NCBI GenBank assembly: GCA_000717735.1
Contig: JOBE01000014.1
Location: 1 to 64,000, forward strand
DNA: 64,000 nt
Direction of reading: 5' to 3'
Source: Streptomyces griseoluteus
GTDB taxonomy: Bacteria; Actinomycetota; Actinomycetes; Streptomycetales; Streptomycetaceae
Below, one piece after another: positions 1-64,000 of this stretch (positions are counted from its first letter, which is position 1; each line of letters opens with the position of its first letter). Below the pieces are notes generated by a model. The model did not search any database and was not told the origin of the DNA. It worked only from the letters and a program-made list of their open reading frames with translations. The position numbers and the translations under genes were made by a program.

Positions 1-134
1 GGGCGGCGGGGGGCGGGGCCGGAGGAGCGGGGCCCCGGCGAGGGGGAGCCGGTGCCGCAGGCGGTGGCGGGGGCTCCCGCGAGGGCGGTGGCGGCACCTG
101 CCCTGAGGACTCCGCGGCGGTCGGTCGGCTTCAC
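1..134 (-). CDS. Tat-type lipoprotein, N-terminal part only (runs off the left edge)
   Basis: Only the first 44 codons are inside the window. A GTG at 134 opens a frame that stays open to base 1 on the minus strand. It begins with a short basic stretch holding a twin-arginine-like motif (DRRGVLRAG), then an alanine-rich core and a possible lipobox ending ATAC, followed by a Gly/Ser/Pro-rich linker. This is what a Tat-exported, lipid-anchored Streptomyces protein looks like. The mature domain lies outside the window, so its function cannot be named. No strong ribosome binding site is seen; a TTGAAT six bases before the GTG could be the -10 of a leaderless promoter. Confidence 0.55.
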   Translation of the reverse strand, partial: MKPTDRRGVLRAGAATALAGAPATACGTGSPSPGPRSSGPAPRR

Positions 135-456
135 CCGGCCATTCAAAGCCGTCGATGCCCGATTTGTTACGATTAGGCCAATTCAGGACGTTTACAGGCA
201 CCCTATCGATCGCCCACCATGCGGACGACCCGGGGAAACAAGCAATGAACCGCATAGTCATTCACAGTTTGCAAGGTGAGTGCTCCATGTCACCAACGAT
301 TCACTATCAAACTGTCCGGATTCATCCCACCTTGCCCCGCTAGAGACTTTTGGCGGCACGGCCACCTGTCTGCCATAGTCGGAGACACGACCCCCATTGA
401 CCCGGGCCAGGTCGACATAGCAGCCGTGGATACACCCCCCCGTCCACGGCGCACCA
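135..456. other. Intergenic region with visibly lower GC, no supported gene
   Basis: About 320 bases between the left-edge lipoprotein start and the terminator of the ATPase gene. The stretch 160-345 has clearly more A and T than its surroundings. An 8-bp inverted repeat (GCAAGGTG at 271-278, CACCTTGC at 328-335) encloses about 49 bases. Short open frames here carry no recognisable domain. It probably holds the promoter of the left-edge gene, and could hold a small RNA, but nothing shows that directly. Confidence 0.4.
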
Positions 457-503
457 CACGGAAGCCCCCAGCTGCCTCACCACGGCGCACGGGGGCTTCC
501 GTG
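457..503 (-). terminator. Rho-independent-type hairpin after the ATPase gene
   Basis: A perfect 13-bp inverted repeat (457-469 with 491-503, arm CACGGAAGCCCCC) with a 21-base loop starts four bases after the stop codon of the gene ending at 507. Like many Streptomyces terminators it has no clear U tract. Confidence 0.7.
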
Positions 504-506
504 CGT

Positions 507-1013
507 TCAGGCCCGGTCGGCGACCCGCATCTCGAACCAGGTCGTCTTGCCGCGCGGGGCCAGATCCACACCCCAGCGGTCCGAGAGCTTGTCGACGAGG
601 AAGAGCCCCCGGCCGCTGACGTCGAGCTCGTGCACCGGCATCAGACAGGGCAGTCCGCGCGAGGGGTCCCGGACCTCGATCCGGATCCAGCCGCGCCGCC
701 GCTGTAACCGCAGGGCGAAGACCCGGGCGCCGGTGTGCCGGACCGCGTTCCCCACGAGTTCGGAGACGAGGAGGACCGCGTGCTCGGCGATCTGCGGGCC
801 GAGGCCCCACTGCCGCAGCACCACGTGATGGGTGAGCCTGCGGGCCAGCCACGCGGACTCCGGACGGGACGGCAGCCGGACGTCCTCCTCTGCCGGATTA
901 CCGTACAACTCCACTGCCTCGGCGGCCTGTTCGTCATCCGCGGCCGGTGACCACCGCGCTGCGGCGGCGCTGCCGCGCTGCCACGGTTGTTCCCTACCCT
1001 CCAGGCCCGCCAT
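507..1013 (-). CDS. RsbW-like ATP-binding protein (HATPase_c, anti-sigma factor type)
   Basis: A stand-alone GHKL ATPase of 168 residues. The N box (ELVGNAVRHTG, about residue 84), a DPSRG G1 box and the GRGLFLVDKLSDRWG G2 region are all visible, with no sensor or dimerisation domain. Streptomyces encode dozens of these small cytoplasmic kinases, related to RsbW and SpoIIAB, which bind sigma factors or phosphorylate anti-anti-sigma partners. No sigma factor or STAS partner lies beside it, so its target is unknown. The first 40 or so residues are low complexity; the start at 1013 is the longest option, and a GTG near 914 is a possible shorter start. A strong terminator follows the stop. Confidence 0.85.
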   Translation of the reverse strand: MAGLEGREQPWQRGSAAAARWSPAADDEQAAEAVELYGNPAEEDVRLPSRPESAWLARRLTHHVVLRQWGLGPQIAEHAVLLVSELVGNAVRHTGARVFALRLQRRRGWIRIEVRDPSRGLPCLMPVHELDVSGRGLFLVDKLSDRWGVDLAPRGKTTWFEMRVADRA

Positions 1014-1044
1014 GCCCCCATCATGGCCGCACGGAGGCGTCCGC

Positions 1045-1072
1045 GGGGGCCGTTCCGGTGGAATCGGCCCCC
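1045..1072 (-). terminator. Hairpin downstream of the enoyl-CoA hydratase gene
   Basis: An 8-bp GC-rich stem (GGGGGCCG with CGGCCCCC), extended inside by TTCC/GGAA around a three-base loop with one bulged T. It lies 12 bases past the stop at 1084, between that gene and the ATPase start. Confidence 0.6.
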
Positions 1073-1083
1073 TGGAACACCCG

Positions 1084-1851
1084 TCAGGCGAACTTCGCCT
1101 TCCCCGGGCCCTCCTCGACGAAGCTGCGCATGCCGCGCTCGCGGTCCTCCGTCGCGAACAGGCCCGCGAACCAGGTGCGCTCGATGGCGAGACCGGTGTC
1201 GATGTCGGCCTCCAGACCCTGGTCGATCGCCTCCTTGGCGGCCCGCAGGGCGACCGCAGGACCCTGCGCCAGCTTCGCGGCCCAGGCGTGCGCCTGCTCG
1301 TACACCTCGGCGGCGGGCACGACCCGGTCCACCAGACCCAGCGTCAGGGCCTCGTCCGCCTTGACCATCCGGCCGGTGAAGATGAGGTCCTTCGCCTTGG
1401 AGGGGCCGACCAGGCGGGACAGGCGCTGGGTGCCGCCCGCACCCGGGATCAGGCCGAGCAGGATCTCCGGCTGGCCCAGCTTCGCGTTGTCGGCGGCGAT
1501 CCGGTAGTCGGCGCAGAGCGCGAGCTCACAGCCGCCGCCGAGGGCGTAGCCGGTGATCGCGGCGACGACGGGCTTGGGGATGCGGGCGACGGCGGTGAAG
1601 GAGTCCTGGAGGGCGCGGGAGCGCTTGACCATGGCCACGTGGTCCATGACCTGCATCTCCTTGATGTCCGCGCCGGCCGCGAACACCTTCTCGCCGCCGT
1701 AGAGGATCACGGCCCGCACGTCGTCGCGGTCGGTCGCCTCCTGGGCCAGCTCGCGCAGCCGGTCCTGGGTGGCGACGTCCAGGGCGTTCATCGGGGGGCG
1801 GTCGAGGCGGATCGTGCCGACGCCTTCGGCGACTTCGAGGTTCACAGTCAT
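1084..1851 (-). CDS. Enoyl-CoA hydratase/isomerase family protein
   Basis: A 255-residue crotonase-fold protein covering the usual full length. Both catalytic glutamates of the hydratase family are present: E109 in GGGCEL and E129 in GQPEILLG, 20 residues apart as in mammalian crotonase. The oxyanion-hole segments (AAGADIKEM near residue 58 and ALGGG near 104) and the PGAGGTQRL signature are intact. It should hydrate trans-2-enoyl-CoA thioesters in fatty acid or amino acid breakdown, in the cytoplasm. No other beta-oxidation gene is adjacent, so the physiological substrate is open. It starts with ATG, has its own downstream hairpin, and is separated from the transpeptidase gene behind it by a strong terminator, so it is probably monocistronic. 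Confidence 0.9.
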   Translation of the reverse strand: MTVNLEVAEGVGTIRLDRPPMNALDVATQDRLRELAQEATDRDDVRAVILYGGEKVFAAGADIKEMQVMDHVAMVKRSRALQDSFTAVARIPKPVVAAITGYALGGGCELALCADYRIAADNAKLGQPEILLGLIPGAGGTQRLSRLVGPSKAKDLIFTGRMVKADEALTLGLVDRVVPAAEVYEQAHAWAAKLAQGPAVALRAAKEAIDQGLEADIDTGLAIERTWFAGLFATEDRERGMRSFVEEGPGKAKFA

Positions 1852-1879
1852 GAGGGAAGGTTAGTGTCCGTTAACGGGA

Positions 1880-1916
1880 GCGGGCCCGGTGCTGTTGCTC
1901 ACAGCACCGGGCCCGC
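1880..1916 (-). terminator. Strong hairpin after the first L,D-transpeptidase gene
   Basis: A perfect 16-bp inverted repeat (1880-1895 with 1901-1916) with a 5-base loop, 17 bases beyond the stop codon at 1933. It separates the transpeptidase from the enoyl-CoA hydratase gene. Confidence 0.8.
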
Positions 1917-1932
1917 ACTCCGTCGCGTACGG

Positions 1933-3198
1933 CTACGCGATCCACTCCGACCAGGGCATGTTCCAGCCGTTCAGGCCGTTCTCCGGCTTGATCTGCTTGT
2001 CCTTGGAGTTCTTCACGACGACGACGTCGCCGATGATCGAGCGGTCGTAGAACCAGGCGGCCGGCATGGAGCTGTCGCCCGCACCCCGCGCGTCCTGGAG
2101 GCCGACGCAGCCGTGGCTGACGTTGGAGGAGCCGAAGGTGCCCGCCGAGGCCCAGTAGTTGCCGTGCACGAAAGTGCCGGACTGGGACAGGCGCATCGCG
2201 TGCGGCACGTCCTTGATGTCGTACTCGCCGCCGAAGCCGACGGTGGCCCCGTTCATGCGGGTCACCTTGAACTTCTCGCTGATGACCATCTGACCGTTGT
2301 ACGTGGTCGTCGACGGGGCGCCCGCGGTGATCGGGATCGTCTTGATGATCTTGCCGTCGCGCTCGACCTTCATCGTCTTGGCGCTCGCGTCGACCGTGGA
2401 GACCTGACGGCGGCCGATGGTGAAGGAGACCTTCTTCTTCTGCTTGCCGTAGACGCCCGGGCGGCCCTCGACGCCGTCCAGGTTGAGCTCGACGGTCACC
2501 TTGGTGCCCGCGGCCCAGTAGTTCTCCGGGCGGAAGTCGAGGCGGTCGTTGCCGAACCAGTGCCCCTCGATCTCGACGGCGGGAACGGCCGTCACCTTGA
2601 TGGCCTTCTCGACGGCGTCGGGGTCGGTGATGCCCCGGGTGAAGTTGATGGACACCGGCATGCCGACGCCGACGGTCGAACCGTCCTCCGGCGTGTAGTG
2701 GCCGATGAAGGTGTTCTTCGGAACCAGGGTGGTGAAGGTGGTGTCCTTCGCCGACTCACGGCCCTCGGCGTCCTTCGCGACCGCGTGGACCTTGTACTGG
2801 GTGGCCGCGGCCAGGTGGGCGGTGGGCGTCCAGCTGGCGCCGTCCGCCGCGATCTCGCCCTCGACCTCGGTGCCCTTGGAGTCGGCGACCGTGACCGTGG
2901 TCAGCTTGCCCTGGGCCGCGGTGACCTTGAGGGCCCCGCTGGTGGCGACCGCGTCGGCGCCGTCCTTCGGAAGGATCGTCACGACCGCCTGGGAGGCGGC
3001 GTTGTCCTGCTTGCCGCCGCCCTGGGCCGCCGGTCCCTGTCCCCCGTTACCGCCGGCGGGCGTCTCGCCGCCGCCGCAGGCGGTGAGCACCAGGAGCATC
3101 GCTCCCGCCGCCAGGGCCTGCAGCCGGACGCCCCCACGTCGTCGGCCGCGTCGCCCGGTCGTCCCTACCGATGTCCCCGATATCGGCTGCCCGTTCAC
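1933..3198 (-). CDS. L,D-transpeptidase lipoprotein with Ig-like domains
   Basis: 421 residues. The N-terminus has a basic run, a hydrophobic core and the lipobox LTAC (Cys about residue 41), so the protein should be anchored outside the membrane. Two Ig-like domains (roughly 60-260) precede a YkuD catalytic domain. The active site motif SHGCVGL places the nucleophile at C364, and HGNYW carries the supporting His. This is the layout of LdtMt2 and other actinobacterial enzymes that make 3-3 cross-links between diaminopimelate residues in peptidoglycan. The C-terminus has the Trp-rich tail (NGWNMPWSEW) of the family. The GTG start at 3198 has a GGGGAGA ribosome site. A close paralogue follows at 3384-4601 but has its own regulatory gap, so the pair looks like a duplication. 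Confidence 0.92.
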   Translation of the reverse strand: MNGQPISGTSVGTTGRRGRRRGGVRLQALAAGAMLLVLTACGGGETPAGGNGGQGPAAQGGGKQDNAASQAVVTILPKDGADAVATSGALKVTAAQGKLTTVTVADSKGTEVEGEIAADGASWTPTAHLAAATQYKVHAVAKDAEGRESAKDTTFTTLVPKNTFIGHYTPEDGSTVGVGMPVSINFTRGITDPDAVEKAIKVTAVPAVEIEGHWFGNDRLDFRPENYWAAGTKVTVELNLDGVEGRPGVYGKQKKKVSFTIGRRQVSTVDASAKTMKVERDGKIIKTIPITAGAPSTTTYNGQMVISEKFKVTRMNGATVGFGGEYDIKDVPHAMRLSQSGTFVHGNYWASAGTFGSSNVSHGCVGLQDARGAGDSSMPAAWFYDRSIIGDVVVVKNSKDKQIKPENGLNGWNMPWSEWIA

Positions 3199-3383
3199 TG
3201 TGGTCGTCTCCCCTCACACGGCCTGGCACCGCCACGGCCCCACCCCCGTGCGCATTCACTTGCGCACACGGCGCTAGATAATCACACCGCAGGACACGAA
3301 AGATCCTCGTGAATGTCACCGTTCCGTCCCGATCGATCTGCTAGGACGACGGGCGTGCAAGGCGGTACGAGGGGGACGAGAGG

Positions 3384-4601
3384 TCAGTGCAGTGCGGAGC
3401 CGGCCTTCCACAGGTTCCACTCCATGTTCCAGCCTCCGAGGCCGTTGTCGGGAGCCACCTTCCGGTCACGGGAGTTGACCACCTCCACCACGTCGCCGAT
3501 GAGCGTCCGGTCGAAGAACCAGCCCGCGGGCGAGTCCGCGCTCCCGCCCTTCTCGTCCCGCAGTCCGACGCAGCCGTGGCTGACGTTGGCGGAGCCGAAG
3601 GTTCCGGGCGAGGCCCAGTAGTTGCCGTGCAGGAAGGTCCCCGACTCGGTGAGACGCATGGCGTGCGGGACGTCCTTGATGTCGTACTCGCCGCCGAAGC
3701 CGACCGTGCGCCCGTCCATCCGCGTCACGTCGTACAGCTCGGTGACGACCATCTTCCCGTTGTACGTGGTGGTCTTCGGCGCCCCGGCCGTGATCGGCAG
3801 GGTGGCCAGGACCTCGCCGTTCCTCCTGACCTCCATGGTGTGCGCGGCGGCGTCCACCAGGGACACCTGGGAGCGGCCGACGGTGAAGCCGACCGTCTTG
3901 CGCTGGATGCCGTACACGCCGGGCGCCCCCTCGACGTCCCGCAGGCCGAGCTCGACGGTGACGCGGGTGCCCGGCTGCCAGTACGCGGCGGGGCGGAAGT
4001 CGAGCCGCTCCTTGCCGAACCAGTGGCCGACGACCTCCACCGGCGGCTCCGAGGTGATCCTGATGGCCCGTTCGACCTCGGCCCGGTTCTCGATCGGCCG
4101 GTTGAAGCCGAAGGAGACGATCATGCCGGTGCCGACCGTGGAACGGTTCTCCGGTTTGAAGTAGCCGATGAAACGGCTCTCCGGAACGACGGTGGTGAAG
4201 GTGGTGTGCCGGGCGGAGCGGCGCCCGTGCGCGTCGAGCGCGACCGCGTCCACGCTGTACTTCGCGGCCAGCGCGAGCCGGGTGTCCGGCCGGGGCCGCC
4301 AGCGCAGCCCGTCCGCGGAGATCTCCCCGGCGACCCGGGTCCGCTGGGCGTCCTCCACCTGGACCACGGTCACCCGTTCGAGCCGCCCGCTGTCCACCCC
4401 CACCTCGACCGGGCCCCCGGCGGGCACCCCCCGGCTGCCGTCCTCGGGGCTGATCCGGATGACGTCACCCGGGGCCCGCGCCTTGCCCGGCAGGGAGACG
4501 TCGATGCCCCGTCCGCCGCCGTCTCCCGTGCAGCCCACGAGGCCCGCCATCAGTCCCGCCACCGCGAGGGCGTACCCCGCCCGCTTCCATACAAGTGTCA
4601 C
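3384..4601 (-). CDS. Second L,D-transpeptidase lipoprotein (paralogue)
   Basis: 405 residues from a GTG at 4601. This start puts the hydrophobic signal and the lipobox GLVGC right at the N-terminus; longer in-frame starts would add a Pro/Arg-rich stretch that overlaps the divergent glgX leader and does not look like protein. Two Ig-like domains are followed by a YkuD domain with SHGCVGL (nucleophile C344) and HGNYW. It should act on the outer face of the membrane on peptidoglycan stem peptides. It is strongly similar to the gene at 1933-3198 along its whole length, and only 185 bases separate them. The two may differ in growth-stage or stress expression. Confidence 0.9.
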   Translation of the reverse strand: MTLVWKRAGYALAVAGLMAGLVGCTGDGGGRGIDVSLPGKARAPGDVIRISPEDGSRGVPAGGPVEVGVDSGRLERVTVVQVEDAQRTRVAGEISADGLRWRPRPDTRLALAAKYSVDAVALDAHGRRSARHTTFTTVVPESRFIGYFKPENRSTVGTGMIVSFGFNRPIENRAEVERAIRITSEPPVEVVGHWFGKERLDFRPAAYWQPGTRVTVELGLRDVEGAPGVYGIQRKTVGFTVGRSQVSLVDAAAHTMEVRRNGEVLATLPITAGAPKTTTYNGKMVVTELYDVTRMDGRTVGFGGEYDIKDVPHAMRLTESGTFLHGNYWASPGTFGSANVSHGCVGLRDEKGGSADSPAGWFFDRTLIGDVVEVVNSRDRKVAPDNGLGGWNMEWNLWKAGSALH

Positions 4602-4765
4602 GCTCGGCCCAACGACGGCCACCCTCCAGGGGAAACGTGCGTACGGGTCATGTTGGGAGCGGGCCGGTGCGGGCAGAACAGGAGGAGGACCACGCGCGGA
4701 AGCGGCGGCCGGGACGCCGCCGCTCCCCCGCGTGCGGGCCCGACGAGCCGCGGGAGGCCGGAACG

Positions 4766-6964
4766 GTGGCGAGCACAGCCGAGCAGGAGGCGGTACCGGA
4801 GCATGCCCCGGAGCGGGCCGGCGGGCCACCCGTGTGGCCCGGCGCCCCGACACCCCTGGGCGCCCGCTGCCGGGTCGGCCCCGACGGGATCGCGGGCACC
4901 AACTTCGCCCTGTGGGCGGGCGGGGCGGAGGCGGTCGAACTGTGCCTCTTCGACCCCGACGGGACGGAGCGGCGGCTGCCGCTGACCGAGCTGACCCACG
5001 AGATCTGGCACGGCTTCGTGCCCGGGATCGGGGCGGGACAGCGGTACGGCTACCGGGTGCACGGCCGCTGGGACCCGTGGACGGGCGCCCGGTGGAACCC
5101 GGCGAAGCTGCTCCTCGACCCGTACGCGCGGGCCGTCGACGGCGACTTCTCCCTTCCGGCGGAGGTGTACGGGCACGTCAGGGACTGGCCGCAGCAGCAC
5201 GTCGCCGACACCGTCCGCGACGAGCGGGACTCCGCGCCGTTCGTCCCGAAGGGGGTCGTCGTCCAGGACGACGACGACTGGTCCGACGACCGCAGACCCA
5301 AGACGCCCTGGCAGGACTCGGTCATCTACGAGATGCACGTGAAGGGCTTCACCAAGCTCCACCCGGGCATCCCCGAGCACTTGCGGGGCACCTACGCGGG
5401 CCTGGCCCATCCGGCGGCGATCGAGCACCTCGTACGGCTCGGGGTGACGGCGGTGGAGCTGCTGCCGGTCCACCAGTTCGCGCACGAGGACCACCTCCTC
5501 CAACGCGGCCTGCGCAACCACTGGGGCTACAACTCCATCGGCTACTTCGCCCCGCACGCCGGCTACTCCTCCTCGGGGACGACCGGGCAGCAGGTCGGCG
5601 AGTTCAAGCGGATGGTGCGGGCGCTGCACGCGGCCGGGATCGAGGTCATCCTCGACGTCGTCTACAACCACACGGCGGAGGCGGGCGAGTTCGGCCCCAC
5701 CCTGTCCCTGAAGGGCATCGACAACCGCGGCTACTACCGGCTCCAGTCCGACGCCCGCCGGTACGCCGACTACACGGGCTGCGGCAACACCCTGCACGTC
5801 GTCCAGCCGCAGGTGCTGCGGCTCATCACCGACTCCCTGCGCTACTGGGTCACGGAGATGGGCGTCGACGGCTTCCGCTTCGACCTGGCGGCGGCGCTCG
5901 CCCGCTCGATGCACGACGTCGACATGCTCTCCCCCTTCCTCGCGGTCATCGCCCAGGACCCGGTCCTGCGCCGGGTCAAGCTGATCGCCGAACCGTGGGA
6001 CGTGGGCAACGGCGGCTACCAGGTCGGCGCCTTCCCACCCCTCTGGACCGAGTGGAACGACCGCTACCGGGACGCCGTACGGGACTTCTGGCGCGGCGCG
6101 CTGCCCGACGTGCGGGACCTCGGCTACCGGCTCTCCGGCTCCAGCGACCTGTACGCCTGGGGCGGGCGCCGGCCGTACGCCTCGGTCAACTTCGTCACCG
6201 CGCACGACGGCTTCACCCTGCGGGACCTCGTCACGTACGAGCGCAAGCACAACGAGGCCAACGGCGAGGGCAACAGAGACGGCACCCACGACAACCGCTC
6301 CTGGAACTGCGGGACGGAGGGCGAGACCGACGACCCGGCGATCAGCACCCTGCGCCTGCGCCAGCAGCGCAACCTCCTCACCACCCTCCTCCTCTCCACC
6401 GGCGTCCCGATGCTCGTCGCGGGCGACGAGATGGGCCGCACCCAGGGCGGCAACAACAACGCGTACTGCCAGGACAACGAGACGGGCTGGCTCGACTGGA
6501 CCCTCCCGGACGACCCGGGAAGGTCCCACCTCCTCACCCTCACCCGCCGCCTGCTCGACCTGCGCCACCGCCACCCTGTACTGCGCCGCCGCGCCTTCTT
6601 CTCCGGCCGGGGCGCCGACGGGCTGCGGGACCTGGCCTGGTTCGGGGCCGACGGCACCGAGATGACCGAGCGGGACTGGTACACCCCGACCGCCACCATC
6701 GCCCTCTACCTTTCGGGCCGCGACATACCGGGCCGGGACGAGCGCGGCGAGCAGATCGCCGACGACAGCTTCCTCGCCGTCCTCCACGCGGGCCCGCAGC
6801 CCCTCGACTTCCGCCTCCCGGGCCCGCCCTGGGCGGAGACGTACGAACTGACCGTCGACACCGCCCGCGAGGACCAGTCCGCCGCCCCCGGCACGGAGCA
6901 CCGGGGCGGGGAGACGATCACGGTGGGAGGACGGTCGGTGGTGCTGCTGCGGGTCAGGGAGTGA
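4766..6964 (+). CDS. glgX: Glycogen debranching enzyme (isoamylase type)
   Basis: 732 residues with an N-terminal CBM48 domain (about 30-130) and a GH13 TIM barrel. The catalytic set is present: nucleophile D373 in GFRFDLA, acid/base E409 in LIAEPWD, and the transition-state Asp D481 in TAHDGFT. The insert with NNAYCQDNE and the sequence around GHVRDWP are typical of GlgX. It hydrolyses alpha-1,6 branches of glycogen trimmed by phosphorylase, in the cytoplasm. The GTG start at 4766 follows a GGGAGG site and gives a normal family N-terminus. glgP and the GlgE block lie further along the window, so both synthesis and breakdown of alpha-glucan map here. It is divergent from the transpeptidase gene. 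Confidence 0.93.
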   Translation: MASTAEQEAVPEHAPERAGGPPVWPGAPTPLGARCRVGPDGIAGTNFALWAGGAEAVELCLFDPDGTERRLPLTELTHEIWHGFVPGIGAGQRYGYRVHGRWDPWTGARWNPAKLLLDPYARAVDGDFSLPAEVYGHVRDWPQQHVADTVRDERDSAPFVPKGVVVQDDDDWSDDRRPKTPWQDSVIYEMHVKGFTKLHPGIPEHLRGTYAGLAHPAAIEHLVRLGVTAVELLPVHQFAHEDHLLQRGLRNHWGYNSIGYFAPHAGYSSSGTTGQQVGEFKRMVRALHAAGIEVILDVVYNHTAEAGEFGPTLSLKGIDNRGYYRLQSDARRYADYTGCGNTLHVVQPQVLRLITDSLRYWVTEMGVDGFRFDLAAALARSMHDVDMLSPFLAVIAQDPVLRRVKLIAEPWDVGNGGYQVGAFPPLWTEWNDRYRDAVRDFWRGALPDVRDLGYRLSGSSDLYAWGGRRPYASVNFVTAHDGFTLRDLVTYERKHNEANGEGNRDGTHDNRSWNCGTEGETDDPAISTLRLRQQRNLLTTLLLSTGVPMLVAGDEMGRTQGGNNNAYCQDNETGWLDWTLPDDPGRSHLLTLTRRLLDLRHRHPVLRRRAFFSGRGADGLRDLAWFGADGTEMTERDWYTPTATIALYLSGRDIPGRDERGEQIADDSFLAVLHAGPQPLDFRLPGPPWAETYELTVDTAREDQSAAPGTEHRGGETITVGGRSVVLLRVRE

Positions 6965-7027
6965 GGCCGCACGCCGACCGGAAAACCGGATGAGAGGCGT
7001 CAGGGGCGAACCGTAAGGTCGCACCTG

Positions 7028-8836
7028 ATGCCCGAGATACCTGTCGCCCCAGAGCCCCCCGCGCCCGCCGCCCCCGACCGCTCGGCGGTGCGGGCGCTGC
7101 TCCGTCTCTGGCCGTACGTACGGCCCGTGCGGAGGCGCCTGTTCACGGCCGCGTTCGTCGCCGTCGTCGCCTCCTGCCTGTCCCTCGTCATCCCCCTCGT
7201 CCTGAAGTGGCTGGTGGACGGTCCCGTCGCGGACCGGGACCCCGGCGGGGTGTGGCTCGGAGCCCTCTACCTCCTGCTGCTCGGCATCACCGAGGCGGTG
7301 CTCTTCGGGTTCCGGCGCTGGCTGGTGGCCCGGCCGCTGGCCGGGGTCGAGGCGCGGATGCGGGCCGACCTGTACGGCAGGCTCCAGCGGCTGCCGATCG
7401 CCTTCCACGACCGGTGGGCGTCGGGCCAGCTGCTCTCCCGCGGCACGACCGACCTCATGCTGGTCCGCATGTTCCTGGCCTTCCCGCTGACGTTCCTCCT
7501 GGTCAACGGCGTGACGATCCTGGCGGGTTACGTCCTGCTGCTCGCCCAGGACTGGTCGCTCGGCCTGGTGCTGCTGACACCGGTCATCCCCCTGGTGATC
7601 GTCTGCTCGGTGTTCGAGGGCCGGTACGGGGCGGTGGCGCGCCGCGCACAGGACCAGGTGGGCGACCTGACGACGGTCGTCGAGGAGAGCGTCCTCGGCA
7701 TCCGGATCGTGAAGGGCTTCGGCCGGCACCGCAGCCAGGCCCTGGCCTTCCGGGACCTCGCGAGCACCCTGCGCGGCACGGAACTGGCCAAGGCGCGGCT
7801 GCTCGCCATGATCTGGGCCGTCATCACCGTCGTACCGGAACTGGCCATCGGCGCGGCCCTGGTGCTCGGCACGGTGCAGGTCGCGGACGGCGACCTGTCG
7901 GCGGGGACGCTCGTCGCGTTCCTGTCGACGGCCATGGCGCTGCGCTGGCCGGTGGAGTCGATCGGCTTCCTGCTCGCGATGAGCCAGGAGGCGGCGACCG
8001 CGACGGAACGGTACTTCGAGGTGATGGACGCCGACGAGGAACCGGACGCACCCGCCCGCACGGCCACCACCACGGACGGTCCCGGCGGGGTGCGCTTCGA
8101 GGGCGTGTCCTTCCGCTACCCGGACGCGCCGCGGGACGCCCCACCGGTCCTGGACGGGATCGACCTGCACATCCGCCCCGGGGAGACCCTGGCCCTGGTC
8201 GGCGGCACGGGCTCCGGCAAGACCACCCTGACCGCGCTCGTACCGAGGCTGCACGAGGCGTCCGCCGGCCGCATCCTGCTGGACGGCGAGGACATCGCCC
8301 TGATGGAACGGGACCGCCTGCGGTCCCTGGTGTCGATGGCCTTCGAGGAGCCGACGCTGTTCTCGGCGAGCGTCGGGGAGAACGTCCTGATGGGCGCCGG
8401 CGACGAGGCGGGCGAACCGGAGCTGCGACGCGCCCTCGGCGTGGCACAGGCCGACGGATTCGTCGACCGGCTGCCCGACGGCACGGGAACCCAGGTCGGC
8501 GAACAGGGCCTGAGCCTGTCCGGCGGCCAGCGGCAGCGCCTCGCCCTCGCCCGCGCGGTCGTCGGCCGCCCCCGCTTCCTGATCCTGGACGACCCGCTCT
8601 CGGCACTCGACGTCCACACGGAGGCCCGCGTCGAGGCGGCCCTCCGGGAGGTGCTGCGCGAGACGACGGCACTGGTCGTGGCACACCGCCCGTCGACGGT
8701 GATGCTGGCCGACCGGGTGGCGCTGCTGTCCCGGGGCCGGATCGCGGCCGTGGGCACGCACCAGGAACTGCTGCGGACCAGCGAGGAGTACGCCTGGCTG
8801 ATGTCGGGCGAGGACAAGGGGACCGAGGACCGATGA
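7028..8836 (+). CDS. ABC exporter half-transporter, degenerate-site subunit
   Basis: 602 residues: an exporter-type six-helix membrane domain (about 30-325) fused to a nucleotide-binding domain. Walker A is GGTGSGKT (K398), the signature is a perfect LSGGQ (497-501) and the H-loop His is H553. Two positions deviate: the Q-loop position is Glu (E440 in FEEPTLF), and the residue after the Walker B Asp is Asp (D522) where a catalytic Glu is normal. The next gene has the complementary pattern, so the two should form one asymmetric heterodimer. The substrate is unknown; the family exports drugs, peptides or lipids. A TAAGGT nine bases before the ATG could be a -10 for a leaderless transcript. The stop overlaps the next start (ATGA). 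Confidence 0.9.
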   Translation: MPEIPVAPEPPAPAAPDRSAVRALLRLWPYVRPVRRRLFTAAFVAVVASCLSLVIPLVLKWLVDGPVADRDPGGVWLGALYLLLLGITEAVLFGFRRWLVARPLAGVEARMRADLYGRLQRLPIAFHDRWASGQLLSRGTTDLMLVRMFLAFPLTFLLVNGVTILAGYVLLLAQDWSLGLVLLTPVIPLVIVCSVFEGRYGAVARRAQDQVGDLTTVVEESVLGIRIVKGFGRHRSQALAFRDLASTLRGTELAKARLLAMIWAVITVVPELAIGAALVLGTVQVADGDLSAGTLVAFLSTAMALRWPVESIGFLLAMSQEAATATERYFEVMDADEEPDAPARTATTTDGPGGVRFEGVSFRYPDAPRDAPPVLDGIDLHIRPGETLALVGGTGSGKTTLTALVPRLHEASAGRILLDGEDIALMERDRLRSLVSMAFEEPTLFSASVGENVLMGAGDEAGEPELRRALGVAQADGFVDRLPDGTGTQVGEQGLSLSGGQRQRLALARAVVGRPRFLILDDPLSALDVHTEARVEAALREVLRETTALVVAHRPSTVMLADRVALLSRGRIAAVGTHQELLRTSEEYAWLMSGEDKGTEDR

Positions 8837-10647
8837 CGGACACGACGACCGACCGCACCGACCCCTTCGACCGCGACGACCTGCCGTCGCCGCCGGGGGC
8901 GACGGCCGCGCTGCTCCGCTCGCTCCTCGCGACCCACCGCGCGCGCGTCGCGTTCGCCGCACTGGTCATCCTGGTCAAGGAGGGAGCGATCCAGGCGGGC
9001 CCGCTGCTCGTCGCGTACGCCATCGACCGGGGCGTCCCCGCCTTCCGAGCGGGCGACCACGGTCCCGTCATCGCGGTGGCACTGGGCTACCTCCTGTGCG
9101 CGGCGCTCTCGGGCGCCCTCCAGTACGTCTTCGTCCGTGGCGCGGCCCGCATCAACCAGGACGTCCTGCTCGACCTGCGCGGCCGGATCTTCCGCCACGC
9201 CCAGGTCCTCAGCGTCGACTTCCACGAGCGCTACACCTCGGGCCGGCTGATCTCCCGCTCGACCACGGACGTCGAATCACTCCAGGAACTGCTCTCCGAG
9301 GGCCTGCAGGAACTGATCGGCGTGGTCCTCTCCTTCGCGTCGATCTCCCTCATCCTCCTCTGGCTGGACCTGGGCATCGGAGCGGTGGCGATAGCGAGCT
9401 TCCTTCCCCTCCACCTCCTCGTACGCCTCTACCGAAGGCGGGCCGGGACGGTCTACGCCGAACGCTCCACGGCGATAGCGGGCGTGATCGTGAAGTTCGC
9501 GGAGACGATGAACGGCATCCGCCCGGTCCGGGCGTTCCGCCGGGAACAGGTCAACGACAAGGACTTCGCGACCCTCAACCACCGCCACGAGCGGTCGAAC
9601 GGCGACGCGCTCCTGGAGATGGCCCGCTACGTCGTCGGCTCGCGCCTGGTGGCGAACACGGCCGTCGCGGGCATGTGCCTGTGGGGCGCCTACCGGGTGG
9701 CCTCGGGCTCGCTCGAACTGGGCGTCCTGGCGGCGGCGGTCCTGTACATGCGGCGCCTGTACGACCCCATCGACCGCCTGGGCATGTTCCTCAACTCGTA
9801 CGAGTCGGCGGCGGCGTCCCTCACCAAGATCGCGGGCCTGCTGGCCCAGGAACCGGGCGTACCGGAAACTACGACGCCCAAGAGTCTCCCGTCCCGCTCG
9901 GGCACCCCGGGCCGCGAGGTGACCTTCGACAAGGTCTCCTTCGCCTACCGGACGGGCGGCGAGATCCTGCCCGCCTTCGACCTGACGATCCCCCCGGGCC
10001 AGACGGTGGCGGTCGTAGGGGCGACGGGCGCGGGCAAGTCGACCCTGGCGAAGCTCCTGGCCCGCTTCTACGACCCCACGGACGGGGCCGTACGTCTCGA
10101 CGGCGTGGACCTCCGCGACCTGGCCACCCCCGAACTCCGCCGGGGCGTCGTGATGGTCACCCAGGAGGCCTTCCTCTTCTCCGGAACGGTGGCGGAGAAC
10201 ATCGCGATCGGCAGCCCGGACGCGACCCGGCACGAGATCGAGGCGGCGGCAAAGGCCATCGGGGCGCACGAGTTCATCCAGAACCTCCCGGACGGCTACG
10301 ACACGGACGTACGCAAGCGCGGCGGCCGGATCTCGGCGGGCCAGCGCCAACTCGTCGCCTTCGCCCGCGCCCTGCTCGCGGACCCGGCGGTCCTGATCCT
10401 GGACGAGGCCACCAGTTCCCTCGACGTACCGGGCGAGCGGGCGGTGCAGCGGGCGATGGACACGGTCCTGGCGGGCCGTACGGCGGTGGTCATCGCCCAC
10501 CGCCTCTCCACGGTGGAGGTCGCGGACCGGGTCCTGGTGATGGAGGCGGGCCGGATCGTCGAGGACGGCACGCCGTCGGACCTGATCACCCACGAGGGCC
10601 GCTACGCGGGCCTGCACCAGGCATGGCGCGAGAGCCTGGTGAGCTGA
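8833..10647 (+). CDS. ABC exporter half-transporter, catalytic-site subunit
   Basis: 604 residues with the same membrane-plus-ATPase layout as its partner. Walker A GATGAGKS (K402), Q-loop Q444, Walker B D524 with catalytic E525 and switch H556 are all canonical, but the signature is ISAGQ (500-504) instead of LSGGQ. Together with the upstream subunit this predicts one competent ATP site (this Walker A/B with the partner's LSGGQ) and one degenerate site, as in the well-studied heterodimeric exporters. The ATG at 8833 overlaps the upstream stop by four bases, so the subunits are translationally coupled. It sits in the inner membrane. The MFS gene that follows is convergent and unrelated in sequence. 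Confidence 0.9.
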   Translation: MTDTTTDRTDPFDRDDLPSPPGATAALLRSLLATHRARVAFAALVILVKEGAIQAGPLLVAYAIDRGVPAFRAGDHGPVIAVALGYLLCAALSGALQYVFVRGAARINQDVLLDLRGRIFRHAQVLSVDFHERYTSGRLISRSTTDVESLQELLSEGLQELIGVVLSFASISLILLWLDLGIGAVAIASFLPLHLLVRLYRRRAGTVYAERSTAIAGVIVKFAETMNGIRPVRAFRREQVNDKDFATLNHRHERSNGDALLEMARYVVGSRLVANTAVAGMCLWGAYRVASGSLELGVLAAAVLYMRRLYDPIDRLGMFLNSYESAAASLTKIAGLLAQEPGVPETTTPKSLPSRSGTPGREVTFDKVSFAYRTGGEILPAFDLTIPPGQTVAVVGATGAGKSTLAKLLARFYDPTDGAVRLDGVDLRDLATPELRRGVVMVTQEAFLFSGTVAENIAIGSPDATRHEIEAAAKAIGAHEFIQNLPDGYDTDVRKRGGRISAGQRQLVAFARALLADPAVLILDEATSSLDVPGERAVQRAMDTVLAGRTAVVIAHRLSTVEVADRVLVMEAGRIVEDGTPSDLITHEGRYAGLHQAWRESLVS

Positions 10648-10697
10648 GAGGACGACGACAGCAGTGGGGGCCGGCCCCGGAACGGCCCCCACGACCG

Positions 10698-12206
10698 TCA
10701 AGCACGCACCCCCCGCAACAAGGCGACCGACACCCCAGCCGCGACAAGCATCAGCAGGGAGGCGGCGACAGCGGCCCCACCCATGGCCTCGACGAAGGCA
10801 CTCCGCGCAGCGTCCAACACAGGCCCGGGAAACCCGAGCGCACCCCCCAACGTTTCCCGCGCGACGGCAGGCGCGGACGAGGGCATCGCGGCGCTGTAGA
10901 CGGCGGCACCCACGGACCCGAGGACGGCCATCCCGAGCGCCCCGCCCAGCTCCTGCCCCGATTCGAGGACGGCGGCGGCGGACCCGGCGCGCTCGGGCGG
11001 GGCCGCGCCGAGGGCGAGTTCGTTGGCGAGGGTCATCGCGGAGACGAGCCCGGCGGCGTAGATGGCGCCGCCGACGAGCACGACCCACAGCGGCGTGGCG
11101 CGGTCGACCCCGGCGAGCCAGGCGAAGCCGCCCGCCGCGGCGAGGAACCCGCCGCCCATGACGTACGCGCGGTCGACCCGGCGGGCGAGCGCCGCGGCCA
11201 CCGGCGCGGCGACGAGGACGCCGCCGGTGGGGACGAGGCTCCAGAGCGCGGCCTCGAAGGGACTCTGGCCGAGGACGGACTGCAGGTACTGGGTGAGGAA
11301 GACGGCGAAGCCGACGGTCGCGACCATGGCGAGCAGGTTGACGAGAACGGAGCCGCCGTAGGCCCGCTGCCGGACGAGGGAGAGATCGACCATCGGATGG
11401 GCGAGACGGGCCTGCCGGCGCACGAACACGAGAACAAGGACAAGCCCCCCGGTGACACCGAGGGCGGGCACCGGCGCCCACCCGTCCTGGGCGAGCTCCT
11501 TGATGCCGTGGATGAGGGGCAACAACGCGGCCAGGGAGAGAAGCGCACTGAGCACGTCGAAGCGCCCGGCGCCGGTGGCCCCCTTGGACTCGGGAAGCAG
11601 CAGGGGTCCGAGGACGAGGAGCAGGGCCATGGCGGGGAGGTTGAGCAGGAAGACGGACCCCCACCAGAAGTGTTCGAGGAGGGCCCCGCTGACGACGGGT
11701 CCGAACGAGATGCCGCTCGCCATGACGGCGGTCCACAGGGTGACGGCCTTGGCGCGCTGGGCCGGGTCGTGGAACAGGGTGCGGATGAGGGCGAGCGTGG
11801 ACGGCATGAGGCAGGCGCCGGCGACGCCGAGGAGGGCGCGGGCGGCGATGAGGGTGCCGGGACTGTGGGCGTAGGCGGCGGCGACGGAGGCGAGACCGAA
11901 GAGGGCGGCGCCGCTGAGGAGGAGCCTGCGGCGGCCGATGCGGTCGCCGAGGGCGCCCATGGTGATGAGGAGTCCGGCGAGGACGAAGCCGTACATGTCG
12001 AGGATCCACAGCTGCTCGGTGGCGCCGGGGCGCAGGTCGGCGGCGATGGAGGGGATCGCGAAGTAGAGGACGGAGATGTCCATGGAGACGAGGAGGAGGG
12101 GCAGCATGAGGACTCCGAGGGCGGTCCATTCGCGGCGGCCGGCACGGGCGGCGGGGCCGGGGCCGGCTCCGGCTCCGGCCCCGGGGTTCGTCGTGAGTGA
12201 GGTCAT
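10698..12206 (-). CDS. MFS drug/H+ antiporter (DHA2-like)
   Basis: 502 residues with many evenly spaced hydrophobic helices, probably 14. The family A motif is visible after helix 2 (ITMGALGDRIGRRR), with an MDISV motif in helix 1 typical of DHA2 multidrug exporters. The ATG at 12206 is preferred because the in-frame extension upstream runs through the shared promoter. It should pump small hydrophobic compounds out across the membrane. The gene is divergent from a GntR-TetR hybrid regulator at 12331, the usual arrangement for an exporter under control of a ligand-responsive repressor, and TAGTACAC-type repeats lie between them. Its substrate cannot be read from sequence. Confidence 0.88.
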   Translation of the reverse strand: MTSLTTNPGAGAGAGPGPAARAGRREWTALGVLMLPLLLVSMDISVLYFAIPSIAADLRPGATEQLWILDMYGFVLAGLLITMGALGDRIGRRRLLLSGAALFGLASVAAAYAHSPGTLIAARALLGVAGACLMPSTLALIRTLFHDPAQRAKAVTLWTAVMASGISFGPVVSGALLEHFWWGSVFLLNLPAMALLLVLGPLLLPESKGATGAGRFDVLSALLSLAALLPLIHGIKELAQDGWAPVPALGVTGGLVLVLVFVRRQARLAHPMVDLSLVRQRAYGGSVLVNLLAMVATVGFAVFLTQYLQSVLGQSPFEAALWSLVPTGGVLVAAPVAAALARRVDRAYVMGGGFLAAAGGFAWLAGVDRATPLWVVLVGGAIYAAGLVSAMTLANELALGAAPPERAGSAAAVLESGQELGGALGMAVLGSVGAAVYSAAMPSSAPAVARETLGGALGFPGPVLDAARSAFVEAMGGAAVAASLLMLVAAGVSVALLRGVRA

Positions 12207-12250
12207 GCGGGGAGAGAAGCAGGAACGTGCGTACACCGCCACGCCCGCCC

Positions 12251-12322
12251 TAGTACACCGTCGTGGCGGCGCACAAATCCCCAAGCCACCAAGGTGTACG
12301 ACGTCATAGCGCACTAGTACAC
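12251..12322. promoter_or_regulatory. Candidate operator between the MFS gene and its regulator
   Basis: The 124-base divergent gap contains TAGTACAC twice in direct orientation (12251-12258 and 12315-12322) and an inverted copy core (GTACACC at 12253-12259 with GGTGTAC at 12293-12299). The second TAGTAC could serve as -10 for the regulator gene that starts at 12331. The repeats suit binding by the adjacent regulator. Confidence 0.45.
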
Positions 12323-12330
12323 TCCGCCCC

Positions 12331-13251
12331 GTGACGACCGAACCGCCCTACCTGACCATCGCCGCGGAACTCCGCCGCCGCGTCCGGTCCGGCGAGCTGT
12401 CCCCGGGCGACCGGGTGCCGTCGACGCGGGCCATCACCCGCGAGTGGGGCGTGGCGATGGCGACGGCCACGAAGGCGCTGGGGGTGCTGCGCCAGGAGGG
12501 CCTGGTGCGGCCGGAACCGGGCGTGGGGACGGTGGTCGTGACCCCGGCTGGCCCGAACGCGCACCTCAAGAGGGGCCCCGACACCGAGCCGCTGTCGGGG
12601 GAACGGCTGGTCGAGGCGGCACTCGCGCTGGCCGACGCCGAGGGGCTGCACGCGCTGACGATGCGTCGGCTGGCGACGGCGCTCGGGGTGTCGACGATGG
12701 CGCTGTACCGCCATGTGCCGGGGAAGGCGGAGCTGGTGCGTCTGATGACGGACGCGGCGTGCGGGGAGGTGCCGTTGGGGCCTGCGCCGAAGGAGTGGCG
12801 GACGGGCCTCGAACAGGGCGCGCGCTGGCTGCGCGGGATGTACCGCCGGCACCGCTGGATGGCCCACGCGATGGCCTCGTTCACGCGGCCGGTGGCGACG
12901 CCGAACGCGCTGGCGTACCTGGAGTGGGTGCTGAAGTCGCTGCGGGGGACTCCGCTGACGTCCGCGGAGAAGCTGCACACGCATCTGCTGGTCTTCGCGT
13001 ACGTGCAGGGCCTGTCGATGGCCGACGACCTGGAGGAGCAGGCGCGCCAGGACACGGGCATCTCCGACGGCGAGTGGATGGAACAGAACGAGCCACGGCA
13101 CGACGCGATCCAGGCGGGCGGCTCGTACCCCGAGCTGGACGCGGTGACCAGCGATGGCGACTTCGGTCTGGACCTGGAGTCGCTCTTCGAATTCGGGCTT
13201 CGGCGAACGCTGGACGGCATCGCGGCCATGATCGACGAAACGTCCGGTTAA
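12331..13251 (+). CDS. GntR-TetR hybrid transcriptional regulator
   Basis: 306 residues with two DNA-binding modules. Residues 1-73 form a GntR winged helix (IAAELRRRVRSGELSPGDRVPSTRAITREWGV, then a wing rich in Gly and Val). From about 88 there is a TetR helix-turn-helix (LTMRRLATALGVSTMALYRHVPGKAELV) followed by an all-helical TetR-type ligand and dimer domain. It most likely represses the divergent MFS exporter and itself in the cytoplasm. The hybrid recurs in actinomycetes but is far rarer than either parent family. The GTG start has almost no leader, so translation may be leaderless. Confidence 0.88.
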   Translation: MTTEPPYLTIAAELRRRVRSGELSPGDRVPSTRAITREWGVAMATATKALGVLRQEGLVRPEPGVGTVVVTPAGPNAHLKRGPDTEPLSGERLVEAALALADAEGLHALTMRRLATALGVSTMALYRHVPGKAELVRLMTDAACGEVPLGPAPKEWRTGLEQGARWLRGMYRRHRWMAHAMASFTRPVATPNALAYLEWVLKSLRGTPLTSAEKLHTHLLVFAYVQGLSMADDLEEQARQDTGISDGEWMEQNEPRHDAIQAGGSYPELDAVTSDGDFGLDLESLFEFGLRRTLDGIAAMIDETSG

Positions 13252-13472
13252 CGAACACGGGCGTACGGGCAGCGGACGAATTTTGGCCAACTTCCCGCCG
13301 CACTCCTGACAGGTCCCCGTCAGCCCTGCCACTCTCTCCCCAACTCGCACCGACGTTCGGCGCTTCACCCGAACGGCTTCCGCGTCACCTGAACGTGCTC
13401 CACAGCTCTGCTTGCTCCGCCCGGACGGACCGACCCAGTCCGCCGGTACCCCCCTCGCAAGAAGGAGTCTGC

Positions 13473-15497
13473 GTGAGATCCACGCCCAGCCGTCGCGCCA
13501 CCGCGACCGGCGCTCTGATCGCTGCCGCCGCCATGCTCGCCGTGAGCGTCCAGACCGGTTCCGCCACCGCGGCCGACGATTCCTGGACCATCGCCCCCAA
13601 GGCCCAGCAGGGCACCTCGGCGAACCCCGGCAAGCTCCCGGCCGACCTCACCCCCGCCGAGCGCACCGCGCTCATCAAGGCGGCCGACGCCGACAAGGCC
13701 GCCACGGCCAAGTCCCTCGGCCTCGGCGCCCAGGAGAAGCTGGTCGTCCGCGACGTCGTGCAGGACCGCGACGGCACGACCCACACCCGCTACGAGCGCA
13801 CCTACGCCGGGCTTCCCGTCCTCGGCGGTGACCTGATCGTCGCCGAGACCAAGGCCGGCGCGACCACCGCGGTCACCAAGTCCTCCCGCGCGGAGCTGAA
13901 GAACGTCGACCTCACGGCCACCGTCGCCCCGGCCGCCGCCGAGAAGCAGGCCGTCGGCCTCGCCAAGGCGGAGGGCTCGAAGGAGACGGACGCCGAGCGC
14001 GCCCCGCGCAAGGTCGTCTGGATGGCCAAGGGCGCACCCGTCCTCGCGTACGAGACCGTCGTCGGCGGCCTCCAGCACGACGGCACCCCGAACGAGCTGC
14101 ACGTCGTCACCGACGCCAAGAGCGGCGCGAAGCTGTACGAGTGGCAGGCCGTGCACACCGGCACCGGCAACACCCAGTACAGCGGCTCGGTCACGCTCGG
14201 CACCGCGCCCTCGTACACGCTCACCGACACGGGCCGCGGCAACCACAAGACCTACAACCTCAACCGGGGTACGTCCGGCACCGGGACGCTCTTCTCCGGC
14301 TCCGACGACGTCTGGGGCGACGGCACCCCGCAGAACCTGGAGACGGCGGGCGCCGACGCGCACTACGGCGCCGCGCTCACCTGGGACTACTACAAGAACG
14401 TGCACGGCCGCTCGGGTATCCGCGGCGACGGCGTCGGCGCGTACTCCCGGGTCCACTACGGCAACGCGTACGTCAACGCCTTCTGGCAGGACTCCTGCTT
14501 CTGCATGACGTACGGCGACGGCGCGAGCAACGCCAAGCCGCTGACGTCCATCGACGTGGCCGCGCACGAGATGACGCACGGCCTCACCTCCGTCACCGCC
14601 CGCCTGGTCTACAGCGGCGAGTCCGGCGGCCTCAACGAGGCCACTTCGGACATCTTCGCGGCGGCCGTCGAGTTCTACGCCAACAACGCCCAGGACAAGG
14701 GCGACTACCTCGTCGGCGAGAAGATCGACATCCGCGGCAACGGCACCCCGCTCCGCTACATGGACAAGCCCAGCAAGGACGGCTCGTCCAAGGACTACTG
14801 GTACTCCGGCATCGGCAACGTCGACGTCCACTACTCCTCGGGTCCGGCGAACCACTGGTACTACCTGCTCTCCGAGGGCAGCGGCGCCAAGACCGTCAAC
14901 GGCGTGAACTACGACTCGCCGACCTCCGACGGTCTGCCCGTGACCGGCATCGGCCGCGACAAGGCCTCGCTGATCTGGTTCAAGGCGCTCACCACCAAGT
15001 TCAGCTCCTCCACCAACTACGCCGGGGCCCGCACGGGCACCGTCGCGGTGGCCACGGAGCTGTACGGCGCCGGCAGCCCCGAGGTGCTCGCGGTCCAGCA
15101 CGCCTGGGCCGGCGTGAACGTCGGTACCCGCCCCGGCGACACCGAGCCGCCCACGGGCACGGTCTTCGAGAACGCGGCCGACGTGTCCATCCCGGACAAC
15201 GGCGCCGCGGTGACCTCCACGGTCAACGTCACCGGCATCACCGGCAACGCGCCCTCCACCCTCAAGGTGGACGTGGACATCGTCCACACCTACCGCGGTG
15301 ACCTCGTCGTCGACCTCGTCGCCCCGGACGGTTCGGCCTACAGCCTGAGCAACCGCTCCGGCGGCAGCGCCGACAACATCGTCCAGACCTTCACCGTGAA
15401 CGCCTCCTCCGAGGTCGCCAACGGTGCCTGGAAGCTGGAGGGAACGTTCCCTCCGGGCGTCCGCACGTCCGGACGGCGGCTGCATACCCTGGACCGC
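13473..15497 (+). CDS. Secreted M4-type metalloprotease, 3' end lost, no stop codon of its own
   Basis: A GTG at 13473 with a GAAGGAG site opens a thermolysin-like prepro-enzyme. It has a signal peptide (residues 1-33, ending ATA-ADD), an FTP/PepSY-type propeptide, and the zinc site HEMTH (H365, E366, H369) with third ligand E389 in GGLNEATSD. A proprotein-convertase P domain begins near residue 571 but breaks off after GAWKL (residue 655). About 20 residues that normally close that domain are missing. The frame then reads through an 18-bp palindrome and the leader of the next gene without a stop, and continues into the response regulator, giving a hybrid frame of 893 codons ending at 16154. 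The catalytic domain is intact, so activity is possible if the protein folds; otherwise this is a pseudogene. Confidence 0.8.
15437..15454. repeat. 18-bp perfect palindrome at the protease/regulator junction
   Basis: GGAGGGAACGTTCCCTCC is its own reverse complement. It lies exactly where the metalloprotease sequence stops matching its family and 44 bases before the response regulator ATG. It could be the regulator's operator, left next to the protease by a deletion, or a hairpin involved in the deletion itself. Confidence 0.7.
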
Positions 15498-16154
15498 ATG
15501 ATCAGGGTGCTGCTTGCCGACGACGAGACGATGATCAGGGCCGGGGTACGGGCCATTCTCGCGAGCGACCCCGGGATCGAGGTGGTCGCCGAGGCGGGCG
15601 ACGGCCACGAGGCCGTCGAACTCGCCCGCGAACACCGGCCCGACGTCGTCCTCCTCGACATCCGGATGCCCCGGCTCGACGGACTCGGCGCCGCCGAGGA
15701 ACTGCGCGGGACGGTGCCGGACGCGGCCGTCGTCATGCTCACCACCTTCTCCGAGGACACGTACATCGCCCGCGCGCTCGGCAGCGGCGTCAGCGGCTTC
15801 CTGCTGAAGTCCGGGGACCCGCGCGAACTCATCGCCGGGGTGCGGGCCGTCGCCGGGGGCGGCGCCGCCCTCTCCCCCACCGTCGCCCGCCGGGTCATCG
15901 ACACCCTCGGCGGCGAGCGCCTCACCCGCGCCGCCGAGGCACGGACCCGCCTCGAACCGCTCACCGCCCGGGAGCGCGAGGTCGTCGCGCTCCTCGGCGC
16001 CGGACTCTCCAACCAGGAGATCGCGGACCGCATGTACGTCGTCGAGGGCACCGTCAAAGCGCATGTGAGCGCCGTCCTCGGCCGGCTGGGCCTGCGCAAC
16101 CGGGTCCAGCTCGCGGTCCTCGCGTACGAGGCGGGCCTGCTCCCCGATGCGTGA
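15498..16154 (+). CDS. NarL/FixJ-type response regulator
   Basis: 218 residues: a receiver domain (1-120) with acidic pocket D8/D9, phospho-acceptor D54 (VVLLDIRMP) and conserved K104, then a LuxR-type helix-turn-helix (about 149-213, LTAREREVVALLGAGLSNQEIADRM). It binds DNA in the cytoplasm when phosphorylated by the kinase encoded next. The ATG at 15498 is the normal family start; a CATACCCT just upstream may be part of its promoter. The same frame is open upstream into the metalloprotease, so a fused product is also possible. The stop overlaps the kinase start by eight bases, which shows tight coupling of the pair. Confidence 0.9.
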   Translation: MIRVLLADDETMIRAGVRAILASDPGIEVVAEAGDGHEAVELAREHRPDVVLLDIRMPRLDGLGAAEELRGTVPDAAVVMLTTFSEDTYIARALGSGVSGFLLKSGDPRELIAGVRAVAGGGAALSPTVARRVIDTLGGERLTRAAEARTRLEPLTAREREVVALLGAGLSNQEIADRMYVVEGTVKAHVSAVLGRLGLRNRVQLAVLAYEAGLLPDA

Positions 16155-17664
16155 ACGCCTCTTCGACCTCGGCCTCTGGCTGCTGCTCTGCGTGCCCGTG
16201 CTGCTGCGGTCGGACCCGAACGACGGCGGCAGCCGGCTCCAGGTCGCCCTCGGCGTGGTCGTCCTCGGCGGCTGTGTCGCGGTCAGCAGGCGATGGCCAC
16301 TCGCCGCGCTCGCGGCCACGGTCGCGGCGAGCCTGCCCGCCTCCCTGGAACTGTTCACGCCCTCGTACAGCCTGGCCCTGGTCGCGTTCGGCTATCTCGC
16401 GGGGCGGCGGCAGGAGCACACCCGGGCGGCCCTCTGGCTGTTCGGCGCGGTCGCCGTGGCGGGACTCGCCCTCACCTGGCTCACCCGGACCTCCCTCGGG
16501 CAGTGGTTCACGCTGCTGCTCGCGCTCGCGCTCGCCGTCGTCGCGCCCTGGCTGATCGGCCGCTACGTACGCCAGTACGACCGACTCGTGCGCAGCGGCT
16601 GGGAACTGGCCGACCGGATGGAACGCGAACAGGCGGCCGTCGCCGACCGGGAGCGGCTGCGGGAACGCTCCCGGATCGCCGGCGACATGCACGACTCCCT
16701 CGGCCACGACCTGGCCCTGATCGCGATCCGCGCGGGCGCCCTGGAGGTCTCCCCCGAGCTGGGGCCCGAGCAGCAGCGGGCGGCGGGCGAACTGCGCCGG
16801 GCGGCCGCGGACGCCACGGCCCGGCTGCGGGACATCATCGGCGTACTGCGCGAGGACGACTCCGCCGCGCCGACGGGCCCGCCCGGCGAGACGGTCGAGG
16901 AGCTGACGGCCCGCGCCCGGGCGTCGGGCCTCGCGGTCACCCTCGCCCCCACCCCCGTACCCACGCTGCCCGGGATGTCGGGGCTCGCGCTGCACCGGGT
17001 CGTGCAGGAGGGGCTCACCAACGTGGCCAGGCACGCGCCCGGCGCGGCCGTGTCGGTGACCGTCGACCAGGACCCGACGAGCGTCCGGGTCCGGGTGGTC
17101 AGCGGCCCCGGCACCGGCGGCACCGGCACCGGCGGCACCGGCAGCGGTGGCGGCACCGGCCTCGTCGGGCTCGACGAACGGGTACGGCTCGCGGGCGGCA
17201 CGCTGGGCCACCGGGCCACCGACGACGGCGGCTTCGCCCTGACCGCGGTCCTGCCCCGGAACCCTCCCGCGCCCCTGCCCGCCGCACCCACCTCGGCCAG
17301 GGAACTGGACCGGGCGCGCCGTGAGGTTCGCAAGGGCCTGGCGCGGGCGATCTGGATCCCGCTCGCTCTGCTCGCCGCGCTCGGCCTGCTGATGGCCGGG
17401 GTCGCGCTGTGGACGCAGGCCCGGTCGTACCTGGAACCGGCGGACTACGACCGGATCCGGGTCGGGCAGTCGCTCGCGGAGATCGACGAGGAGGCCGAGG
17501 ACTGGCCCGACCGCCCGCTGGACGGCCCGCCGCGGGGCGCCCCGGCCGAGCCGCCCGGCATGGACGAATGCCGGTACTACCGGGCCACGATGCTCGCGGC
17601 GATCCCGGTGTACCGGCTCTGCTTCGCCGACGGGCACCTCGCCGGCAAGGCCGAGGTGCCGTGA
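16147..17664 (+). CDS. Sensor histidine kinase with an unusual C-terminal membrane anchor and exported tail
   Basis: 505 residues. Five or six N-terminal membrane helices (to about 140) lead to a HisKA_3 domain with phospho-acceptor H182 (GDMHDSLGHDL) and a HATPase domain whose N box (QEGLTNVARHA) and G box (GTGLVGLDERV) are clear. This is the NarX/DesK-like type that pairs with NarL regulators, here the gene just upstream. A Gly/Thr repeat (GTGGTGTGG) sits before the G box. Unusually, a further membrane helix (401-424) follows the ATPase domain, and an acidic 81-residue tail begins DYDRIRVGQSLAEID, similar in style to the BamE/SmpA fold, with two cysteines. The tail should face outside and may be a second sensor. 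Confidence 0.88.
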   Translation: MRERLFDLGLWLLLCVPVLLRSDPNDGGSRLQVALGVVVLGGCVAVSRRWPLAALAATVAASLPASLELFTPSYSLALVAFGYLAGRRQEHTRAALWLFGAVAVAGLALTWLTRTSLGQWFTLLLALALAVVAPWLIGRYVRQYDRLVRSGWELADRMEREQAAVADRERLRERSRIAGDMHDSLGHDLALIAIRAGALEVSPELGPEQQRAAGELRRAAADATARLRDIIGVLREDDSAAPTGPPGETVEELTARARASGLAVTLAPTPVPTLPGMSGLALHRVVQEGLTNVARHAPGAAVSVTVDQDPTSVRVRVVSGPGTGGTGTGGTGSGGGTGLVGLDERVRLAGGTLGHRATDDGGFALTAVLPRNPPAPLPAAPTSARELDRARREVRKGLARAIWIPLALLAALGLLMAGVALWTQARSYLEPADYDRIRVGQSLAEIDEEAEDWPDRPLDGPPRGAPAEPPGMDECRYYRATMLAAIPVYRLCFADGHLAGKAEVP

Positions 17665-17680
17665 CGGGGCACGCGCGCCG

Positions 17681-20233
17681 CTACCTGAGGAGCACTCCCG
17701 CCCCCTCCCCCGTCGTCTCCCCCGGCACGGCCACCAGGCCGAGTTCGGACGGATGGGCGAGCAGCGGGTGGGTGGGGCGGACGCGGACCGTGCAGCCGAA
17801 GGAGCCGGTGCGGTCGAGCTCCAGGGTGCCGGCGTAGGTCAGCCTGCCCTCCAGATCCGGGCCGGCCGCCGGTTTCAGCGGGACGGCACGGGTGTCGGTG
17901 AGGGTGTCGTCGGCGTCGACCCGGCCGGTGACGGCCTGCACCTCGACGTCGTCGGGGCCGAGCGCGCCGAGCGCCACCCGGACCCGGACGACCGGGGTGG
18001 CGCCCAGCTCCGCGTCCGCGAGGTCGTCGGCGAGCCCGTCGCCGACCTCGACGTGGTCGACGGTCACCTTGGGCCAGGCCTCCCGGACACGGGCCTTCCA
18101 GGCGGCGAGGTCCCGGGCGCGGGCCGGGGTGAGGGCCCGGCGGGCGGTGGCGGCGGGCACGTAGAGCCGCTCGACGTACTCGCGGACCATCCGGTCGGCG
18201 AGCACCTTCGGGCCGAGGTCGGCGAGGGTGCGCCGGACCATCGCCGTCCATCCCGCGGGCACCCCGTCGGGGCCCCGGTCGTAGAAGCGGGGGGCGACCC
18301 GGCGTTCGATCAGCTCGTAGAGGGCGGCGGCCTCCAGGTCGTCGCGCCGGTCCTCGTCGGCGGCCGCGGCCCCGTCGGCGGTGGGGATGGCCCAGCCGAA
18401 GTCGGGCTCGAACCACTCGTCCCACCAGCCGTCGAGCACCGACAGGTTGAGGCAGCCGTTGAGGGCGGCCTTCATGCCGCTGGTGCCGCACGCCTCCAGG
18501 GGGCGCAGCGGGTTGTTCAGCCAGACGTCGCAGCCGGGGTAGAGGCCGCGGGCCATCGCCATGCCGTAGTCGGGCAGGAAGACGATCCGGTGCCGGACCC
18601 GGGGGTCGTCGGCGAACCGGACGAGTTCCTGCACGAGCCGCTTCCCGCCGTCGTCGGCGGGGTGGGCCTTTCCGGCGACGACGAGCTGCACCGGCCGCTC
18701 GGGGTGGAGCAGGAGTGCCCGCAGCCGGTCCTTGTCGCGGAGCATCAGGGTGAGCCGCTTGTAGGAGGGGACGCGGCGGGCGAAGCCGATGGTGAGGACG
18801 TCGGGGTCGAGGACGGAGTCGGTCCAGCCGAGTTCCGCGGCGGCGGCCCCGCGCTGCCGCCAGGAGGCCCGAAGGCGTTCCCGTACGTCGGTCACGAGCC
18901 GTTCGCGGAGGGTGCGGCGCAGCTCCCACAGCTCGCCGTCGCTCGCGTCGGGGCCGAGCCGGCCGACCTCGGGGGCGACCCAGGTGGGGGCGTGGACGCC
19001 GTTGGTGATCGAGGTGATCGGCACCTCCTCGGCGTCGAAGCCCGGCCAGAGCCCGGCGAACATGGCGCGGCTGACGGCCCCGTGGAGGGTGGAGACGCCG
19101 TTGGCGCGCTGGGCGAGGCGCAGGCCCATGGCGGCCATGTTGAAGAGGCCGGGCTCGCCGCCGAGCGGGGTCTCGTCGCCGAGGGCGAGGATCCGCCCGG
19201 TGTCGACGCCGGGGAGCGCGCCGTCCTCGCCGAGATGGCGGGCGACCAGGCCCCGGTCGAAGCGGTCGATGCCGGCCGGGACGGGGGTGTGGGTGGTGAA
19301 GACCGTCCCGGCCCTGACGGTCTCCAGAGCGCTGTCGAAGTCGAGCCCCTCGCGCTGGAGTTCGCGGATCCGTTCGAGGCCGAGGAAGCCGGCGTGGCCC
19401 TCGTTGGTGTGGAAGACCTCGGGGTCCGGGGTGCCGGTGAGCCGGGTGTACGTGCGGACGGCGCGGACTCCGCCGATGCCGAGCAGCATCTCCTGGAGCA
19501 GCCGGTGCTCGCTGCCGCCGCCGTACAGCCGGTCGGTGACGCCGCGTTCTCCGGGGGCGTTGTCCTCGACGTCGGAGTCGAGCATGAGGAGCGGGACGCG
19601 GCCGACCTGGGCGATCCACAGATGGGCGTGCAGGCTGCGCCCGCCGGGCAGGTCGAGGGTGATCCGGGCGGGGGTGCCGTCGGCCTCGCGGAGCAGGGTG
19701 ACGGGCAGTTCGCCGGGGTCGAGGACGGGGTACTGCTCCTGCTGCCAGCCGTCCCGGGCGAGGGACTGGCGGAAGTAGCCGTGCCGGTAGAGCAGTCCGA
19801 CGCCGATCAGGGGGACGCCGAGGTCGCTCGCGGACTTGAGGTGGTCGCCGGCGAGGATGCCGAGGCCGCCGGAGTACTGGGGCAGGGCGGCGGTGACGCC
19901 GAACTCGGGCGAGAAGTAGGCGAGGGCGGCGGGCGCGCCGGACTGCTCCTGGTACCAGCGGGGGGCGTGGAGATAGGCGTCGAGGTCGTCGGCGGCCGCG
20001 CGCAGCCGGGCCAGGAAGTCCTGGTCGGCGGCGAGCGCGGTGAGCCGGGAGGCTTCGAGGGTGCCGAGGATCCGGACGGGGTCGGCGCCCGGCGGGCTCT
20101 GCGGGGAGAGCGAGGCGAAGAGGGCGCGGGTGGGTTCGTGCCAGGACCAGCGCAGGTTGTGCGCGAGGTCGGCGAGGGGTCGAAGGGTGTCGGGGAGGAC
20201 GGGACGCACGGTGAATCGACGGATTGCCTTCAC
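17681..20233 (-). CDS. glgP: Alpha-glucan phosphorylase (short GT35 type)
   Basis: 850 residues from a GTG at 20233 that has a GAAGGTGG site seven bases upstream; a GTG at 20242 is the alternative. The N-terminal DUF3417 module (RRFTVRPVLPDTLRPLADLAHNLRWSW) marks the actinobacterial/thermophile class. The pyridoxal phosphate lysine is K588 in CGTSGMKAALNG. It releases glucose 1-phosphate from non-reducing ends of glycogen in the cytoplasm. In S. coelicolor, as recalled, the equivalent gene lies directly beside glgE; here six kilobases of accessory genes separate them. A long hairpin (20258-20304) lies just upstream of the start. A short gap and no clear operon partner suggest it is transcribed alone. 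Confidence 0.92.
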   Translation of the reverse strand: MKAIRRFTVRPVLPDTLRPLADLAHNLRWSWHEPTRALFASLSPQSPPGADPVRILGTLEASRLTALAADQDFLARLRAAADDLDAYLHAPRWYQEQSGAPAALAYFSPEFGVTAALPQYSGGLGILAGDHLKSASDLGVPLIGVGLLYRHGYFRQSLARDGWQQEQYPVLDPGELPVTLLREADGTPARITLDLPGGRSLHAHLWIAQVGRVPLLMLDSDVEDNAPGERGVTDRLYGGGSEHRLLQEMLLGIGGVRAVRTYTRLTGTPDPEVFHTNEGHAGFLGLERIRELQREGLDFDSALETVRAGTVFTTHTPVPAGIDRFDRGLVARHLGEDGALPGVDTGRILALGDETPLGGEPGLFNMAAMGLRLAQRANGVSTLHGAVSRAMFAGLWPGFDAEEVPITSITNGVHAPTWVAPEVGRLGPDASDGELWELRRTLRERLVTDVRERLRASWRQRGAAAAELGWTDSVLDPDVLTIGFARRVPSYKRLTLMLRDKDRLRALLLHPERPVQLVVAGKAHPADDGGKRLVQELVRFADDPRVRHRIVFLPDYGMAMARGLYPGCDVWLNNPLRPLEACGTSGMKAALNGCLNLSVLDGWWDEWFEPDFGWAIPTADGAAAADEDRRDDLEAAALYELIERRVAPRFYDRGPDGVPAGWTAMVRRTLADLGPKVLADRMVREYVERLYVPAATARRALTPARARDLAAWKARVREAWPKVTVDHVEVGDGLADDLADAELGATPVVRVRVALGALGPDDVEVQAVTGRVDADDTLTDTRAVPLKPAAGPDLEGRLTYAGTLELDRTGSFGCTVRVRPTHPLLAHPSELGLVAVPGETTGEGAGVLLR

Positions 20234-20257
20234 GCTGTCCACCTTCGCAGGCGAGTA

Positions 20258-20304
20258 CGGAGCGGAGTGGACGCACCACGCTGTGCGTCCGTCGTTCCGC
20301 TCCG
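20258..20304 (-). promoter_or_regulatory. Long two-part hairpin just upstream of glgP
   Basis: Arms CGGAGCGGA/TCCGCTCCG (9 bp) enclose arms GGACGCAC/GTGCGTCC (8 bp) with small internal loops and a 6-base tip. It ends 24 bases before the glgP GTG and 57 bases past the stop of the upstream monooxygenase gene, so it may be that operon's terminator, a structured glgP leader, or both. A CTAACG just ahead could be a -10. Confidence 0.6.
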
Positions 20305-20360
20305 ACGTTAGGGCACGGGCCGCCGCGGGACCACGGCGCGTGGGGGGCGCGGCGGCGCGG

Positions 20361-21686
20361 TCAGCCGGTGGCGGGGAGCGGCACCTCGTACGGGGAGCCC
20401 TGGTTGACGGTCGTCGGGTCGAAGGCGCCGGTGGCGGCGTACCGGCCGGCGATGGCGGCGAGTTCGTCGGCGGGGATGACCTCGTGGATGTCGGTGAAGC
20501 CGTGCGGGGCGCGCGCGTGCGCGAGGTCGATGACGACCTCGGGGCCGCGTTCCCGGTTGGCGCGCTGGAGCGCGGTGGTGACGGGCCGGCGTTCGCGCTC
20601 GTACGCGGCGAGGCCCTCGGAGGGGTCGTCGGAGTGCCTGGCGAGGGCGTGGGCGAGGGCGCGCGCGTCGACGATCGACTGGGTGGCCCCGTTGGAGCCG
20701 ACGGGGTACATGGCGTGGGCGGCGTCGCCGACGAGGGTGGTGCGGCCGTGGGTCCAGCGGTCGAGCGGGTCTCGGTCGACCATCGGGTACTCGTGCGCGG
20801 AGTCGGCGGCGCGCAGCACGTCGGGGACGCTGACGCCGTCGAACTCCCAGCCCTCGTAGAACGGCAGGAACGTCTCGACGGGGACGGTGCGGTCCCAGTC
20901 CCCGCGCAGCCGTTCCTCCGGCGGCGCGCCGTCGGGCTCCGCGGGCCTGGCGAGCGCCCAGTTCACCAGGACCTCCCGGCTCTGACCGGTCGGCCGGCTC
21001 ATCGGGTACACCACGGCCTTCTGCCGGTCGTCGCCCGCGATGAGCATGAAGGAGCCCACCGCCCGCGCCGGCATCCGGGACACTCCCCGCCACACCAGCA
21101 TCCCGTTCCACGGCGGTCCGCCCTCCGCCGGGTGCAGGGCTGCCCGCACCGCCGAGCGGATGCCGTCGGCGCCGACGAGGACGTCGGGGACGAGCGAGGC
21201 CTGGCCCCGTACGGCGCCCTCCCGGTGTTCGAGTCGCAGCCGGGGCCTGCCGTCCGGCAGCGGCTCCACTCCGCTCACCCGGACGCCGGTGACGAGCGCC
21301 GCCGCCCCGAGCCTGGCCCGTACAGCGCCCGCCAGGACCTGCTGGAGGTGCCCGCGGTGGACGGAGAGCTGCGGCCAGCGGTAGCCCGCGCCGAGGCCGC
21401 GGGGTTCCCGGGATATCAGCCCGCCCGAGCGGTGGTAGTAGCGCAGCTCGCGGGTGCGCACGGCGCCCGCCTCCAGGGCGTCGAGCAGGCCGAGGGCGGC
21501 CAGTTCGCGGACCGCGTTCGGCATCAGGTTGAGCCCGGCGCCGACCGGGCGGATCGCGGGCGCCGCCTCGACGACGGTCACCCGCTCGAAACCGGCGGCG
21601 TGCAGGGCGAGGGCGGCGGTGAGGCCCGCGATGCCACCGCCGGCGATCACGATGTGCGGGCTCTGCCCATAGGCGTGGGGGGACAT
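20361..21686 (-). CDS. FAD-dependent monooxygenase, PhzS-like
   Basis: 441 residues of the PHBH fold. The Rossmann motif IAGGGIAGLTAALALHAAGF, the DG motif DVLVGADGIRSAVR and the GD motif LVGDAAHAMYPVGSNGATQSI are intact. Several stretches recall PhzS of phenazine biosynthesis (IRPVG.G.N..P.AV, YPMVDRDPL, WRGV), a flavin hydroxylase acting on aromatic acids. It should use NAD(P)H, FAD and oxygen to hydroxylate or oxidatively decarboxylate an aromatic substrate. It is the last gene of a minus-strand operon with the PrnB-like gene (22-base gap) and HpaB-like gene. No phenazine core genes are nearby, so the substrate is probably made by its neighbours. The ATG has a GAAGGAG site. Confidence 0.88.
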   Translation of the reverse strand: MSPHAYGQSPHIVIAGGGIAGLTAALALHAAGFERVTVVEAAPAIRPVGAGLNLMPNAVRELAALGLLDALEAGAVRTRELRYYHRSGGLISREPRGLGAGYRWPQLSVHRGHLQQVLAGAVRARLGAAALVTGVRVSGVEPLPDGRPRLRLEHREGAVRGQASLVPDVLVGADGIRSAVRAALHPAEGGPPWNGMLVWRGVSRMPARAVGSFMLIAGDDRQKAVVYPMSRPTGQSREVLVNWALARPAEPDGAPPEERLRGDWDRTVPVETFLPFYEGWEFDGVSVPDVLRAADSAHEYPMVDRDPLDRWTHGRTTLVGDAAHAMYPVGSNGATQSIVDARALAHALARHSDDPSEGLAAYERERRPVTTALQRANRERGPEVVIDLAHARAPHGFTDIHEVIPADELAAIAGRYAATGAFDPTTVNQGSPYEVPLPATG

Positions 21687-21708
21687 CTCGACTGCTCCTT
21701 CGGCGCCG

Positions 21709-22815
21709 CTACGCGGCCGACGGCCCGACAGGGGCCCCTGCGGGACGGCGCCGCACGGTCGCGCGGCGCACCATGGTCTCGTTCTCCCTGGTCAGGTCCA
21801 GGACCGAGCGCAGCAGCGCGACCGGGGCCCCGCCGCTGCCCTCCTCGTACAGGCGCACGTCCTCGCTGTACGCCTTGCGGGCGATGCCGAGGTGCCGGGC
21901 GCGGAAGGTCTTCAGGACGCGCAGCACCCGGCCCAGTGCCTCCGCTGAGGCGGTGAGCGAGGGCGGCAGCCGGTCCGCGCCCTCCCAGCTCACCGCGGCC
22001 GACAGCTTGCTCACCGCGGACACCCCGCCCCGGTGCCGGGCGTGGAACTCGCGCCAGGCCGGCAGCGCGTACGGCACCGCCTCGGCGAGGAAGGCGTCGT
22101 AGGCGGGGTCCGGGCGGTCGCACTGCCACAGCGTCAGATCGACCAGCCAGAGCGGCACCTGCGCGGCGGCCGGGCCCAGGTAGTCGCGGCCCGCGATCTC
22201 GATCTCCTCGTAGTACGGGCGCAGGGTCAGGGCGAAGTACTCGGGCGACACCCGGGCCACGGTCAGGTCGATCGAGTCGACCATCGCCCGGACATGGCGG
22301 GCCACCCGGTCGAGGGCCGCCGCGAATCCCGGGTCGTACGGTTCGAGGCGGGCGATCCGGCCGCAGTCGTCGAGCGCGGCGACGAGGCCGGGGAGCACCA
22401 TCCGTACGGATTCCTGGAGCAGGGCCTCCGTGGGGTGGCCGGTGTAGGAGCGGCGGCGGGGGCCCACCGGGTTCCAGGTCGTGTAGTGGTGGACGGTGTC
22501 CCGGGGCACCATGTCGGTGCGCCTGGCGAGGAGTTCGAGGACGGGGAGCGCCTCGGGGACGGCGGCGAGCGGCTGTACGCCGTGCCGTTTCAGCGAGCCC
22601 AGCAGGATGCCGAGGTCCCGCATGGCCGCGAGGGCGCCGTCGACGCTCCACTCGGCGGCCCGGTCCTGGTCCGGGAGCAGGGCGCGCAGCGCGACGGTCA
22701 GCGCGGGCACGTCGGCCGCCGCGTTCATCGCGGGCACGGCGGCGAGCAGGGCGTCGGCGCCGAGGGGGTCGGCGGCACGTATGTCATGGGTCCGATGGCG
22801 CCGATCGCCGAACAC
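21709..22815 (-). CDS. PrnB-like haem-dependent oxygenase (IDO/TDO-related)
   Basis: 368 residues from a GTG at 22815 with an AAGGGAG site; this matches the roughly 360-residue length of PrnB. Conserved blocks resemble monodechloroaminopyrrolnitrin synthase: AMRDLGILLGSLKRHG, RTDMVPRDTVHHYTTWNP, YTGHPTEALLQESVRM, YLGPAAAQVPLWLVD, and FRARHLGIARKAY. The proximal haem histidine is predicted as H308, eight residues before the conserved Y316, as in PrnB. A Gly-Ser-Gly-Gly loop near the end is also kept. PrnB rearranges 7-chlorotryptophan in pyrrolnitrin synthesis; relatives in this haem superfamily oxidise tryptophan, tyrosine or indoles. No tryptophan halogenase is in the window, so the substrate is likely different. 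It is the middle gene of a probable operon. Confidence 0.85.
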   Translation of the reverse strand: MFGDRRHRTHDIRAADPLGADALLAAVPAMNAAADVPALTVALRALLPDQDRAAEWSVDGALAAMRDLGILLGSLKRHGVQPLAAVPEALPVLELLARRTDMVPRDTVHHYTTWNPVGPRRRSYTGHPTEALLQESVRMVLPGLVAALDDCGRIARLEPYDPGFAAALDRVARHVRAMVDSIDLTVARVSPEYFALTLRPYYEEIEIAGRDYLGPAAAQVPLWLVDLTLWQCDRPDPAYDAFLAEAVPYALPAWREFHARHRGGVSAVSKLSAAVSWEGADRLPPSLTASAEALGRVLRVLKTFRARHLGIARKAYSEDVRLYEEGSGGAPVALLRSVLDLTRENETMVRRATVRRRPAGAPVGPSAA

Positions 22816-22931
22816 GACAGCACTCCCTTTCTTCATGGTTCGGTTCGCCGGAAACACGGGTCACTCGCCGGTGGTCACGGCACCGGGGCCGGTTTCGGAG
22901 CGCCCGCGCCGGGCCGCCACGTGCGGTGTCG

Positions 22932-24356
22932 TCACCGGGTCGTCCCCAGGCCGTAGCCGTCGAGGCAGGCCTGGGCGAGGCTCTCGCATCTTTCGGCGGC
23001 CCCGGCCCGGGTCTGCATGGTCAGGTAGACGTGCGGGGCGCCGTGGTAGAAGCGCTCGTACTGCTCGTGGCGGCCCGCGAACTCGGAACCGAGGGCGTCC
23101 CAGGCGAGTTTGAGGAGTTTGACGCGGTCCTCCGCGGGGTGGCCGGGGGTGCCGAAGTACCGGCGGACCAGCGGCCCGAGTTCGGGGTGGAGGAGGTCAC
23201 GGCCGCTCGCGGGAAGCTGGACGAGGGCCCCGCCCGCGAGGAGCTTGATGTCCTGGACGGCGCGCGGGTAGAGCTCGCCCGCCATGATCCGCTGGGCGTG
23301 GGAGATCTCCTGCCCGGGGCGGACGCCGCCGCGCCCGCCGTCGACCTCCTCGTACGAGGCCTCGGCGGCGAGGACGAACGCCTTGGCCTGGGCGACCATG
23401 CCGAGGAGGCGGCCGACGGCCTGGACGACGGGCGGCAGCTGCTCGGTCCCGTGGGAGCGGGTGATGAGGATCGCCAGGCCGGTGAGGAACTCCAGCTTGG
23501 TCCAGAAGCGGGTGGCGGACTGGTGGACGAAGTTCAGGTAGGCGGGGGTCTGCCACCAGATCGCGCCGGTGGCGACCGGGTCGCGGTAGGTGAGGACCCG
23601 TTCCCAGGGCACGAAGACGTCCTCGCAGACCAGCATCGCGTCGTTCTCGTCGTACCGGGAGGAGAGCGGGTGGTCGAAGACGGACCGGGAGCGTTCCTCG
23701 TAGGAGGTGCGGGAGATCAGTTTCAGGCCGGGGGCGTCGGGGCGTACGGAGAAGGTCAGCGCGTGCGCGGTGTCGTCGGGGGCGAGCGGTTCGATGGTGC
23801 CGACGAGGATCTCGTCGGCGAAGACGGCGCCGGTGCCGACGGTCTTGGCGCCCCGGACGACGATCCCGCCGTCCCGTTCGGCGACGACCCGCAGGGTCCG
23901 GTCGTCCTCGCCGCCGTCGGGGTTGCCGAGGGTGAAGGCGGCGTGCAGGTCGCCCTCGGCGAGCCGGCGGTGGAAGGCGAGGGCGTGCTCGGCGCCGTCG
24001 AAGGTCCCGCCGGTGAAGACGTCGGGCGCGGCGGCGAACCCGGCCGCGCCGGCCGCCATGTAGTCGGGGGTGCGGCCCAGGTAGCCGTAGCTCGCCTCCG
24101 CGGTCGTGCGGAAGGCCTGTCGGCGGGCGACGAGGTCCTCGTACGAGCGGGGCACGGCGTAGGCGCGGCGCACTCCGCCCTGGACGAGGACGGGGCGGTG
24201 CGCGGGGTCGTCGGCGAGGTCGTGGAGGCCGGCGAAGGAGGCCGCGGTGGACCGGAAGGCGGGGTGGGCGGTGACGTCCTTGACCCGTTCCCCGTCGATC
24301 CAGATCTCGCGCCCGTCGCGCAGCCCCTCCAGATACTCCTGCCCGCACCTCGTCAC
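22932..24356 (-). CDS. HpaB-family FADH2-dependent aromatic monooxygenase
   Basis: 474 residues, full length for the 4-hydroxyphenylacetate 3-monooxygenase oxygenase component. Recognisable blocks are GRTPDYMAAG near residue 93, DGGIVVRGAKTVGTGAVFADEILV, HPLSSRYDENDAMLVCEDVFVPWERVLTY, and the helical C-terminal dimer region with an acyl-CoA dehydrogenase-like fold. Such enzymes ortho-hydroxylate phenols using reduced FAD from a separate reductase. No HpaC-type reductase is encoded in the window, so it must come from elsewhere. It leads an operon with the PrnB-like and PhzS-like genes and is preceded by direct repeats fitting AraC control. The substrate could be a tyrosine- or tryptophan-derived phenol. 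Confidence 0.9.
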   Translation of the reverse strand: MTRCGQEYLEGLRDGREIWIDGERVKDVTAHPAFRSTAASFAGLHDLADDPAHRPVLVQGGVRRAYAVPRSYEDLVARRQAFRTTAEASYGYLGRTPDYMAAGAAGFAAAPDVFTGGTFDGAEHALAFHRRLAEGDLHAAFTLGNPDGGEDDRTLRVVAERDGGIVVRGAKTVGTGAVFADEILVGTIEPLAPDDTAHALTFSVRPDAPGLKLISRTSYEERSRSVFDHPLSSRYDENDAMLVCEDVFVPWERVLTYRDPVATGAIWWQTPAYLNFVHQSATRFWTKLEFLTGLAILITRSHGTEQLPPVVQAVGRLLGMVAQAKAFVLAAEASYEEVDGGRGGVRPGQEISHAQRIMAGELYPRAVQDIKLLAGGALVQLPASGRDLLHPELGPLVRRYFGTPGHPAEDRVKLLKLAWDALGSEFAGRHEQYERFYHGAPHVYLTMQTRAGAAERCESLAQACLDGYGLGTTR

Positions 24357-24423
24357 CGGTGTATCGCCTCTCCTCGGGTGTCACGGCTCTGCCGGTCCCG
24401 AGACTGTCCGGCGGACCCCGGCC

Positions 24424-24466
24424 GAACAATGAACGACCGTCCAGGGGTCCTTAAGAACCGTCCAGG
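24424..24466 (-). promoter_or_regulatory. Direct repeats and -35 element upstream of the oxidative operon
   Basis: The decamer ACCGTCCAGG occurs at 24436-24445 and 24457-24466, 21 bases apart (two helical turns); the match extends to 12 of 14 bases. Read toward the operon, the nearer copy ends six bases before a TTGTTC (24424-24429), with CAGTCT 17 bases further. Direct repeats at this spacing next to -35 are the usual binding pattern for AraC-family activators, and an AraC gene lies right behind. Confidence 0.5.
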
Positions 24467-24505
24467 CGGCCCCGAAGATGTCAGGTCGGACACCCCCTGA
24501 GCGGC

Positions 24506-25519
24506 TCAGGCCGCCCGGACGACTCCCGCGCGGTGCTCCCCGGGGGTCACTCCGAACCACTTGCGGAAGGCGAGGTGGAAGCCGACGGCGCTCTGGTATC
24601 CGACGCGGGCGGGCACGGCGGACTGCGGGAGCGAGGTCTCGGTGAGCAGCCGGCAGGCCTCCTGCATCCGGCGGGCGGCGAGGTATCGGGCCGGTGACTC
24701 CCCGACCAGGTCGCGGAAGGCGGCGGTGAACGCGGAGCGGGACATGCCGACCTCCCGGGCGAGGGAGTCGATCGTCCAGGGTTCGGCGAACCGGGTCGCC
24801 ATCATGACGACCGCCCGGCTGATCCCCGGGTGCCTGAGCAGGGGCAGGGAGGCCGCGCTCCCGGCGAGTTCGCGCAGCAGCGGGCGGAGGGCGAGGACGA
24901 GCGCCATCTCGAAGGCGCGCAGGGTGATGAGCCGGTCCCCGGGGCGGACGGGCCGGTCGGGGTCGGCGAGCAGCCGCAGGGTGTCGCGGAGCAGCGGCTC
25001 GCGGTCGACCTGGGCGCCGTCGAGGACGAGGGCCCAGGGCAGGGAGCCGTAGAGGCCGGTGGCGGCGCTGGCGTCGTAGTGGAGCCCGGCGCAGAGCAGC
25101 CGGCTCTCGGGTCCGCTGCCGCCGATGACGATCTCGCCCGAGGTGCCGGGTTGCCGCTCGGGCAGGACGGCCTTGAGCGGGACGCCCTGGCGTTCGGGCC
25201 GGTCGGAGAGGCGGTGCGCGGTGCCGGTGGGGAAGACGACGAGGTCTCCGGCGTGCAGGGCGACGGGCGTCTCGCCGTCGGCGGTGATCCAGCAGTCGCC
25301 CTCGACGACGTAGTGGAGGACGGCGCAGCTGCGTTCGGCGTCGCCCTCGATGGCCCAGGGGGCGCGGACGTGCCAGCGGCTGTCGAAGACGCCGGTGAGG
25401 CGGAGGGGTTTGAGCAGTTCGCTCAGCAGGTCGTCGTGTTCTTCGTCGTGCGATTCGTACGGTCCGTGCGGTGCGTACTGCTCGCGCTCGTCGTGACGGT
25501 CGGTTCCCACGGTGTCCAT
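24506..25519 (-). CDS. AraC-family regulator with cupin sensor domain
   Basis: 337 residues. A short acidic leader precedes a cupin domain (about 35-200) with the HAGDLVVFPTGTAHRL core. The C-terminal 100 residues form two helix-turn-helix units (WTIDSLAREVGMSRSAFTAAFRDLVGESPARYL and RVGYQSAVGFHLAFRKWFGVTPGEHR). These cupin-AraC regulators usually control a neighbouring oxidoreductase or pathway in response to a small ligand. Here it is divergent from an NmrA-like gene and sits 149 bases upstream of the HpaB-PrnB-PhzS operon on the same strand, so it is the obvious local regulator. The ATG has an AAGGA site seven bases upstream. Confidence 0.88.
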   Translation of the reverse strand: MDTVGTDRHDEREQYAPHGPYESHDEEHDDLLSELLKPLRLTGVFDSRWHVRAPWAIEGDAERSCAVLHYVVEGDCWITADGETPVALHAGDLVVFPTGTAHRLSDRPERQGVPLKAVLPERQPGTSGEIVIGGSGPESRLLCAGLHYDASAATGLYGSLPWALVLDGAQVDREPLLRDTLRLLADPDRPVRPGDRLITLRAFEMALVLALRPLLRELAGSAASLPLLRHPGISRAVVMMATRFAEPWTIDSLAREVGMSRSAFTAAFRDLVGESPARYLAARRMQEACRLLTETSLPQSAVPARVGYQSAVGFHLAFRKWFGVTPGEHRAGVVRAA

Positions 25520-25637
25520 GGACGATCCTTCAACTTCCGCCCCGGTTTGTTAATTGAACGGCCGAAGCCGCCCCGGCGAGCCTGGAGGAACGCCGACACG
25601 GCAGCGGCGACAGCCTATCGAAGGGCCTCAGACACAC

Positions 25638-26579
25638 ATGTCCAGTGAGATTCCGATGCGGGTGGCGGTGGTGGGAGCGACCGGGTTCCAGGGCGGTGCG
25701 GTGGCCCGGCTGCTCGCCGGGCGGCGCCACCGGGTGCGGACCCTGACACGGCGCGCGGCGGCCGACCGGCCGCCGCTGCCCGGGGCCTTCTTCCTGGCGG
25801 GCGATCTGGGGCGGCGGGACGACGTGCGGCGGCTCTTCGAGGGGACGACGCACGCGTTCGTCACGATGCCGCTGGTGTACGAGAGCGAGCGGGTGGAGGT
25901 GTACGCGCGGAACGTCGCGGCGGCGGCCCGGGAGGCGGGGACGGAACGTCTGGTCCTCAACGCCAACACCCGGGTCCCGCTGGGCCCGACGGAGGTCGCC
26001 GCATTCGAGACGCGGCGGCTCGCCGAGCGGGTGCTGCGGGACAGCGGGGTGCCGCTGGTGGTGATCCGGCCGCCGGTGTACCTGGACAACCTGTTCTCGC
26101 CGTGGAACGGTCCGTCCCTGGTCGACGAGGGCGTACTCGCCTATCCGCTGCCGGAGTCGACGCGGACGGCGTGGCTCTCGCACCGGGACCTCGCGGAGGC
26201 GGCGCTCGCGGCGCTGACCCTGGAGGGCGTGGAGGGGCGGACCTTCGACATCGGCGGCGCGCGTTCGCTGACGGGCGGTGAGCTGGCGGCGGCCTTCGGC
26301 CGGGGGCTCGGCCGTGCGGTGCGGTACGAGGAGCTGGATCCGGCCGCTTTCGAGCGGGGTCTGGCCCGGTTGCTCGGTCCGCAGACGGCGGCGGGGGTGG
26401 CCGGGATCTACCACTACATGGCGAGCGGCGCCGATCCGCTTCTGATGGCGGACGACGACGGGGTGTCGACGGAGGTACTCGCTCTCGGACCGGCCCCGGT
26501 GGAGGAGTGGGTGGCCCGTCAGCCCTGGCAGATCTGGTCGACGGACGCGGACGAACCGGACCCGACGCCCCGCCGCTGA
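25638..26579 (+). CDS. NmrA-like NAD(P)-binding oxidoreductase
   Basis: 313 residues from the ATG at 25638. The N-terminal Rossmann motif (VAVVGATGFQGGAVARLLAGR) and the overall pattern match NmrA/isoflavone reductase-like atypical short-chain dehydrogenases. The classical YxxxK is absent, as is common in this family, some of whose members sense the NADP redox state and do not catalyse. It lies divergent to the AraC gene, with a shared 118-base promoter region, and is followed by a strong terminator, so it forms its own unit. It may act in the adjacent aromatic pathway or act as a stress-linked quinone reductase; the sequence does not decide. Confidence 0.85.
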   Translation: MSSEIPMRVAVVGATGFQGGAVARLLAGRRHRVRTLTRRAAADRPPLPGAFFLAGDLGRRDDVRRLFEGTTHAFVTMPLVYESERVEVYARNVAAAAREAGTERLVLNANTRVPLGPTEVAAFETRRLAERVLRDSGVPLVVIRPPVYLDNLFSPWNGPSLVDEGVLAYPLPESTRTAWLSHRDLAEAALAALTLEGVEGRTFDIGGARSLTGGELAAAFGRGLGRAVRYEELDPAAFERGLARLLGPQTAAGVAGIYHYMASGADPLLMADDDGVSTEVLALGPAPVEEWVARQPWQIWSTDADEPDPTPRR

Positions 26580-26612
26580 CCACCGCCCCGCACCCACCCC
26601 GACCGCCGGAAT

Positions 26613-26641
26613 CAGACCCCGCCCCACAAGGGCGGGGTCTG
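26613..26641 (+). terminator. Hairpin terminator after the NmrA-like gene
   Basis: A perfect 12-bp stem (CAGACCCCGCCC with GGGCGGGGTCTG) and a 5-base loop, 34 bases after the stop at 26579. It closes the accessory cluster before the glgE promoter region. Confidence 0.8.
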
Positions 26642-26725
26642 TTCGCGCCCGGCTCCGGCACCCCGGAGGCGAACCGAGCCCGAAAAAAGGGGGGTCGGGG
26701 CTTCTTCTTTGTCCGGGTCCTGTCC

Positions 26726-26754
26726 TTGCCCGTACGGCTACGCCCTAGTAGTTA
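26726..26754 (+). promoter_or_regulatory. Candidate glgE promoter
   Basis: TTGCCC (26726-26731) and TAGTTA (26749-26754) are spaced by 17 bases in an otherwise gene-free stretch of about 240 bases before glgE. The start site would fall near 26761 and give a leader of about 125 bases. No repressor site is obvious. Confidence 0.4.
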
Positions 26755-26885
26755 ACAAAGCGCCGGGATTGCCCACCCGTGAACCGTGGGAAGGCTCCTC
26801 CGGTACACCCCCGAAACCCGTCTCCCCGTGACTTCTGTTCATCCCTGTGCACCCGCCATTCGAGTGAACGCGGACAGGAGCGGCC

Positions 26886-28960
26886 ATGCCCGCAACCCGC
26901 CGGCCGTCGACGGAGCTAGAAAGAGCGAACCACCACCCGCACCCCCGTAACCCTTCAGGTGATGCCGTGAATCCGCTCATGGGACGCATTCCCGTACTGG
27001 ACGTCCGCCCACTGGTCGACTGCGGTCGGCGCCCCGCGAAGGCGGTGGCCGGAGAGTCCTTCGAGGTGACGGCGACCGTCTTCCGCGAAGGCCATGACGC
27101 CGTCGCCGCCAATGTCGTGCTGCGCGGCCCTTCGGGCCGGCCCGGCCCCTGGACCCCGATGCGGGAACTGGCTCCGGGCACCGACCGGTGGGGTGCCGAG
27201 GTCACCCCGGACGCCGAGGGCCTCTGGACGTACACCGTCGAGGCGTGGAGCGATCCGGTGGCGACCTGGCGCCACACCGCGAAGATCAAGATTCCGGCCG
27301 GGATCGACTCCGAACTCGTCCTCGCCGAGGGCGCCGAGCTGCACGAGCGGGCCGCCAAGGGCGTCCCGAAGAAGGGCGGCGGCCGGGAGGCGGTGCTCGC
27401 GGCGGCGGACGCGCTGCGGGACGCGTCCCGGCCGGCCGCGGTCCGGCTCGCGGCGGCGCTCGCCCCGCGGGTGGTCGAGTCCCTCGACCGGTACCCGCTG
27501 CGCGAACTCCTCTCCTCCTCGGCCGCGTTGCCGCTGCGGGTGGAGCGGGAGCGTGCCCTGTTCGGTTCCTGGTACGAGTTCTTCCCGCGCTCGGAGGGCG
27601 TACGGAAGGTCAAGGGCCGTACGGTTCCGGGGAACTTCCGCACCGCGGCCGAGCGGCTGCCGGCGATCGCCGCGATGGGCTTCGACGTGGTGTACCTGCC
27701 GCCGGTGCACCCGATCGGCGAGACCCACCGCAAGGGCCCCAACAACTCCCTCTCGGCGTCGCCGAACGACGTGGGCGTGCCGTGGGCGATCGGTTCGCCC
27801 GAGGGCGGGCACGACGCGCTCCACCCGGACCTCGGCACCTTCGAGGACTTCGACGCCTTCGTGGCGCGGGCCAGGGAGCTGCGTCTGGAGATCGCGCTCG
27901 ACTTCGCGTTGCAGTGCTCCCCCGACCATCCGTGGGTGGAGAAGCACCCGGAGTGGTTCCACCACCGGCCGGACGGTTCGATCGCGTACGCGGAGAACCC
28001 GCCGAAGAAGTACCAGGACATCTATCCGATCGCCTTCGATCGCGACATGGACGGGATCGTCGCGGAGACCGTGCGGGTCCTTCGTCACTGGATGGACCAC
28101 GGGATCCGGATCTTCCGCGTCGACAACCCGCACACCAAGCCGGTGGTGTTCTGGGAGCGGGTGATCGGCGAGATCAACCGGGCCGACCCGGACGTGATCT
28201 TCCTGGCGGAGGCCTTCACCCGGCCGGCGATGATGCGGACGCTCGGCGCGATCGGCTTCCAGCAGTCGTACACGTACTTCACCTGGCGGAACACCAAGGA
28301 GGAGCTGACGGAGTACCTGACGGAACTGTCCGGGGAGACGGCGGCTCAGATGCGGCCGAACTTCTTCGTGAACACCCCGGACATCCTGCACGCCTACCTC
28401 CAAGAGGGCGGGCGGCCCGCGTTCGAGGCGCGGGCGGTGCTCGCGGCGACGCTCTCGCCGTCCTGGGGCATGTACGCCGGGTACGAGCTGTGCGAGGGCA
28501 CCGCGCTGCGGGACGGCAGCGAGGAGTACCTCGACTCGGAGAAGTACCAACTGCGGCCGCGTGACTGGGAGTCGGCGGAGCGCGCCGGAAAGACGATCAC
28601 TCCGCTGATCACCGCCCTGAACCGGATCAGGCGCCGTCACCCGGCCCTGCGCAGGCTGCGGAACCTGACGTTCCACGACACCGACAACGCCCAGGTGATC
28701 GCGTACAGCAAGCGCTCCGGTTCGAACACCGTTCTGGTGGTCGTCAACCTCGACCCGCACCACACCCAGGAGGCGACGGTCTCGTTGAACATGCCGGAAC
28801 TCGGCCTCGACTGGCACGAGACCGTGCCGGTGCGCGACGAGCTCACCGGCGATACCTATCACTGGGGCAGGGCCAGCTACGTGCGCCTAGAGCCGGGTGT
28901 CACACCCGCGCACGTCCTCGTCCTGCGACCGTCCCCGCAGACCGGAGGGTCACCCACATC

Positions 28961-28964
<4 letters not shown>
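26886..28964 (+). CDS. glgE: Alpha-1,4-glucan:maltose-1-phosphate maltosyltransferase
   Basis: 692 residues, the normal GlgE length, starting at an ATG with an AGGAG site. The N-terminal all-beta domain ([37 protein letters not shown]) precedes a GH13_3 barrel. The catalytic nucleophile is D413 ([10 protein letters not shown]) and the acid/base E442 (FLAEAF), 29 residues apart as in the characterised S. coelicolor enzyme. It adds maltosyl units from maltose 1-phosphate to linear alpha-1,4-glucan in the cytoplasm. It opens the operon glgE-treS-pep2-glgB; its stop overlaps the treS start by four bases. The substrate is supplied by pep2. Confidence 0.97.
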
Positions 28965-30673
<1,709 letters not shown>

Positions 30674-30700
30674 CCGCCGGTCAGTTCGGATACGTCCGGG

Positions 30701-30725
30701 GTGGGACGGTTTTCCCCCGTCCCAC
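30701..30725 (+). terminator. Hairpin between treS and pep2
   Basis: A 9-bp stem (GTGGGACGG with CCGTCCCAC) and a 7-base loop containing four T residues. The treS-pep2 gap is 246 bases, so this could be a partial terminator that separates glgE-treS from pep2-glgB expression. Confidence 0.55.
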
Positions 30726-30919
30726 TCTGGGCACTGTGACCCACACACGTTCATCGTCACGATTCAGGTCCATACGGGCCTTCTTGTCGGGCCCATACGG
30801 ATCTTCCCCTTCCGACACGTCCCGCACATCCGGACAGTCCAAGCCGCCATCCGGGACACTCTGCGCATTTGAACGCATACGAAAGTCAACTGCGCGCCCC
30901 GGGGAAAGGACGCGATGCC

Positions 30920-32269
30920 ATGCCGGAGACCGCATCCACCACCCGGGCCCCGGACGCCCTCCTCCCGTCACTCACCCCCCTGCTCCACGAATGGCTGCCC
31001 CGGCAGCGCTGGTTCGCGGGCAAGGGTCGCCGGGTCACCGGATTCACGCTGGAAGCGGCCACCGAGCTGCTGCCCCTCGACGGCCCGGGCCCCGGCCTCC
31101 TCCATCTGCTCGTACGGGTCGAACAGCCGAGCCGCCAGGCCGGCACACCCGCCGACTGCTACCAACTGCTCCTGGGCGTACGCACCCAGCTGCCGCCCCG
31201 CCTCGCTCCCGCCCTGATCGGGCGGATCCGGCAGGGGCCGCTCGCCGGACGGGCCGTGTACGAGGGGCTGCGCGACCCGCGGCTCGCCGGCCTCCTCTAC
31301 GAGCGACTGCGCACCCCGGGCCGGACCGGCCCGCTGCGCTTCCATGCCACCACGGCACTTCCTCCCGCCCTGGCCCCCCGGGTGCTCGACGCGGAGCAGT
31401 CCAACTCGTCGCTGGTCTACGGAGATTCGTTCATCCTGAAGATCTTCCGCCGGGTCAGCCCGGGAGCCAATCCGGACCTGGAACTGCCGCTCGCCCTCGC
31501 CGGGGCCGGCTGCGCGCGGGTCCCCGCCCCGGTCGCCTGGTTCGAGTCCGGGGCCGCGACCCTCGGCGTCCTCCAGCCCTATCTGCGGGACTCCCGCGAC
31601 GGCTGGCGGCTCGCGCTCGACGCGCTCGCCGACGGACGCGAGTTCACGGCGGAGGCGCGCGACCTCGGCCGAGCCACGGCGGAGGTCCACCTCGCCCTCG
31701 CCGAGGCGCTGCCCACCCGGCGCCTCGCCCTGGCCGAGATCGAGCAGCTGGCTGCCGCGATGGACCGGCGGCTGCACGCGGCCGCGCAGGCCGTGCCCGC
31801 GCTCCTTCCACACGTGCCGGGCCTGCGCGCCGTCTTCGCGGCGGCGAGCGGCGCGGCCGGCGGTAGCGCGGTCCAGCGCATCCACGGCGATCTGCACCTG
31901 GGGCAGACCCTTCGGGGGTCCGACGGCGGCTGGGCCGTCATCGACTTCGAGGGCGAGCCGGCGAAGACGCTCGACGAGCGGCGCAGCCCGCAGCCCACGG
32001 TCCGCGACGTGGCCGGGATGCTCCGCTCCTTCGACTACGCGGCCCGCACCCACCGCCCGTGGAACGCCGACTGGGCGACGCGGTGCCGGGCGGCGTTCTG
32101 CACGGGCTACGCCGAGGCGGCCGGGGCCGATCCCCGTGCGGACCCGGCGCTCCTGAGGGCCTACGAGACCGACAAGGCGGTCTACGAGGTCGTGTACGAG
32201 GCCCGGCACCGCCCGGACTGGCTCTCGGTCCCGATGTCCGCCATCGAACGTCTGGCCGCCGCCCGATGA
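30920..32269 (+). CDS. pep2: Maltokinase (maltose 1-phosphate forming)
   Basis: 449 residues from an ATG at 30920 with a GGGGAAAGGA site; a TTG at 30869 would extend it. The N-terminal cap (LLHEWLPRQRWFAGKGR) is the maltokinase hallmark. The kinase fold resembles aminoglycoside phosphotransferases: catalytic D324 in IHGDLHLGQ and metal-binding D342 in VIDFEGEP. It uses ATP to make maltose 1-phosphate, the GlgE donor. Placed between treS and glgB, it completes the TreS-Pep2-GlgE route. Its leader and intergenic hairpins suggest it can be expressed apart from glgE-treS. Confidence 0.95.
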   Translation: MPETASTTRAPDALLPSLTPLLHEWLPRQRWFAGKGRRVTGFTLEAATELLPLDGPGPGLLHLLVRVEQPSRQAGTPADCYQLLLGVRTQLPPRLAPALIGRIRQGPLAGRAVYEGLRDPRLAGLLYERLRTPGRTGPLRFHATTALPPALAPRVLDAEQSNSSLVYGDSFILKIFRRVSPGANPDLELPLALAGAGCARVPAPVAWFESGAATLGVLQPYLRDSRDGWRLALDALADGREFTAEARDLGRATAEVHLALAEALPTRRLALAEIEQLAAAMDRRLHAAAQAVPALLPHVPGLRAVFAAASGAAGGSAVQRIHGDLHLGQTLRGSDGGWAVIDFEGEPAKTLDERRSPQPTVRDVAGMLRSFDYAARTHRPWNADWATRCRAAFCTGYAEAAGADPRADPALLRAYETDKAVYEVVYEARHRPDWLSVPMSAIERLAAAR

Positions 32270-32314
32270 CCTGGCCACCACCCGGTGAACCGGCGCCCCG
32301 CCCCCTCCGGCACC

Positions 32315-32341
32315 CCGTTCCCCGCCCGGTGCGGGGAACGG
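32315..32341 (+). terminator. Hairpin between pep2 and glgB
   Basis: A perfect 11-bp stem (CCGTTCCCCGC with GCGGGGAACGG) and a 5-base loop, 46 bases after the pep2 stop. It may attenuate transcription into glgB. Confidence 0.55.
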
Positions 32342-32485
32342 CGGACCCCCCGTTCGGACCAGTCCCCCGCCCCGTCCCGGCCGTCCCGCCTGCGGCAACC
32401 GCCACGCGCCCCGTTCGGCCGAGTGTCCCTCTCCCGCGCCCCACCGTTGCGCATCCGTACCCCGTACCCCTTAGGAGGCACCCCG

Positions 32486-34741
32486 GTGACCGCCCGCCCC
32501 GCAGGCAAGACGGCCCGCAGCACCACCACCGCCAAGTCCCCCGTGCCCCGGAAGGCGCCACCGCTCGATCCGGGTGACCGGGGCCGGCTGCTCGCCGGGG
32601 AGCACCACGACCCGCACGGCGTGCTCGGCGCGCACCCGGTACGCGGCGGGGTGGTGGTCCGGGTGCTGCGCCCGTGGGCGAAGGAGGTCACCGTCGTCAC
32701 CAAGAGCGGGCGGATCCCGCTGCACGACGACGGCGACGGCCTCTTCTCGGGGCTCCTGCCGCGGCTGCGCAAGGTGCCGCCGTACGAGCTGCGGGTCCGC
32801 TACGACGGGGACGAACTCGCCGTCCACGACCCGTACCGCTTCCTGCCGTCCCTCGGCGAGCTGGATCTGCACCTCATCGGCGAGGGCCGGCACGAGGAGC
32901 TGTGGACGGCCCTCGGCTCGCACCCCATGACCCACGGCGGCGCGACCGGCACCCGCTTCGCGGTCTGGGCGCCGAACGCGCGCGGGGTGCGGGTCACCGG
33001 TGACTTCACGCACTGGGACGGCACGGGGCTTCCGATGCGCTCGCTGGGTTCGACGGGCGTGTGGGAGCTGTTCGTGCCGGGGATCGGCGAGGGCGCGGTC
33101 TACAAGTACGACATCACGCGCCCCGACGGGACGCACACCCTGCGCGCGGACCCGATGGCCCGCCGTACCGAGTGCCCGCCGAACACCGCGTCGATCGTCA
33201 CGGCCTCGCACTACGCCTGGGACGACCAGGAGTGGATGGCGCGGCGCGGGGCGCGTCCGCACCACGAGGCGCCGCTCTCGGTCTACGAGGTCCACCTGCC
33301 GTCCTGGCGGCCCGGCCTGACCTATCGTCAACTCGCCGAGCGGCTGCCCGCGTACGTCCGCGATCTCGGCTTCACACACGTGGAGCTGATGCCGGTCACC
33401 GAGCACCCCTTCGGCGGCTCGTGGGGCTACCAGGTCACCGGCTTCTACGCGCCGACGGCCCGCATGGGCACCCCGGACGACTTCAGGTTCCTGGTCGACT
33501 CGCTGCACCGGGCGGGCATCGGGGTCCTGATGGACTGGGTGCCCGCGCACTTCCCGAAGGACGACTGGGCGCTCGCGGAGTTCGACGGGCGGCCGCTGTA
33601 CGAGCACGAGGACCCGCGCCGCTCGCACCATCCCGACTGGGGCACCCTCGAGTTCGACTACGGCCGCAAGGAGGTGCGGAACTTCCTGGTGGCGAACGCC
33701 GTGTACTGGTGCGAGGAGTTCCACATCGACGGTCTGCGGGTCGACGCGGTGGCCTCGATGCTCTACCTCGACTACTCGCGGGAGCACGGCGAGTGGCTGC
33801 CGAACGAGCACGGCGGCCGGGAGAACCTGGACGCGGTGGCGTTCCTCCAGGAGATGAACGCGACCGTGTACCGGCGCTGCCCGGGGATCGTGACCTTCGC
33901 GGAGGAGTCCACGGCCTGGGACGGGGTGACACGGGCGACGGACCAGGTGGGGCCCGGCGGCTTCGGCGGTCTGGGCTTCGGGATGAAGTGGAACATGGGC
34001 TGGATGCACGACTCCCTGGAGTACGTGCAGAAGGAGCCGGTGCACCGCAAGTACCACCACCACGAGATGACCTTCTCGATGGTGTACGCGTACAGCGAGA
34101 ACTACATCCTGCCGATCTCCCACGACGAGGTCGTGCACGGCAAGCGGTCCCTGGTGTCGAAGATGCCCGGCGACTGGTGGCAGCAGCGCGCCAACCACCG
34201 CGCCTACCTGGGCTTCATGTGGGCCCATCCCGGCAAGCAACTGCTCTACATGGGGCAGGAGTTCGCACAGGGCGGGGAGTGGTCGGCGGACCACGGGCCC
34301 GACTGGTGGCTGCTCGACCCGGCGTACGGGGCGGAGGCCGACCACCGGGGCGTGCGGGATCTCGTGCGCGACCTGAACACGGTCTACGCGGCGACGCCCT
34401 CGCTCTGGGAGCGGGACACCTCCCCCGAGGGCTTCCAGTGGGTCGTCGGGGACGCGGCCGAGGACAACGTCTTCGCCTTCCTGCGCTTCGACGCGTTCGG
34501 CTCGCCACTGCTCGCCGTCTCGAACTTCTCCCCGGTGGTCCGGCACGACTACCGGCTCGGCGTGCCGGACGAGGTGGTCGCCTGGGCGGAGGTCCTGAAC
34601 ACGGACGCCGGCCGGTACGGCGGCGGGGACGTGGTGGGACGTGACCCGCTGAAGGCGGAGTCGGTGCCGCACCACGGGCGCGCGGCGAGCGTCCGGATGA
34701 CGCTGCCGCCGCTCGCGACGGTCTGGCTGCGGCCGGTCTGA
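32486..34741 (+). CDS. glgB: 1,4-alpha-glucan branching enzyme
   Basis: 751 residues from a GTG with an excellent TAGGAGG site. A short basic Thr/Ser-rich leader is followed by two N-terminal beta modules (CBM48 type), a GH13_9 barrel and a C-terminal beta domain. Catalytic residues are D420 ([10 protein letters not shown]), E473 (FAEEST) and D547 (HDEVVHGK). It moves alpha-1,4 chains to 1,6 branch points and so creates new ends for GlgE to extend. It is the last gene of the glgE block and is convergent with the helicase gene, only 40 bases away. Confidence 0.97.
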
Positions 34742-34781
34742 GCGGGGGTCCGCGCCCCGGCCATGATCCGCCGGACAGGCC

Positions 34782-37025
34782 CTAGCCCCGGGCCGCCGCG
34801 CGGATGATCCCGAGCCGCTGGGTCGCCCGGGTCAGCGCCACGTACAGGTCGTTGGTCCCGTGTGCCGCCCCGGCGACGATGCCCTCCGGGTCGACGACCA
34901 GGACCGTGTCGAACTCCAGGCCCTTCGCCTGCCGGGGGTCGAGCAGGACCACCGGCCGGGTGAGGTCGGGCGCCGGGCCGTAGGCGGCGTCCGGCAGGGC
35001 CGCGACCAGGCCGGGGAGCAGCTCCGGCGGGGCGATCACGGCGGTCCTGCCCTCGTCGCGCGGCGCGGCGGCCACCGCGTCGGCGGCCTCCTTGACCGGG
35101 TCGTCGACCGTACGGTCCCAGGGCTCCACGCCGGTGGACCGCACCGAGCTCGGCGGCTCGAACCCCGGGTCGTCGGTCCGCCGCACCTCGGCCGCGACGG
35201 CCATGATCTCGGCCGGCGTGCGGTAGTTGACCCCGAGCTTCACGAGCTCCCAGCGGTCGTCCACGTACGGGGCGAGGATCCGCTCCCAGGCGCCGACGCC
35301 CGCCGGGTCGCCGGTCTGGGCGGGGTCGCCGACCAGGGTCATCGAGCGGTTCGGGCTGCGGCGCATGAGGAGCCGCCAGGTCATCGCGGAGAGTTCCTGG
35401 GCCTCGTCGACGATGATGTGCCCGAAGGCCCAGGTGCGGTCGGCCGCGGCGCGTTCGGCGGCGGTCCTGTGGTCGGTCTCCTCGTGCCGCTCGGCGAAGC
35501 GTTCGGCATCGATGATGTCGTGGGCCGAGAGGACCTCGGAGGCGTCCTTGTCCTGCTCCTCCTTGTCCTCGAACTCGTAGGTGCGCGACGCGTAGGAGAC
35601 GTCGAGGACGCCCTGCGCGTACTGGATCTGCTTCTGCCGCTCGGCCTCCTCGGCGGCGCGGGCGGCCGAGTCGTCCTCGCCGAGGAGTTCGGCGGCCTCG
35701 TCGAGCAGCGGCACGTCGGCGGGGGTCCAGGGCCCGTGCCCGCGCCGGATCGCGGCGGCGTCCGTGTCCGGGAGGTGGGTGGGCTCGGTCAGGTAGTCCG
35801 CGAGGAAGTCCTGCGGGGTGAGGTCCGGCCAGAGGGTGTCGATCGCCGCGTGGACGTCGGGGTTGGCGGCGACGCCCTTGGCGAGCAGCGCGATGTCGTC
35901 GGGGCCGAGGAAGTTGGGGCCGCCGTAGGGGTCGGCGCCGATGCGGTCGGCGAGCTGTTCGGCGAGCGCGTCCAGGATCCGGAAGACGAAGTAGGGGCGG
36001 GCCAGGTTGTGCGGGAGGGCCGTCTCGCGGGCCTTGTGGCGGGCTTCCAGGGCCATGTCCCAGTCGATGACCAGGTCGCCGTCCTCGTGCGGGACGATTC
36101 TAGGCTCGCCGCGCTCGGGGACCTGCTGGCGGTCCCGTACGGCCGCGGCGAGCGCCTCCGCCATGGTGGCGGAGCCCTTGACGGCGGCGGCGCGGGGGGT
36201 GTCGGTGCCGGTGGCGCGGACGCCGGGGAACAGTTCGGCGGGGGTGGCGAGGAGGACGCCGGTCTCGCCGAGGGAGGGCAGGACGTTGCCGATGTAGCCG
36301 AGGAAGGCGGGGTTGGGCCCGACGATGAGCACGGCCCGCTTGGCGAGTTGCTCGCGGTGCGCGTAGAGGAGGTACGCGGCCCGGTGCAGGGCGACCGCCG
36401 TCTTGCCGGTGCCGGGGCCGCCCTCGACGACGAGGACCCCTCGGTGCGGGGAGCGGATGATGGCGTCCTGCTCGGCCTGGATGGTCTGCACGATGTCGTG
36501 CATCCGCCCGGTGCGGGCGGCGTCGAGCGCGGCGAGCAGCACCTCGTCGGCGTCACGGCTCTCGTGTCCGGTGCGGGTGGCGTCGGCGAGGTCGAGCACC
36601 TCGTCGTGGAGCGCGGTGACCGTGCGGCCGAGGGTGCTGATGTGCCGACGGCGGGAGAGACCCATCGGCTCGTATCCGGTGGCGAGGTAGAAGGGGCGGG
36701 CGATCTCGGCGCGCCAGTCGACGACGAGCGGGGTGCGGTTCGGGTCGTCCTCGCGGATGCCGAGCCGGCCGATGTGGTGGTCGCGCCCGTCCTTGAAGAC
36801 GAGACGCCCGAAACAGAGCCCGCTCTCCCCCGCGTTGAACGCGGCGAGCAGCCCCGACTGCTCGGCGACCATGACGTCCCGTTCGAGCCGGCCCTGGTTG
36901 CTGCCGACCCCCGGGGTGCGCAGGGCCCGCCCCACGGCGGCCTCGGCCTCGGCCCTCAGGTCGTCGAGTCGTGAGTAGAGATCGGTGATGAATTGCTGCT
37001 CGTTCCGCAATTCCTCGGTTGACAA
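34782..37025 (-). CDS. helD: HelD-like superfamily 1 helicase (RNA polymerase-associated)
   Basis: 747 residues. An N-terminal coiled coil (residues 1-60, where HelD inserts into RNA polymerase) is followed by a UvrD/Rep-like ATPase: Walker A GGPGTGKT at 202-209, VDEAQE Walker B, GDPAQTGDP motif III, and the C-terminal VALTRATQRL motif. The short N-terminal arm fits the actinobacterial class II HelD. HelD proteins free stalled RNA polymerase with ATP, and one Streptomyces paralogue (HelR) protects it from rifamycins. Which paralogue this is cannot be told from sequence alone. A TTG start at 37025 with a CCGGGAG site is preferred. An 18-bp inverted repeat lies about 55 bases upstream. Confidence 0.88.
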   Translation of the reverse strand: MSTEELRNEQQFITDLYSRLDDLRAEAEAAVGRALRTPGVGSNQGRLERDVMVAEQSGLLAAFNAGESGLCFGRLVFKDGRDHHIGRLGIREDDPNRTPLVVDWRAEIARPFYLATGYEPMGLSRRRHISTLGRTVTALHDEVLDLADATRTGHESRDADEVLLAALDAARTGRMHDIVQTIQAEQDAIIRSPHRGVLVVEGGPGTGKTAVALHRAAYLLYAHREQLAKRAVLIVGPNPAFLGYIGNVLPSLGETGVLLATPAELFPGVRATGTDTPRAAAVKGSATMAEALAAAVRDRQQVPERGEPRIVPHEDGDLVIDWDMALEARHKARETALPHNLARPYFVFRILDALAEQLADRIGADPYGGPNFLGPDDIALLAKGVAANPDVHAAIDTLWPDLTPQDFLADYLTEPTHLPDTDAAAIRRGHGPWTPADVPLLDEAAELLGEDDSAARAAEEAERQKQIQYAQGVLDVSYASRTYEFEDKEEQDKDASEVLSAHDIIDAERFAERHEETDHRTAAERAAADRTWAFGHIIVDEAQELSAMTWRLLMRRSPNRSMTLVGDPAQTGDPAGVGAWERILAPYVDDRWELVKLGVNYRTPAEIMAVAAEVRRTDDPGFEPPSSVRSTGVEPWDRTVDDPVKEAADAVAAAPRDEGRTAVIAPPELLPGLVAALPDAAYGPAPDLTRPVVLLDPRQAKGLEFDTVLVVDPEGIVAGAAHGTNDLYVALTRATQRLGIIRAAARG

Positions 37026-37078
37026 TTCGACTCCCGGCGCGATACAGTGCGTTTATTGAACTTCTCTGCGTCCGTGCT

Positions 37079-37096
37079 GATTCCGGACACGGAATC
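37079..37096. promoter_or_regulatory. 18-bp inverted repeat upstream of helD
   Basis: GATTCCGGACACGGAATC has two perfect 7-bp arms around a 4-base centre. It lies 54 bases before the helD start in a stretch richer in A and T than its surroundings. It fits a repressor site or a small hairpin. Confidence 0.4.
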
Positions 37097-37112
37097 CATC
37101 AATATACGCGAT

Positions 37113-37199
37113 GAAATACCCCGACTGTCAATTGTAGTCGGGGTATTTCCGTATGCCCTGCCGGAGCCCTAGGACCTGATCCGAACATCAGGCCCTAGG
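37113..37199 (-). terminator. Tandem hairpins after the small lipoprotein gene
   Basis: Two stems: a perfect 14-bp repeat (37113-37126 with 37136-37149, arm GAAATACCCCGACT) and a 13-bp repeat with one mismatch (37168-37180 with 37187-37199). The latter contains the TAG stop of the gene ending at 37195. They lie between that gene and helD. Confidence 0.7.
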
Positions 37200-37623
37200 C
37201 GCACATGCGCTTGGGGGCGGTCGCACCCGGTCGGGCGCGGAACCTCACCTCGTGCCCGGCGTCGTCGGTGAAGACGGCCTCCGTCGCGGACTTCAGGGTC
37301 ATCGTGCCGCGCTGGTAGGGGTTGTCCCACCCGTCGGGCGGGTTCCCCGAGCCGTCGGAGAGCGGGGTCTCCGCCTCGAAGTACGTCGAGCCGATGCGGG
37401 CCTCGTCGATTCCGCAATGGGTGTAGAGATCGAAGAGCATCGTCCGGACGGCGGGTGTCGCCGGTGTGGACGGTGTGGACGGGGCCGCAGGGGCGGCCGA
37501 TGTCGCGCGGACCGGCTGGGTCGCGCGGACGGCCTCCGTGCCACGGCCGGTCGTGGCACAGCCCGTGAGGACCCCGGCGGCCAGTGCGAAGGCGAGGACG
37601 ACGTGCCCAGTTCTCCGATTCAT
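37195..37623 (-). CDS. Small secreted lipoprotein, function unknown
   Basis: 142 residues. The signal sequence ends in a lipobox (LTGCATTG, Cys at residue 22), followed by a Thr/Pro/Ala-rich linker to about residue 58. The remaining 80 residues form a small domain with DLYTHCGIDEARIGSTYFEAE, a Gly/Pro/Trp turn and RGTMTLKSATEAVFTDDAGHEVRFR, ending in a cysteine. This resembles unnamed Streptomyces lipoproteins with a two-cysteine beta domain. It should be anchored outside the membrane. It is followed by strong terminator hairpins and lies 58 bases past the thioredoxin gene, so it may be transcribed with merR-trx or alone. Confidence 0.75.
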   Translation of the reverse strand: MNRRTGHVVLAFALAAGVLTGCATTGRGTEAVRATQPVRATSAAPAAPSTPSTPATPAVRTMLFDLYTHCGIDEARIGSTYFEAETPLSDGSGNPPDGWDNPYQRGTMTLKSATEAVFTDDAGHEVRFRARPGATAPKRMCA

Positions 37624-37681
37624 GGCCCTTCGACGCTCCGCCCGTGCCGTCGGTTCCCCGCCTCACGGCCGGGCGCCCGGA

Positions 37682-38032
37682 TCACCCGGCGAGCACGTCC
37701 TCCAGCTCCTCCAGGAGGCGGCGCTTCGGGCGGGCGCCCACGAGGGACTTCACCGGCTCGCCCGCCCGGAACACCATGAGCGTCGGGGTCGCGAGCACCC
37801 CGTACCGCAGGGTGGTCTCCGGGTTCCGGTCCACGCCGATCTCGACGATCCGGAGCCGCTCCGCCTCCTCCGCGGCGAGCGCGCGGAGCACCGGCCTCAG
37901 CTGCCGGCACGGCCCGCACCACTCCGCGGTGAACTGCACCAGGACGGGCAGCCCCGCGCCGAGCACCTCCGTCCCGAAGTCCGCGTCCGTGACCTCTGCC
38001 ACCGCCGGCGTGTGTGTCGTCATCTCCGTCAT
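37682..38032 (-). CDS. trxA: Thioredoxin
   Basis: 116 residues, standard length. The active site WCGPC has C39 and C42, and the cis-Pro loop is ATPTLMVF. It reduces protein disulfides in the cytoplasm using thioredoxin reductase, which is not encoded in the window. The ATG at 38032 overlaps the MerR stop (ATGA) and has GGGAGG directly before it, so the two genes are translationally coupled. The MerR regulator with two spaced cysteines suggests redox- or metal-responsive induction of this thioredoxin. Confidence 0.93.
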   Translation of the reverse strand: MTEMTTHTPAVAEVTDADFGTEVLGAGLPVLVQFTAEWCGPCRQLRPVLRALAAEEAERLRIVEIGVDRNPETTLRYGVLATPTLMVFRAGEPVKSLVGARPKRRLLEELEDVLAG

Positions 38033-38445
38033 CCCTCCCGCTCCGTGTCCCGCTCCGTACCGAGTTCGCACCGGGGCTCGGGGCCGTGCGGCAGCTCCGC
38101 CTCGGCCCGCAGCAGCTCGACGCCCACCTGGGCGCGTACCGCCTGGAGCTGGCCGATCAGTCCGTCGAGCTCGGCGACCTTCCGCCGGTAGACGGCGATC
38201 GACGCGGGACAGGAGTCCCCCGCCGGGTGCCCGGCGCGCAGGCAGTCGACGAACGGCCGTGTCTCCTCAAGCTCGAACCCGAAGTCCTGGAGGGTCCTGA
38301 TCTGCTGGAGGAGCCGCAGGTCGTCCTCGTCGTACGTGCGGTACCCCTGCTCCGTGCGCCGGGCGGTCAGGAGACCACGGGACTCGTAGTACCGCAGGGT
38401 CCGTGGGGTGGTCCCGGCCCGCTCGGCCAGCTCTCCGATGCGCAT
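38029..38445 (-). CDS. MerR-family regulator of the thioredoxin operon
   Basis: 138 residues from the ATG at 38445; the longer in-frame extension would cross the promoter. The winged helix is RIGELAERAGTTPRTLRYYESRGLL, with a dimerisation helix and the segment CLRAGHPAGDSC, where two cysteines 12 residues apart (about 68 and 79) could sense metal or oxidant. It should activate its own operon, merR-trx. The promoter has the hallmark of MerR control: a palindrome inside a 19-base spacer. The mRNA seems to start at or next to the ATG. Confidence 0.9.
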   Translation of the reverse strand: MRIGELAERAGTTPRTLRYYESRGLLTARRTEQGYRTYDEDDLRLLQQIRTLQDFGFELEETRPFVDCLRAGHPAGDSCPASIAVYRRKVAELDGLIGQLQAVRAQVGVELLRAEAELPHGPEPRCELGTERDTEREG

Positions 38446-38452
38446 GTCCCCG

Positions 38453-38483
38453 ACCGTAAGCCTTGACGCCGACGTCAAGGCAA
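38453..38483 (-). promoter_or_regulatory. MerR-type promoter with palindrome in a 19-bp spacer
   Basis: Read toward merR: TTGCCT (38483-38478), a 19-base spacer, and TACGGT (38458-38453). The palindrome CCTTGACGTCGGCGTCAAGG (arms of 8 bp) occupies 38480-38461 and so fills the spacer. Long spacers with a central palindrome are the defining operator layout of MerR activators. Confidence 0.65.
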
Positions 38484-38516
38484 GGCGTCAGGGGTGCGGG
38501 GTCCAGGTGCGCGGGG

Positions 38517-39041
38517 TCAGCCGCGTTCGGCCGGCAGCAGGGGTTTGCGGACCACCGGGGACGACAGGACGATCGAGGTCGTGGTCCGGCCGAGCGCCGA
38601 GGTCTGTTCCAGGATCTCTTCCAGGTGGACGGTGTCGGTGACGGCGACCTTGAGGATCCAGCAGTCCTCGCCCACCACGTGGTGGACCTCCAGGACCTCG
38701 GGGCGCGCGGTCAGCTCCAGGGTCCGCGGGTGCTTCAGGGTGTAGCCGCCGTGCGGGTTGACCCGGATGAAGGCCTGGATGCCGTAGCCGAGCCGGGCCG
38801 GGGAGACGTGGGCGCCGTAGCCGGTGACCGCGCCGCTCGCCTCCAGGCGGCGGACCCGCTCCGTGACGGCCGCGGGGCTGAGCCGGACGCGGCGGCCCAG
38901 CTCGCTGAGCTTGATGCGGCCGTCGCTCTGCAGGAGGTCCAGGATCTGCCGGTCGACCGGGTCGAAAGCGGTGCCCGACGTTTCGACGGTGGCGGGGCGC
39001 GAAGGCCGTGGTTCTTTCGGTGCGGCGGCCAGGACTCCCAT
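38517..39041 (-). CDS. Lrp/AsnC-family transcriptional regulator
   Basis: 174 residues from an ATG with a GGGGGAGAA site. After a 25-residue Pro/Ala-rich leader comes the HTH (DPVDRQILDLLQSDGRIKLSELGRRVRLSPAAVTERVRRLEASGAV) and then the RAM ligand domain (VHHVVGEDCWILKVAVTD). These proteins form octamers and respond to amino acids. The gene is divergent from an epimerase/aldo-keto reductase pair with a 67-base gap, so it probably regulates that pair or itself. The effector is unknown. Confidence 0.9.
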   Translation of the reverse strand: MGVLAAAPKEPRPSRPATVETSGTAFDPVDRQILDLLQSDGRIKLSELGRRVRLSPAAVTERVRRLEASGAVTGYGAHVSPARLGYGIQAFIRVNPHGGYTLKHPRTLELTARPEVLEVHHVVGEDCWILKVAVTDTVHLEEILEQTSALGRTTTSIVLSSPVVRKPLLPAERG

Positions 39042-39108
39042 TTCTCCCCCTTCAGACGGCGACGGATCAACGTAACACTTGTGCGGTGAGACAAGGGAGT
39101 TGGGATTG

Positions 39109-40005
39109 ATGGACGTACTGGTCATCGGCGGTAATCGCTATTTCGGAAAGCGGCTGATCGCCCTGCTGCGGGAATCCGGGCACCGGGTCACGCTTCTCAA
39201 CCGGGGTTCTTCCGGCGCCCCGGAGGGAATCGGGCATCTCGTCGCCGACCGCGACGACGAGGCCGCCCTGGAATCCGTTCTGGCGGGCCGTTCCTTCGAT
39301 GTCGTCGTGGACCAGGTCTGCTACACGCCGCGCCAGGCCGAGATCGCCCTGCGCGTCTTCGGCCCGCGCACCGGACGCTATGTGATGACGTCGACCGTGG
39401 AGGTGTACGGGTACGAGGACTCGGCCGCACCGCTCGCCGAGGACGTCCTCGACCTGGACGCGGTCACCGTCGACACCGGACTCGCCTGGGAGGACCCGGA
39501 GTTCCGCGAGGCGCACTACGGGGAGGGCAAGCGGCAGGCGGAGGCGGTCTTCGCCGCGGGGTCGCCCTTCGCGTGGACCTCGGTGCGGGTGGCCCATGTG
39601 CTCGGCGGCGCCGACGACTTCACCGGCCGGCTCGACCACTACGTGCGGCGCATCCGGGCCGGGGAACCGATCGCCGTCCCTGCGGTGAACCGTCCGGCGA
39701 CCTACGCGTACGTGGAGGAGATCGCCGCCTTCCTCGCCTGGGCCGTCGAGGCCGACTTCACCGGCCCGGTGAACGCCCACTCCCACGGCCCGCTCACCAC
39801 CGCCGACCTCTGCGCGGAGATCGAGAAGCGGGTCGGCGGCCGGACAGTCTTCCAGGAGGTGGAGGTCGGCGAGGTGTCGCCGTTCTCCTTCGCCCGCTCG
39901 TACGGGATGGACAACTCCCGCGCCACCGACCTTGGTTACTGCTTCTCGCACTCCTCCGAGTGGCTCGCGCGGGCCGTGGCCGAGACGGTCGGAGAGGTGC
40001 GCTGA
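39109..40005 (+). CDS. NAD-dependent epimerase/dehydratase (extended SDR)
   Basis: 298 residues from an ATG with an AAGGGAG site. The nucleotide motif is VLVIGGNRYFGKRLIALL, a GGxxFxG variant common in reductases of nucleotide-sugar type, and the catalytic pair is in HYGEGKRQAE (YxxxK). It should oxidise, reduce or epimerise a sugar or similar alcohol with NAD(P) in the cytoplasm. It overlaps the aldo-keto reductase start by one base (TGATG), so the two enzymes likely act in the same pathway. The substrate is not evident. Confidence 0.88.
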   Translation: MDVLVIGGNRYFGKRLIALLRESGHRVTLLNRGSSGAPEGIGHLVADRDDEAALESVLAGRSFDVVVDQVCYTPRQAEIALRVFGPRTGRYVMTSTVEVYGYEDSAAPLAEDVLDLDAVTVDTGLAWEDPEFREAHYGEGKRQAEAVFAAGSPFAWTSVRVAHVLGGADDFTGRLDHYVRRIRAGEPIAVPAVNRPATYAYVEEIAAFLAWAVEADFTGPVNAHSHGPLTTADLCAEIEKRVGGRTVFQEVEVGEVSPFSFARSYGMDNSRATDLGYCFSHSSEWLARAVAETVGEVR

Positions 40006-40886
40006 TGCGGTTCCGGAAGCTGGGCGACGTACGGGTCGGGGCGGTCGGGTTCGGCACCATGCCGCTCTCCATCGAGGGCCGGCCGGACGAGGCACGGGCC
40101 CTCGCCACCGTGCACGCGGCGCTCGACGCGGGGGTGACCCTGCTCGACACCGCCGACTCCTACCACCCGCCGGGCGGCGCGCCCGGCGAGGGCGAGCTGC
40201 TCGTGGCCCGCGCCCTGGCCGCGTACGGGGGCCGTACGGACGACGTCCTCGTGGCGACGAAAGGCGGCCGGGGACGGACGGCCGACGGCGGCTGGACCGT
40301 GGACGGGCGGCCCGGGCACCTGCGGAGGGCGGCGGAAGCCTCGGCCCGACGGCTCGGGGCCACCCCGATCGGCCTGTACCAGCTGCACAAGCCGGACCCG
40401 GCCGTCCCGTACGCCGAATCCCTCGGCGTTATACGGGAGTTGCTGGACGCGGGCACGGTCAGGCTCGCGGGCGTCTCGAACGTGGACACGGCGCAGATCC
40501 TGCTGGCCCGCGAAATCCTCGGCGACCGGCTCGTCTCCGTACAGAACCGCTACTCGCCCGCGATCCGGGAGAGCGAGCCGGAGTTGCGGCTCTGCGCGGA
40601 ACTCGGTCTGGCCTTCCTGCCGTGGAGCCCACTGGGCGGGATCTCGCGCAGCTCGCTCGACGGGGCGTCCGCCCTGGAGGAGGACCCCGACTTCGGGGGC
40701 TTCCACCGGGTGGCGCGGGAGCTCGGGGTCAGCCCGCAGCGGGTGGCGCTCGCCTGGCTGCTCGCCCGCTCGGAGACGGTGCTGCCGATCCCGGGGGCGA
40801 GCCGTCCTGAGACGGTACGGGACTCGGCGGGAGCGGCGGACCTCGACCTGAGCGGCGAGGAGCTGGCGGTACTGGACGGGCGGTGA
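40005..40886 (+). CDS. Aldo/keto reductase
   Basis: 293 residues, complete (alpha/beta)8 barrel. The catalytic tetrad is visible as D48 and Y53 (LLDTADSYHPPGG), K86 (VATKGG) and H128 (LYQLHKPD). The C-terminal NADP-binding region (IPGASRPETVRDSAGA) is present. It reduces aldehydes or ketones with NADPH. The start overlaps the epimerase stop, so it is the second gene of a two-gene operon that faces an Lrp regulator. Its natural substrate is unknown. A GC-rich hairpin follows. Confidence 0.9.
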   Translation: MRFRKLGDVRVGAVGFGTMPLSIEGRPDEARALATVHAALDAGVTLLDTADSYHPPGGAPGEGELLVARALAAYGGRTDDVLVATKGGRGRTADGGWTVDGRPGHLRRAAEASARRLGATPIGLYQLHKPDPAVPYAESLGVIRELLDAGTVRLAGVSNVDTAQILLAREILGDRLVSVQNRYSPAIRESEPELRLCAELGLAFLPWSPLGGISRSSLDGASALEEDPDFGGFHRVARELGVSPQRVALAWLLARSETVLPIPGASRPETVRDSAGAADLDLSGEELAVLDGR

Positions 40887-40936
40887 CGGCGACCGCCCGG
40901 CCGTCGTCGACCGCGACTCGCCGGGGTGTGCGAGAA

Positions 40937-40960
40937 GGGCGACCCCCGTGGGGGCCGCCC
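40937..40960. terminator. Hairpin between convergent aldo/keto reductase and dctA genes
   Basis: GGGCG/CGCCC and CCCC/GGGG arms with one A-C mismatch and a 4-base tip. It lies about midway in the 121-base convergent gap and can serve both strands. Confidence 0.5.
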
Positions 40961-41007
40961 CTTCGCCCGGGGCCCGGATCCGGCTCAAGGCCCGGGACCC
41001 GGGGTCG

Positions 41008-42369
41008 TCAGACGCCCGCGCGGGCCTTCTCCTCGCCGTCCTCGGACCGCTGGTCCGGGACCGGGGACGGGGCGGCGGGGGCGTGGTCGTCGACCAGGGT
41101 CTTCTCGTCGAACGGGACCCGGCCGGCGAGGACCTCGGCGACCCGCGCCTTGTCGATCTCCTTCGTCCAGGTGCCGACGAGCACCGTCGCGACGGCGTTG
41201 CCCGCGAAGTTGGTGAGGGCGCGGGCCTCGCTCATGAAGCGGTCGATGCCGACGATGAGGCCCACGCCGTCGACCAGTTCGGGCCGGTGCGACTGGAGGC
41301 CGCCCGCGAGGGTGGCGAGACCGGCGCCGGTGACGCCCGCGGCCCCCTTCGAGGCGATGATCATGAACACGAGGAGCGAGATCTGCTCGCCGACCGAGAG
41401 CGGGTCGCCCATGGCCTCGGCGACGAAGAGCGAGGCCATCGTCAGGTAGATCGCGGTGCCGTCGAGGTTGAAGGAGTACCCGGTCGGCACGGTGATGCCG
41501 ACGACGGGCTTGCTGACACCCAGGTGCTCCATCTTCGCGATGAGCCGCGGAAGCGCGGACTCCGAGGACGAGGTGGAGAGGATCAGCAGGAACTCGCGGC
41601 CCAGGTACTTCAGGAGGGTCCAGATGTTGAGCCCGGCGACCAGCTTGAGGAGCGCGCCGAGCACCACGAAGACGAAGATCGCGCAGGTGGCGTAGAAGCC
41701 GATCATGATGACGGCGAGGGACTTGAGGGCATCGATGCCCGTCGCGCCGACGACGGCGGCGATCGCGCCGAACGCGCCGACGGGGGCGGCCCACATGATC
41801 ATGCCGAGGATGCGGAAGACGAGCCGCTGGATGTGCCCGATCCCGCGCAGGACCGGCTCCCCCGCCGCGCCCATGGCCTGGAGCGCGAACCCGGCGAGCA
41901 GGGCCACCAGGAGGGTCTGGAGGACCTCGCCCTCGGTGAAGGCGGAGACGAGGGTCTTCGGGATGATCCCGAGCAGGAAGTCCGGCGTGGACTCGCTCGC
42001 GCCCTCGGCCTGCTTGGCGCCGGCCTCGGCCAGCTCCTTGGTGAGGTGGAGCCCGGAGCCGGGCTCCAGGAGGTTGCCGACGACCAGGCCGATGGCGAGG
42101 GCGACGGTCGACATGACCATGAAGTAGCCCAGGGCGAGGCCGCCGACGGCGCCGACCTTCGCGGCCTTCCGGACCGATCCGACGCCGAGCACGATCGTGC
42201 AGAAGATGATCGGCGAGATCATCATCTTGATCAGATTGACGAAGCCGGTGCCCAGCGGCTTGAGCTCGACGGCGACGCCGGGCGCCAGGAAGCCGACCGC
42301 GATGCCGAGCACCACGGCTCCGATGACGGCCAGATACAGATAGTGGGTACGGTCCCGTCGTGCGGCCAC
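41008..42369 (-). CDS. dctA: C4-dicarboxylate:cation symporter (DAACS family)
   Basis: 453 residues. The GTG at 42369 is chosen because a perfect GAGGAGG site lies five bases upstream and the family N-terminus VAARRDRTHYLYLAVI follows. Multiple membrane helices, the Ser-rich re-entrant loop STSSSESALPRL and the substrate motif FNLDGTAIY are present. It imports succinate, fumarate or malate with cations. It is divergent from a CitA/CitB-like two-component system, which by family precedent senses C4-dicarboxylates or citrate and should control it. Confidence 0.92.
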   Translation of the reverse strand: MAARRDRTHYLYLAVIGAVVLGIAVGFLAPGVAVELKPLGTGFVNLIKMMISPIIFCTIVLGVGSVRKAAKVGAVGGLALGYFMVMSTVALAIGLVVGNLLEPGSGLHLTKELAEAGAKQAEGASESTPDFLLGIIPKTLVSAFTEGEVLQTLLVALLAGFALQAMGAAGEPVLRGIGHIQRLVFRILGMIMWAAPVGAFGAIAAVVGATGIDALKSLAVIMIGFYATCAIFVFVVLGALLKLVAGLNIWTLLKYLGREFLLILSTSSSESALPRLIAKMEHLGVSKPVVGITVPTGYSFNLDGTAIYLTMASLFVAEAMGDPLSVGEQISLLVFMIIASKGAAGVTGAGLATLAGGLQSHRPELVDGVGLIVGIDRFMSEARALTNFAGNAVATVLVGTWTKEIDKARVAEVLAGRVPFDEKTLVDDHAPAAPSPVPDQRSEDGEEKARAGV

Positions 42370-42601
42370 GGGGTCCTCCTCGTGCTGATGGGTGTCCACG
42401 TCCCGGTGGACTCCGCGACTATCCATCAGCCTGTGACCGGGGTCACCCTTACGTACGTTTCGTTCACGCCGAGACCGTTTGGGGCCGCTCCGGAGAAGGG
42501 TTCCGGCACCTCCGGGGAGGAGCCCGGAGGGGAGTCCGGGGAAGAGAACGATTCGGGAACGCCGTGCCTCGCCGCACACTCCGACGTGCACACTTACCCG
42601 C

Positions 42602-44392
42602 ATGCGCCTCCCCCTCCCCCGCCCCCGCAGCCTGGCCGGCCAGCTCTTCGCGATGCAGGTCGTGCTCGTGGCCGTCGTCGTGGCGGGGTGCGCGGTCTTC
42701 GCGTACGTCACGGACCGGGCGCAGGCCGAGGAGACCGCGCGGCGCCAGGCGACCGCGACCGCCGCGGCCGTCGCCGACTCCCCCTCGGTGGTCGCCGCGG
42801 CCCGCTCCGCCGACCCGTCGGCGGCGCTCCAGCCGTACGCCGAGTCGCTGCGCCGCCACGCGGGCGTCGCCTTCGTGGTGATCATGGCGCCGGACGGCAC
42901 CCGCTGGACCCACCCCGAGCCCGCGCAGATCGGCCGCACGTACCTCGGCCACATCGAGGAGGCGGTGGCGGGCCGTACGTACTCGGAGACGCATCTGGGG
43001 ATACTCGGCCCCTCCGTGCGGACCGTGGCGCCCGTCTTCGACGACGGCAGGGTCGTCGCCCTGGTCAGCGCGGGCATCACGATCGAGAGGATCAGCCAGC
43101 AGGTACGGGAGCAGGTGACCGCGCTGCTCGGCATGGCGGGCGCGGCGCTCGCGCTCGGCGGCGCCGGGACGTACGTCATCAACGCGCGCCTCCGCCGCCA
43201 CACGCACGGCATGAACGCGACGGAGCTGAGCCGGCTGCACGACTACCACGAGGCCGCGCTGCACGCGGTCCGCGAAGGGCTCGTGATGCTCGACGGACGG
43301 CGGCGGATCGCCCTCATCAACGACGGGGCGCGCGAGCTGCTCGGCCTGGACGAGGGGGTCGTCGGCCGGCCGGCGGCGGAGCTCGGGCTGCCGGCGCCGC
43401 TGACGGGCGCGCTGCTGTCCTCGGAGCCGCGCGTGGACGAGACGCATCTGACGGCCGACCGGGTCCTCGTGGTCAACACCCGTCCGGTGGTGGGCGGGGA
43501 GCGGCGCGGCACGGTCGTCACGCTCCGGGACCGTACGGAACTCCAGGCGCTGTCCGGCGAGTTGGACTCCGAGCGCGGGTTCACGGAGGCGCTGCGCTCG
43601 CAGGCCCACGAGGCGGCGAACCGGCTCCACACGGTCGTGTCGCTCATCGAACTGGGCCGGGTGGCCGAGGCGGTGGAGTTCGCGACGGCGGAGCTGGAGC
43701 TCGCGCAGGCGCTGACCGACCGGGTCGTGGACGCCGTCGGGGAGCCCGTCCTCGCGGCGCTGCTCCTCGGCAAGGCGGCACAGGCCAACGAGCGGGGTGT
43801 GGAGCTGGTCCTCACCGAGGACAGCCGCATCGACGACGGGCTCGTGCCGGCCGCCCTGCCGGCCCGGGACCTGGTGACGATCCTGGGCAACCTGATCGAC
43901 AACGCGGTGGAGGCGGTGGGCGGCACCCCGCACGCACGCGTGACGGTGACGGTCGCGGCCCGTTCGGGCGACGGCGAGCTGCTGCTCCGGGTCGGCGACA
44001 GCGGCCCCGGCGTGCGCGCGGCCGACCGGGACGCGGTCCTGGGCCGCGGCTGGTCGACCCGGGGCCCGGGGCGTGGCATCGGCCTGGCCCTGGTGGGCCA
44101 GGCGGTCACCCGCGCGTCGGGCACGCTCGACCTCGCGGACGCGGCGGAGGGCGGGGCGGAGTTCACCGTACGACTGCCCCTGCCCCGCCCGTCCGGGCCA
44201 CCGCCCGAGCCCGCACCGGACCCCGGCGACCGACACGTCTCGGAGCTGCCGTCACCGGCCGCCGGCGACCCGCGCGCCTCAAGCCTGCCGTCTCAGCAGA
44301 CGCCGGCTCTCGGCGACGCCCGCCCGCCCCTCGTGCCTCCGCAGCCCGCGCCGGCCCCCGGCGACGCCCCCGGAGCGGAGGTGCCCGCGTGA
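42602..44392 (+). CDS. CitA/DcuS-like sensor histidine kinase
   Basis: 596 residues. An N-terminal helix (about 15-39), an extracytoplasmic PAS-like sensor domain (40-170), a second helix (173-194), a cytoplasmic PAS domain (about 205-315) and a kinase core. The phospho-acceptor is H336 in QAHEAANRLHTV, the CitA-class H box; ATP-binding boxes are ILGNLIDNAVEAV and RGIGLALVGQ. A Pro-rich tail of about 75 residues after 520 is unusual. It should sense citrate or C4-dicarboxylates outside the cell. Its stop overlaps the regulator start by four bases, and the transporter is divergent. The ATG has no clear ribosome site, so the message may be leaderless. Confidence 0.9.
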   Translation: MRLPLPRPRSLAGQLFAMQVVLVAVVVAGCAVFAYVTDRAQAEETARRQATATAAAVADSPSVVAAARSADPSAALQPYAESLRRHAGVAFVVIMAPDGTRWTHPEPAQIGRTYLGHIEEAVAGRTYSETHLGILGPSVRTVAPVFDDGRVVALVSAGITIERISQQVREQVTALLGMAGAALALGGAGTYVINARLRRHTHGMNATELSRLHDYHEAALHAVREGLVMLDGRRRIALINDGARELLGLDEGVVGRPAAELGLPAPLTGALLSSEPRVDETHLTADRVLVVNTRPVVGGERRGTVVTLRDRTELQALSGELDSERGFTEALRSQAHEAANRLHTVVSLIELGRVAEAVEFATAELELAQALTDRVVDAVGEPVLAALLLGKAAQANERGVELVLTEDSRIDDGLVPAALPARDLVTILGNLIDNAVEAVGGTPHARVTVTVAARSGDGELLLRVGDSGPGVRAADRDAVLGRGWSTRGPGRGIGLALVGQAVTRASGTLDLADAAEGGAEFTVRLPLPRPSGPPPEPAPDPGDRHVSELPSPAAGDPRASSLPSQQTPALGDARPPLVPPQPAPAPGDAPGAEVPA

Positions 44393-45084
44393 GCGCGCCG
44401 TCCCTGCGGGTGCTCGTCGTCGAGGACGATCCCGTCGCCGCCGACGCCCACGCCCTCTACGCGGGGCGGGTCGAGGGCTTCACCGTCGTCGGGGTCGCGC
44501 ACTCCCGGGCCGCCGCCGTGCGGCTGCTCGACCGGACGCCGGTCGACCTGATCCTGCTCGACCTCTACCTGCCCGACGGTCACGGCCTCCAGCTGCTGCG
44601 CGCGCTGCGCGCCGCCGGGCACTCGGCCGACGTCATCGCCGTGACCTCGGCCCGCGACCTGGCGATCGTCCGCGAGGGCGTGTCGCTCGGCGTCGTCCAG
44701 TACGTCCTGAAGCCCTTCGCCTTCGCGACCCTGCGGGACCGGCTCGCCCGGTACGCCGAGTTCCGGGCGACCGCCGGGGAGGCCTCCGGGCAGGACGAGG
44801 TGGACCGAGCGCTGGCCACGCTCCGGGCCCCGCACCCCGCCGCGCTCCCCAAGGGCCTGAGCGCCCCCACCCTGGAGGCCGTCACCCGTACCCTCCGGGC
44901 CACCCCGGCGGGTCTGACCGCCGCCGAGGCGGGCGCGGCGGTCGGCATCTCCCGGATCACGGCGCGCCGCTACCTGGAGCACCTCGTCACCGGGGGCCGG
45001 GCCGTGCGCGCCCCGCAGTACGGGCAGATCGGGCGCCCCGAGCTCCAGTACCGCTGGCTCGACGGCCCGGCCCGGGGGCACTGA
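44389..45084 (+). CDS. CitB/DcuR-like response regulator
   Basis: 231 residues from a GTG overlapping the kinase stop (GTGA). The receiver domain has the acidic pair E12/D13-D14, phospho-acceptor D58 (LILLDLYLPDGHG) and K in LKPFAF. The C-terminal half carries a wHTH (LTAAEAGAAVGISRITARRYLEHLV) ending with the QIGRPELQYRW segment typical of CitB-type regulators. It probably activates the divergent dctA gene on dicarboxylate signal. The stop codon lies within the first of three repeats spaced 32 bases apart. Confidence 0.9.
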   Translation: MSAPSLRVLVVEDDPVAADAHALYAGRVEGFTVVGVAHSRAAAVRLLDRTPVDLILLDLYLPDGHGLQLLRALRAAGHSADVIAVTSARDLAIVREGVSLGVVQYVLKPFAFATLRDRLARYAEFRATAGEASGQDEVDRALATLRAPHPAALPKGLSAPTLEAVTRTLRATPAGLTAAEAGAAVGISRITARRYLEHLVTGGRAVRAPQYGQIGRPELQYRWLDGPARGH

Positions 45085-45158
45085 CGGTTTCCCAGGCGAC
45101 CACGGTCGGTGACTGATCGTTTCCATGGTTTGCGCGCCCAGTTACTGATCGGTTCCCA
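45081..45158 (+). repeat. Three direct repeats with exact 32-bp period
   Basis: CTGACGGTTTCCCA (45081), CTGATCGTTTCCA (45113) and CTGATCGGTTCCCA (45145) start exactly 32 bases apart, about three helical turns, so they face the same side of the DNA. They lie between the regulator stop and the double-HTH gene at 45231 and look like an iteron-type operator. Confidence 0.65.
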
Positions 45159-45230
45159 CGTTCCTACGACGCCGGACCTTGGTGGAACGCACCGTAGCCA
45201 GCCGTCACCCTCCGCACCTACCGTGGCCGG

Positions 45231-45902
45231 GTGCACCAACCCTCCCCACCCTTCAACGCCCTGGCCGCCCGCCGTCTGCGTGAGGGCCTCGGCATGGCCC
45301 CCGATCACGTCGCCTACGGCCTGCGCGCCCAGTACGGCCTCTTCGTCACCCCCGACACCGTCGTCGCCTGGGAACGCGGCCGCGCCGCGCCCGGCGACCA
45401 GGAGCTCACCGCCCTCGCGGGCGTCCTCTGGTGCTCCCCCGCCGAGCTGATCGCCGCCGCCTCCAGCCTGCGCGAGCACCGGATGGCCCGCGGACTCGCC
45501 GCCGAGGACCTGGCCAGAATGGTGGGCGTGGCGGCTCACGCGTACCAGCGGATGGAGGACGAGGGCAGCTGGCGCGGCACCGAACGCCAGACGGCGGCCC
45601 TCGCCGACGTCCTCGGCCTCGGCCCGCGCGCCCTGATCACCGCGACGGGCGGCGACGAACGTCTCGCCGAGCTGCTGCGCGACGCGGCCACCACCCGCTG
45701 GCAGGCGTACGTGAAACCGGCGGTGAAGATGGTGCCGCTGCCCAAGCGGATCCTGGAGTCCGCCCTCCAGCGGCTCCACACCGAGTACCACGCCCGGATG
45801 GCGGCCACCAGCAGCTGGGGCGCCTCGGGCGCGACCGGCGACGAGGGGCGCGCGTATCTGGACGGGATCACCGGCCACTTCTGGACGGCCGTGGGTTCCT
45901 AG
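45231..45902 (+). CDS. Regulator with two HTH_XRE domains
   Basis: 223 residues. Two Cro/CI-type helix-turn-helix domains follow each other (about 11-75 and 78-140: ARRLREGLGMAPDHVAYGL...VVAWERGRAAPGDQEL and REHRMARGLAAEDLARMVGVAAHAYQRMEDEGSWRG). The last 70 residues are basic and of unknown fold (TTRWQAYVKPAVKMVPLPKRILESALQRLH). Tandem HTH units suggest binding to spaced repeats, and three such repeats lie just upstream. The GTG start has only a TACCGT before it at -10 distance, so translation is probably leaderless. The regulon is unknown. Confidence 0.8.
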   Translation: MHQPSPPFNALAARRLREGLGMAPDHVAYGLRAQYGLFVTPDTVVAWERGRAAPGDQELTALAGVLWCSPAELIAAASSLREHRMARGLAAEDLARMVGVAAHAYQRMEDEGSWRGTERQTAALADVLGLGPRALITATGGDERLAELLRDAATTRWQAYVKPAVKMVPLPKRILESALQRLHTEYHARMAATSSWGASGATGDEGRAYLDGITGHFWTAVGS

Positions 45903-45913
45903 GGCCTGTCTTC

Positions 45914-45971
45914 GGGTTCCTGGCGGGTTCCTGGCGGGTTCCTGGATCATCGGACGCCGCGGCCGTAGGTT
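45914..45971 (+). promoter_or_regulatory. Three 11-bp direct repeats and a leaderless promoter before the phosphatase gene
   Basis: GGGTTCCTGGC occurs at 45914, 45925 and 45936 (last copy one base short). The third ends where a -35 would be for the TAGGTT at 45966-45971, which is seven bases before the GTG. Direct repeats of 11 bases next to -35 are how PhoP binds PHO boxes in Streptomyces, although the match to the known consensus is only partial. Confidence 0.55.
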
Positions 45972-45977
45972 GGCGCC

Positions 45978-46721
45978 GTGAGACGACACATACCCTTCGA
46001 GCGACTCCACAACTTCCGCGACCTGGGCGGCTATCGGACCGCCGACGGCGGAACCGTGCGGTGGGAGACCCTCTACCGCTCCGACTCCCTCGCCAAGCTG
46101 GCGGACGCCGACCCCGCCGACCTGCAACGCTTCCGCGCGCTGCGCGTGGCCACGGTGATCGACCTGCGCTACCCGTGGGAGATCGCCGCCAAGGGCCGCC
46201 TGCCGGAGACCGAGGACGTCTCCTGGCACAACCTCTCCATCGAGCACCGCCCCTACGACCAGGCGGAGATCGACCCGGACCTCGATCCCTGGCGCTACCT
46301 CGCCGACCGGTTCGCGGAGGTCGCGGAGGACGGGGCGGTGGAACTCCGTACGGCCCTCGAGCTCATCGCCTCGGCCGAGGGGCCGCTCGTCTTCCACTGC
46401 GCGTCGGGCAAGGACCGTACGGGCCTGCTCGCGGCCGTCCTCCTCGCCCTCATCGGGGTCCCGGACGACGAGATCCTCGCGGACTTCGCGCTCACCGAGC
46501 TGGCCACGGAGCGGCTGATCACCGACTGGCGGGCCTCCCACCCGGGCCGCGAGCTCCGCTGGCCGGGCTACGGCCGGGCCCCCGCCGACATCATCCGGCT
46601 CTTCCTCGCGGACCTGCGCGCGCGGTACGGCTCGGTGGACGCGTACGTCACCGGGCACGTCGGGCTCGACCCGTCGGTGGTGAAGACGCTCAGGGAGCGG
46701 CTGGTCGAGACCCCGGCCTGA
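45978..46721 (+). CDS. Tyrosine-protein phosphatase (DSP/SigF-type, CX5R)
   Basis: 247 residues. The P-loop is FHCASGKDRTG, giving catalytic C141 and R147, with the general acid supplied from the HNFRDLGGYRT...SDSL region typical of this bacterial tyrosine/serine phosphatase family (Pfam Y_phosphatase3, as in PtpB). It removes phosphate from Tyr or Ser/Thr, or from phosphoinositide-like lipids, in the cytoplasm. The GTG start seems leaderless, with TAGGTT as -10, behind three 11-bp repeats. It is convergent with the next gene, with only 15 bases between the stops. Confidence 0.9.
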   Translation: MRRHIPFERLHNFRDLGGYRTADGGTVRWETLYRSDSLAKLADADPADLQRFRALRVATVIDLRYPWEIAAKGRLPETEDVSWHNLSIEHRPYDQAEIDPDLDPWRYLADRFAEVAEDGAVELRTALELIASAEGPLVFHCASGKDRTGLLAAVLLALIGVPDDEILADFALTELATERLITDWRASHPGRELRWPGYGRAPADIIRLFLADLRARYGSVDAYVTGHVGLDPSVVKTLRERLVETPA

Positions 46722-46736
46722 TCCAAAAGGCAGGAC

Positions 46737-47810
46737 CTAGCCGCCCGGGGCCGGGCGTCGCTCGAAGACGAAGAGCTGGCCCGCGGCGTCCGGCGCGCAG
46801 GGCGCCTGGGCGAGACGCGCCCCGGCGGCCGTGCGGTCCCCGGTGACGGTGACGCAGGTGCCGGGTGTCGCGGAGCCCACCGGGACGATCCGGTGGCCCC
46901 GGAGGGGAGTGCCGTACGGCTGGAGGGCGAACGTCTCGACCCGGCTCGGGTCACCGCACTCGGAGTCCTCGTACCCGGCTCCGGGTATCCGCCCGCCGGA
47001 GGGTATGCCGGAGCAGCCGGGGCCGTAGTCGGGGTGGTCCGAAACGATCCTCCACCGGCCGCCGGTCACCGCCGCGAGGGAGTACAGCGGAACGCCCGCC
47101 TCGGCGCACGGCAGCTGGTGGATCCGGCCGGAGCGGGTGCCGCGCCGCTCCCCCAGGCAGAAGTCGGTACCGGCCACCCGGATGCGTACGTCCCCGGCGG
47201 CCGGGGCGGCCGGCGCGGCGGGGATACGGGGCGGCTGCCCGGCCTGTCCCGCGTGCCCGGCGTGCCCGGTGCGGCCGTCCCGGAAGGCGGCGACGACACT
47301 GACCCCGGCGAGGACGAGGCCGGCGACCGCGACCGTGGCGACGACCGCCCGCCGTATCCGGGACCGGGCCCCCGGCGGCGGCCCGGTCGGCGGTTCGACG
47401 GCCCCCGGCCAGGAGGAGGGCGGCGCGGGAGATCCAGGCACCTCCTCCGACCCGGCCACCTCCGACCCGGCCACCTCGGTCCCGGCCTGCTCCGACCCGG
47501 CCTCCTCCGTCGGCGCGTACGTCCCCCGCCCCGCGAGTTCGTTCCGTACCTTCCGCCAGCTCTCCAGCTCGGCCGGCGCGACCCCGCAGGCGCGGACGAA
47601 CGAGGTCAGCAGTTCCTCGCGGGGCAGGGTGGTGCGGGACAGCATGTTCGCCACGGTGGAGCGGGGCAGGAGGTCGCCGCGCGCCTCCGCCCGCGCGGCG
47701 AGCTCGCGGTAGGTGAGGCCGGACCGGTCCTTGAGGGCCTGGAGGCGCGCGAGGAACTCGGCTGGGGTCCGGGCCCCGCGCGGGTCAGGGGTGTGCTCCC
47801 CCGGTGTCAT
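46737..47810 (-). CDS. Membrane-anchored HTH protein with Cys-containing outer domain
   Basis: 357 residues from an ATG with AAGGGAG upstream. Residues 14-62 form an XRE-like HTH (FLARLQALKDRSGLTYRELAARAEARGDLLPRSTVANML). An acidic Gly/Ser/Glu repeat (GSEQAGTEVAGSEVAGSEE) leads to a membrane helix at 154-176. The outer 180 residues carry six cysteines in a beta-rich domain (FCLGERRG, LPCAEAG, GPGCSG, DSECGD, GTCVTV, QAPCAPD). This HTH-helix-ectodomain layout is found in several Streptomyces proteins of unknown role and suggests a one-component membrane sensor. Hairpins precede and follow its leader region. Confidence 0.78.
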   Translation of the reverse strand: MTPGEHTPDPRGARTPAEFLARLQALKDRSGLTYRELAARAEARGDLLPRSTVANMLSRTTLPREELLTSFVRACGVAPAELESWRKVRNELAGRGTYAPTEEAGSEQAGTEVAGSEVAGSEEVPGSPAPPSSWPGAVEPPTGPPPGARSRIRRAVVATVAVAGLVLAGVSVVAAFRDGRTGHAGHAGQAGQPPRIPAAPAAPAAGDVRIRVAGTDFCLGERRGTRSGRIHQLPCAEAGVPLYSLAAVTGGRWRIVSDHPDYGPGCSGIPSGGRIPGAGYEDSECGDPSRVETFALQPYGTPLRGHRIVPVGSATPGTCVTVTGDRTAAGARLAQAPCAPDAAGQLFVFERRPAPGG

Positions 47811-47931
47811 CCGCGGCTCTCCCTTCCCCCGGACAGGGTTGGGACATGTCCGGGACAGGCCCCAAGCCTTGTTGGTCTCGCGCTCCGGCTCAAGAGTGGA
47901 ATCCGGCATTTCCGGGGGATGCCGGACACGG

Positions 47932-48001
47932 CGAAGTGGCCCCGACCGTCCACGGGGGGGATGGTCGGGGCCACTTCGGCGGGCGCGGGGGCCGAAGTGG
48001 C
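47932..48001 (-). terminator. Alternative hairpins after pfkA
   Basis: The segment GGCCACTTCGG (47969-47980 region) can pair upstream with CGAAGTGGCCCCGACC (47932-47947; 16 bp) or downstream with GCCGAAGTGG (47991-48000; 10 bp). The two stems exclude each other. The block starts 18 bases past the pfkA stop and also precedes the HTH-membrane protein gene. Confidence 0.65.
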
Positions 48002-48018
48002 GGCCCCTGCGGCGGGTG

Positions 48019-49044
48019 TCAGAAGACGGACTCCGCCTCGCGCATGCGGTCCTCGGGGACCGTCTTGAGCTGGGTGACGGCCTCGGCGAGCGGCACCATC
48101 TCGACGCCCGTGCCGCGCAGCGCCGTCATGCGGCCGAACTCGCCGCGGTGCGCGGCCTCCACCGCGTGCCAGCCGAAGCGGGTGGCGAGCACCCGGTCGT
48201 ACGCGGTCGGCGTGCCGCCGCGCTGGACGTGGCCGAGGATGACCGGGCGGGCCTCCTTGCCGAGGCGCCGCTCCAGCTCGACGGCCAGCTGGTTGCCGAT
48301 GCCCTGGAAGCGCTCGTGACCGAACTGGTCGATCTCGCCCTTCTTGTACTCCATCGATCCCTCGGCCGGATGGGCGCCCTCGGCGACGCAGATGACGGCG
48401 AACTTCTTGCCGCGGGCGAAGCGCTCCTCGACCATCTTGACGAGGTCGTCGATCTGGAAGGGCCGCTCGGGAAGGCAGATGCCGTGCGCGCCGCCGGCCA
48501 TGCCGGACTCCAGGGCGATCCAGCCGGCGTGGCGGCCCATCACCTCGACGACCATCACCCGCTGGTGGGACTCGGCGGTGGTCTTGAGGCGGTCCATGGC
48601 CTCGGTGGCGACGCCGACGGCGGTGTCGAAGCCGAAGGTGCGGTCCGTGGAGGAGATGTCGTTGTCGATCGTCTTCGGGACGCCGACGACGGGCATGCCG
48701 GCGTCGGAGAGCATCCGGGCGGCGGTCAGGGTGCCTTCGCCGCCGATGGGGATGAGGACGTCGATGCCGTACTCGCGGGCGAGGTCGGGGGCGGACTCGG
48801 CGGCCTCGGCCAGCCGGTTCCGCTCCAGGCGGGCCGAGCCGAGGATGGTGCCGCCACGGGCCAGGATGCCGCTGACGGCGTTCAGGTCGAGAGGGCGGTA
48901 GTGGCCGTCGAGGAGGCCCTTGAACCCGTCCTCGAAGCCGATGACCTCGTCGCCGTGACCGGTGAGCGCCCGGTGCACGACCGACCGGATCACTGCGTTC
49001 AGGCCGGGGCAGTCGCCGCCTGCGGTGAGAACTCCGATGCGCAT
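48019..49044 (-). CDS. pfkA: ATP-dependent 6-phosphofructokinase (group III type)
   Basis: 341 residues, start ATG with an AGGAG site. GGDCPGLN (9-16) binds nucleotide, GGEGT (101-105) puts Gly at 104, and PKTIDND has Lys at 124, in numbering that coincides with E. coli. Gly104 with Lys124 marks the actinobacterial group III enzymes; the Streptomyces members described are ATP-dependent, while Asp104 would indicate pyrophosphate use. It phosphorylates fructose 6-phosphate in glycolysis. It is divergent from pta-ackA, and the two promoters appear to overlap. Structured sequence follows the stop. Confidence 0.95.
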   Translation of the reverse strand: MRIGVLTAGGDCPGLNAVIRSVVHRALTGHGDEVIGFEDGFKGLLDGHYRPLDLNAVSGILARGGTILGSARLERNRLAEAAESAPDLAREYGIDVLIPIGGEGTLTAARMLSDAGMPVVGVPKTIDNDISSTDRTFGFDTAVGVATEAMDRLKTTAESHQRVMVVEVMGRHAGWIALESGMAGGAHGICLPERPFQIDDLVKMVEERFARGKKFAVICVAEGAHPAEGSMEYKKGEIDQFGHERFQGIGNQLAVELERRLGKEARPVILGHVQRGGTPTAYDRVLATRFGWHAVEAAHRGEFGRMTALRGTGVEMVPLAEAVTQLKTVPEDRMREAESVF

Positions 49045-49201
49045 CGTGCTGTGTCTCCTGCTCGGTCGCGGAACGTGGTGAGCCATCGCAATTCTCACAC
49101 GCCGGACCTGAGGGGCGCGCTCGCCGCTGTTCCGCGCGTCCCTCTTCCGGGGCCCCCGGAGGCCTTTCGTCCCGGGCTTCCAGGCCCTTTGTCCGGCGGG
49201 C

Positions 49202-49252
49202 GACCTAACTATCGGCGGGGGTATTGTCAAGGGGGTAATGCCGCCCTATCGG
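49202..49252. promoter_or_regulatory. Overlapping divergent promoters of pfkA and pta-ackA
   Basis: Plus strand: TTGTCA (49224-49229), 17 bases, TATCGG (49247-49252). Minus strand: TTGACA (49230-49225), 17 bases, TAGGTC (49207-49202). The two -35 elements share five bases of TTGTCAA, so polymerase cannot occupy both. The rest of the 379-base gap holds two leaders; 49285-49375 is a GACCGGC-rich low-complexity stretch with no gene. Confidence 0.55.
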
Positions 49253-49423
49253 GGCTTTCTGAGGGCATTGGATTGACGGGCAGCGGATGACACCGGCAGC
49301 GGACCGACCGGCGACTGACCGGCCGGGGAGCAGCCGGGGACCGGCCACGGACCGGCGAAGGACCGGCCGGCGGTGGACTGAGGCAGACCCCGAGTTCCGC
49401 AGGACTGGACAGGAGACGACGGC

Positions 49424-51505
49424 GTGACGCGCAGCGTGTACGTGACCGGGATCGACCGCGGTGACGGCCGCCAGGTCGTCGAGCTGGGAGTCATGGAGCT
49501 CCTCACCCGCCAGGTGGACCGGGTGGGGGTGTTCCGGCCGCTGGTGCACGACGGTCCCGACCGGCTCTTCGAACTCCTGCGTTCCCGCTACCGGCTCTCG
49601 CAGGACCCCTCGACGGTCTACGGCATGGACTACCACGAGGCCTCGGACCTGCAGGCCGAGCGGGGCACCGACGAGCTGGTCTCGCGGCTCGTCGACCGCT
49701 TCCACGCCGTCGCCCGCGACTACGAGGTCGTCCTCGTCCTCGGCACCGACTTCGCCGCCACCCAGCTCCCCGACGAGCTGGCGCTCAACGCCCGGCTCGC
49801 CAACGAGTTCGGTGCCTCCGTCATCCCCGTCGTCGGCGGCAAGGGCCAGCCGGCGGAGTCCGTACGGGCCGAGACGCGCAACGCCTTCCGGGCGTACGAC
49901 GGACTCGGCTGCGACGTGCTCGCGGTGGTCGTCAACCGGGTGGCGGGCGAGGACCGGGACGCCATCGCCGAGCGGCTCACCGCCCGGCTTCCGGTGCCCT
50001 GCTACGTCCTGCCGGACGAGCCGGCGCTGGCCGCGCCCACCGTCGCCCAGATCACCCACGCCCTCGGCGCCTCCGTCGTCCTCGGCGACGACGCGGGCCT
50101 CGCGCGCGACGCCCTCGACTTCGTCTTCGGCGGCGCCATGCTGCCGAACTTCCTCAACGCGCTGACCCCCGGCTGTCTGGTCGTCACCCCAGGGGACCGG
50201 GCCGACCTGGTCGTCGGCGCGATGGCCGCGCACTCGGCCGGCACCCCGCCGATCGCGGGGGTGCTGCTCACCCTCGACGAGCGGCCCCGCAAGGAGATCC
50301 TGACCCTGGCGGCCCGCCTCGCGCCGGGCACCCCGGTCATCTCCGTACCGGGCAACAGCTTCCCGACCGCCACCGAGCTCTTCGCCCTCGAAGGCAAGCT
50401 GAACGCGGCCACCCCGCGGAAGGCGGAGACGGCCCTCGGCCTCTTCGAGCGCCATGTGGACACGGCCGACCTGCTCAAGCGGGTCTCGGTCGCGCGCAGC
50501 GGCCGGGTCACCCCGATGATGTTCGAGCACGAGCTGATCGAGCAGGCCCGCGCCGACCGGCGCCGGGTGGTGCTCCCCGAGGGCACCGAGGAACGGGTGC
50601 TGCGCGCCGCCGACGTGCTGGTGCGGCGTGACGTCTGCGACCTGACGCTTCTCGGCGACGTCGAGACCATCCGCAAGAAGGCCGCCGACCTGAGCGTGGA
50701 CCTGCGCGGTACGCAGCTGATCGACCCGCAGACCTCGGAGCTGCGGGACTCGTTCGCGGAGAAGTACGCGGCGCTGCGCGCCCACAAGGGCGTCACCGTG
50801 GAGCTGGCGTACGACGTCGTCTCCGACGTCAACTACTTCGGCACGCTGATGGTCCAGGAGGGCCTGGCCGACGGCATGGTGTCGGGCTCGGTGCACTCGA
50901 CGGCCGCGACGATCCGTCCCGCGTTCGAGATCATCAAGACCAAGCCGGACGCCTCGATCGTCTCCTCGGTGTTCTTCATGTGCCTCGCCGACAAGGTCCT
51001 GGTGTACGGCGACTGCGCGGTCAATCCGGACCCGAACGCCGAGCAGCTCGCGGACATCGCCGTCCAGTCGGCGGCCACCGCCGCCCGCTTCGGCGTGGAG
51101 CCGCGGATCGCGATGCTCTCGTACTCCACCGGCACCTCCGGTTCGGGCGCGGACGTCGACAAGGTGCGGGAGGCGACCAAACTGGTCCGCGAGGCGCGTC
51201 CGGAGCTGCGGATCGAGGGCCCGATCCAGTACGACGCGGCCGTGGAGCCCTCGGTCGCGGCGACGAAGCTGCCGGACTCGGAGGTGGCGGGTCAGGCGTC
51301 CGTCCTGATCTTCCCGGACCTCAACACCGGCAACAACACGTACAAGGCCGTGCAGCGTTCGGCGGGCGCCGTGGCCGTCGGCCCGGTGCTCCAGGGGCTG
51401 CGCAAGCCCGTGAACGACCTCTCGCGCGGCGCGCTCGTCAGCGACATCGTCAACACGGTCGCCATCACGGCGATCCAGTCCCAGGCTCAGGAGCTCCCGG
51501 CATGA
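49424..51505 (+). CDS. pta: Phosphate acetyltransferase (long form)
   Basis: 693 residues. The N-terminal half is a P-loop-like domain plus the DRTGG domain (about 1-330) and the C-terminal half the PTA_PTB catalytic domain (about 370-690), with VLPEGTEERVLRAADVL, GLADGMVSGSVHSTAATIRPA and SYSTGTSGSGADVDKV. It interconverts acetyl-CoA and acetyl phosphate. The GTG start follows an AGGAGACGAC leader. The stop overlaps the ackA start by four bases, so the two enzymes of the acetate pathway are coupled. The long leader starts from a promoter that overlaps that of pfkA. Confidence 0.96.
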   Translation: MTRSVYVTGIDRGDGRQVVELGVMELLTRQVDRVGVFRPLVHDGPDRLFELLRSRYRLSQDPSTVYGMDYHEASDLQAERGTDELVSRLVDRFHAVARDYEVVLVLGTDFAATQLPDELALNARLANEFGASVIPVVGGKGQPAESVRAETRNAFRAYDGLGCDVLAVVVNRVAGEDRDAIAERLTARLPVPCYVLPDEPALAAPTVAQITHALGASVVLGDDAGLARDALDFVFGGAMLPNFLNALTPGCLVVTPGDRADLVVGAMAAHSAGTPPIAGVLLTLDERPRKEILTLAARLAPGTPVISVPGNSFPTATELFALEGKLNAATPRKAETALGLFERHVDTADLLKRVSVARSGRVTPMMFEHELIEQARADRRRVVLPEGTEERVLRAADVLVRRDVCDLTLLGDVETIRKKAADLSVDLRGTQLIDPQTSELRDSFAEKYAALRAHKGVTVELAYDVVSDVNYFGTLMVQEGLADGMVSGSVHSTAATIRPAFEIIKTKPDASIVSSVFFMCLADKVLVYGDCAVNPDPNAEQLADIAVQSAATAARFGVEPRIAMLSYSTGTSGSGADVDKVREATKLVREARPELRIEGPIQYDAAVEPSVAATKLPDSEVAGQASVLIFPDLNTGNNTYKAVQRSAGAVAVGPVLQGLRKPVNDLSRGALVSDIVNTVAITAIQSQAQELPA

Positions 51506-52731
51506 CCACCCCCACCCGTGTGCTCGTCCTCAACTCCGGTTCGTCGTCGGTGAAGTACCAGCTGCTCGACATGCGCGACGACAGCCGTCTCGCCCAGGGG
51601 CTCGTGGAGCGCATCGGCGAGCAGTCCTCGCGGCTCGTGCACACCCCGCTGCAGGGCGGCGGCGGTGCGAGGCGCGAGACGACCGGCCCGATCGCCGACC
51701 ACGCGGCCGCCCTGAAGGCGGTCGCCGCGGAGCTGGCGGCGGACGGCCTCGGTCTGGACTCGCCCGAGCTGGCGGCGATCGGCCACCGGGTGGTGCACGG
51801 CGGGCTGCGGTTCACCGCGCCGACCGTGATCGACGACGAGGTGCTCGCGGAGATCGAGCGGCTGGTGCCGGTGGCGCCGCTGCACAATCCGGCGAACCTC
51901 GTCGGCATCCGTACGGCGATGGCGATGCGGCCCGACCTGCCGCAGGTGGCGGTCTTCGACACGGCGTTCCACACGACGATGCCGGAGTCGGCGGCCCGGT
52001 ACGCGATCGACGTGGAGACCGCCGACACCCACCGGATCCGGCGGTACGGCTTCCACGGCACCTCGCACGCGTACGTCTCGCGCGAGACGGCGAGGCTGCT
52101 CGGCAAGGAGCCGGAGGAGGTGAACGTGATCGTGCTGCACCTGGGGAACGGCGCCTCCGCCTCGGCGGTGCGCGGCGGCCGGTGCGTGGACACCTCGATG
52201 GGCCTGACCCCGCTGGAGGGCCTGGTCATGGGCACCCGCTCGGGGGACATCGACCCGGCGGTCACCTTCCACCTGAAGCGGGTGGCGGGCATGGACGAGG
52301 ACGAGGTCGACGTCCTGCTGAACAAGAAGTCCGGTCTCGTCGGGCTGTGCGGCGACAACGACATGCGGGAGATCCGGCGCCGGATCGACGAGGGCGACGA
52401 GCGTGCGGCGCTCGCCTTCGACATCTACGTCCACCGGCTGAAGAAGTACATCGGCGCGTACTACGCGGTGCTCGGCCGGGTGGACGCGGTGGCGTTCACG
52501 GCGGGGGTCGGTGAGAACGCGGCCCCGGTGCGGGAGGCTGCCATCGCGGGCCTGGAGGAGCTGGGGCTCGCGGTGGACGCGGACCTCAACTCCGTGCAGT
52601 CCGACGAGGCCCGGGTGATCTCGCCGGTCTACGCACGGGTGGCGGTGGCCGTGGTGCCGACTGACGAGGAGCTGGAGATCGCGCGCCAGAGTCACGCGCT
52701 CGTTCAGAGCATCACGGGCTCGAACGAGTGA
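51502..52731 (+). CDS. ackA: Acetate kinase
   Basis: 409 residues of the ASKHA fold. The N-terminal VLVLNSGSSSVKYQL motif, the phosphate motif VIVLHLGNGASASAV, MGTRSGDIDPAV and the C-terminal AFTAGVGENAAPVR are all present. It makes ATP and acetate from acetyl phosphate, or the reverse during acetate uptake. The ATG overlaps the pta stop (ATGA). The pyk gene follows after 82 bases but has its own promoter, so the operon probably ends here. Confidence 0.97.
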   Translation: MTTPTRVLVLNSGSSSVKYQLLDMRDDSRLAQGLVERIGEQSSRLVHTPLQGGGGARRETTGPIADHAAALKAVAAELAADGLGLDSPELAAIGHRVVHGGLRFTAPTVIDDEVLAEIERLVPVAPLHNPANLVGIRTAMAMRPDLPQVAVFDTAFHTTMPESAARYAIDVETADTHRIRRYGFHGTSHAYVSRETARLLGKEPEEVNVIVLHLGNGASASAVRGGRCVDTSMGLTPLEGLVMGTRSGDIDPAVTFHLKRVAGMDEDEVDVLLNKKSGLVGLCGDNDMREIRRRIDEGDERAALAFDIYVHRLKKYIGAYYAVLGRVDAVAFTAGVGENAAPVREAAIAGLEELGLAVDADLNSVQSDEARVISPVYARVAVAVVPTDEELEIARQSHALVQSITGSNE

Positions 52732-52772
52732 ACGCCTGAGCGGCCCCGCGCCCATTTGTACTTTCCGCCAGT

Positions 52773-52806
52773 CGGAATATTCCGCAGTGAAACAAACCGA
52801 TAGGAT
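52773..52806 (+). promoter_or_regulatory. Leaderless pyk promoter with 12-bp palindrome over -35
   Basis: TAGGAT at 52801-52806 is a good -10, seven bases before the ATG at 52814, so the message should be leaderless. The -35 region coincides with the perfect palindrome CGGAATATTCCG (52773-52784). This AT-rich palindrome stands out and suits a repressor or activator site. Confidence 0.55.
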
Positions 52807-52813
52807 CCGCCTC

Positions 52814-54244
52814 ATGCGCCGTTCCAAAATCGTCTGCACGCTGGGCCCCGCCGTCGACTCGTATGAGCAGCTGAAGGCTCTCATCGAGGCCGGCATGAAC
52901 GTGGCCCGATTCAACTTCAGCCACGGATCCCAGGCAGAGCACCAGGAGCGGTACGACCGCGTCCGGCAGGTCTCCGCGGACACCGGGCACGCCGTCGGCG
53001 TCCTCGCCGACCTCCAGGGCCCCAAGATCCGCCTCGAGACCTTCGCCGAGGGACCGGTCGAGCTGGTGCGCGGTGACGAGTTCACCATCACCACCGAGGA
53101 CGTCCCCGGCGACAAGTCGATCTGCGGCACCACCTACAAGGGTCTGCCCGGCGACGTCTCCAAGGGCGACCAGGTCCTCATCAACGACGGCAACGTCGAG
53201 CTGCGGGTCGTCGAGGTCGAGGGCCCCCGGGTCAAGACCATCGTCGTCGAGGGCGGTGTCATCTCCGACCACAAGGGCATCAACCTGCCCGGCGCGGCCG
53301 TCAACGTCCCCGCCCTGTCGGAGAAGGACGTCGCCGACCTCCGCTTCGCGCTCCGCATGGGCTGCGACATGGTCGCGCTCTCCTTCGTCCGCGACGCCAA
53401 CGACGTCAAGGACGTCCACAAGGTGATGGACGAGGAGGGCCGCCGGGTCCCCGTCATCGCCAAGGTCGAGAAGCCGCAGGCCGTCGAGAACATGGAGGCC
53501 GTCGTCGCGGCCTTCGACGCGGTCATGGTGGCCCGTGGCGACCTCGCCGTCGAGTACCCGCTGGAGAAGGTCCCGATGGTGCAGAAGCGCCTCGTGGAGC
53601 TCTGCCGCCGCAACGCCAAGCCGGTCATCGTCGCCACCCAGATGATGGAGTCGATGATCACCAACTCGCGGCCGACCCGCGCCGAGGCGAGCGACGTCGC
53701 CAACGCCATCCTGGACGGCGCGGACGCGGTCATGCTGTCGGCCGAGTCCTCGGTCGGCGCGTACCCGATCGAGACCGTGAAGACGATGTCGAAGATCGTC
53801 GCCGCGGCCGAGGAGGAGCTGCTCTCCAAGGGCCTGCAGCCCCTGGTCCCGGGCAAGAAGCCGCGCACCCAGGGCGGCTCCGTCGCCCGCGCGGCCTGCG
53901 AGATCGCCGACTTCCTCGGCGGCAAGGCGCTGATCGCCTTCACCCAGTCCGGCGACACGGCCCGCCGCCTGTCCCGCTACCGGACGCAGCAGCCGATCCT
54001 CGCCTTCACGACCGACGAGAACACCCGCAACCAGCTCACCCTGAGCTGGGGCGTGGAGTCCTTCCTCGTCCCGTTCGTGGAGACCACGGACGCGATGGTC
54101 GACCTCGTGGACGCCGAGCTCCTGAAGCTCCAGCGCCACAACGAGGGCGACACCATGATCATCACCGCCGGCTCGCCCCCCGGCGTCCCCGGCACCACGA
54201 ACATGGTCCGGGTCCACCACCTGGGCGGCAGCGAACGCAGCTGA
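52814..54244 (+). CDS. pyk: Pyruvate kinase
   Basis: 476 residues. N-terminal RRSKIVCTLGPAVDSYEQLKALIEAGMNVARFNFSHG, the metal and substrate motif VMVARGDLAVEYPLEKVPMVQK, ATQMMESMI and the C-terminal allosteric domain (AFTQSGDTARRLSRYR) are complete. It converts phosphoenolpyruvate and ADP to pyruvate and ATP. The ATG at 52814 is chosen because the -10 sits just before it and the family begins MRRSKIV. It follows ackA in the same direction, placing three enzymes of the pyruvate/acetate node side by side, with pfkA divergent. Confidence 0.97.
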   Translation: MRRSKIVCTLGPAVDSYEQLKALIEAGMNVARFNFSHGSQAEHQERYDRVRQVSADTGHAVGVLADLQGPKIRLETFAEGPVELVRGDEFTITTEDVPGDKSICGTTYKGLPGDVSKGDQVLINDGNVELRVVEVEGPRVKTIVVEGGVISDHKGINLPGAAVNVPALSEKDVADLRFALRMGCDMVALSFVRDANDVKDVHKVMDEEGRRVPVIAKVEKPQAVENMEAVVAAFDAVMVARGDLAVEYPLEKVPMVQKRLVELCRRNAKPVIVATQMMESMITNSRPTRAEASDVANAILDGADAVMLSAESSVGAYPIETVKTMSKIVAAAEEELLSKGLQPLVPGKKPRTQGGSVARAACEIADFLGGKALIAFTQSGDTARRLSRYRTQQPILAFTTDENTRNQLTLSWGVESFLVPFVETTDAMVDLVDAELLKLQRHNEGDTMIITAGSPPGVPGTTNMVRVHHLGGSERS

Positions 54245-54268
54245 CGTCCCTCCCGACCCGACGGCCCC

Positions 54269-54304
54269 GGGGCCGCACCCTCCACGCACGGAGGGTGCGG
54301 CCCC
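54269..54304 (+). terminator. Strong terminator after pyk
   Basis: A perfect 15-bp stem (54269-54283 with 54290-54304, arm GGGCCGCACCCTCC) with a 6-base loop, 25 bases past the pyk stop. The next 45 bases repeat parts of it (CCCTCGTCGTAC twice). Confidence 0.8.
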
Positions 54305-54571
54305 TCGTCGTACGGAGGGCGCGGCCCTCGTCGTACCACCGGTAATAACCCCCTTCCTCACCCGTTGATCGCCATGCGATGATCATGACGCTTTCGGGGG
54401 AAGGCGGGGGAACAGCGCGTGTGGAGGCACACGCGTCCGAAGGGAACGCACTGACCGGCGTGCCCTTCGCACACACACCACACCGATGAGCAGCGACCCG
54501 GCACGACCACGCCGGGCCGCTTTCCGTACTTCCTCCGAGCAGACCGATATGTCGACACGACAGGCTGTGAA
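54305..54571. other. Intergenic region before the giant coiled-coil gene
   Basis: About 270 bases. It holds a perfect 8-bp hairpin (CGCGTGTG at 54416-54423 with CACACGCG at 54428-54435) and a 36-codon open frame (54379-54489) that shows no domain and no clear ribosome site. The promoter of the downstream gene must lie here, but no convincing hexamers were found. Confidence 0.4.
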
Positions 54572-57500
54572 GTGCGAAAAGCGATACTGCCGGGCACCCG
54601 GCGCGCCAAGCGCGTCGGACCGGCGAGACGTTGGACGTCGGGGATCGTCCTGACGACGGCGGCCGCCCTCCTGGGCGGCCTGGTGACCGCGGCTCCCGCG
54701 GCCGCCGAAGAACCGGGGGACCACCCGACCGACCCCTGGCTGCGGACCCTGCGCATCAGCCTCGGCGCCACGGAACGCAAGGACCGGTGCCTCGTCTCCG
54801 GCGCCGTCCACTACGGCGGCCCGGAGACGAAGGCCCTGGCCAACGCCGATCTGTCCGGGACGCCGGAGAACCTGCGCCAGGCGGCGATGTACTGGAACCA
54901 CGAGCCGTCCCTCAACGCCCAGAAGCGGGACGTCGACGCCGGCTACGCCTACGCCGACACCTACCGGGCGCGCCAGGACAAGGTGAACGCGGCGAACAAG
55001 CCCTACTCCGGGCTGAGTTTCTCCCAGGGCCGCCGGCACAACGTGCCGGACTTCGGCGCGGACATCCTCACCTTCACCCTCAAGACCCAGCGCGACCTGT
55101 ACTTCAAGTCGTTCGAGGACCGGACGCCCCAGCCCGGCAAGGCCGCCCTCGACCAGGCCAAGGTGCTCTTCGAGGGCATGCCCACCGAGGACTTCTGGGC
55201 GTCCCAGTACAAGTACGTGGCCGGTCAGACGCTCCTCGGCATCGGCGCCACCCGCAGCAGCTCGGCGCGGGACATCGCCGACTTCCTGCGCTTCGGCGGC
55301 TTCCCGACCAAGGCGCCCGAGCCGGGATCGGCGGAGTTCCGCAGCGAGGTGGAGACGCTGAAGCTGGCCTGGGCCGGCTGTGACAGCGAGAACCCGATCG
55401 ACCACTACCGGGCCATGTCCCTGGTGGTCCTCCAGGCCCACACGGAGTGGGAGGCGGAGTACGCGTCCCAGGCCGCACAGCGCAAGGAGATCGTCACCGC
55501 CGAGGCGGCGGCGGCCAAGGAGCTGCGCACCGCCACCGACACCATGCTGGAGTCGATCCGGCAGGCCTGGCACGCCGACCAGATCCTGTACTGGCAGAAG
55601 TACTGGTCCGACAAGAAGGACTGGGGCGGCTACCCCAAGCCGGCCGAGTTCGCCAAGGCGAACGCCGACCTGAGCGCGGCCCGCGCCGCGGCCGCCGCCC
55701 AGGTGCCGCTGGCCAACGCCGCGGTGGCCCGGGCGAAGACGGCCGCGGACAAGGCCGCCGCCCAGCAGTCGGCCGCCTGGGCCGTCGCCGACGCGGGCAA
55801 GGTGCCCCGCGGCCGCGGTCTGATGTACGCCCAGCAGTCGGTGCAGGTGGCGAAGGCCTCGTACGCCGCCGCCCAGGCCGCCGCCAAGACCACGCTGACC
55901 GCGTCCAACGCAGCCAAGGCCACGGCCGCCGACAGCGGCGCGCTCTACTCCCTGAGCCAGACGCAGGCGCACGCCCTCAACACCGAGTTCCGCAGGGCCG
56001 CCGCCCAGGAGGCCGCGGCCCAGGCGAAGGCCGCCCTGCAGGCGGCCGAGGCGCAGGCCAAGGAAGCCGCCGCCAACGCCACCAAGGCCAAGAAGGCCCA
56101 GGCGACCGCCGAGGCCGCGGAGCAGACCGCCAAGGCCGGCGCCGCGGAGGCGAAGCGGCAGCGCGCCGTCGCGGAGGCCGAGAAGGCCAACGCCGCCCGG
56201 GAGCGGGCGAACGCGGCGAGCGAGCGGAAGAAGGCCGCCGCCGCCGAACAGCGCGCGCAGACCGAACGCGACGCCGCGGCACGGGCCCGTACCTCCGCCG
56301 AGACGTCGGGCGCCACGGCGGCGGCGGAGCGGGAGCAGGCCGAGGCCGCCGAGGGCCGCGCCGCGCTCGCCCGCGCCGCGGCCGAGACGGCCGAGCGGAA
56401 CAAGCAGGCGAAGGCCTCGCGCGCAGCCGCGCTCGAAGCCGCCGCCGCTGCCGCCGAAGGCACCACCGCCGCTGGCGAGGCACGGCAGGCCGCCACCGCG
56501 GCGCGTGCCGCCGCCAACGACGCGACGGACGCGGCCGGCCGAGCCCGTACGGCCGCGAACGAGGCGTCCACGGCAGCGGTGAACGCCCGTGCCGCCGCCA
56601 CCCGTTCCGCAGCGGCGGCCTCGCGTTCCCGCGCGGCGGCCGACAAGGCGTGGTCGGCGTATCAGACCACCCACGCGGCCGCGGCCACCGCCCACGCCGC
56701 AGCGGCCGAGGCCATCGACGCCGCGGCGAGCGCCAAGGCCAACGCCCGCGCGGCGGAGGCCGAGGCGAAGAAGGCGCACGCCGCGGCGGTCAAGTCCCGG
56801 CAGGAGGCGACCGCGGCGAAGGCCGAGGCCAAGCAGACGGCGGAGTGGGCGGCCAGAACCGCCGGGTTCGCCTACGCGGCGGGTCAGGCCGCCGTCGGCG
56901 CCCGCGACGCGGCGCGTGCCGTGAACGCGGCCGCCAACGAGGCCATCGCGGTGGGCAGCCCGTACCGCGAGACGGACGCCTCGGCCGCGTTCGCGGTGCT
57001 GGTGGCGCAGACCTCGAAGCCGCTGGCCGAGCAGCAGGCCGCCGCGGCGGCGGCCAAGGCGAAGGAGGCGGCGAAGGCCGCCGCCGAGGCCAAGGCCCTC
57101 GCCGACAAGGCCGCCGGTGACGCCAAGCTCGCCGCCCAGGCCTCCGCGGCGGCCGCCGCGGACGCGGCCAAGGCCCTGGAGCACGTGGCCGCGGCCCGCG
57201 CCTCGGCCGCCGAGGCGCAGAAGGCCGCGGACGCCGCCAAGCGGGCGGACGCCAAGGCGCAGGAGTACGACGCGCAGGCCGGCGTCGACGCGATGCACGC
57301 CTCGTCCGCCGCCTCCGACGCCGAGTCGGAGGCCATGGCGGCCGACGGCGAGGCCACCGCCGCCGAGCGCGACGCCGCCTCCGCCCGCTCCGCGGCCTCC
57401 GCCGCCGAGAAGGACGCGGGCAGCGCCCGGAACACCGCCACCCAGGCGGAGAAGGACGCCACCGCCGCGGAGGGCGCGGCCACCCGCGCCCACGAGAGCG

Positions 57501-58321
57501 CCACCGAGGCCGACAAGGCGGCCGACCGGGCCGAGGCCGTCGAGCGCGAGGAGGAGCAGCGGGCGATCCAGGAGCGCGTGGAGGCCAACGGCTCCGACGC
57601 CGGCGCCGACCTCACGGTCGACGAGGAGGAACTGCTGCGCCGCGAGTGCGGCGAGGAGTGCGTCGAGGCCTTCCGGGCGGCGAAGGCACTGGCCGGTCAG
57701 GGGATCCTCGACTGGCTGGTCGAGAACGGCGGCGAGATCCTTCTGGAGGAGATCGGCTACCGCGACCTGGAGCGCTGCTTCACCAAGGGCGACATCGAGA
57801 GCTGCCTGTGGACGCTGGCGAAGCTCGTACCGGTCACGAAGGCCTGGTCGGTGGGGAAGGCGATCGTCCGGGTGGCCAGCGGCATCGGCGGCTTCCTGGA
57901 GAAGTCCGTCACCGCCAAGCGGACCCTGGACAAGTTCCGCAAGATCATCGAGGACGCCAAGCAGGGCAAGGGCAAGGCCTGCCCGGTCAAGCCCAAGCCC
58001 GCCATCGCGGCAAGGGCGGCCGGCTTCCTGGCGGCGCCGAGCGCCGGCGCCGCGGCGACCAGCCCGCAGTACCCGGGCGTCGGCACGATCGTGAACGAGG
58101 GGGGCGTGACCATCCAGATCTACTCCAACGACCACGCCCCGCCGCACGCCCACGTCAAGGGCAAGGGCGCCGAGGTCCGGATCGGCATGAACGGCAAGCC
58201 GATCCTGGACGACAAGCCGCCGACCCGGCTCCAGCAGGCCGTCATCGACAACAACATCCGTACCATCAGGGAGAACATCCGAGCCGCCATGGAAAGGCAC
58301 AAGGCCAATGGTGGATGCTGA
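54572..58321 (+). CDS. Secreted Ala-rich coiled-coil polymorphic toxin-like protein with DUF4160-like C-terminal tip
   Basis: 1,249 residues. The basic N-terminus and hydrophobic core end in TAAPAAA (about residue 45), a Sec signal. A globular region (50-290) is followed by some 700 residues of Ala/Lys/Glu heptad-like coiled coil. Near 1020-1110 is a cysteine-containing helical segment (RECGEEC, ERCFTKGDIESCLW) with a hydrophobic stretch, like the pre-toxin modules of Streptomyces polymorphic toxins. The last 72 residues (1178-1249: VTIQIYSNDHAPPHAHVKGKGAEVRIGMNGKPIL) match the DUF4160 pattern, in which the His and Pro of the HxPPHxHV motif are the signature. The next gene overlaps by 14 bases, as immunity genes do. 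A GTG start with a weak ribosome site is assumed. Confidence 0.78.
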   Translation: MRKAILPGTRRAKRVGPARRWTSGIVLTTAAALLGGLVTAAPAAAEEPGDHPTDPWLRTLRISLGATERKDRCLVSGAVHYGGPETKALANADLSGTPENLRQAAMYWNHEPSLNAQKRDVDAGYAYADTYRARQDKVNAANKPYSGLSFSQGRRHNVPDFGADILTFTLKTQRDLYFKSFEDRTPQPGKAALDQAKVLFEGMPTEDFWASQYKYVAGQTLLGIGATRSSSARDIADFLRFGGFPTKAPEPGSAEFRSEVETLKLAWAGCDSENPIDHYRAMSLVVLQAHTEWEAEYASQAAQRKEIVTAEAAAAKELRTATDTMLESIRQAWHADQILYWQKYWSDKKDWGGYPKPAEFAKANADLSAARAAAAAQVPLANAAVARAKTAADKAAAQQSAAWAVADAGKVPRGRGLMYAQQSVQVAKASYAAAQAAAKTTLTASNAAKATAADSGALYSLSQTQAHALNTEFRRAAAQEAAAQAKAALQAAEAQAKEAAANATKAKKAQATAEAAEQTAKAGAAEAKRQRAVAEAEKANAARERANAASERKKAAAAEQRAQTERDAAARARTSAETSGATAAAEREQAEAAEGRAALARAAAETAERNKQAKASRAAALEAAAAAAEGTTAAGEARQAATAARAAANDATDAAGRARTAANEASTAAVNARAAATRSAAAASRSRAAADKAWSAYQTTHAAAATAHAAAAEAIDAAASAKANARAAEAEAKKAHAAAVKSRQEATAAKAEAKQTAEWAARTAGFAYAAGQAAVGARDAARAVNAAANEAIAVGSPYRETDASAAFAVLVAQTSKPLAEQQAAAAAAKAKEAAKAAAEAKALADKAAGDAKLAAQASAAAAADAAKALEHVAAARASAAEAQKAADAAKRADAKAQEYDAQAGVDAMHASSAASDAESEAMAADGEATAAERDAASARSAASAAEKDAGSARNTATQAEKDATAAEGAATRAHESATEADKAADRAEAVEREEEQRAIQERVEANGSDAGADLTVDEEELLRRECGEECVEAFRAAKALAGQGILDWLVENGGEILLEEIGYRDLERCFTKGDIESCLWTLAKLVPVTKAWSVGKAIVRVASGIGGFLEKSVTAKRTLDKFRKIIEDAKQGKGKACPVKPKPAIAARAAGFLAAPSAGAAATSPQYPGVGTIVNEGGVTIQIYSNDHAPPHAHVKGKGAEVRIGMNGKPILDDKPPTRLQQAVIDNNIRTIRENIRAAMERHKANGGC

Positions 58322-58802
58322 GGTGCCCCAGGAACTCCGGCACGCCCTGCGACAGCTGGAGGATCGGGTCGGCACGACCGTGTCCGACGTGACCGACGGC
58401 CACGCGCGCTGGGAGCTGTACCGGGCCGCCCTCGGGTCCGACGCGGCGCGGCCGGACCTGCTGGCCGCGGTCGTCGCCGAGCCGGACGGCGCGCTCGCGT
58501 CGGCCGTCGTCGGCGAGGCCCTGGAGCGGGTGCCCCGCGCCGACCGGGAGACCTGGGTCCAGGCCCTGGCCCCCTCGGTGCGCGCGTTCAGCGAGCGCCG
58601 GGCACGCGAACTGGGGATCCTGGAGGACCTCCGGTCCGGAGCGGAGCGGCCGGCGCTCGACGCCGGGGTCGTCGACGGCTGGAGCGACTGGCTCCAGCTG
58701 CGGATCGGCGCCGAGGTCTCCGAGACGTCGGTGCTGAGGGCCCTCGCCGAGTCGGGCCGGACGAAGCGCATCCGGCGGACCGCCGCCGAAGCACTCGGCT
58801 GA
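58308..58802 (+). CDS. Candidate immunity protein overlapping the toxin-like gene
   Basis: 164 residues, mostly helical and acidic, no signal peptide, no recognised domain. The ATG lies inside the last 14 bases of the upstream gene, after AAGGCC. Position, overlap and cytoplasmic nature are what is expected of an immunity protein for the C-terminal tip. The sequence is not of the DUF2442 type that often accompanies DUF4160 elsewhere, so the pairing would be unusual. A strong terminator follows at once, so the two genes form a closed unit. The function is inferred from context only. Confidence 0.6.
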   Translation: MVDAEVPQELRHALRQLEDRVGTTVSDVTDGHARWELYRAALGSDAARPDLLAAVVAEPDGALASAVVGEALERVPRADRETWVQALAPSVRAFSERRARELGILEDLRSGAERPALDAGVVDGWSDWLQLRIGAEVSETSVLRALAESGRTKRIRRTAAEALG

Positions 58803-58821
58803 GCCGGCCGGACGAGAACGA

Positions 58822-58861
58822 CGACGGCCTCCCCTCCCGGAATCGGGAGGGGAGGCCGTCG
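58822..58861. terminator. Bidirectional terminator with 18-bp stem
   Basis: A perfect 18-bp stem (58822-58839 with 58844-58861) with a 4-base GAAT loop between the convergent immunity candidate and the DUF operon. It is the strongest hairpin in the window. Confidence 0.85.
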
Positions 58862-58891
58862 CCTTGTGCGGCTCCCGGAGTGGTACGGGGG

Positions 58892-60163
58892 TCAGCTGGG
58901 CTCGATGGTGTTGCGGAGGCCCGGAACCCTGAGGGTGCCGCCGAACTGACCGGCCTGCTTGAGCTTCACCTGGGTGAAGAAGACCTCGGGGAGGTCCAGC
59001 GGCGGCGGGGACTCCGCGCTGAAGGTGATCGGGATCAGGCCGATGAGGTTGCCCTTCAGCTCCTCCGTGTACATCGTCACCGTGCCCTCGGTGATGGTCG
59101 ACGTCTTGCCCTTCGCGGAGCGGACGTGGCCCGTGTACCCCTCGGAGTGCTCCGTCAACTGGTGCAGGTCCCTGATGCCCACCTCGGTCGCGGTGAACTT
59201 CAGCACCTTCTTGATCTTGCCGCTGTAGGTCTTCACCTCGACGATGCCGTGGTACTTCAGGCCGCTCAGGCTGAGCTTCGTGCTCTCCAGCCGCCACGGC
59301 TCGTCCGGGAGCAGCGGGATCCCGGGCTCCAGTTCGGCCGCCGCGAGCGCCGCGTCGTCGCGCTCGGGGCACGGGAAGCGGGGCTTCGCGCCGTCGGGTA
59401 TGTCCTCGTCCTTCTTGGCGTCGAGGCCCTTGACGCTCTCGGGCAGTTCCTCGACCGGGATACCCGCCCTCTCGGCGGCCTCCTCGATCGCCGCCTTCGT
59501 CTCCTCGGCGGCCGCGTCGGCGGTCGACTTCGCCGGCGCGGTCGTCGCCTTCGGGGCGGGGGCCGCGGTCGTGGGAGCCGTGGTGGTGGGGGCCGTCGTC
59601 GGGGCCGCCGTCGTCGGCGTCGCCGTCGGCTCGGGGTCCGGGCCGTCGAAGAGGTCCCTGAGCGCGTCGCCCACGCCCAGCGGGTCCAGCGGGTTCACCG
59701 ACTTCGTCGGGGTGGGCGTGGCCGTCGGCGTCGCGGTCGGCGCGGCGGTGGCCTTCGCCCGCTCCTGGGTCTGCTGGGTCGTCGCCTGCCCGGTCTCCGT
59801 CGCGGTCGGCGTCGGCGTGGCGGTGGCGCCCGGGGTCGCGGTGGCGCTGGGGGTGGCCGACGCGGTCGCCGAAGGAGTCGCGGACGGGGTCGGCTTCGCC
59901 GTCTCGGCGGGCTTCGTCGTCTCCTCGGCGACCGGCTCGTCCGAGCGGGTCACGCAGGGGCCGGGCGCGAAGGGGAGGTCCCCCTCGTCGGCGAGGGCGA
60001 GCTTGGGCGTGAGGCCCATGCCCACGAACACGGCGGTCGGCATGGCGGCCAGCGCCATCGCCTTGCCGGCGGGGCCCTGGATCATGTTCAGCAGCGACTT
60101 GCGCGGGGCCGCGTGCCGCGGGCCACCTTTCGCGAGCGCCGACTGAGTCTCGTCACCCCGCAC
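58892..60163 (-). CDS. Thr/Pro-rich secreted or membrane-anchored protein of the DUF6114/DUF6230 operon
   Basis: 423 residues from a GTG with GGGAGG five bases upstream. A basic leader and a hydrophobic segment (about 34-58, AMALAAMPTAVFVGMGLTPKLALA) act as signal or anchor. Residues 75-220 are low-complexity Ala/Thr/Pro repeats, probably a wall-spanning linker. The C-terminal 170 residues form a beta-rich domain (LSLSGLKYHGIVEVKTYSGKIKKVLKFTATEVGIRDLHQL) that resembles lipid- or ligand-binding Streptomyces proteins but has no name. Its start overlaps the DUF6114 stop, so it is the third gene of the operon. The function is unknown. Confidence 0.75.
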   Translation of the reverse strand: MRGDETQSALAKGGPRHAAPRKSLLNMIQGPAGKAMALAAMPTAVFVGMGLTPKLALADEGDLPFAPGPCVTRSDEPVAEETTKPAETAKPTPSATPSATASATPSATATPGATATPTPTATETGQATTQQTQERAKATAAPTATPTATPTPTKSVNPLDPLGVGDALRDLFDGPDPEPTATPTTAAPTTAPTTTAPTTAAPAPKATTAPAKSTADAAAEETKAAIEEAAERAGIPVEELPESVKGLDAKKDEDIPDGAKPRFPCPERDDAALAAAELEPGIPLLPDEPWRLESTKLSLSGLKYHGIVEVKTYSGKIKKVLKFTATEVGIRDLHQLTEHSEGYTGHVRSAKGKTSTITEGTVTMYTEELKGNLIGLIPITFSAESPPPLDLPEVFFTQVKLKQAGQFGGTLRVPGLRNTIEPS

Positions 60164-60701
60164 TGTTCCTCCCGCCGTTGGCGTCGATCGTCGTTTGGGT
60201 CATCTGCTGCTCGCCCTCGCGCTGCTCCGGGACACCGGTCGCCACGACGGCCTCGGATTCGCCGGCTGCCTCCGGCTGACCGTCGTGCTCTGCGTCGGAG
60301 GTCTCCTCGATCGGGGGCGCAGGGGCCCACGAGGCGGACATGGCACCGCCGATGAGGGAGAACAGGAACCCGATGACGAGGCCACCGAAGTTCGACACCG
60401 GGAGGGAGACGAGTGCCAGGATGATCGCCGCGACGCCCGCGAACACCCGGACGATGGGCTGGAACCACATCGTCAGACCGAGCGTGATGAGCAGGACGCC
60501 GATGATCAGGGCGCCGGCTCCGGCGGTCGTCGCCATGGCAAGGGTCACGTTCCCGAGCCGCATGTCGCCGTACGGGAGGTAGGCGATCGGTACGCCGCCC
60601 AGCATGGTGAACAGCCCCGCCCAGAAGGGACGGTCGCCCCGCCAGGTGCGGAAACGCTGCCGGATCTGGGCTCCGCGGGAAGCAGTGGACTCGGCGCTCA
60701 T
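60153..60701 (-). CDS. DUF6114 membrane protein
   Basis: 182 residues from an ATG with a GGGAGCTG site. RTWRGDRPFWAGLFTMLGGVPIAYLPYG followed by three more hydrophobic helices is the DUF6114 pattern, and the C-terminal 55 residues are acidic, with Glu-rich linkers. It is an integral membrane protein of unknown role, always seen by me next to DUF6230 genes. Transcribed from the DUF6230 side; its stop overlaps the third gene by 11 bases. The link may be assembly or export of the neighbours. Confidence 0.85.
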   Translation of the reverse strand: MSAESTASRGAQIRQRFRTWRGDRPFWAGLFTMLGGVPIAYLPYGDMRLGNVTLAMATTAGAGALIIGVLLITLGLTMWFQPIVRVFAGVAAIILALVSLPVSNFGGLVIGFLFSLIGGAMSASWAPAPPIEETSDAEHDGQPEAAGESEAVVATGVPEQREGEQQMTQTTIDANGGRNSAG

Positions 60702-60810
60702 GGAAACAGCTCCCTGGAAGCGGTCTTGCTGTGAAAAGTTGCTGAGAAGGATGGGGTCGAGCCGTGCGGGCGGGGCCGTGCGCAACGGCCCGCGCCCGCC
60801 GGGCGGGCCA

Positions 60811-61497
60811 CTAGCCGGAGAAGCACTCCTTGGTGCCCCGGTGCAGCGACAGCTTCAGGTCAGGAAGCTTGAAGGTGGCGGCGGTGGTCGCCCACGCCTT
60901 CTGCTCCACGTCCTTCAGCACGGCCCTCTCGGCACGCTGCGAGAAGCCGTACGGGTGTGCCTTGCCCTCGGTGCCGGGCTGGATGCCGGGCTTGCCGTTC
61001 GGCTTGCCGTCCGGGCCCTTGCCGAGCGACCCGGCGGCGACGCCGATGTCGATGTTCTTGAACTCGGCGTTCGTCTCCAGCGAGGAGACGTCCAGGTAGA
61101 TGCCACGCGCCTCGACACGTCGGTCCTCGGTGGCGGTCTTGCCCTTCGAACCGGCCGACAGCTGCAGCGAGACCGTGCCGACGAAGGGCACGTGCGGCGT
61201 CACGACGGACTGGCACATGTCCGTGATGTAGGCCTTGGAGAAGCCCGAGACGGCTACGGGCGCGTCAAGGTCTCCGCCCTTCAGGTCCTTGCCGTTGACA
61301 TAGCTGCCGTACTGGACGAAGTCGTAGCCCTCGAGCTCCTTCGCCTTGACCTTGAACTCCTGGCCGGAGATCGCGAAGGACGCGGCCAGCGCGCCCTGGG
61401 CCAGGCCGACGCCGATCGCGGCCGTCGCGGCCACGCTCGGGACCATGACGACGGCGAACCGCTTCCATCGGGTCCCGCCACGAACCTGGGACTTCAT
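60811..61497 (-). CDS. DUF6230 secreted protein
   Basis: 228 residues from an ATG with a strong GGAGGAATT site. A signal peptide (residues 1-39, ending ALAAS) is followed by a soluble beta-rich domain with FAISGQEFKVKAKELEGYDFVQYGSYV, KTYITDMCQSV-like spacing and a C-terminal cysteine (TKECFSG). Streptomyces members have been annotated as putative cholesterol esterases, but no catalytic Ser/His/Asp set is visible here, so I do not adopt that name. First gene of the DUF6230-DUF6114-58892 operon. The leader region upstream is long and has inverted repeats. Confidence 0.85.
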   Translation of the reverse strand: MKSQVRGGTRWKRFAVVMVPSVAATAAIGVGLAQGALAASFAISGQEFKVKAKELEGYDFVQYGSYVNGKDLKGGDLDAPVAVSGFSKAYITDMCQSVVTPHVPFVGTVSLQLSAGSKGKTATEDRRVEARGIYLDVSSLETNAEFKNIDIGVAAGSLGKGPDGKPNGKPGIQPGTEGKAHPYGFSQRAERAVLKDVEQKAWATTAATFKLPDLKLSLHRGTKECFSG

Positions 61498-61998
61498 GAG
61501 AATTCCTCCTTCTCGGACGTACATCTCCGGAGGGGCCGGGGGCCCGCCCTGGGATGGGAGAAGAGCTACGTCCTCGGGAAGGAGAGCGCCGAGGCATCAG
61601 GCGGCGCGACGCGCGTCCGAATCACCGGCGATCACCCCCGAGCGACAACCTGGACCGCGCTTCGGCGCGCGGCCTGCTGGACAGGCCCCGTTCGGTGAGA
61701 GCGGGAACCCCCCTGTCCACGACCGGTGCGTGAGCACCGGTCCGCCCGGTGGGGACCTTCGCCGCGGTCCCCGGTTGGTTTGCCGGGGAGGTGCGGTTCG
61801 GACCGAGCGTCGCCGATCGTGGTCCATTCCGGGCCCGGACACAAGGGGGTTCGTTACTGGCTAGTAACGGGTGGATAACCACGACATGGCGGGGCGGCAC
61901 CGCGCGGCCACACAGGGTACGTTCACGCGACCGGGAATATCAGCAGATCGCCGTACGAATCCAGACAGAAGGCCGGGTTCGATTTACTGCAAGCAACA
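61498..61998. other. Long regulatory region upstream of the DUF6230 operon
   Basis: About 500 bases without a supported gene. It contains a perfect 9-bp hairpin (GACCGGTGC/GCACCGGTC, 61721-61742, GTGA loop) and an operator-like repeat at 61852-61869 (listed apart). GC falls to near half at 61900-61998. No small protein is convincing on either strand. Confidence 0.5.
61852..61869. promoter_or_regulatory. Candidate TetR-type operator upstream of the DUF6230 gene
   Basis: CGTTACT-GGCT-AGTAACG has perfect 7-bp arms. It shares the pattern TAC-N-GGC-NN-GTA with a sequence at the -10 of the TetR gene at 63332. That suggests, but does not show, that this TetR protein binds both. Confidence 0.4.
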
Positions 61999-62036
61999 GC
62001 GGCCGCGATTACCAAGTTTTGGTAAAGCGCGGCCGC
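61999..62036 (-). terminator. Terminator after the YbbN-like thioredoxin gene
   Basis: A 9-bp outer stem (GCGGCCGCG/CGCGGCCGC) continues, after a small internal loop, into a 7-bp inner stem (TTACCAA/TTGGTAA) with a GTT tip. It lies 26 bases past the stop at 62062. Confidence 0.75.
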
Positions 62037-62061
62037 CATTTGTCACCGTGTTGCCAAATCG

Positions 62062-63033
62062 TCAGAACAGCACGCGGGCCAGAGCCTGCCGGGCGGCCGT
62101 GACCCTCGGGTCCTCGGCACCGATCACCTCGAACAGTTCCAGGAGCCGCAGCCGCGCCGCGTCCCGGTCCTCGCCGACCGTGCGGCGCACGGTCTCCACG
62201 AGGCGCCCGAAGGCGTCCTGCACATGACCGCCCACCAGATCGAGGTCGGCGGCGGCGATCTGCGCGGTGACGTCGGCCGGGTTCTCCGCGGCGTTCTTGC
62301 GGACGGCACCCGGGTCCAGGTCCTGCACCCGGGCGAGCAGTTCGGCCTGAGCGAGGCCGAGCTTGGCCTCCGGGTGGGCCGGGTCGTCGGCGAGCACGTT
62401 CTTGTACGCCTGGACCGCGCCGGCCAGGTCACCCGCGTCGAGCGCGGACAGGGCCGCTTCGAGGAGGGCGTCGTACGGGCCGACGACCTGACGCTCGGCC
62501 ACCGGACCGCCCTCGGAGGCGTCCGCGTCGACGGCGATGCCGGTGAGGCCGAAGCGCTCCTCGCCGATCTGGATCAGCTGGTCGAGGGTCTCGCGGATCT
62601 GGGCCTCGGGCACCGCGCCCTGGAAGAGCGGCAGCGCCTGACCGGCGACCACCGCGAAAACGGCCGGAATTCCCTGGATGCCGAACTGCTGCATCAGCAT
62701 CTGGTTGGCGTCGACGTCGATCTTCGCGAGCAGGAAGCGGCCGTCGTACTCGACGGCGAGCCGCTCAAGGAGGGGGCCGAGCTGCTTGCAGGGCTCACAC
62801 CACTCGGCCCAGAAGTCGAGGACGACCGGGACCTCGGCGGAACGCTGGAGCACATCGCGCTCGAAGCCGGCCTCGTCGACGTCGATCACCAGGGCGGAGG
62901 GGGGCACCGCGGCGGAGCCACCCTGCCGGGCGGCTTCGGCGCGCGCCTGCTCCGCCTTCGCCTTGGCCTCTCCGGCCGCCTTCACCGCGGCGAGGTCGAC
63001 GACGCCGCTCATGGACATGTTTCGGGGCTGCAT
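62062..63033 (-). CDS. YbbN-like thioredoxin with TPR-type C-terminal domain
   Basis: 323 residues from an ATG with a GGAGG site. An Ala/Lys-rich leader of 40 residues precedes a thioredoxin fold with WAEWCEPCKQL (C79, C82) and cis-Pro in IQGIPAVF. The C-terminal 150 residues form helical TPR-like repeats (ALSALDAGDLAGAVQAYKNVLADDPAHPEAKLGLAQAELL), as in E. coli YbbN/CnoX, which acts as a holdase that hands clients to chaperonins. Here the active-site cysteines are retained, so redox activity is possible too. Divergent from the TetR gene with 298 bases between them. Confidence 0.9.
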   Translation of the reverse strand: MQPRNMSMSGVVDLAAVKAAGEAKAKAEQARAEAARQGGSAAVPPSALVIDVDEAGFERDVLQRSAEVPVVLDFWAEWCEPCKQLGPLLERLAVEYDGRFLLAKIDVDANQMLMQQFGIQGIPAVFAVVAGQALPLFQGAVPEAQIRETLDQLIQIGEERFGLTGIAVDADASEGGPVAERQVVGPYDALLEAALSALDAGDLAGAVQAYKNVLADDPAHPEAKLGLAQAELLARVQDLDPGAVRKNAAENPADVTAQIAAADLDLVGGHVQDAFGRLVETVRRTVGEDRDAARLRLLELFEVIGAEDPRVTAARQALARVLF

Positions 63034-63331
63034 GCGTACATCCTCCCCCTTCCGCGCGCGTAACCGGTAAGTCATGGCTGAACCGTGCCGTCCGCACGTC
63101 TCCCGCCGGTGTGCGAGACGTGGGGGCGACACGGTTCTTCGTCTTCGGTTCGCACCGGGTCCCCACCCGGTGCCAGGTTGTCGCTCGGGCCGCTCAAAGC
63201 CTTTCGCTACGGGTCGTAGCGTAACTCTCCCGGGGGATCGGCGGGGAGGGCCGAGGAGCGATCCGCCCGGTGAACTGCCTCACATCACGCGCCTCTGGCG
63301 CCGTACCTACCGGCGGGTATGGTCGACGTTC
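63034..63331. other. Divergent gap between the YbbN-like gene and tetR
   Basis: Nearly 300 bases with no gene. It should hold the thioredoxin promoter and, at its right end, the tetR promoter. Apart from the operator-like sequence at 63308-63319, no clear repeat was seen. Confidence 0.4.
63308..63323 (+). promoter_or_regulatory. tetR promoter with overlapping operator-like repeat
   Basis: TACCGGCGGGTA (63308-63319) is a near-palindrome with TACC/GGTA arms. It overlaps TATGGT (63318-63323), a possible -10 nine bases before the ATG at 63332. The layout suits autorepression. Confidence 0.4.
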
Positions 63332-63964
63332 ATGTGTAGCCGCACCAAGCCCCGCAGCAGCCGTACCGGGCGCCCCCGCTCCACCGAGGCCGACGCGGCC
63401 ATCCTGGAGGCGACCCGCGCGGCCCTGGTCGAGCTGGGCTGGTCCAAGCTCACGATGGGGGACGTCGCCGGCCGCGCGGGGGTTGCGAAGACGACCCTGT
63501 ACCGCCGCTGGGCCAACAAGAACGAACTCGTCGTGGACGCCGTCGCCGTCCTCTTCGACGAACTCGAACTGCCCGACCTGGGTTCCCTCCAGGCCGACAT
63601 CGAGCACGTCGTCCTGCAGTTCGCGGCCCTCCTCGAACGCCCCGAGACCAAGACGGCCCTGATGGCGGTGGTGGCCGAGTCGACCCGGGACGCGCCGCTG
63701 CGCGAGCGCATCCGCGCCTCGATCGTCGACCGCCAGAAGCGGCTCGTCCTGACGGGCCGGCGGCGGGCGCAGGAGCGCGGCGAACTCCCCGCGGACCGCG
63801 ATCCGGAGGCCGTGGACGCCACCGACGACCTGATCTTCGACGTCATCGCGGGCGCGGTCGTCCACCGCGCCCTGGTCAGCGCCGAGCCGGTCGACGAGAA
63901 CTGGGTGGCCCGCCTCTCGGCGCTCCTGGTGGGCGGCCTGGGAGCGGTGGCGGCCCTCGGCTGA
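63332..63964 (+). CDS. TetR-family regulator
   Basis: 210 residues. HTH at about 22-70 (AILEATRAALVELGWSKLTMGDVAGRAGVAKTTLYRRWANKNELV), then a helical ligand domain with LLERPETKTALMAVVAESTRD and a C-terminal Pfam TetR_C-type region. The ligand is not predictable. The ATG seems leaderless behind TATGGT. An operator-like sequence overlaps that -10, and a related one lies upstream of the DUF6230 operon, so it may regulate that operon too. Its downstream neighbour lies outside the window. Confidence 0.88.
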   Translation: MCSRTKPRSSRTGRPRSTEADAAILEATRAALVELGWSKLTMGDVAGRAGVAKTTLYRRWANKNELVVDAVAVLFDELELPDLGSLQADIEHVVLQFAALLERPETKTALMAVVAESTRDAPLRERIRASIVDRQKRLVLTGRRRAQERGELPADRDPEAVDATDDLIFDVIAGAVVHRALVSAEPVDENWVARLSALLVGGLGAVAALG

Positions 63965-64000
63965 ACGCCGGCGGCCGGGACCCCCTACCGTGACGGCCAT

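Follow-up and report, generated by a model that had tools for sequence, protein, structure and literature searches.

A conserved gene unit of PrnB, PhzS-like and HpaB families in the glgP–glgE interval of Streptomyces, and its candidate role in the oxidation of tryptophan

The stretch of Streptomyces chromosome analysed here, 64,000 nucleotides long and hereafter called the window, carries a compact gene island between two genes that we take to be glgP-like and glgE-like. Five genes lie together in this interval and code for a PhzS-like protein, a PrnB-family protein, an HpaB-family protein, an AraC/Cupin_6 regulator and an NmrA-like protein, and all five open reading frames (ORFs) are present and intact. 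The features of the locus are the following:

17681..20242, minus strand, flanking gene, presumably glycogen phosphorylase-like (glgP-like)
20361..21686, minus strand, PhzS-like group A FAD monooxygenase, 441 aa (domain, NCBIfam and PDB matches)
21709..22815, minus strand, haem enzyme of the PrnB family, 368 aa, with the ORF extending back to 22857 (profile, homologue length and model)
22816..22931, minus strand, scar left by a deleted MFS exporter gene (relatives have this gene, which codes for 470 aa in locus L031)
22932..24356, minus strand, HpaB-family FADH2-dependent monooxygenase, 474 aa (HpaB domains; Phe141 aligned with E. coli His155)
24427..24464, minus strand, operator-like element (conserved motif across loci)
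24506..25519, minus strand, AraC-family regulator with a Cupin_6 domain, 337 aa (Cupin_6 and HTH_18)
25638..26579, plus strand, NmrA-like NAD(P)-binding protein, divergent, 313 aa (NmrA profile)
26886..28964, plus strand, flanking gene, presumably a glgE-like maltosyltransferase, followed by a treS-like gene

ORFs and family profiles agree with the first-pass annotation of this DNA, which had placed three oxygenase genes on one strand behind their own AraC regulator, with an NmrA-like gene diverging from them. The PrnB-family gene most likely starts at 22815 and not at 22857, since the resulting 368 amino acids are the length of its six closest database homologues, and the start of the NmrA-like gene is most likely the ATG at 25638, not the TTG at 25554. 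The divergent protein matches the NmrA profile (E 3.5e-23). A profile search revealed both Cupin_6 and HTH_18 domains in the regulator, which falls below the RclR-type NCBIfam equivalog cut-off (118.4 vs 400 bits).

The PrnB-family protein reaches 137.2 bits against PF08933 (cut-off 27 bits, E 8e-40). The columns of Pf His313, Trp237, Tyr321 and Ser332 are conserved in 80, 81, 81 and 80 of 81 rows, respectively; the first of them, which we take to hold the axial haem histidine of PrnB, is His in the window as well. The column of Fb Ser319, described as the serine holding the substrate carboxylate (PMC11791213), is Ser in the window and in 80 of the 81 rows. The same paper states that PrnB activity was not achieved in vitro, so that product claims for PrnB relatives are weak. 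A pyrrolnitrin cluster can be ruled out as the identity of the locus, because a full-length PF04820 halogenase, sought in the whole genome, returned only two partial matches of about 60 positions each, one of which falls inside the PhzS-like gene. The five island proteins do not include a PrnD Rieske N-oxygenase. The lack of further pyrrolnitrin core genes noted at first thus extends, for the halogenase, to the entire genome.

The PhzS-like protein carries an FAD_binding_3 domain (E 1.9e-23) and exceeds the cut-off of NCBIfam PRK07538 (502.2 vs 400 bits). Its best solved relative by sequence is PDB 2rgj/3c96 (E 7e-88), deposited as a flavin-containing monooxygenase and presumably PhzS itself, and the best plasmid matches to it are 49-52% identical. 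The name denotes a broad FAD-monooxygenase subfamily and is not evidence for phenazine chemistry. The HpaB-family protein has clear HpaB_N and HpaB domains (E 1.9e-76 and 1.3e-52) and stays below the NCBIfam equivalog cut-offs of both HpaB-1 and HpaB-2 (263.7 vs 885.2 and 256.4 vs 480.2 bits). Among the residues that we take to contact the substrate in E. coli HpaB (Arg113, Tyr117 and His155), the first two are kept in the window, their columns being Arg in 65 of 65 rows and Tyr in 54 of 66, and the third, the phenol-contacting histidine, is Phe in 65/65 rows (Phe141 in the window). With this histidine lost, the designation as a phenol hydroxylase proposed earlier is doubtful.

Fetching relatives with PrnB as query returned 80 loci, and the joint search for the five proteins suggested in the first-pass annotation found them together in many genomes. 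In 77 of the 80, PrnB has a PhzS gene downstream of it at a distance of no more than 500 bp, and AraC and NmrA-like genes were each found in 69, in line with the initial inclusion of AraC in the unit. The PhzS, PrnB, HpaB, MFS, AraC and NmrA families, with fragments counted, occur together in 44 of 55 loci sited at glg genes, or in 43 if only the 50 loci with sufficient flanking DNA are considered, and HpaB and MFS were found in just 15 of 25 loci outside glg. A set of 30 glgE loci was sorted by eye. In each of six family trees, the loci at glg fall on one side of a branch and the Nocardioides/Pseudomonadota loci on the other, with a support of only 39 for the glg branch in the AraC tree. The six families thus constitute a conserved unit, and these co-occurrence counts rule out a chance neighbourhood. 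KS and KAS III genes are present at distant loci, and no product is indicated by them.

The sixth family corrects the initial view of the five-gene set as complete. In most relatives an MFS exporter gene lies between HpaB and PrnB; it is deleted in the window, where a scar remains at 22816-22931. Streptomyces exfoliatus NRRL B-2924 and S. tanashiensis are examples of relatives that have the complete set. Relocation of the exporter within the genome is ruled out, as its best MFS homologue there is only 42% identical.

The operator-like motif reads GGACGGTTCTTAA-N20-ATTG in the window; the element at 24427-24464 is TGGACGGTTCTTAA-N20-ATTG and contains a TGGACGGT direct repeat with a period of 21 bp. 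The motif is intact in the window and occurs once in its genome. Of 69 loci, 64 have it close to AraC; it lies between AraC and HpaB and is shared across phyla. By eye, 20 of 32 motif matches were counted at the PrnB locus. The exact-repeat form matched one of 157 loci, because only L031 and the window have the repeat without deviation. A scan for sigma-70 promoters and terminators found none.

Tryptophan is suggested as the substrate by the more distant relatives. Genes for tryptophan biosynthesis (trp) occur in both Aquabacterium loci and in eight of the 14 loci of type II, the six other type II loci being devoid of them in the DNA covered, and the PrnB proteins of these trp-bearing cousins are 49-56% identical to that of the window. 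In 9 of 12 genomes tested, both trpC and trpD are duplicated, with one of the two copies at the PrnB locus and the second at another site (duplicates were matched to locus coordinates by eye). In Glycomyces, a Trp_halogenase gene (8.5e-163) lies directly upstream of PrnB in locus L102, and a 94% identical one is found likewise upstream of PrnB in L103. None of the 55 glg-sited loci carries any trp gene and a single trpD exceeds the cut-off in the window genome, so that tryptophan as the substrate in the window is extrapolated from its cousins.

On balance, we lean towards a compact, AraC-controlled biosynthetic operon that would consume L-tryptophan in a PrnB-type step, followed by PhzS/HpaB oxidation and export. 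The PrnB-family haem enzyme would most likely rearrange the ring of unchlorinated L-tryptophan as PrnB does and so give an intermediate of the aminophenylpyrrole type, which the PhzS-like flavoenzyme encoded directly behind PrnB may then oxidise. A further hydroxylation, on a substrate that is probably not a phenol, could fall to the FADH2-dependent HpaB homologue, and the NmrA-like protein may reduce an intermediate. The AraC/Cupin_6 regulator is predicted to control the operon via the conserved element that directly precedes HpaB, and in most relatives the MFS pump, whose gene is deleted in the window, would export the product. Such a route fits the aromatic amine or amino acid derivative first envisaged for the locus; the pointer to tryptophan in the relatives, the exporter deletion, the motif and the lost HpaB histidine had gone unseen.

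The same tryptophan-fed operon might instead rely on a PrnB-family enzyme that only hydroxylates tryptophan, the hydroxytryptophan being oxidised further by the PhzS-like and HpaB-family enzymes. An HpaB homologue beside a hydroxyindole is a logical pairing, but the loss of the phenol-contacting histidine tells against it, and the predicted model of the window PrnB (pLDDT 86.3) has PrnB chains as its first 12 solved matches, with IDO structures far lower. Precedents are PdnC, a PrnB homologue from the paenidepsin cluster for which its authors predict Trp hydroxylation, and the haem-dependent Luz15, cited as a Trp 5-hydroxylase (PMC13036774); the same paper nevertheless calls the role of PdnC speculative and places it outside the Luz15 clade. 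We consider this hydroxylation route unlikely, though worth keeping in mind.

It is rather improbable that the window copy is a decaying remnant whose exported product is no longer made. The exporter is deleted with no close copy elsewhere in the genome, and at least seven exporter losses were counted by eye. An intact MFS gene is also missing in 7 of 54 glg-sited loci, three of which lack an intact HpaB as well, and L046, without HpaB and MFS, has Pro at its PrnB haem-ligand column. However, the other five ORFs of the window are intact and under purifying selection (dN/dS 0.07-0.45 over four pairs, somewhat weaker selection than the 0.08-0.19 of the glg flank genes), the motif is intact, and other MFS pumps in the genome might serve in the exporter's place.

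The breakdown of aromatic compounds often involves HpaB-type and group A FAD monooxygenases under AraC-type control, but a catabolic or detoxifying operon whose AraC senses an external aromatic compound is very improbable, as the five island proteins include no ring-cleavage or CoA-route enzyme and the trp genes, Trp halogenase, KS genes and exporter of the relatives indicate making and exporting.

Beyond the favoured tryptophan-consuming operon, we tentatively suggest a previously undescribed, phylum-crossing family of tryptophan-derived pathways, in which a halogenase-free PrnB would be in fixed pair with a PhzS-like flavoenzyme taking over its unstable product, HpaB would have shifted from phenols to an arylamine or pyrrole as its substrate, and one ancient AraC operator would govern the whole. 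No account of this gene cluster was found in the literature searched. PrnB performs one of the odder haem-enzyme reactions and has resisted reconstitution (PMC11791213). The present loci form a large natural family, occurring in cultured Streptomyces, with a flavoenzyme gene of one and the same kind behind PrnB in nearly every case. The pair might hint at why PrnB alone is inactive in vitro, but the prn cluster itself has no PhzS. The family also offers a regulator, an operator-like motif, a candidate substrate, a product class to seek and a concrete partner protein for PrnB-type enzymes.

Compared with known systems, the HpaB-family protein shares its domains and the Arg113 and Tyr117 columns with the HpaB/SgcC-type FADH2 monooxygenases (PDB 4oo2 is presumably SgcC) but differs in its sub-equivalog scores and in Phe at the His155 column. 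By sequence, the FAD enzyme has its best match among solved structures in PhzS, within a broad subfamily; the five island proteins include no product of a phenazine core gene. With the pyrrolnitrin cluster prnABCD (PrnB: PDB 2v7i series) the locus shares the haem enzyme with its conserved haem-ligand and carboxylate-serine columns and, in Glycomyces relatives, a Trp halogenase preceding PrnB; in contrast, the window genome has no full-length prnA/prnC-type halogenase, and the four prn enzymes include no PhzS, HpaB, NmrA or AraC. Both Aquabacterium PrnB loci resemble the scytonemin/ebo cluster of cyanobacteria (PMC6282210) in their duplicated trp genes and their EboA-domain and other ebo-like, DsbA-like and NHL-repeat genes, although scytonemin formation starts with ScyB/ScyA/ScyC and not PrnB, and both ebo and trp genes are absent from the window island. 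Over the aligned stretch, the window PrnB is 39% identical to Pseudomonas PrnB, from which it differs at the pocket column of Val117 (Tyr in 81/81 rows, as in Flavobacteriales PrnB), and 33% identical to the Flavobacteriales enzyme (PDB 9dfg series), with which it shares the Tyr104 and Ser319 columns and the fold (TM 0.87); the Flavobacteriales enzyme is that of PMC11791213.

The five island genes of the window, real open reading frames assigned to named families by ORF calls and profile searches, belong to an operon family that is widespread:

20361..21686, minus strand, PhzS-like enzyme
21709..22815, minus strand, PrnB-family enzyme
22932..24356, minus strand, HpaB
24506..25519, minus strand, AraC/Cupin_6 regulator
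25638..26579, plus strand, NmrA-like protein

A glgP-like gene flanks the island on one side and a glgE-treS-like pair on the other, on contig C14 of an 8.1-Mb Streptomyces genome in which a profile search found a single copy of PF08933. Of 295 Streptomyces genomes, 36 carry this family, as do 12 of the 121 in an overlapping family-level draw. Thirty glgE loci from 61 genomes, the window included, comprised 11 empty sites (GlgP within the 1.5-kb flank, NmrA absent), 8 with the island NmrA and 11 with neither GlgP nor NmrA. Among the matches listed from the open-licence literature searched, no description of the cluster was found.

A scan of genome contigs with a PrnB alignment yielded 89 confirmed places, the best 80 of which were divided into 55 Streptomyces loci at the glg site and 25 others; a glg gene is visible in 54 of the former, and L064, a 3.4-kb contig, was assigned by sequence. 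The first-pass annotation had proposed that the five genes form a dedicated pathway, and their co-occurrence in other genomes was borne out by these 80 loci. In 77 of them PhzS follows PrnB within 500 bp, the exceptions being L037, L107 and L110. With an MFS exporter as sixth family and fragments included, the full set occurs in 44 of the 55 glg-sited loci (43 of the 50 with sufficient flanking DNA). The 25 other loci, whose hosts include Nocardioides, Plantactinospora, Actinokineospora, Kitasatospora, Glycomyces and Pseudomonadota such as Crenobacter and Aquabacterium, carry PhzS in 23, AraC and NmrA in 18 each, and HpaB and MFS in 15 each. In Actinocatenispora (L107:11130-12296) the ORF behind PrnB resembles, by eye, another FAD oxidoreductase and not PhzS.

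The glg loci form a single clade (100/99) in the PrnB tree of 83 rows. In quick trees of the six families (21-23 selected rows each) the glg loci make up one side of a branch, and so do the Nocardioides/Pseudomonadota loci, with a support of only 39 for the glg branch of the AraC tree. A single change accounts for type II (14 loci) in each of the trees for PrnB, PhzS and HpaB; those of NmrA, AraC and MFS call for two.

The window copy is without its pump. In its nearest row in the PrnB tree, S. exfoliatus L031 (97% identity), a 470-aa MFS gene sits between HpaB and PrnB; its best NCBIfam model is a DHA2 efflux family, under the model cut-off (190.8 vs 230.2). In the window the alignment breaks off at 22897 and picks up again at 22816, leaving short remnants of both gene ends and a loss of about 1.3 kb. 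The exporter's closest homologue in the rest of the genome shares 42% identity with it. Among 54 glg loci, MFS is also missing in L032, L039, L044, L046, L058 and L061 and reduced to a 31% fragment in L052; L055, L067 and L077, with coverage of 84-85%, slightly under the limit, were not scored as losses. Counted by eye on the 83-row tree, exporter losses including that of the window amount to at least seven events. HpaB is missing or fragmentary in L039, L046 and L058, and PhzS is missing from L037 and broken in L055. Contig ends account for the absences in L063, L070 and L078, as well as for a shortened PhzS in L065. Apparent single in-frame stops occur in PrnB of L060 and L069 and in NmrA of L062 and L065. 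Against four relatives, dN/dS was 0.07-0.45 for the five island genes and 0.08-0.19 for GlgP and GlgE.

A structure model of the window PrnB (34-row alignment, pLDDT 86.3) matched PrnB first among solved structures (12 chains, E 3e-20 to 2e-19), followed by Shewanella SO4414 (2e-8) and IDO (3e-6). In Pf numbering, His313, the haem ligand, is kept in 80 of 81 rows, Trp237 and Tyr321 in 81 of 81, and Ser332 in 80 of 81. Among these rows only L046 lacks the haem histidine; proline occupies that column in L046, whose locus is also without HpaB and MFS, and in the homologue P0028. The column of Val117/Tyr104, a pocket position described along with Ser319 in PMC11791213, is Tyr in 81 of 81 rows. In Flavobacteriales PrnB, Gly210 and Gly211 touch the substrate carboxylate, whereas the window enzyme has Ala-Ala at this column pair. 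For HpaB, with E. coli residue numbers derived from the alignment, Arg113-Tyr117-His155 is the substrate-contacting triad. Arginine fills the Arg113 column in 65 of 65 rows; of 66 rows at Tyr117, 54 have tyrosine and 12 cysteine; and the His155 column is Phe in all 65 rows with a letter.

The poorly conserved AraC-HpaB gap holds one conserved block (46 aligned sequences, window among them), a bipartite motif (24427..24464, minus strand in the window) that is operator-like and a candidate AraC operator. The same motif, with an equal 20-base spacer, adjoins AraC in Crenobacter, Aquabacterium and type II loci. A relaxed pattern, written after inspecting these sequences, lies within 700 bp of AraC in 64 of 69 AraC-bearing loci and matches 6 further sites across the 80 loci. 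When all loci were mononucleotide-shuffled ten times, 3 matches turned up in 15.8 Mb. The pattern was not found within 700 bp of AraC in L056, L061, L071, L084 and L091, and L061 carries the motif one base off the pattern. In L071:4748-6696, L091:2125-4254 and L056:5928-6957, where the motif is absent within 700 bp of AraC, AraC and HpaB are 1-2.1 kb apart. A stricter form matched once in the window's genome, at the AraC-HpaB site, and missed many glg-sited loci. A third form matched once each in 32 of 291 Streptomyces genomes (reversed control, 2); by eye comparison of coordinates, 20 of the matches fall at the PrnB locus and the other 12 outside it, and therefore 16 of the 36 PrnB-bearing genomes have no match there. 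In the window TGGACGGT occurs twice with a 21-bp period (24457-24464 and 24436-24443), and direct repeats at such a period are a layout known from AraC operators; a TGGACGGT-type repeat is not clearly visible in distant loci. The AraC-NmrA intergenic region (25520-25637) also holds conserved blocks (50 aligned sequences), and the operator patterns have no match in it.

Relatives link the operon family to tryptophan. In type II loci, trpC and trpD are accompanied by trpG, trpE and a class II DAHP synthase where the DNA extends far enough; trp genes occur in 8 of 14 (L085, which adds trpA and trpB, L087, L088, L090, L092, L093, L096 and L099) and were not found within the available locus DNA of L083, L089, L094, L095, L106 and L109. 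L100 has a trpE-like match (38%). Both trpC and trpD are duplicated in 9 of 12 genomes tested, one copy of each lying at the PrnB locus and the second in another part of the genome. Over cut-off, L109 and the glg-sited L031 contain a single trpC and trpD, and the additional copies of L048 lie outside its 21-kb locus. A Trp halogenase stands directly upstream of PrnB in two Glycomyces loci. These trp genes, second copies and halogenases make tryptophan the very likely input to the PrnB step in the cousins that bear them. None of the 55 glg-sited loci contains trp genes, and a single trpD of the window genome exceeds the cut-off; by homology, tryptophan may be the substrate there too.

PrnB-PhzS pairs also accompany a stand-alone PKS-type KS in L102 (8291-14992), L103, L104 and L105 (Glycomyces, Thermocrispum, Microtetraspora), with a FabH-like KAS III behind the KS in L102-L104, the halogenase in front in L102 and L103, and upstream adenylation-domain-like and PhyH-like ORFs, named by eye, in L105.

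Both Aquabacterium loci (L098:1455-19650 and L101:1398-19650) combine PrnB-PhzS with ebo-like genes, a DsbA-like gene, an NHL-repeat protein and a trpEGDC block whose members exceed NCBIfam cut-offs (one protein of each scanned), with trpA-like and trpB-like matches on the opposite strand. They also encode AroB-like and TatD-like proteins, a weak EboC-like protein (116.6 vs 250) and an EboA-domain protein (135.6 vs 50 bits) that falls below the full EboA-family model (118.8 vs 320). This layout is much like the scytonemin/ebo arrangement and suggests, by analogy, that a tryptophan product may be moved to the periplasm.
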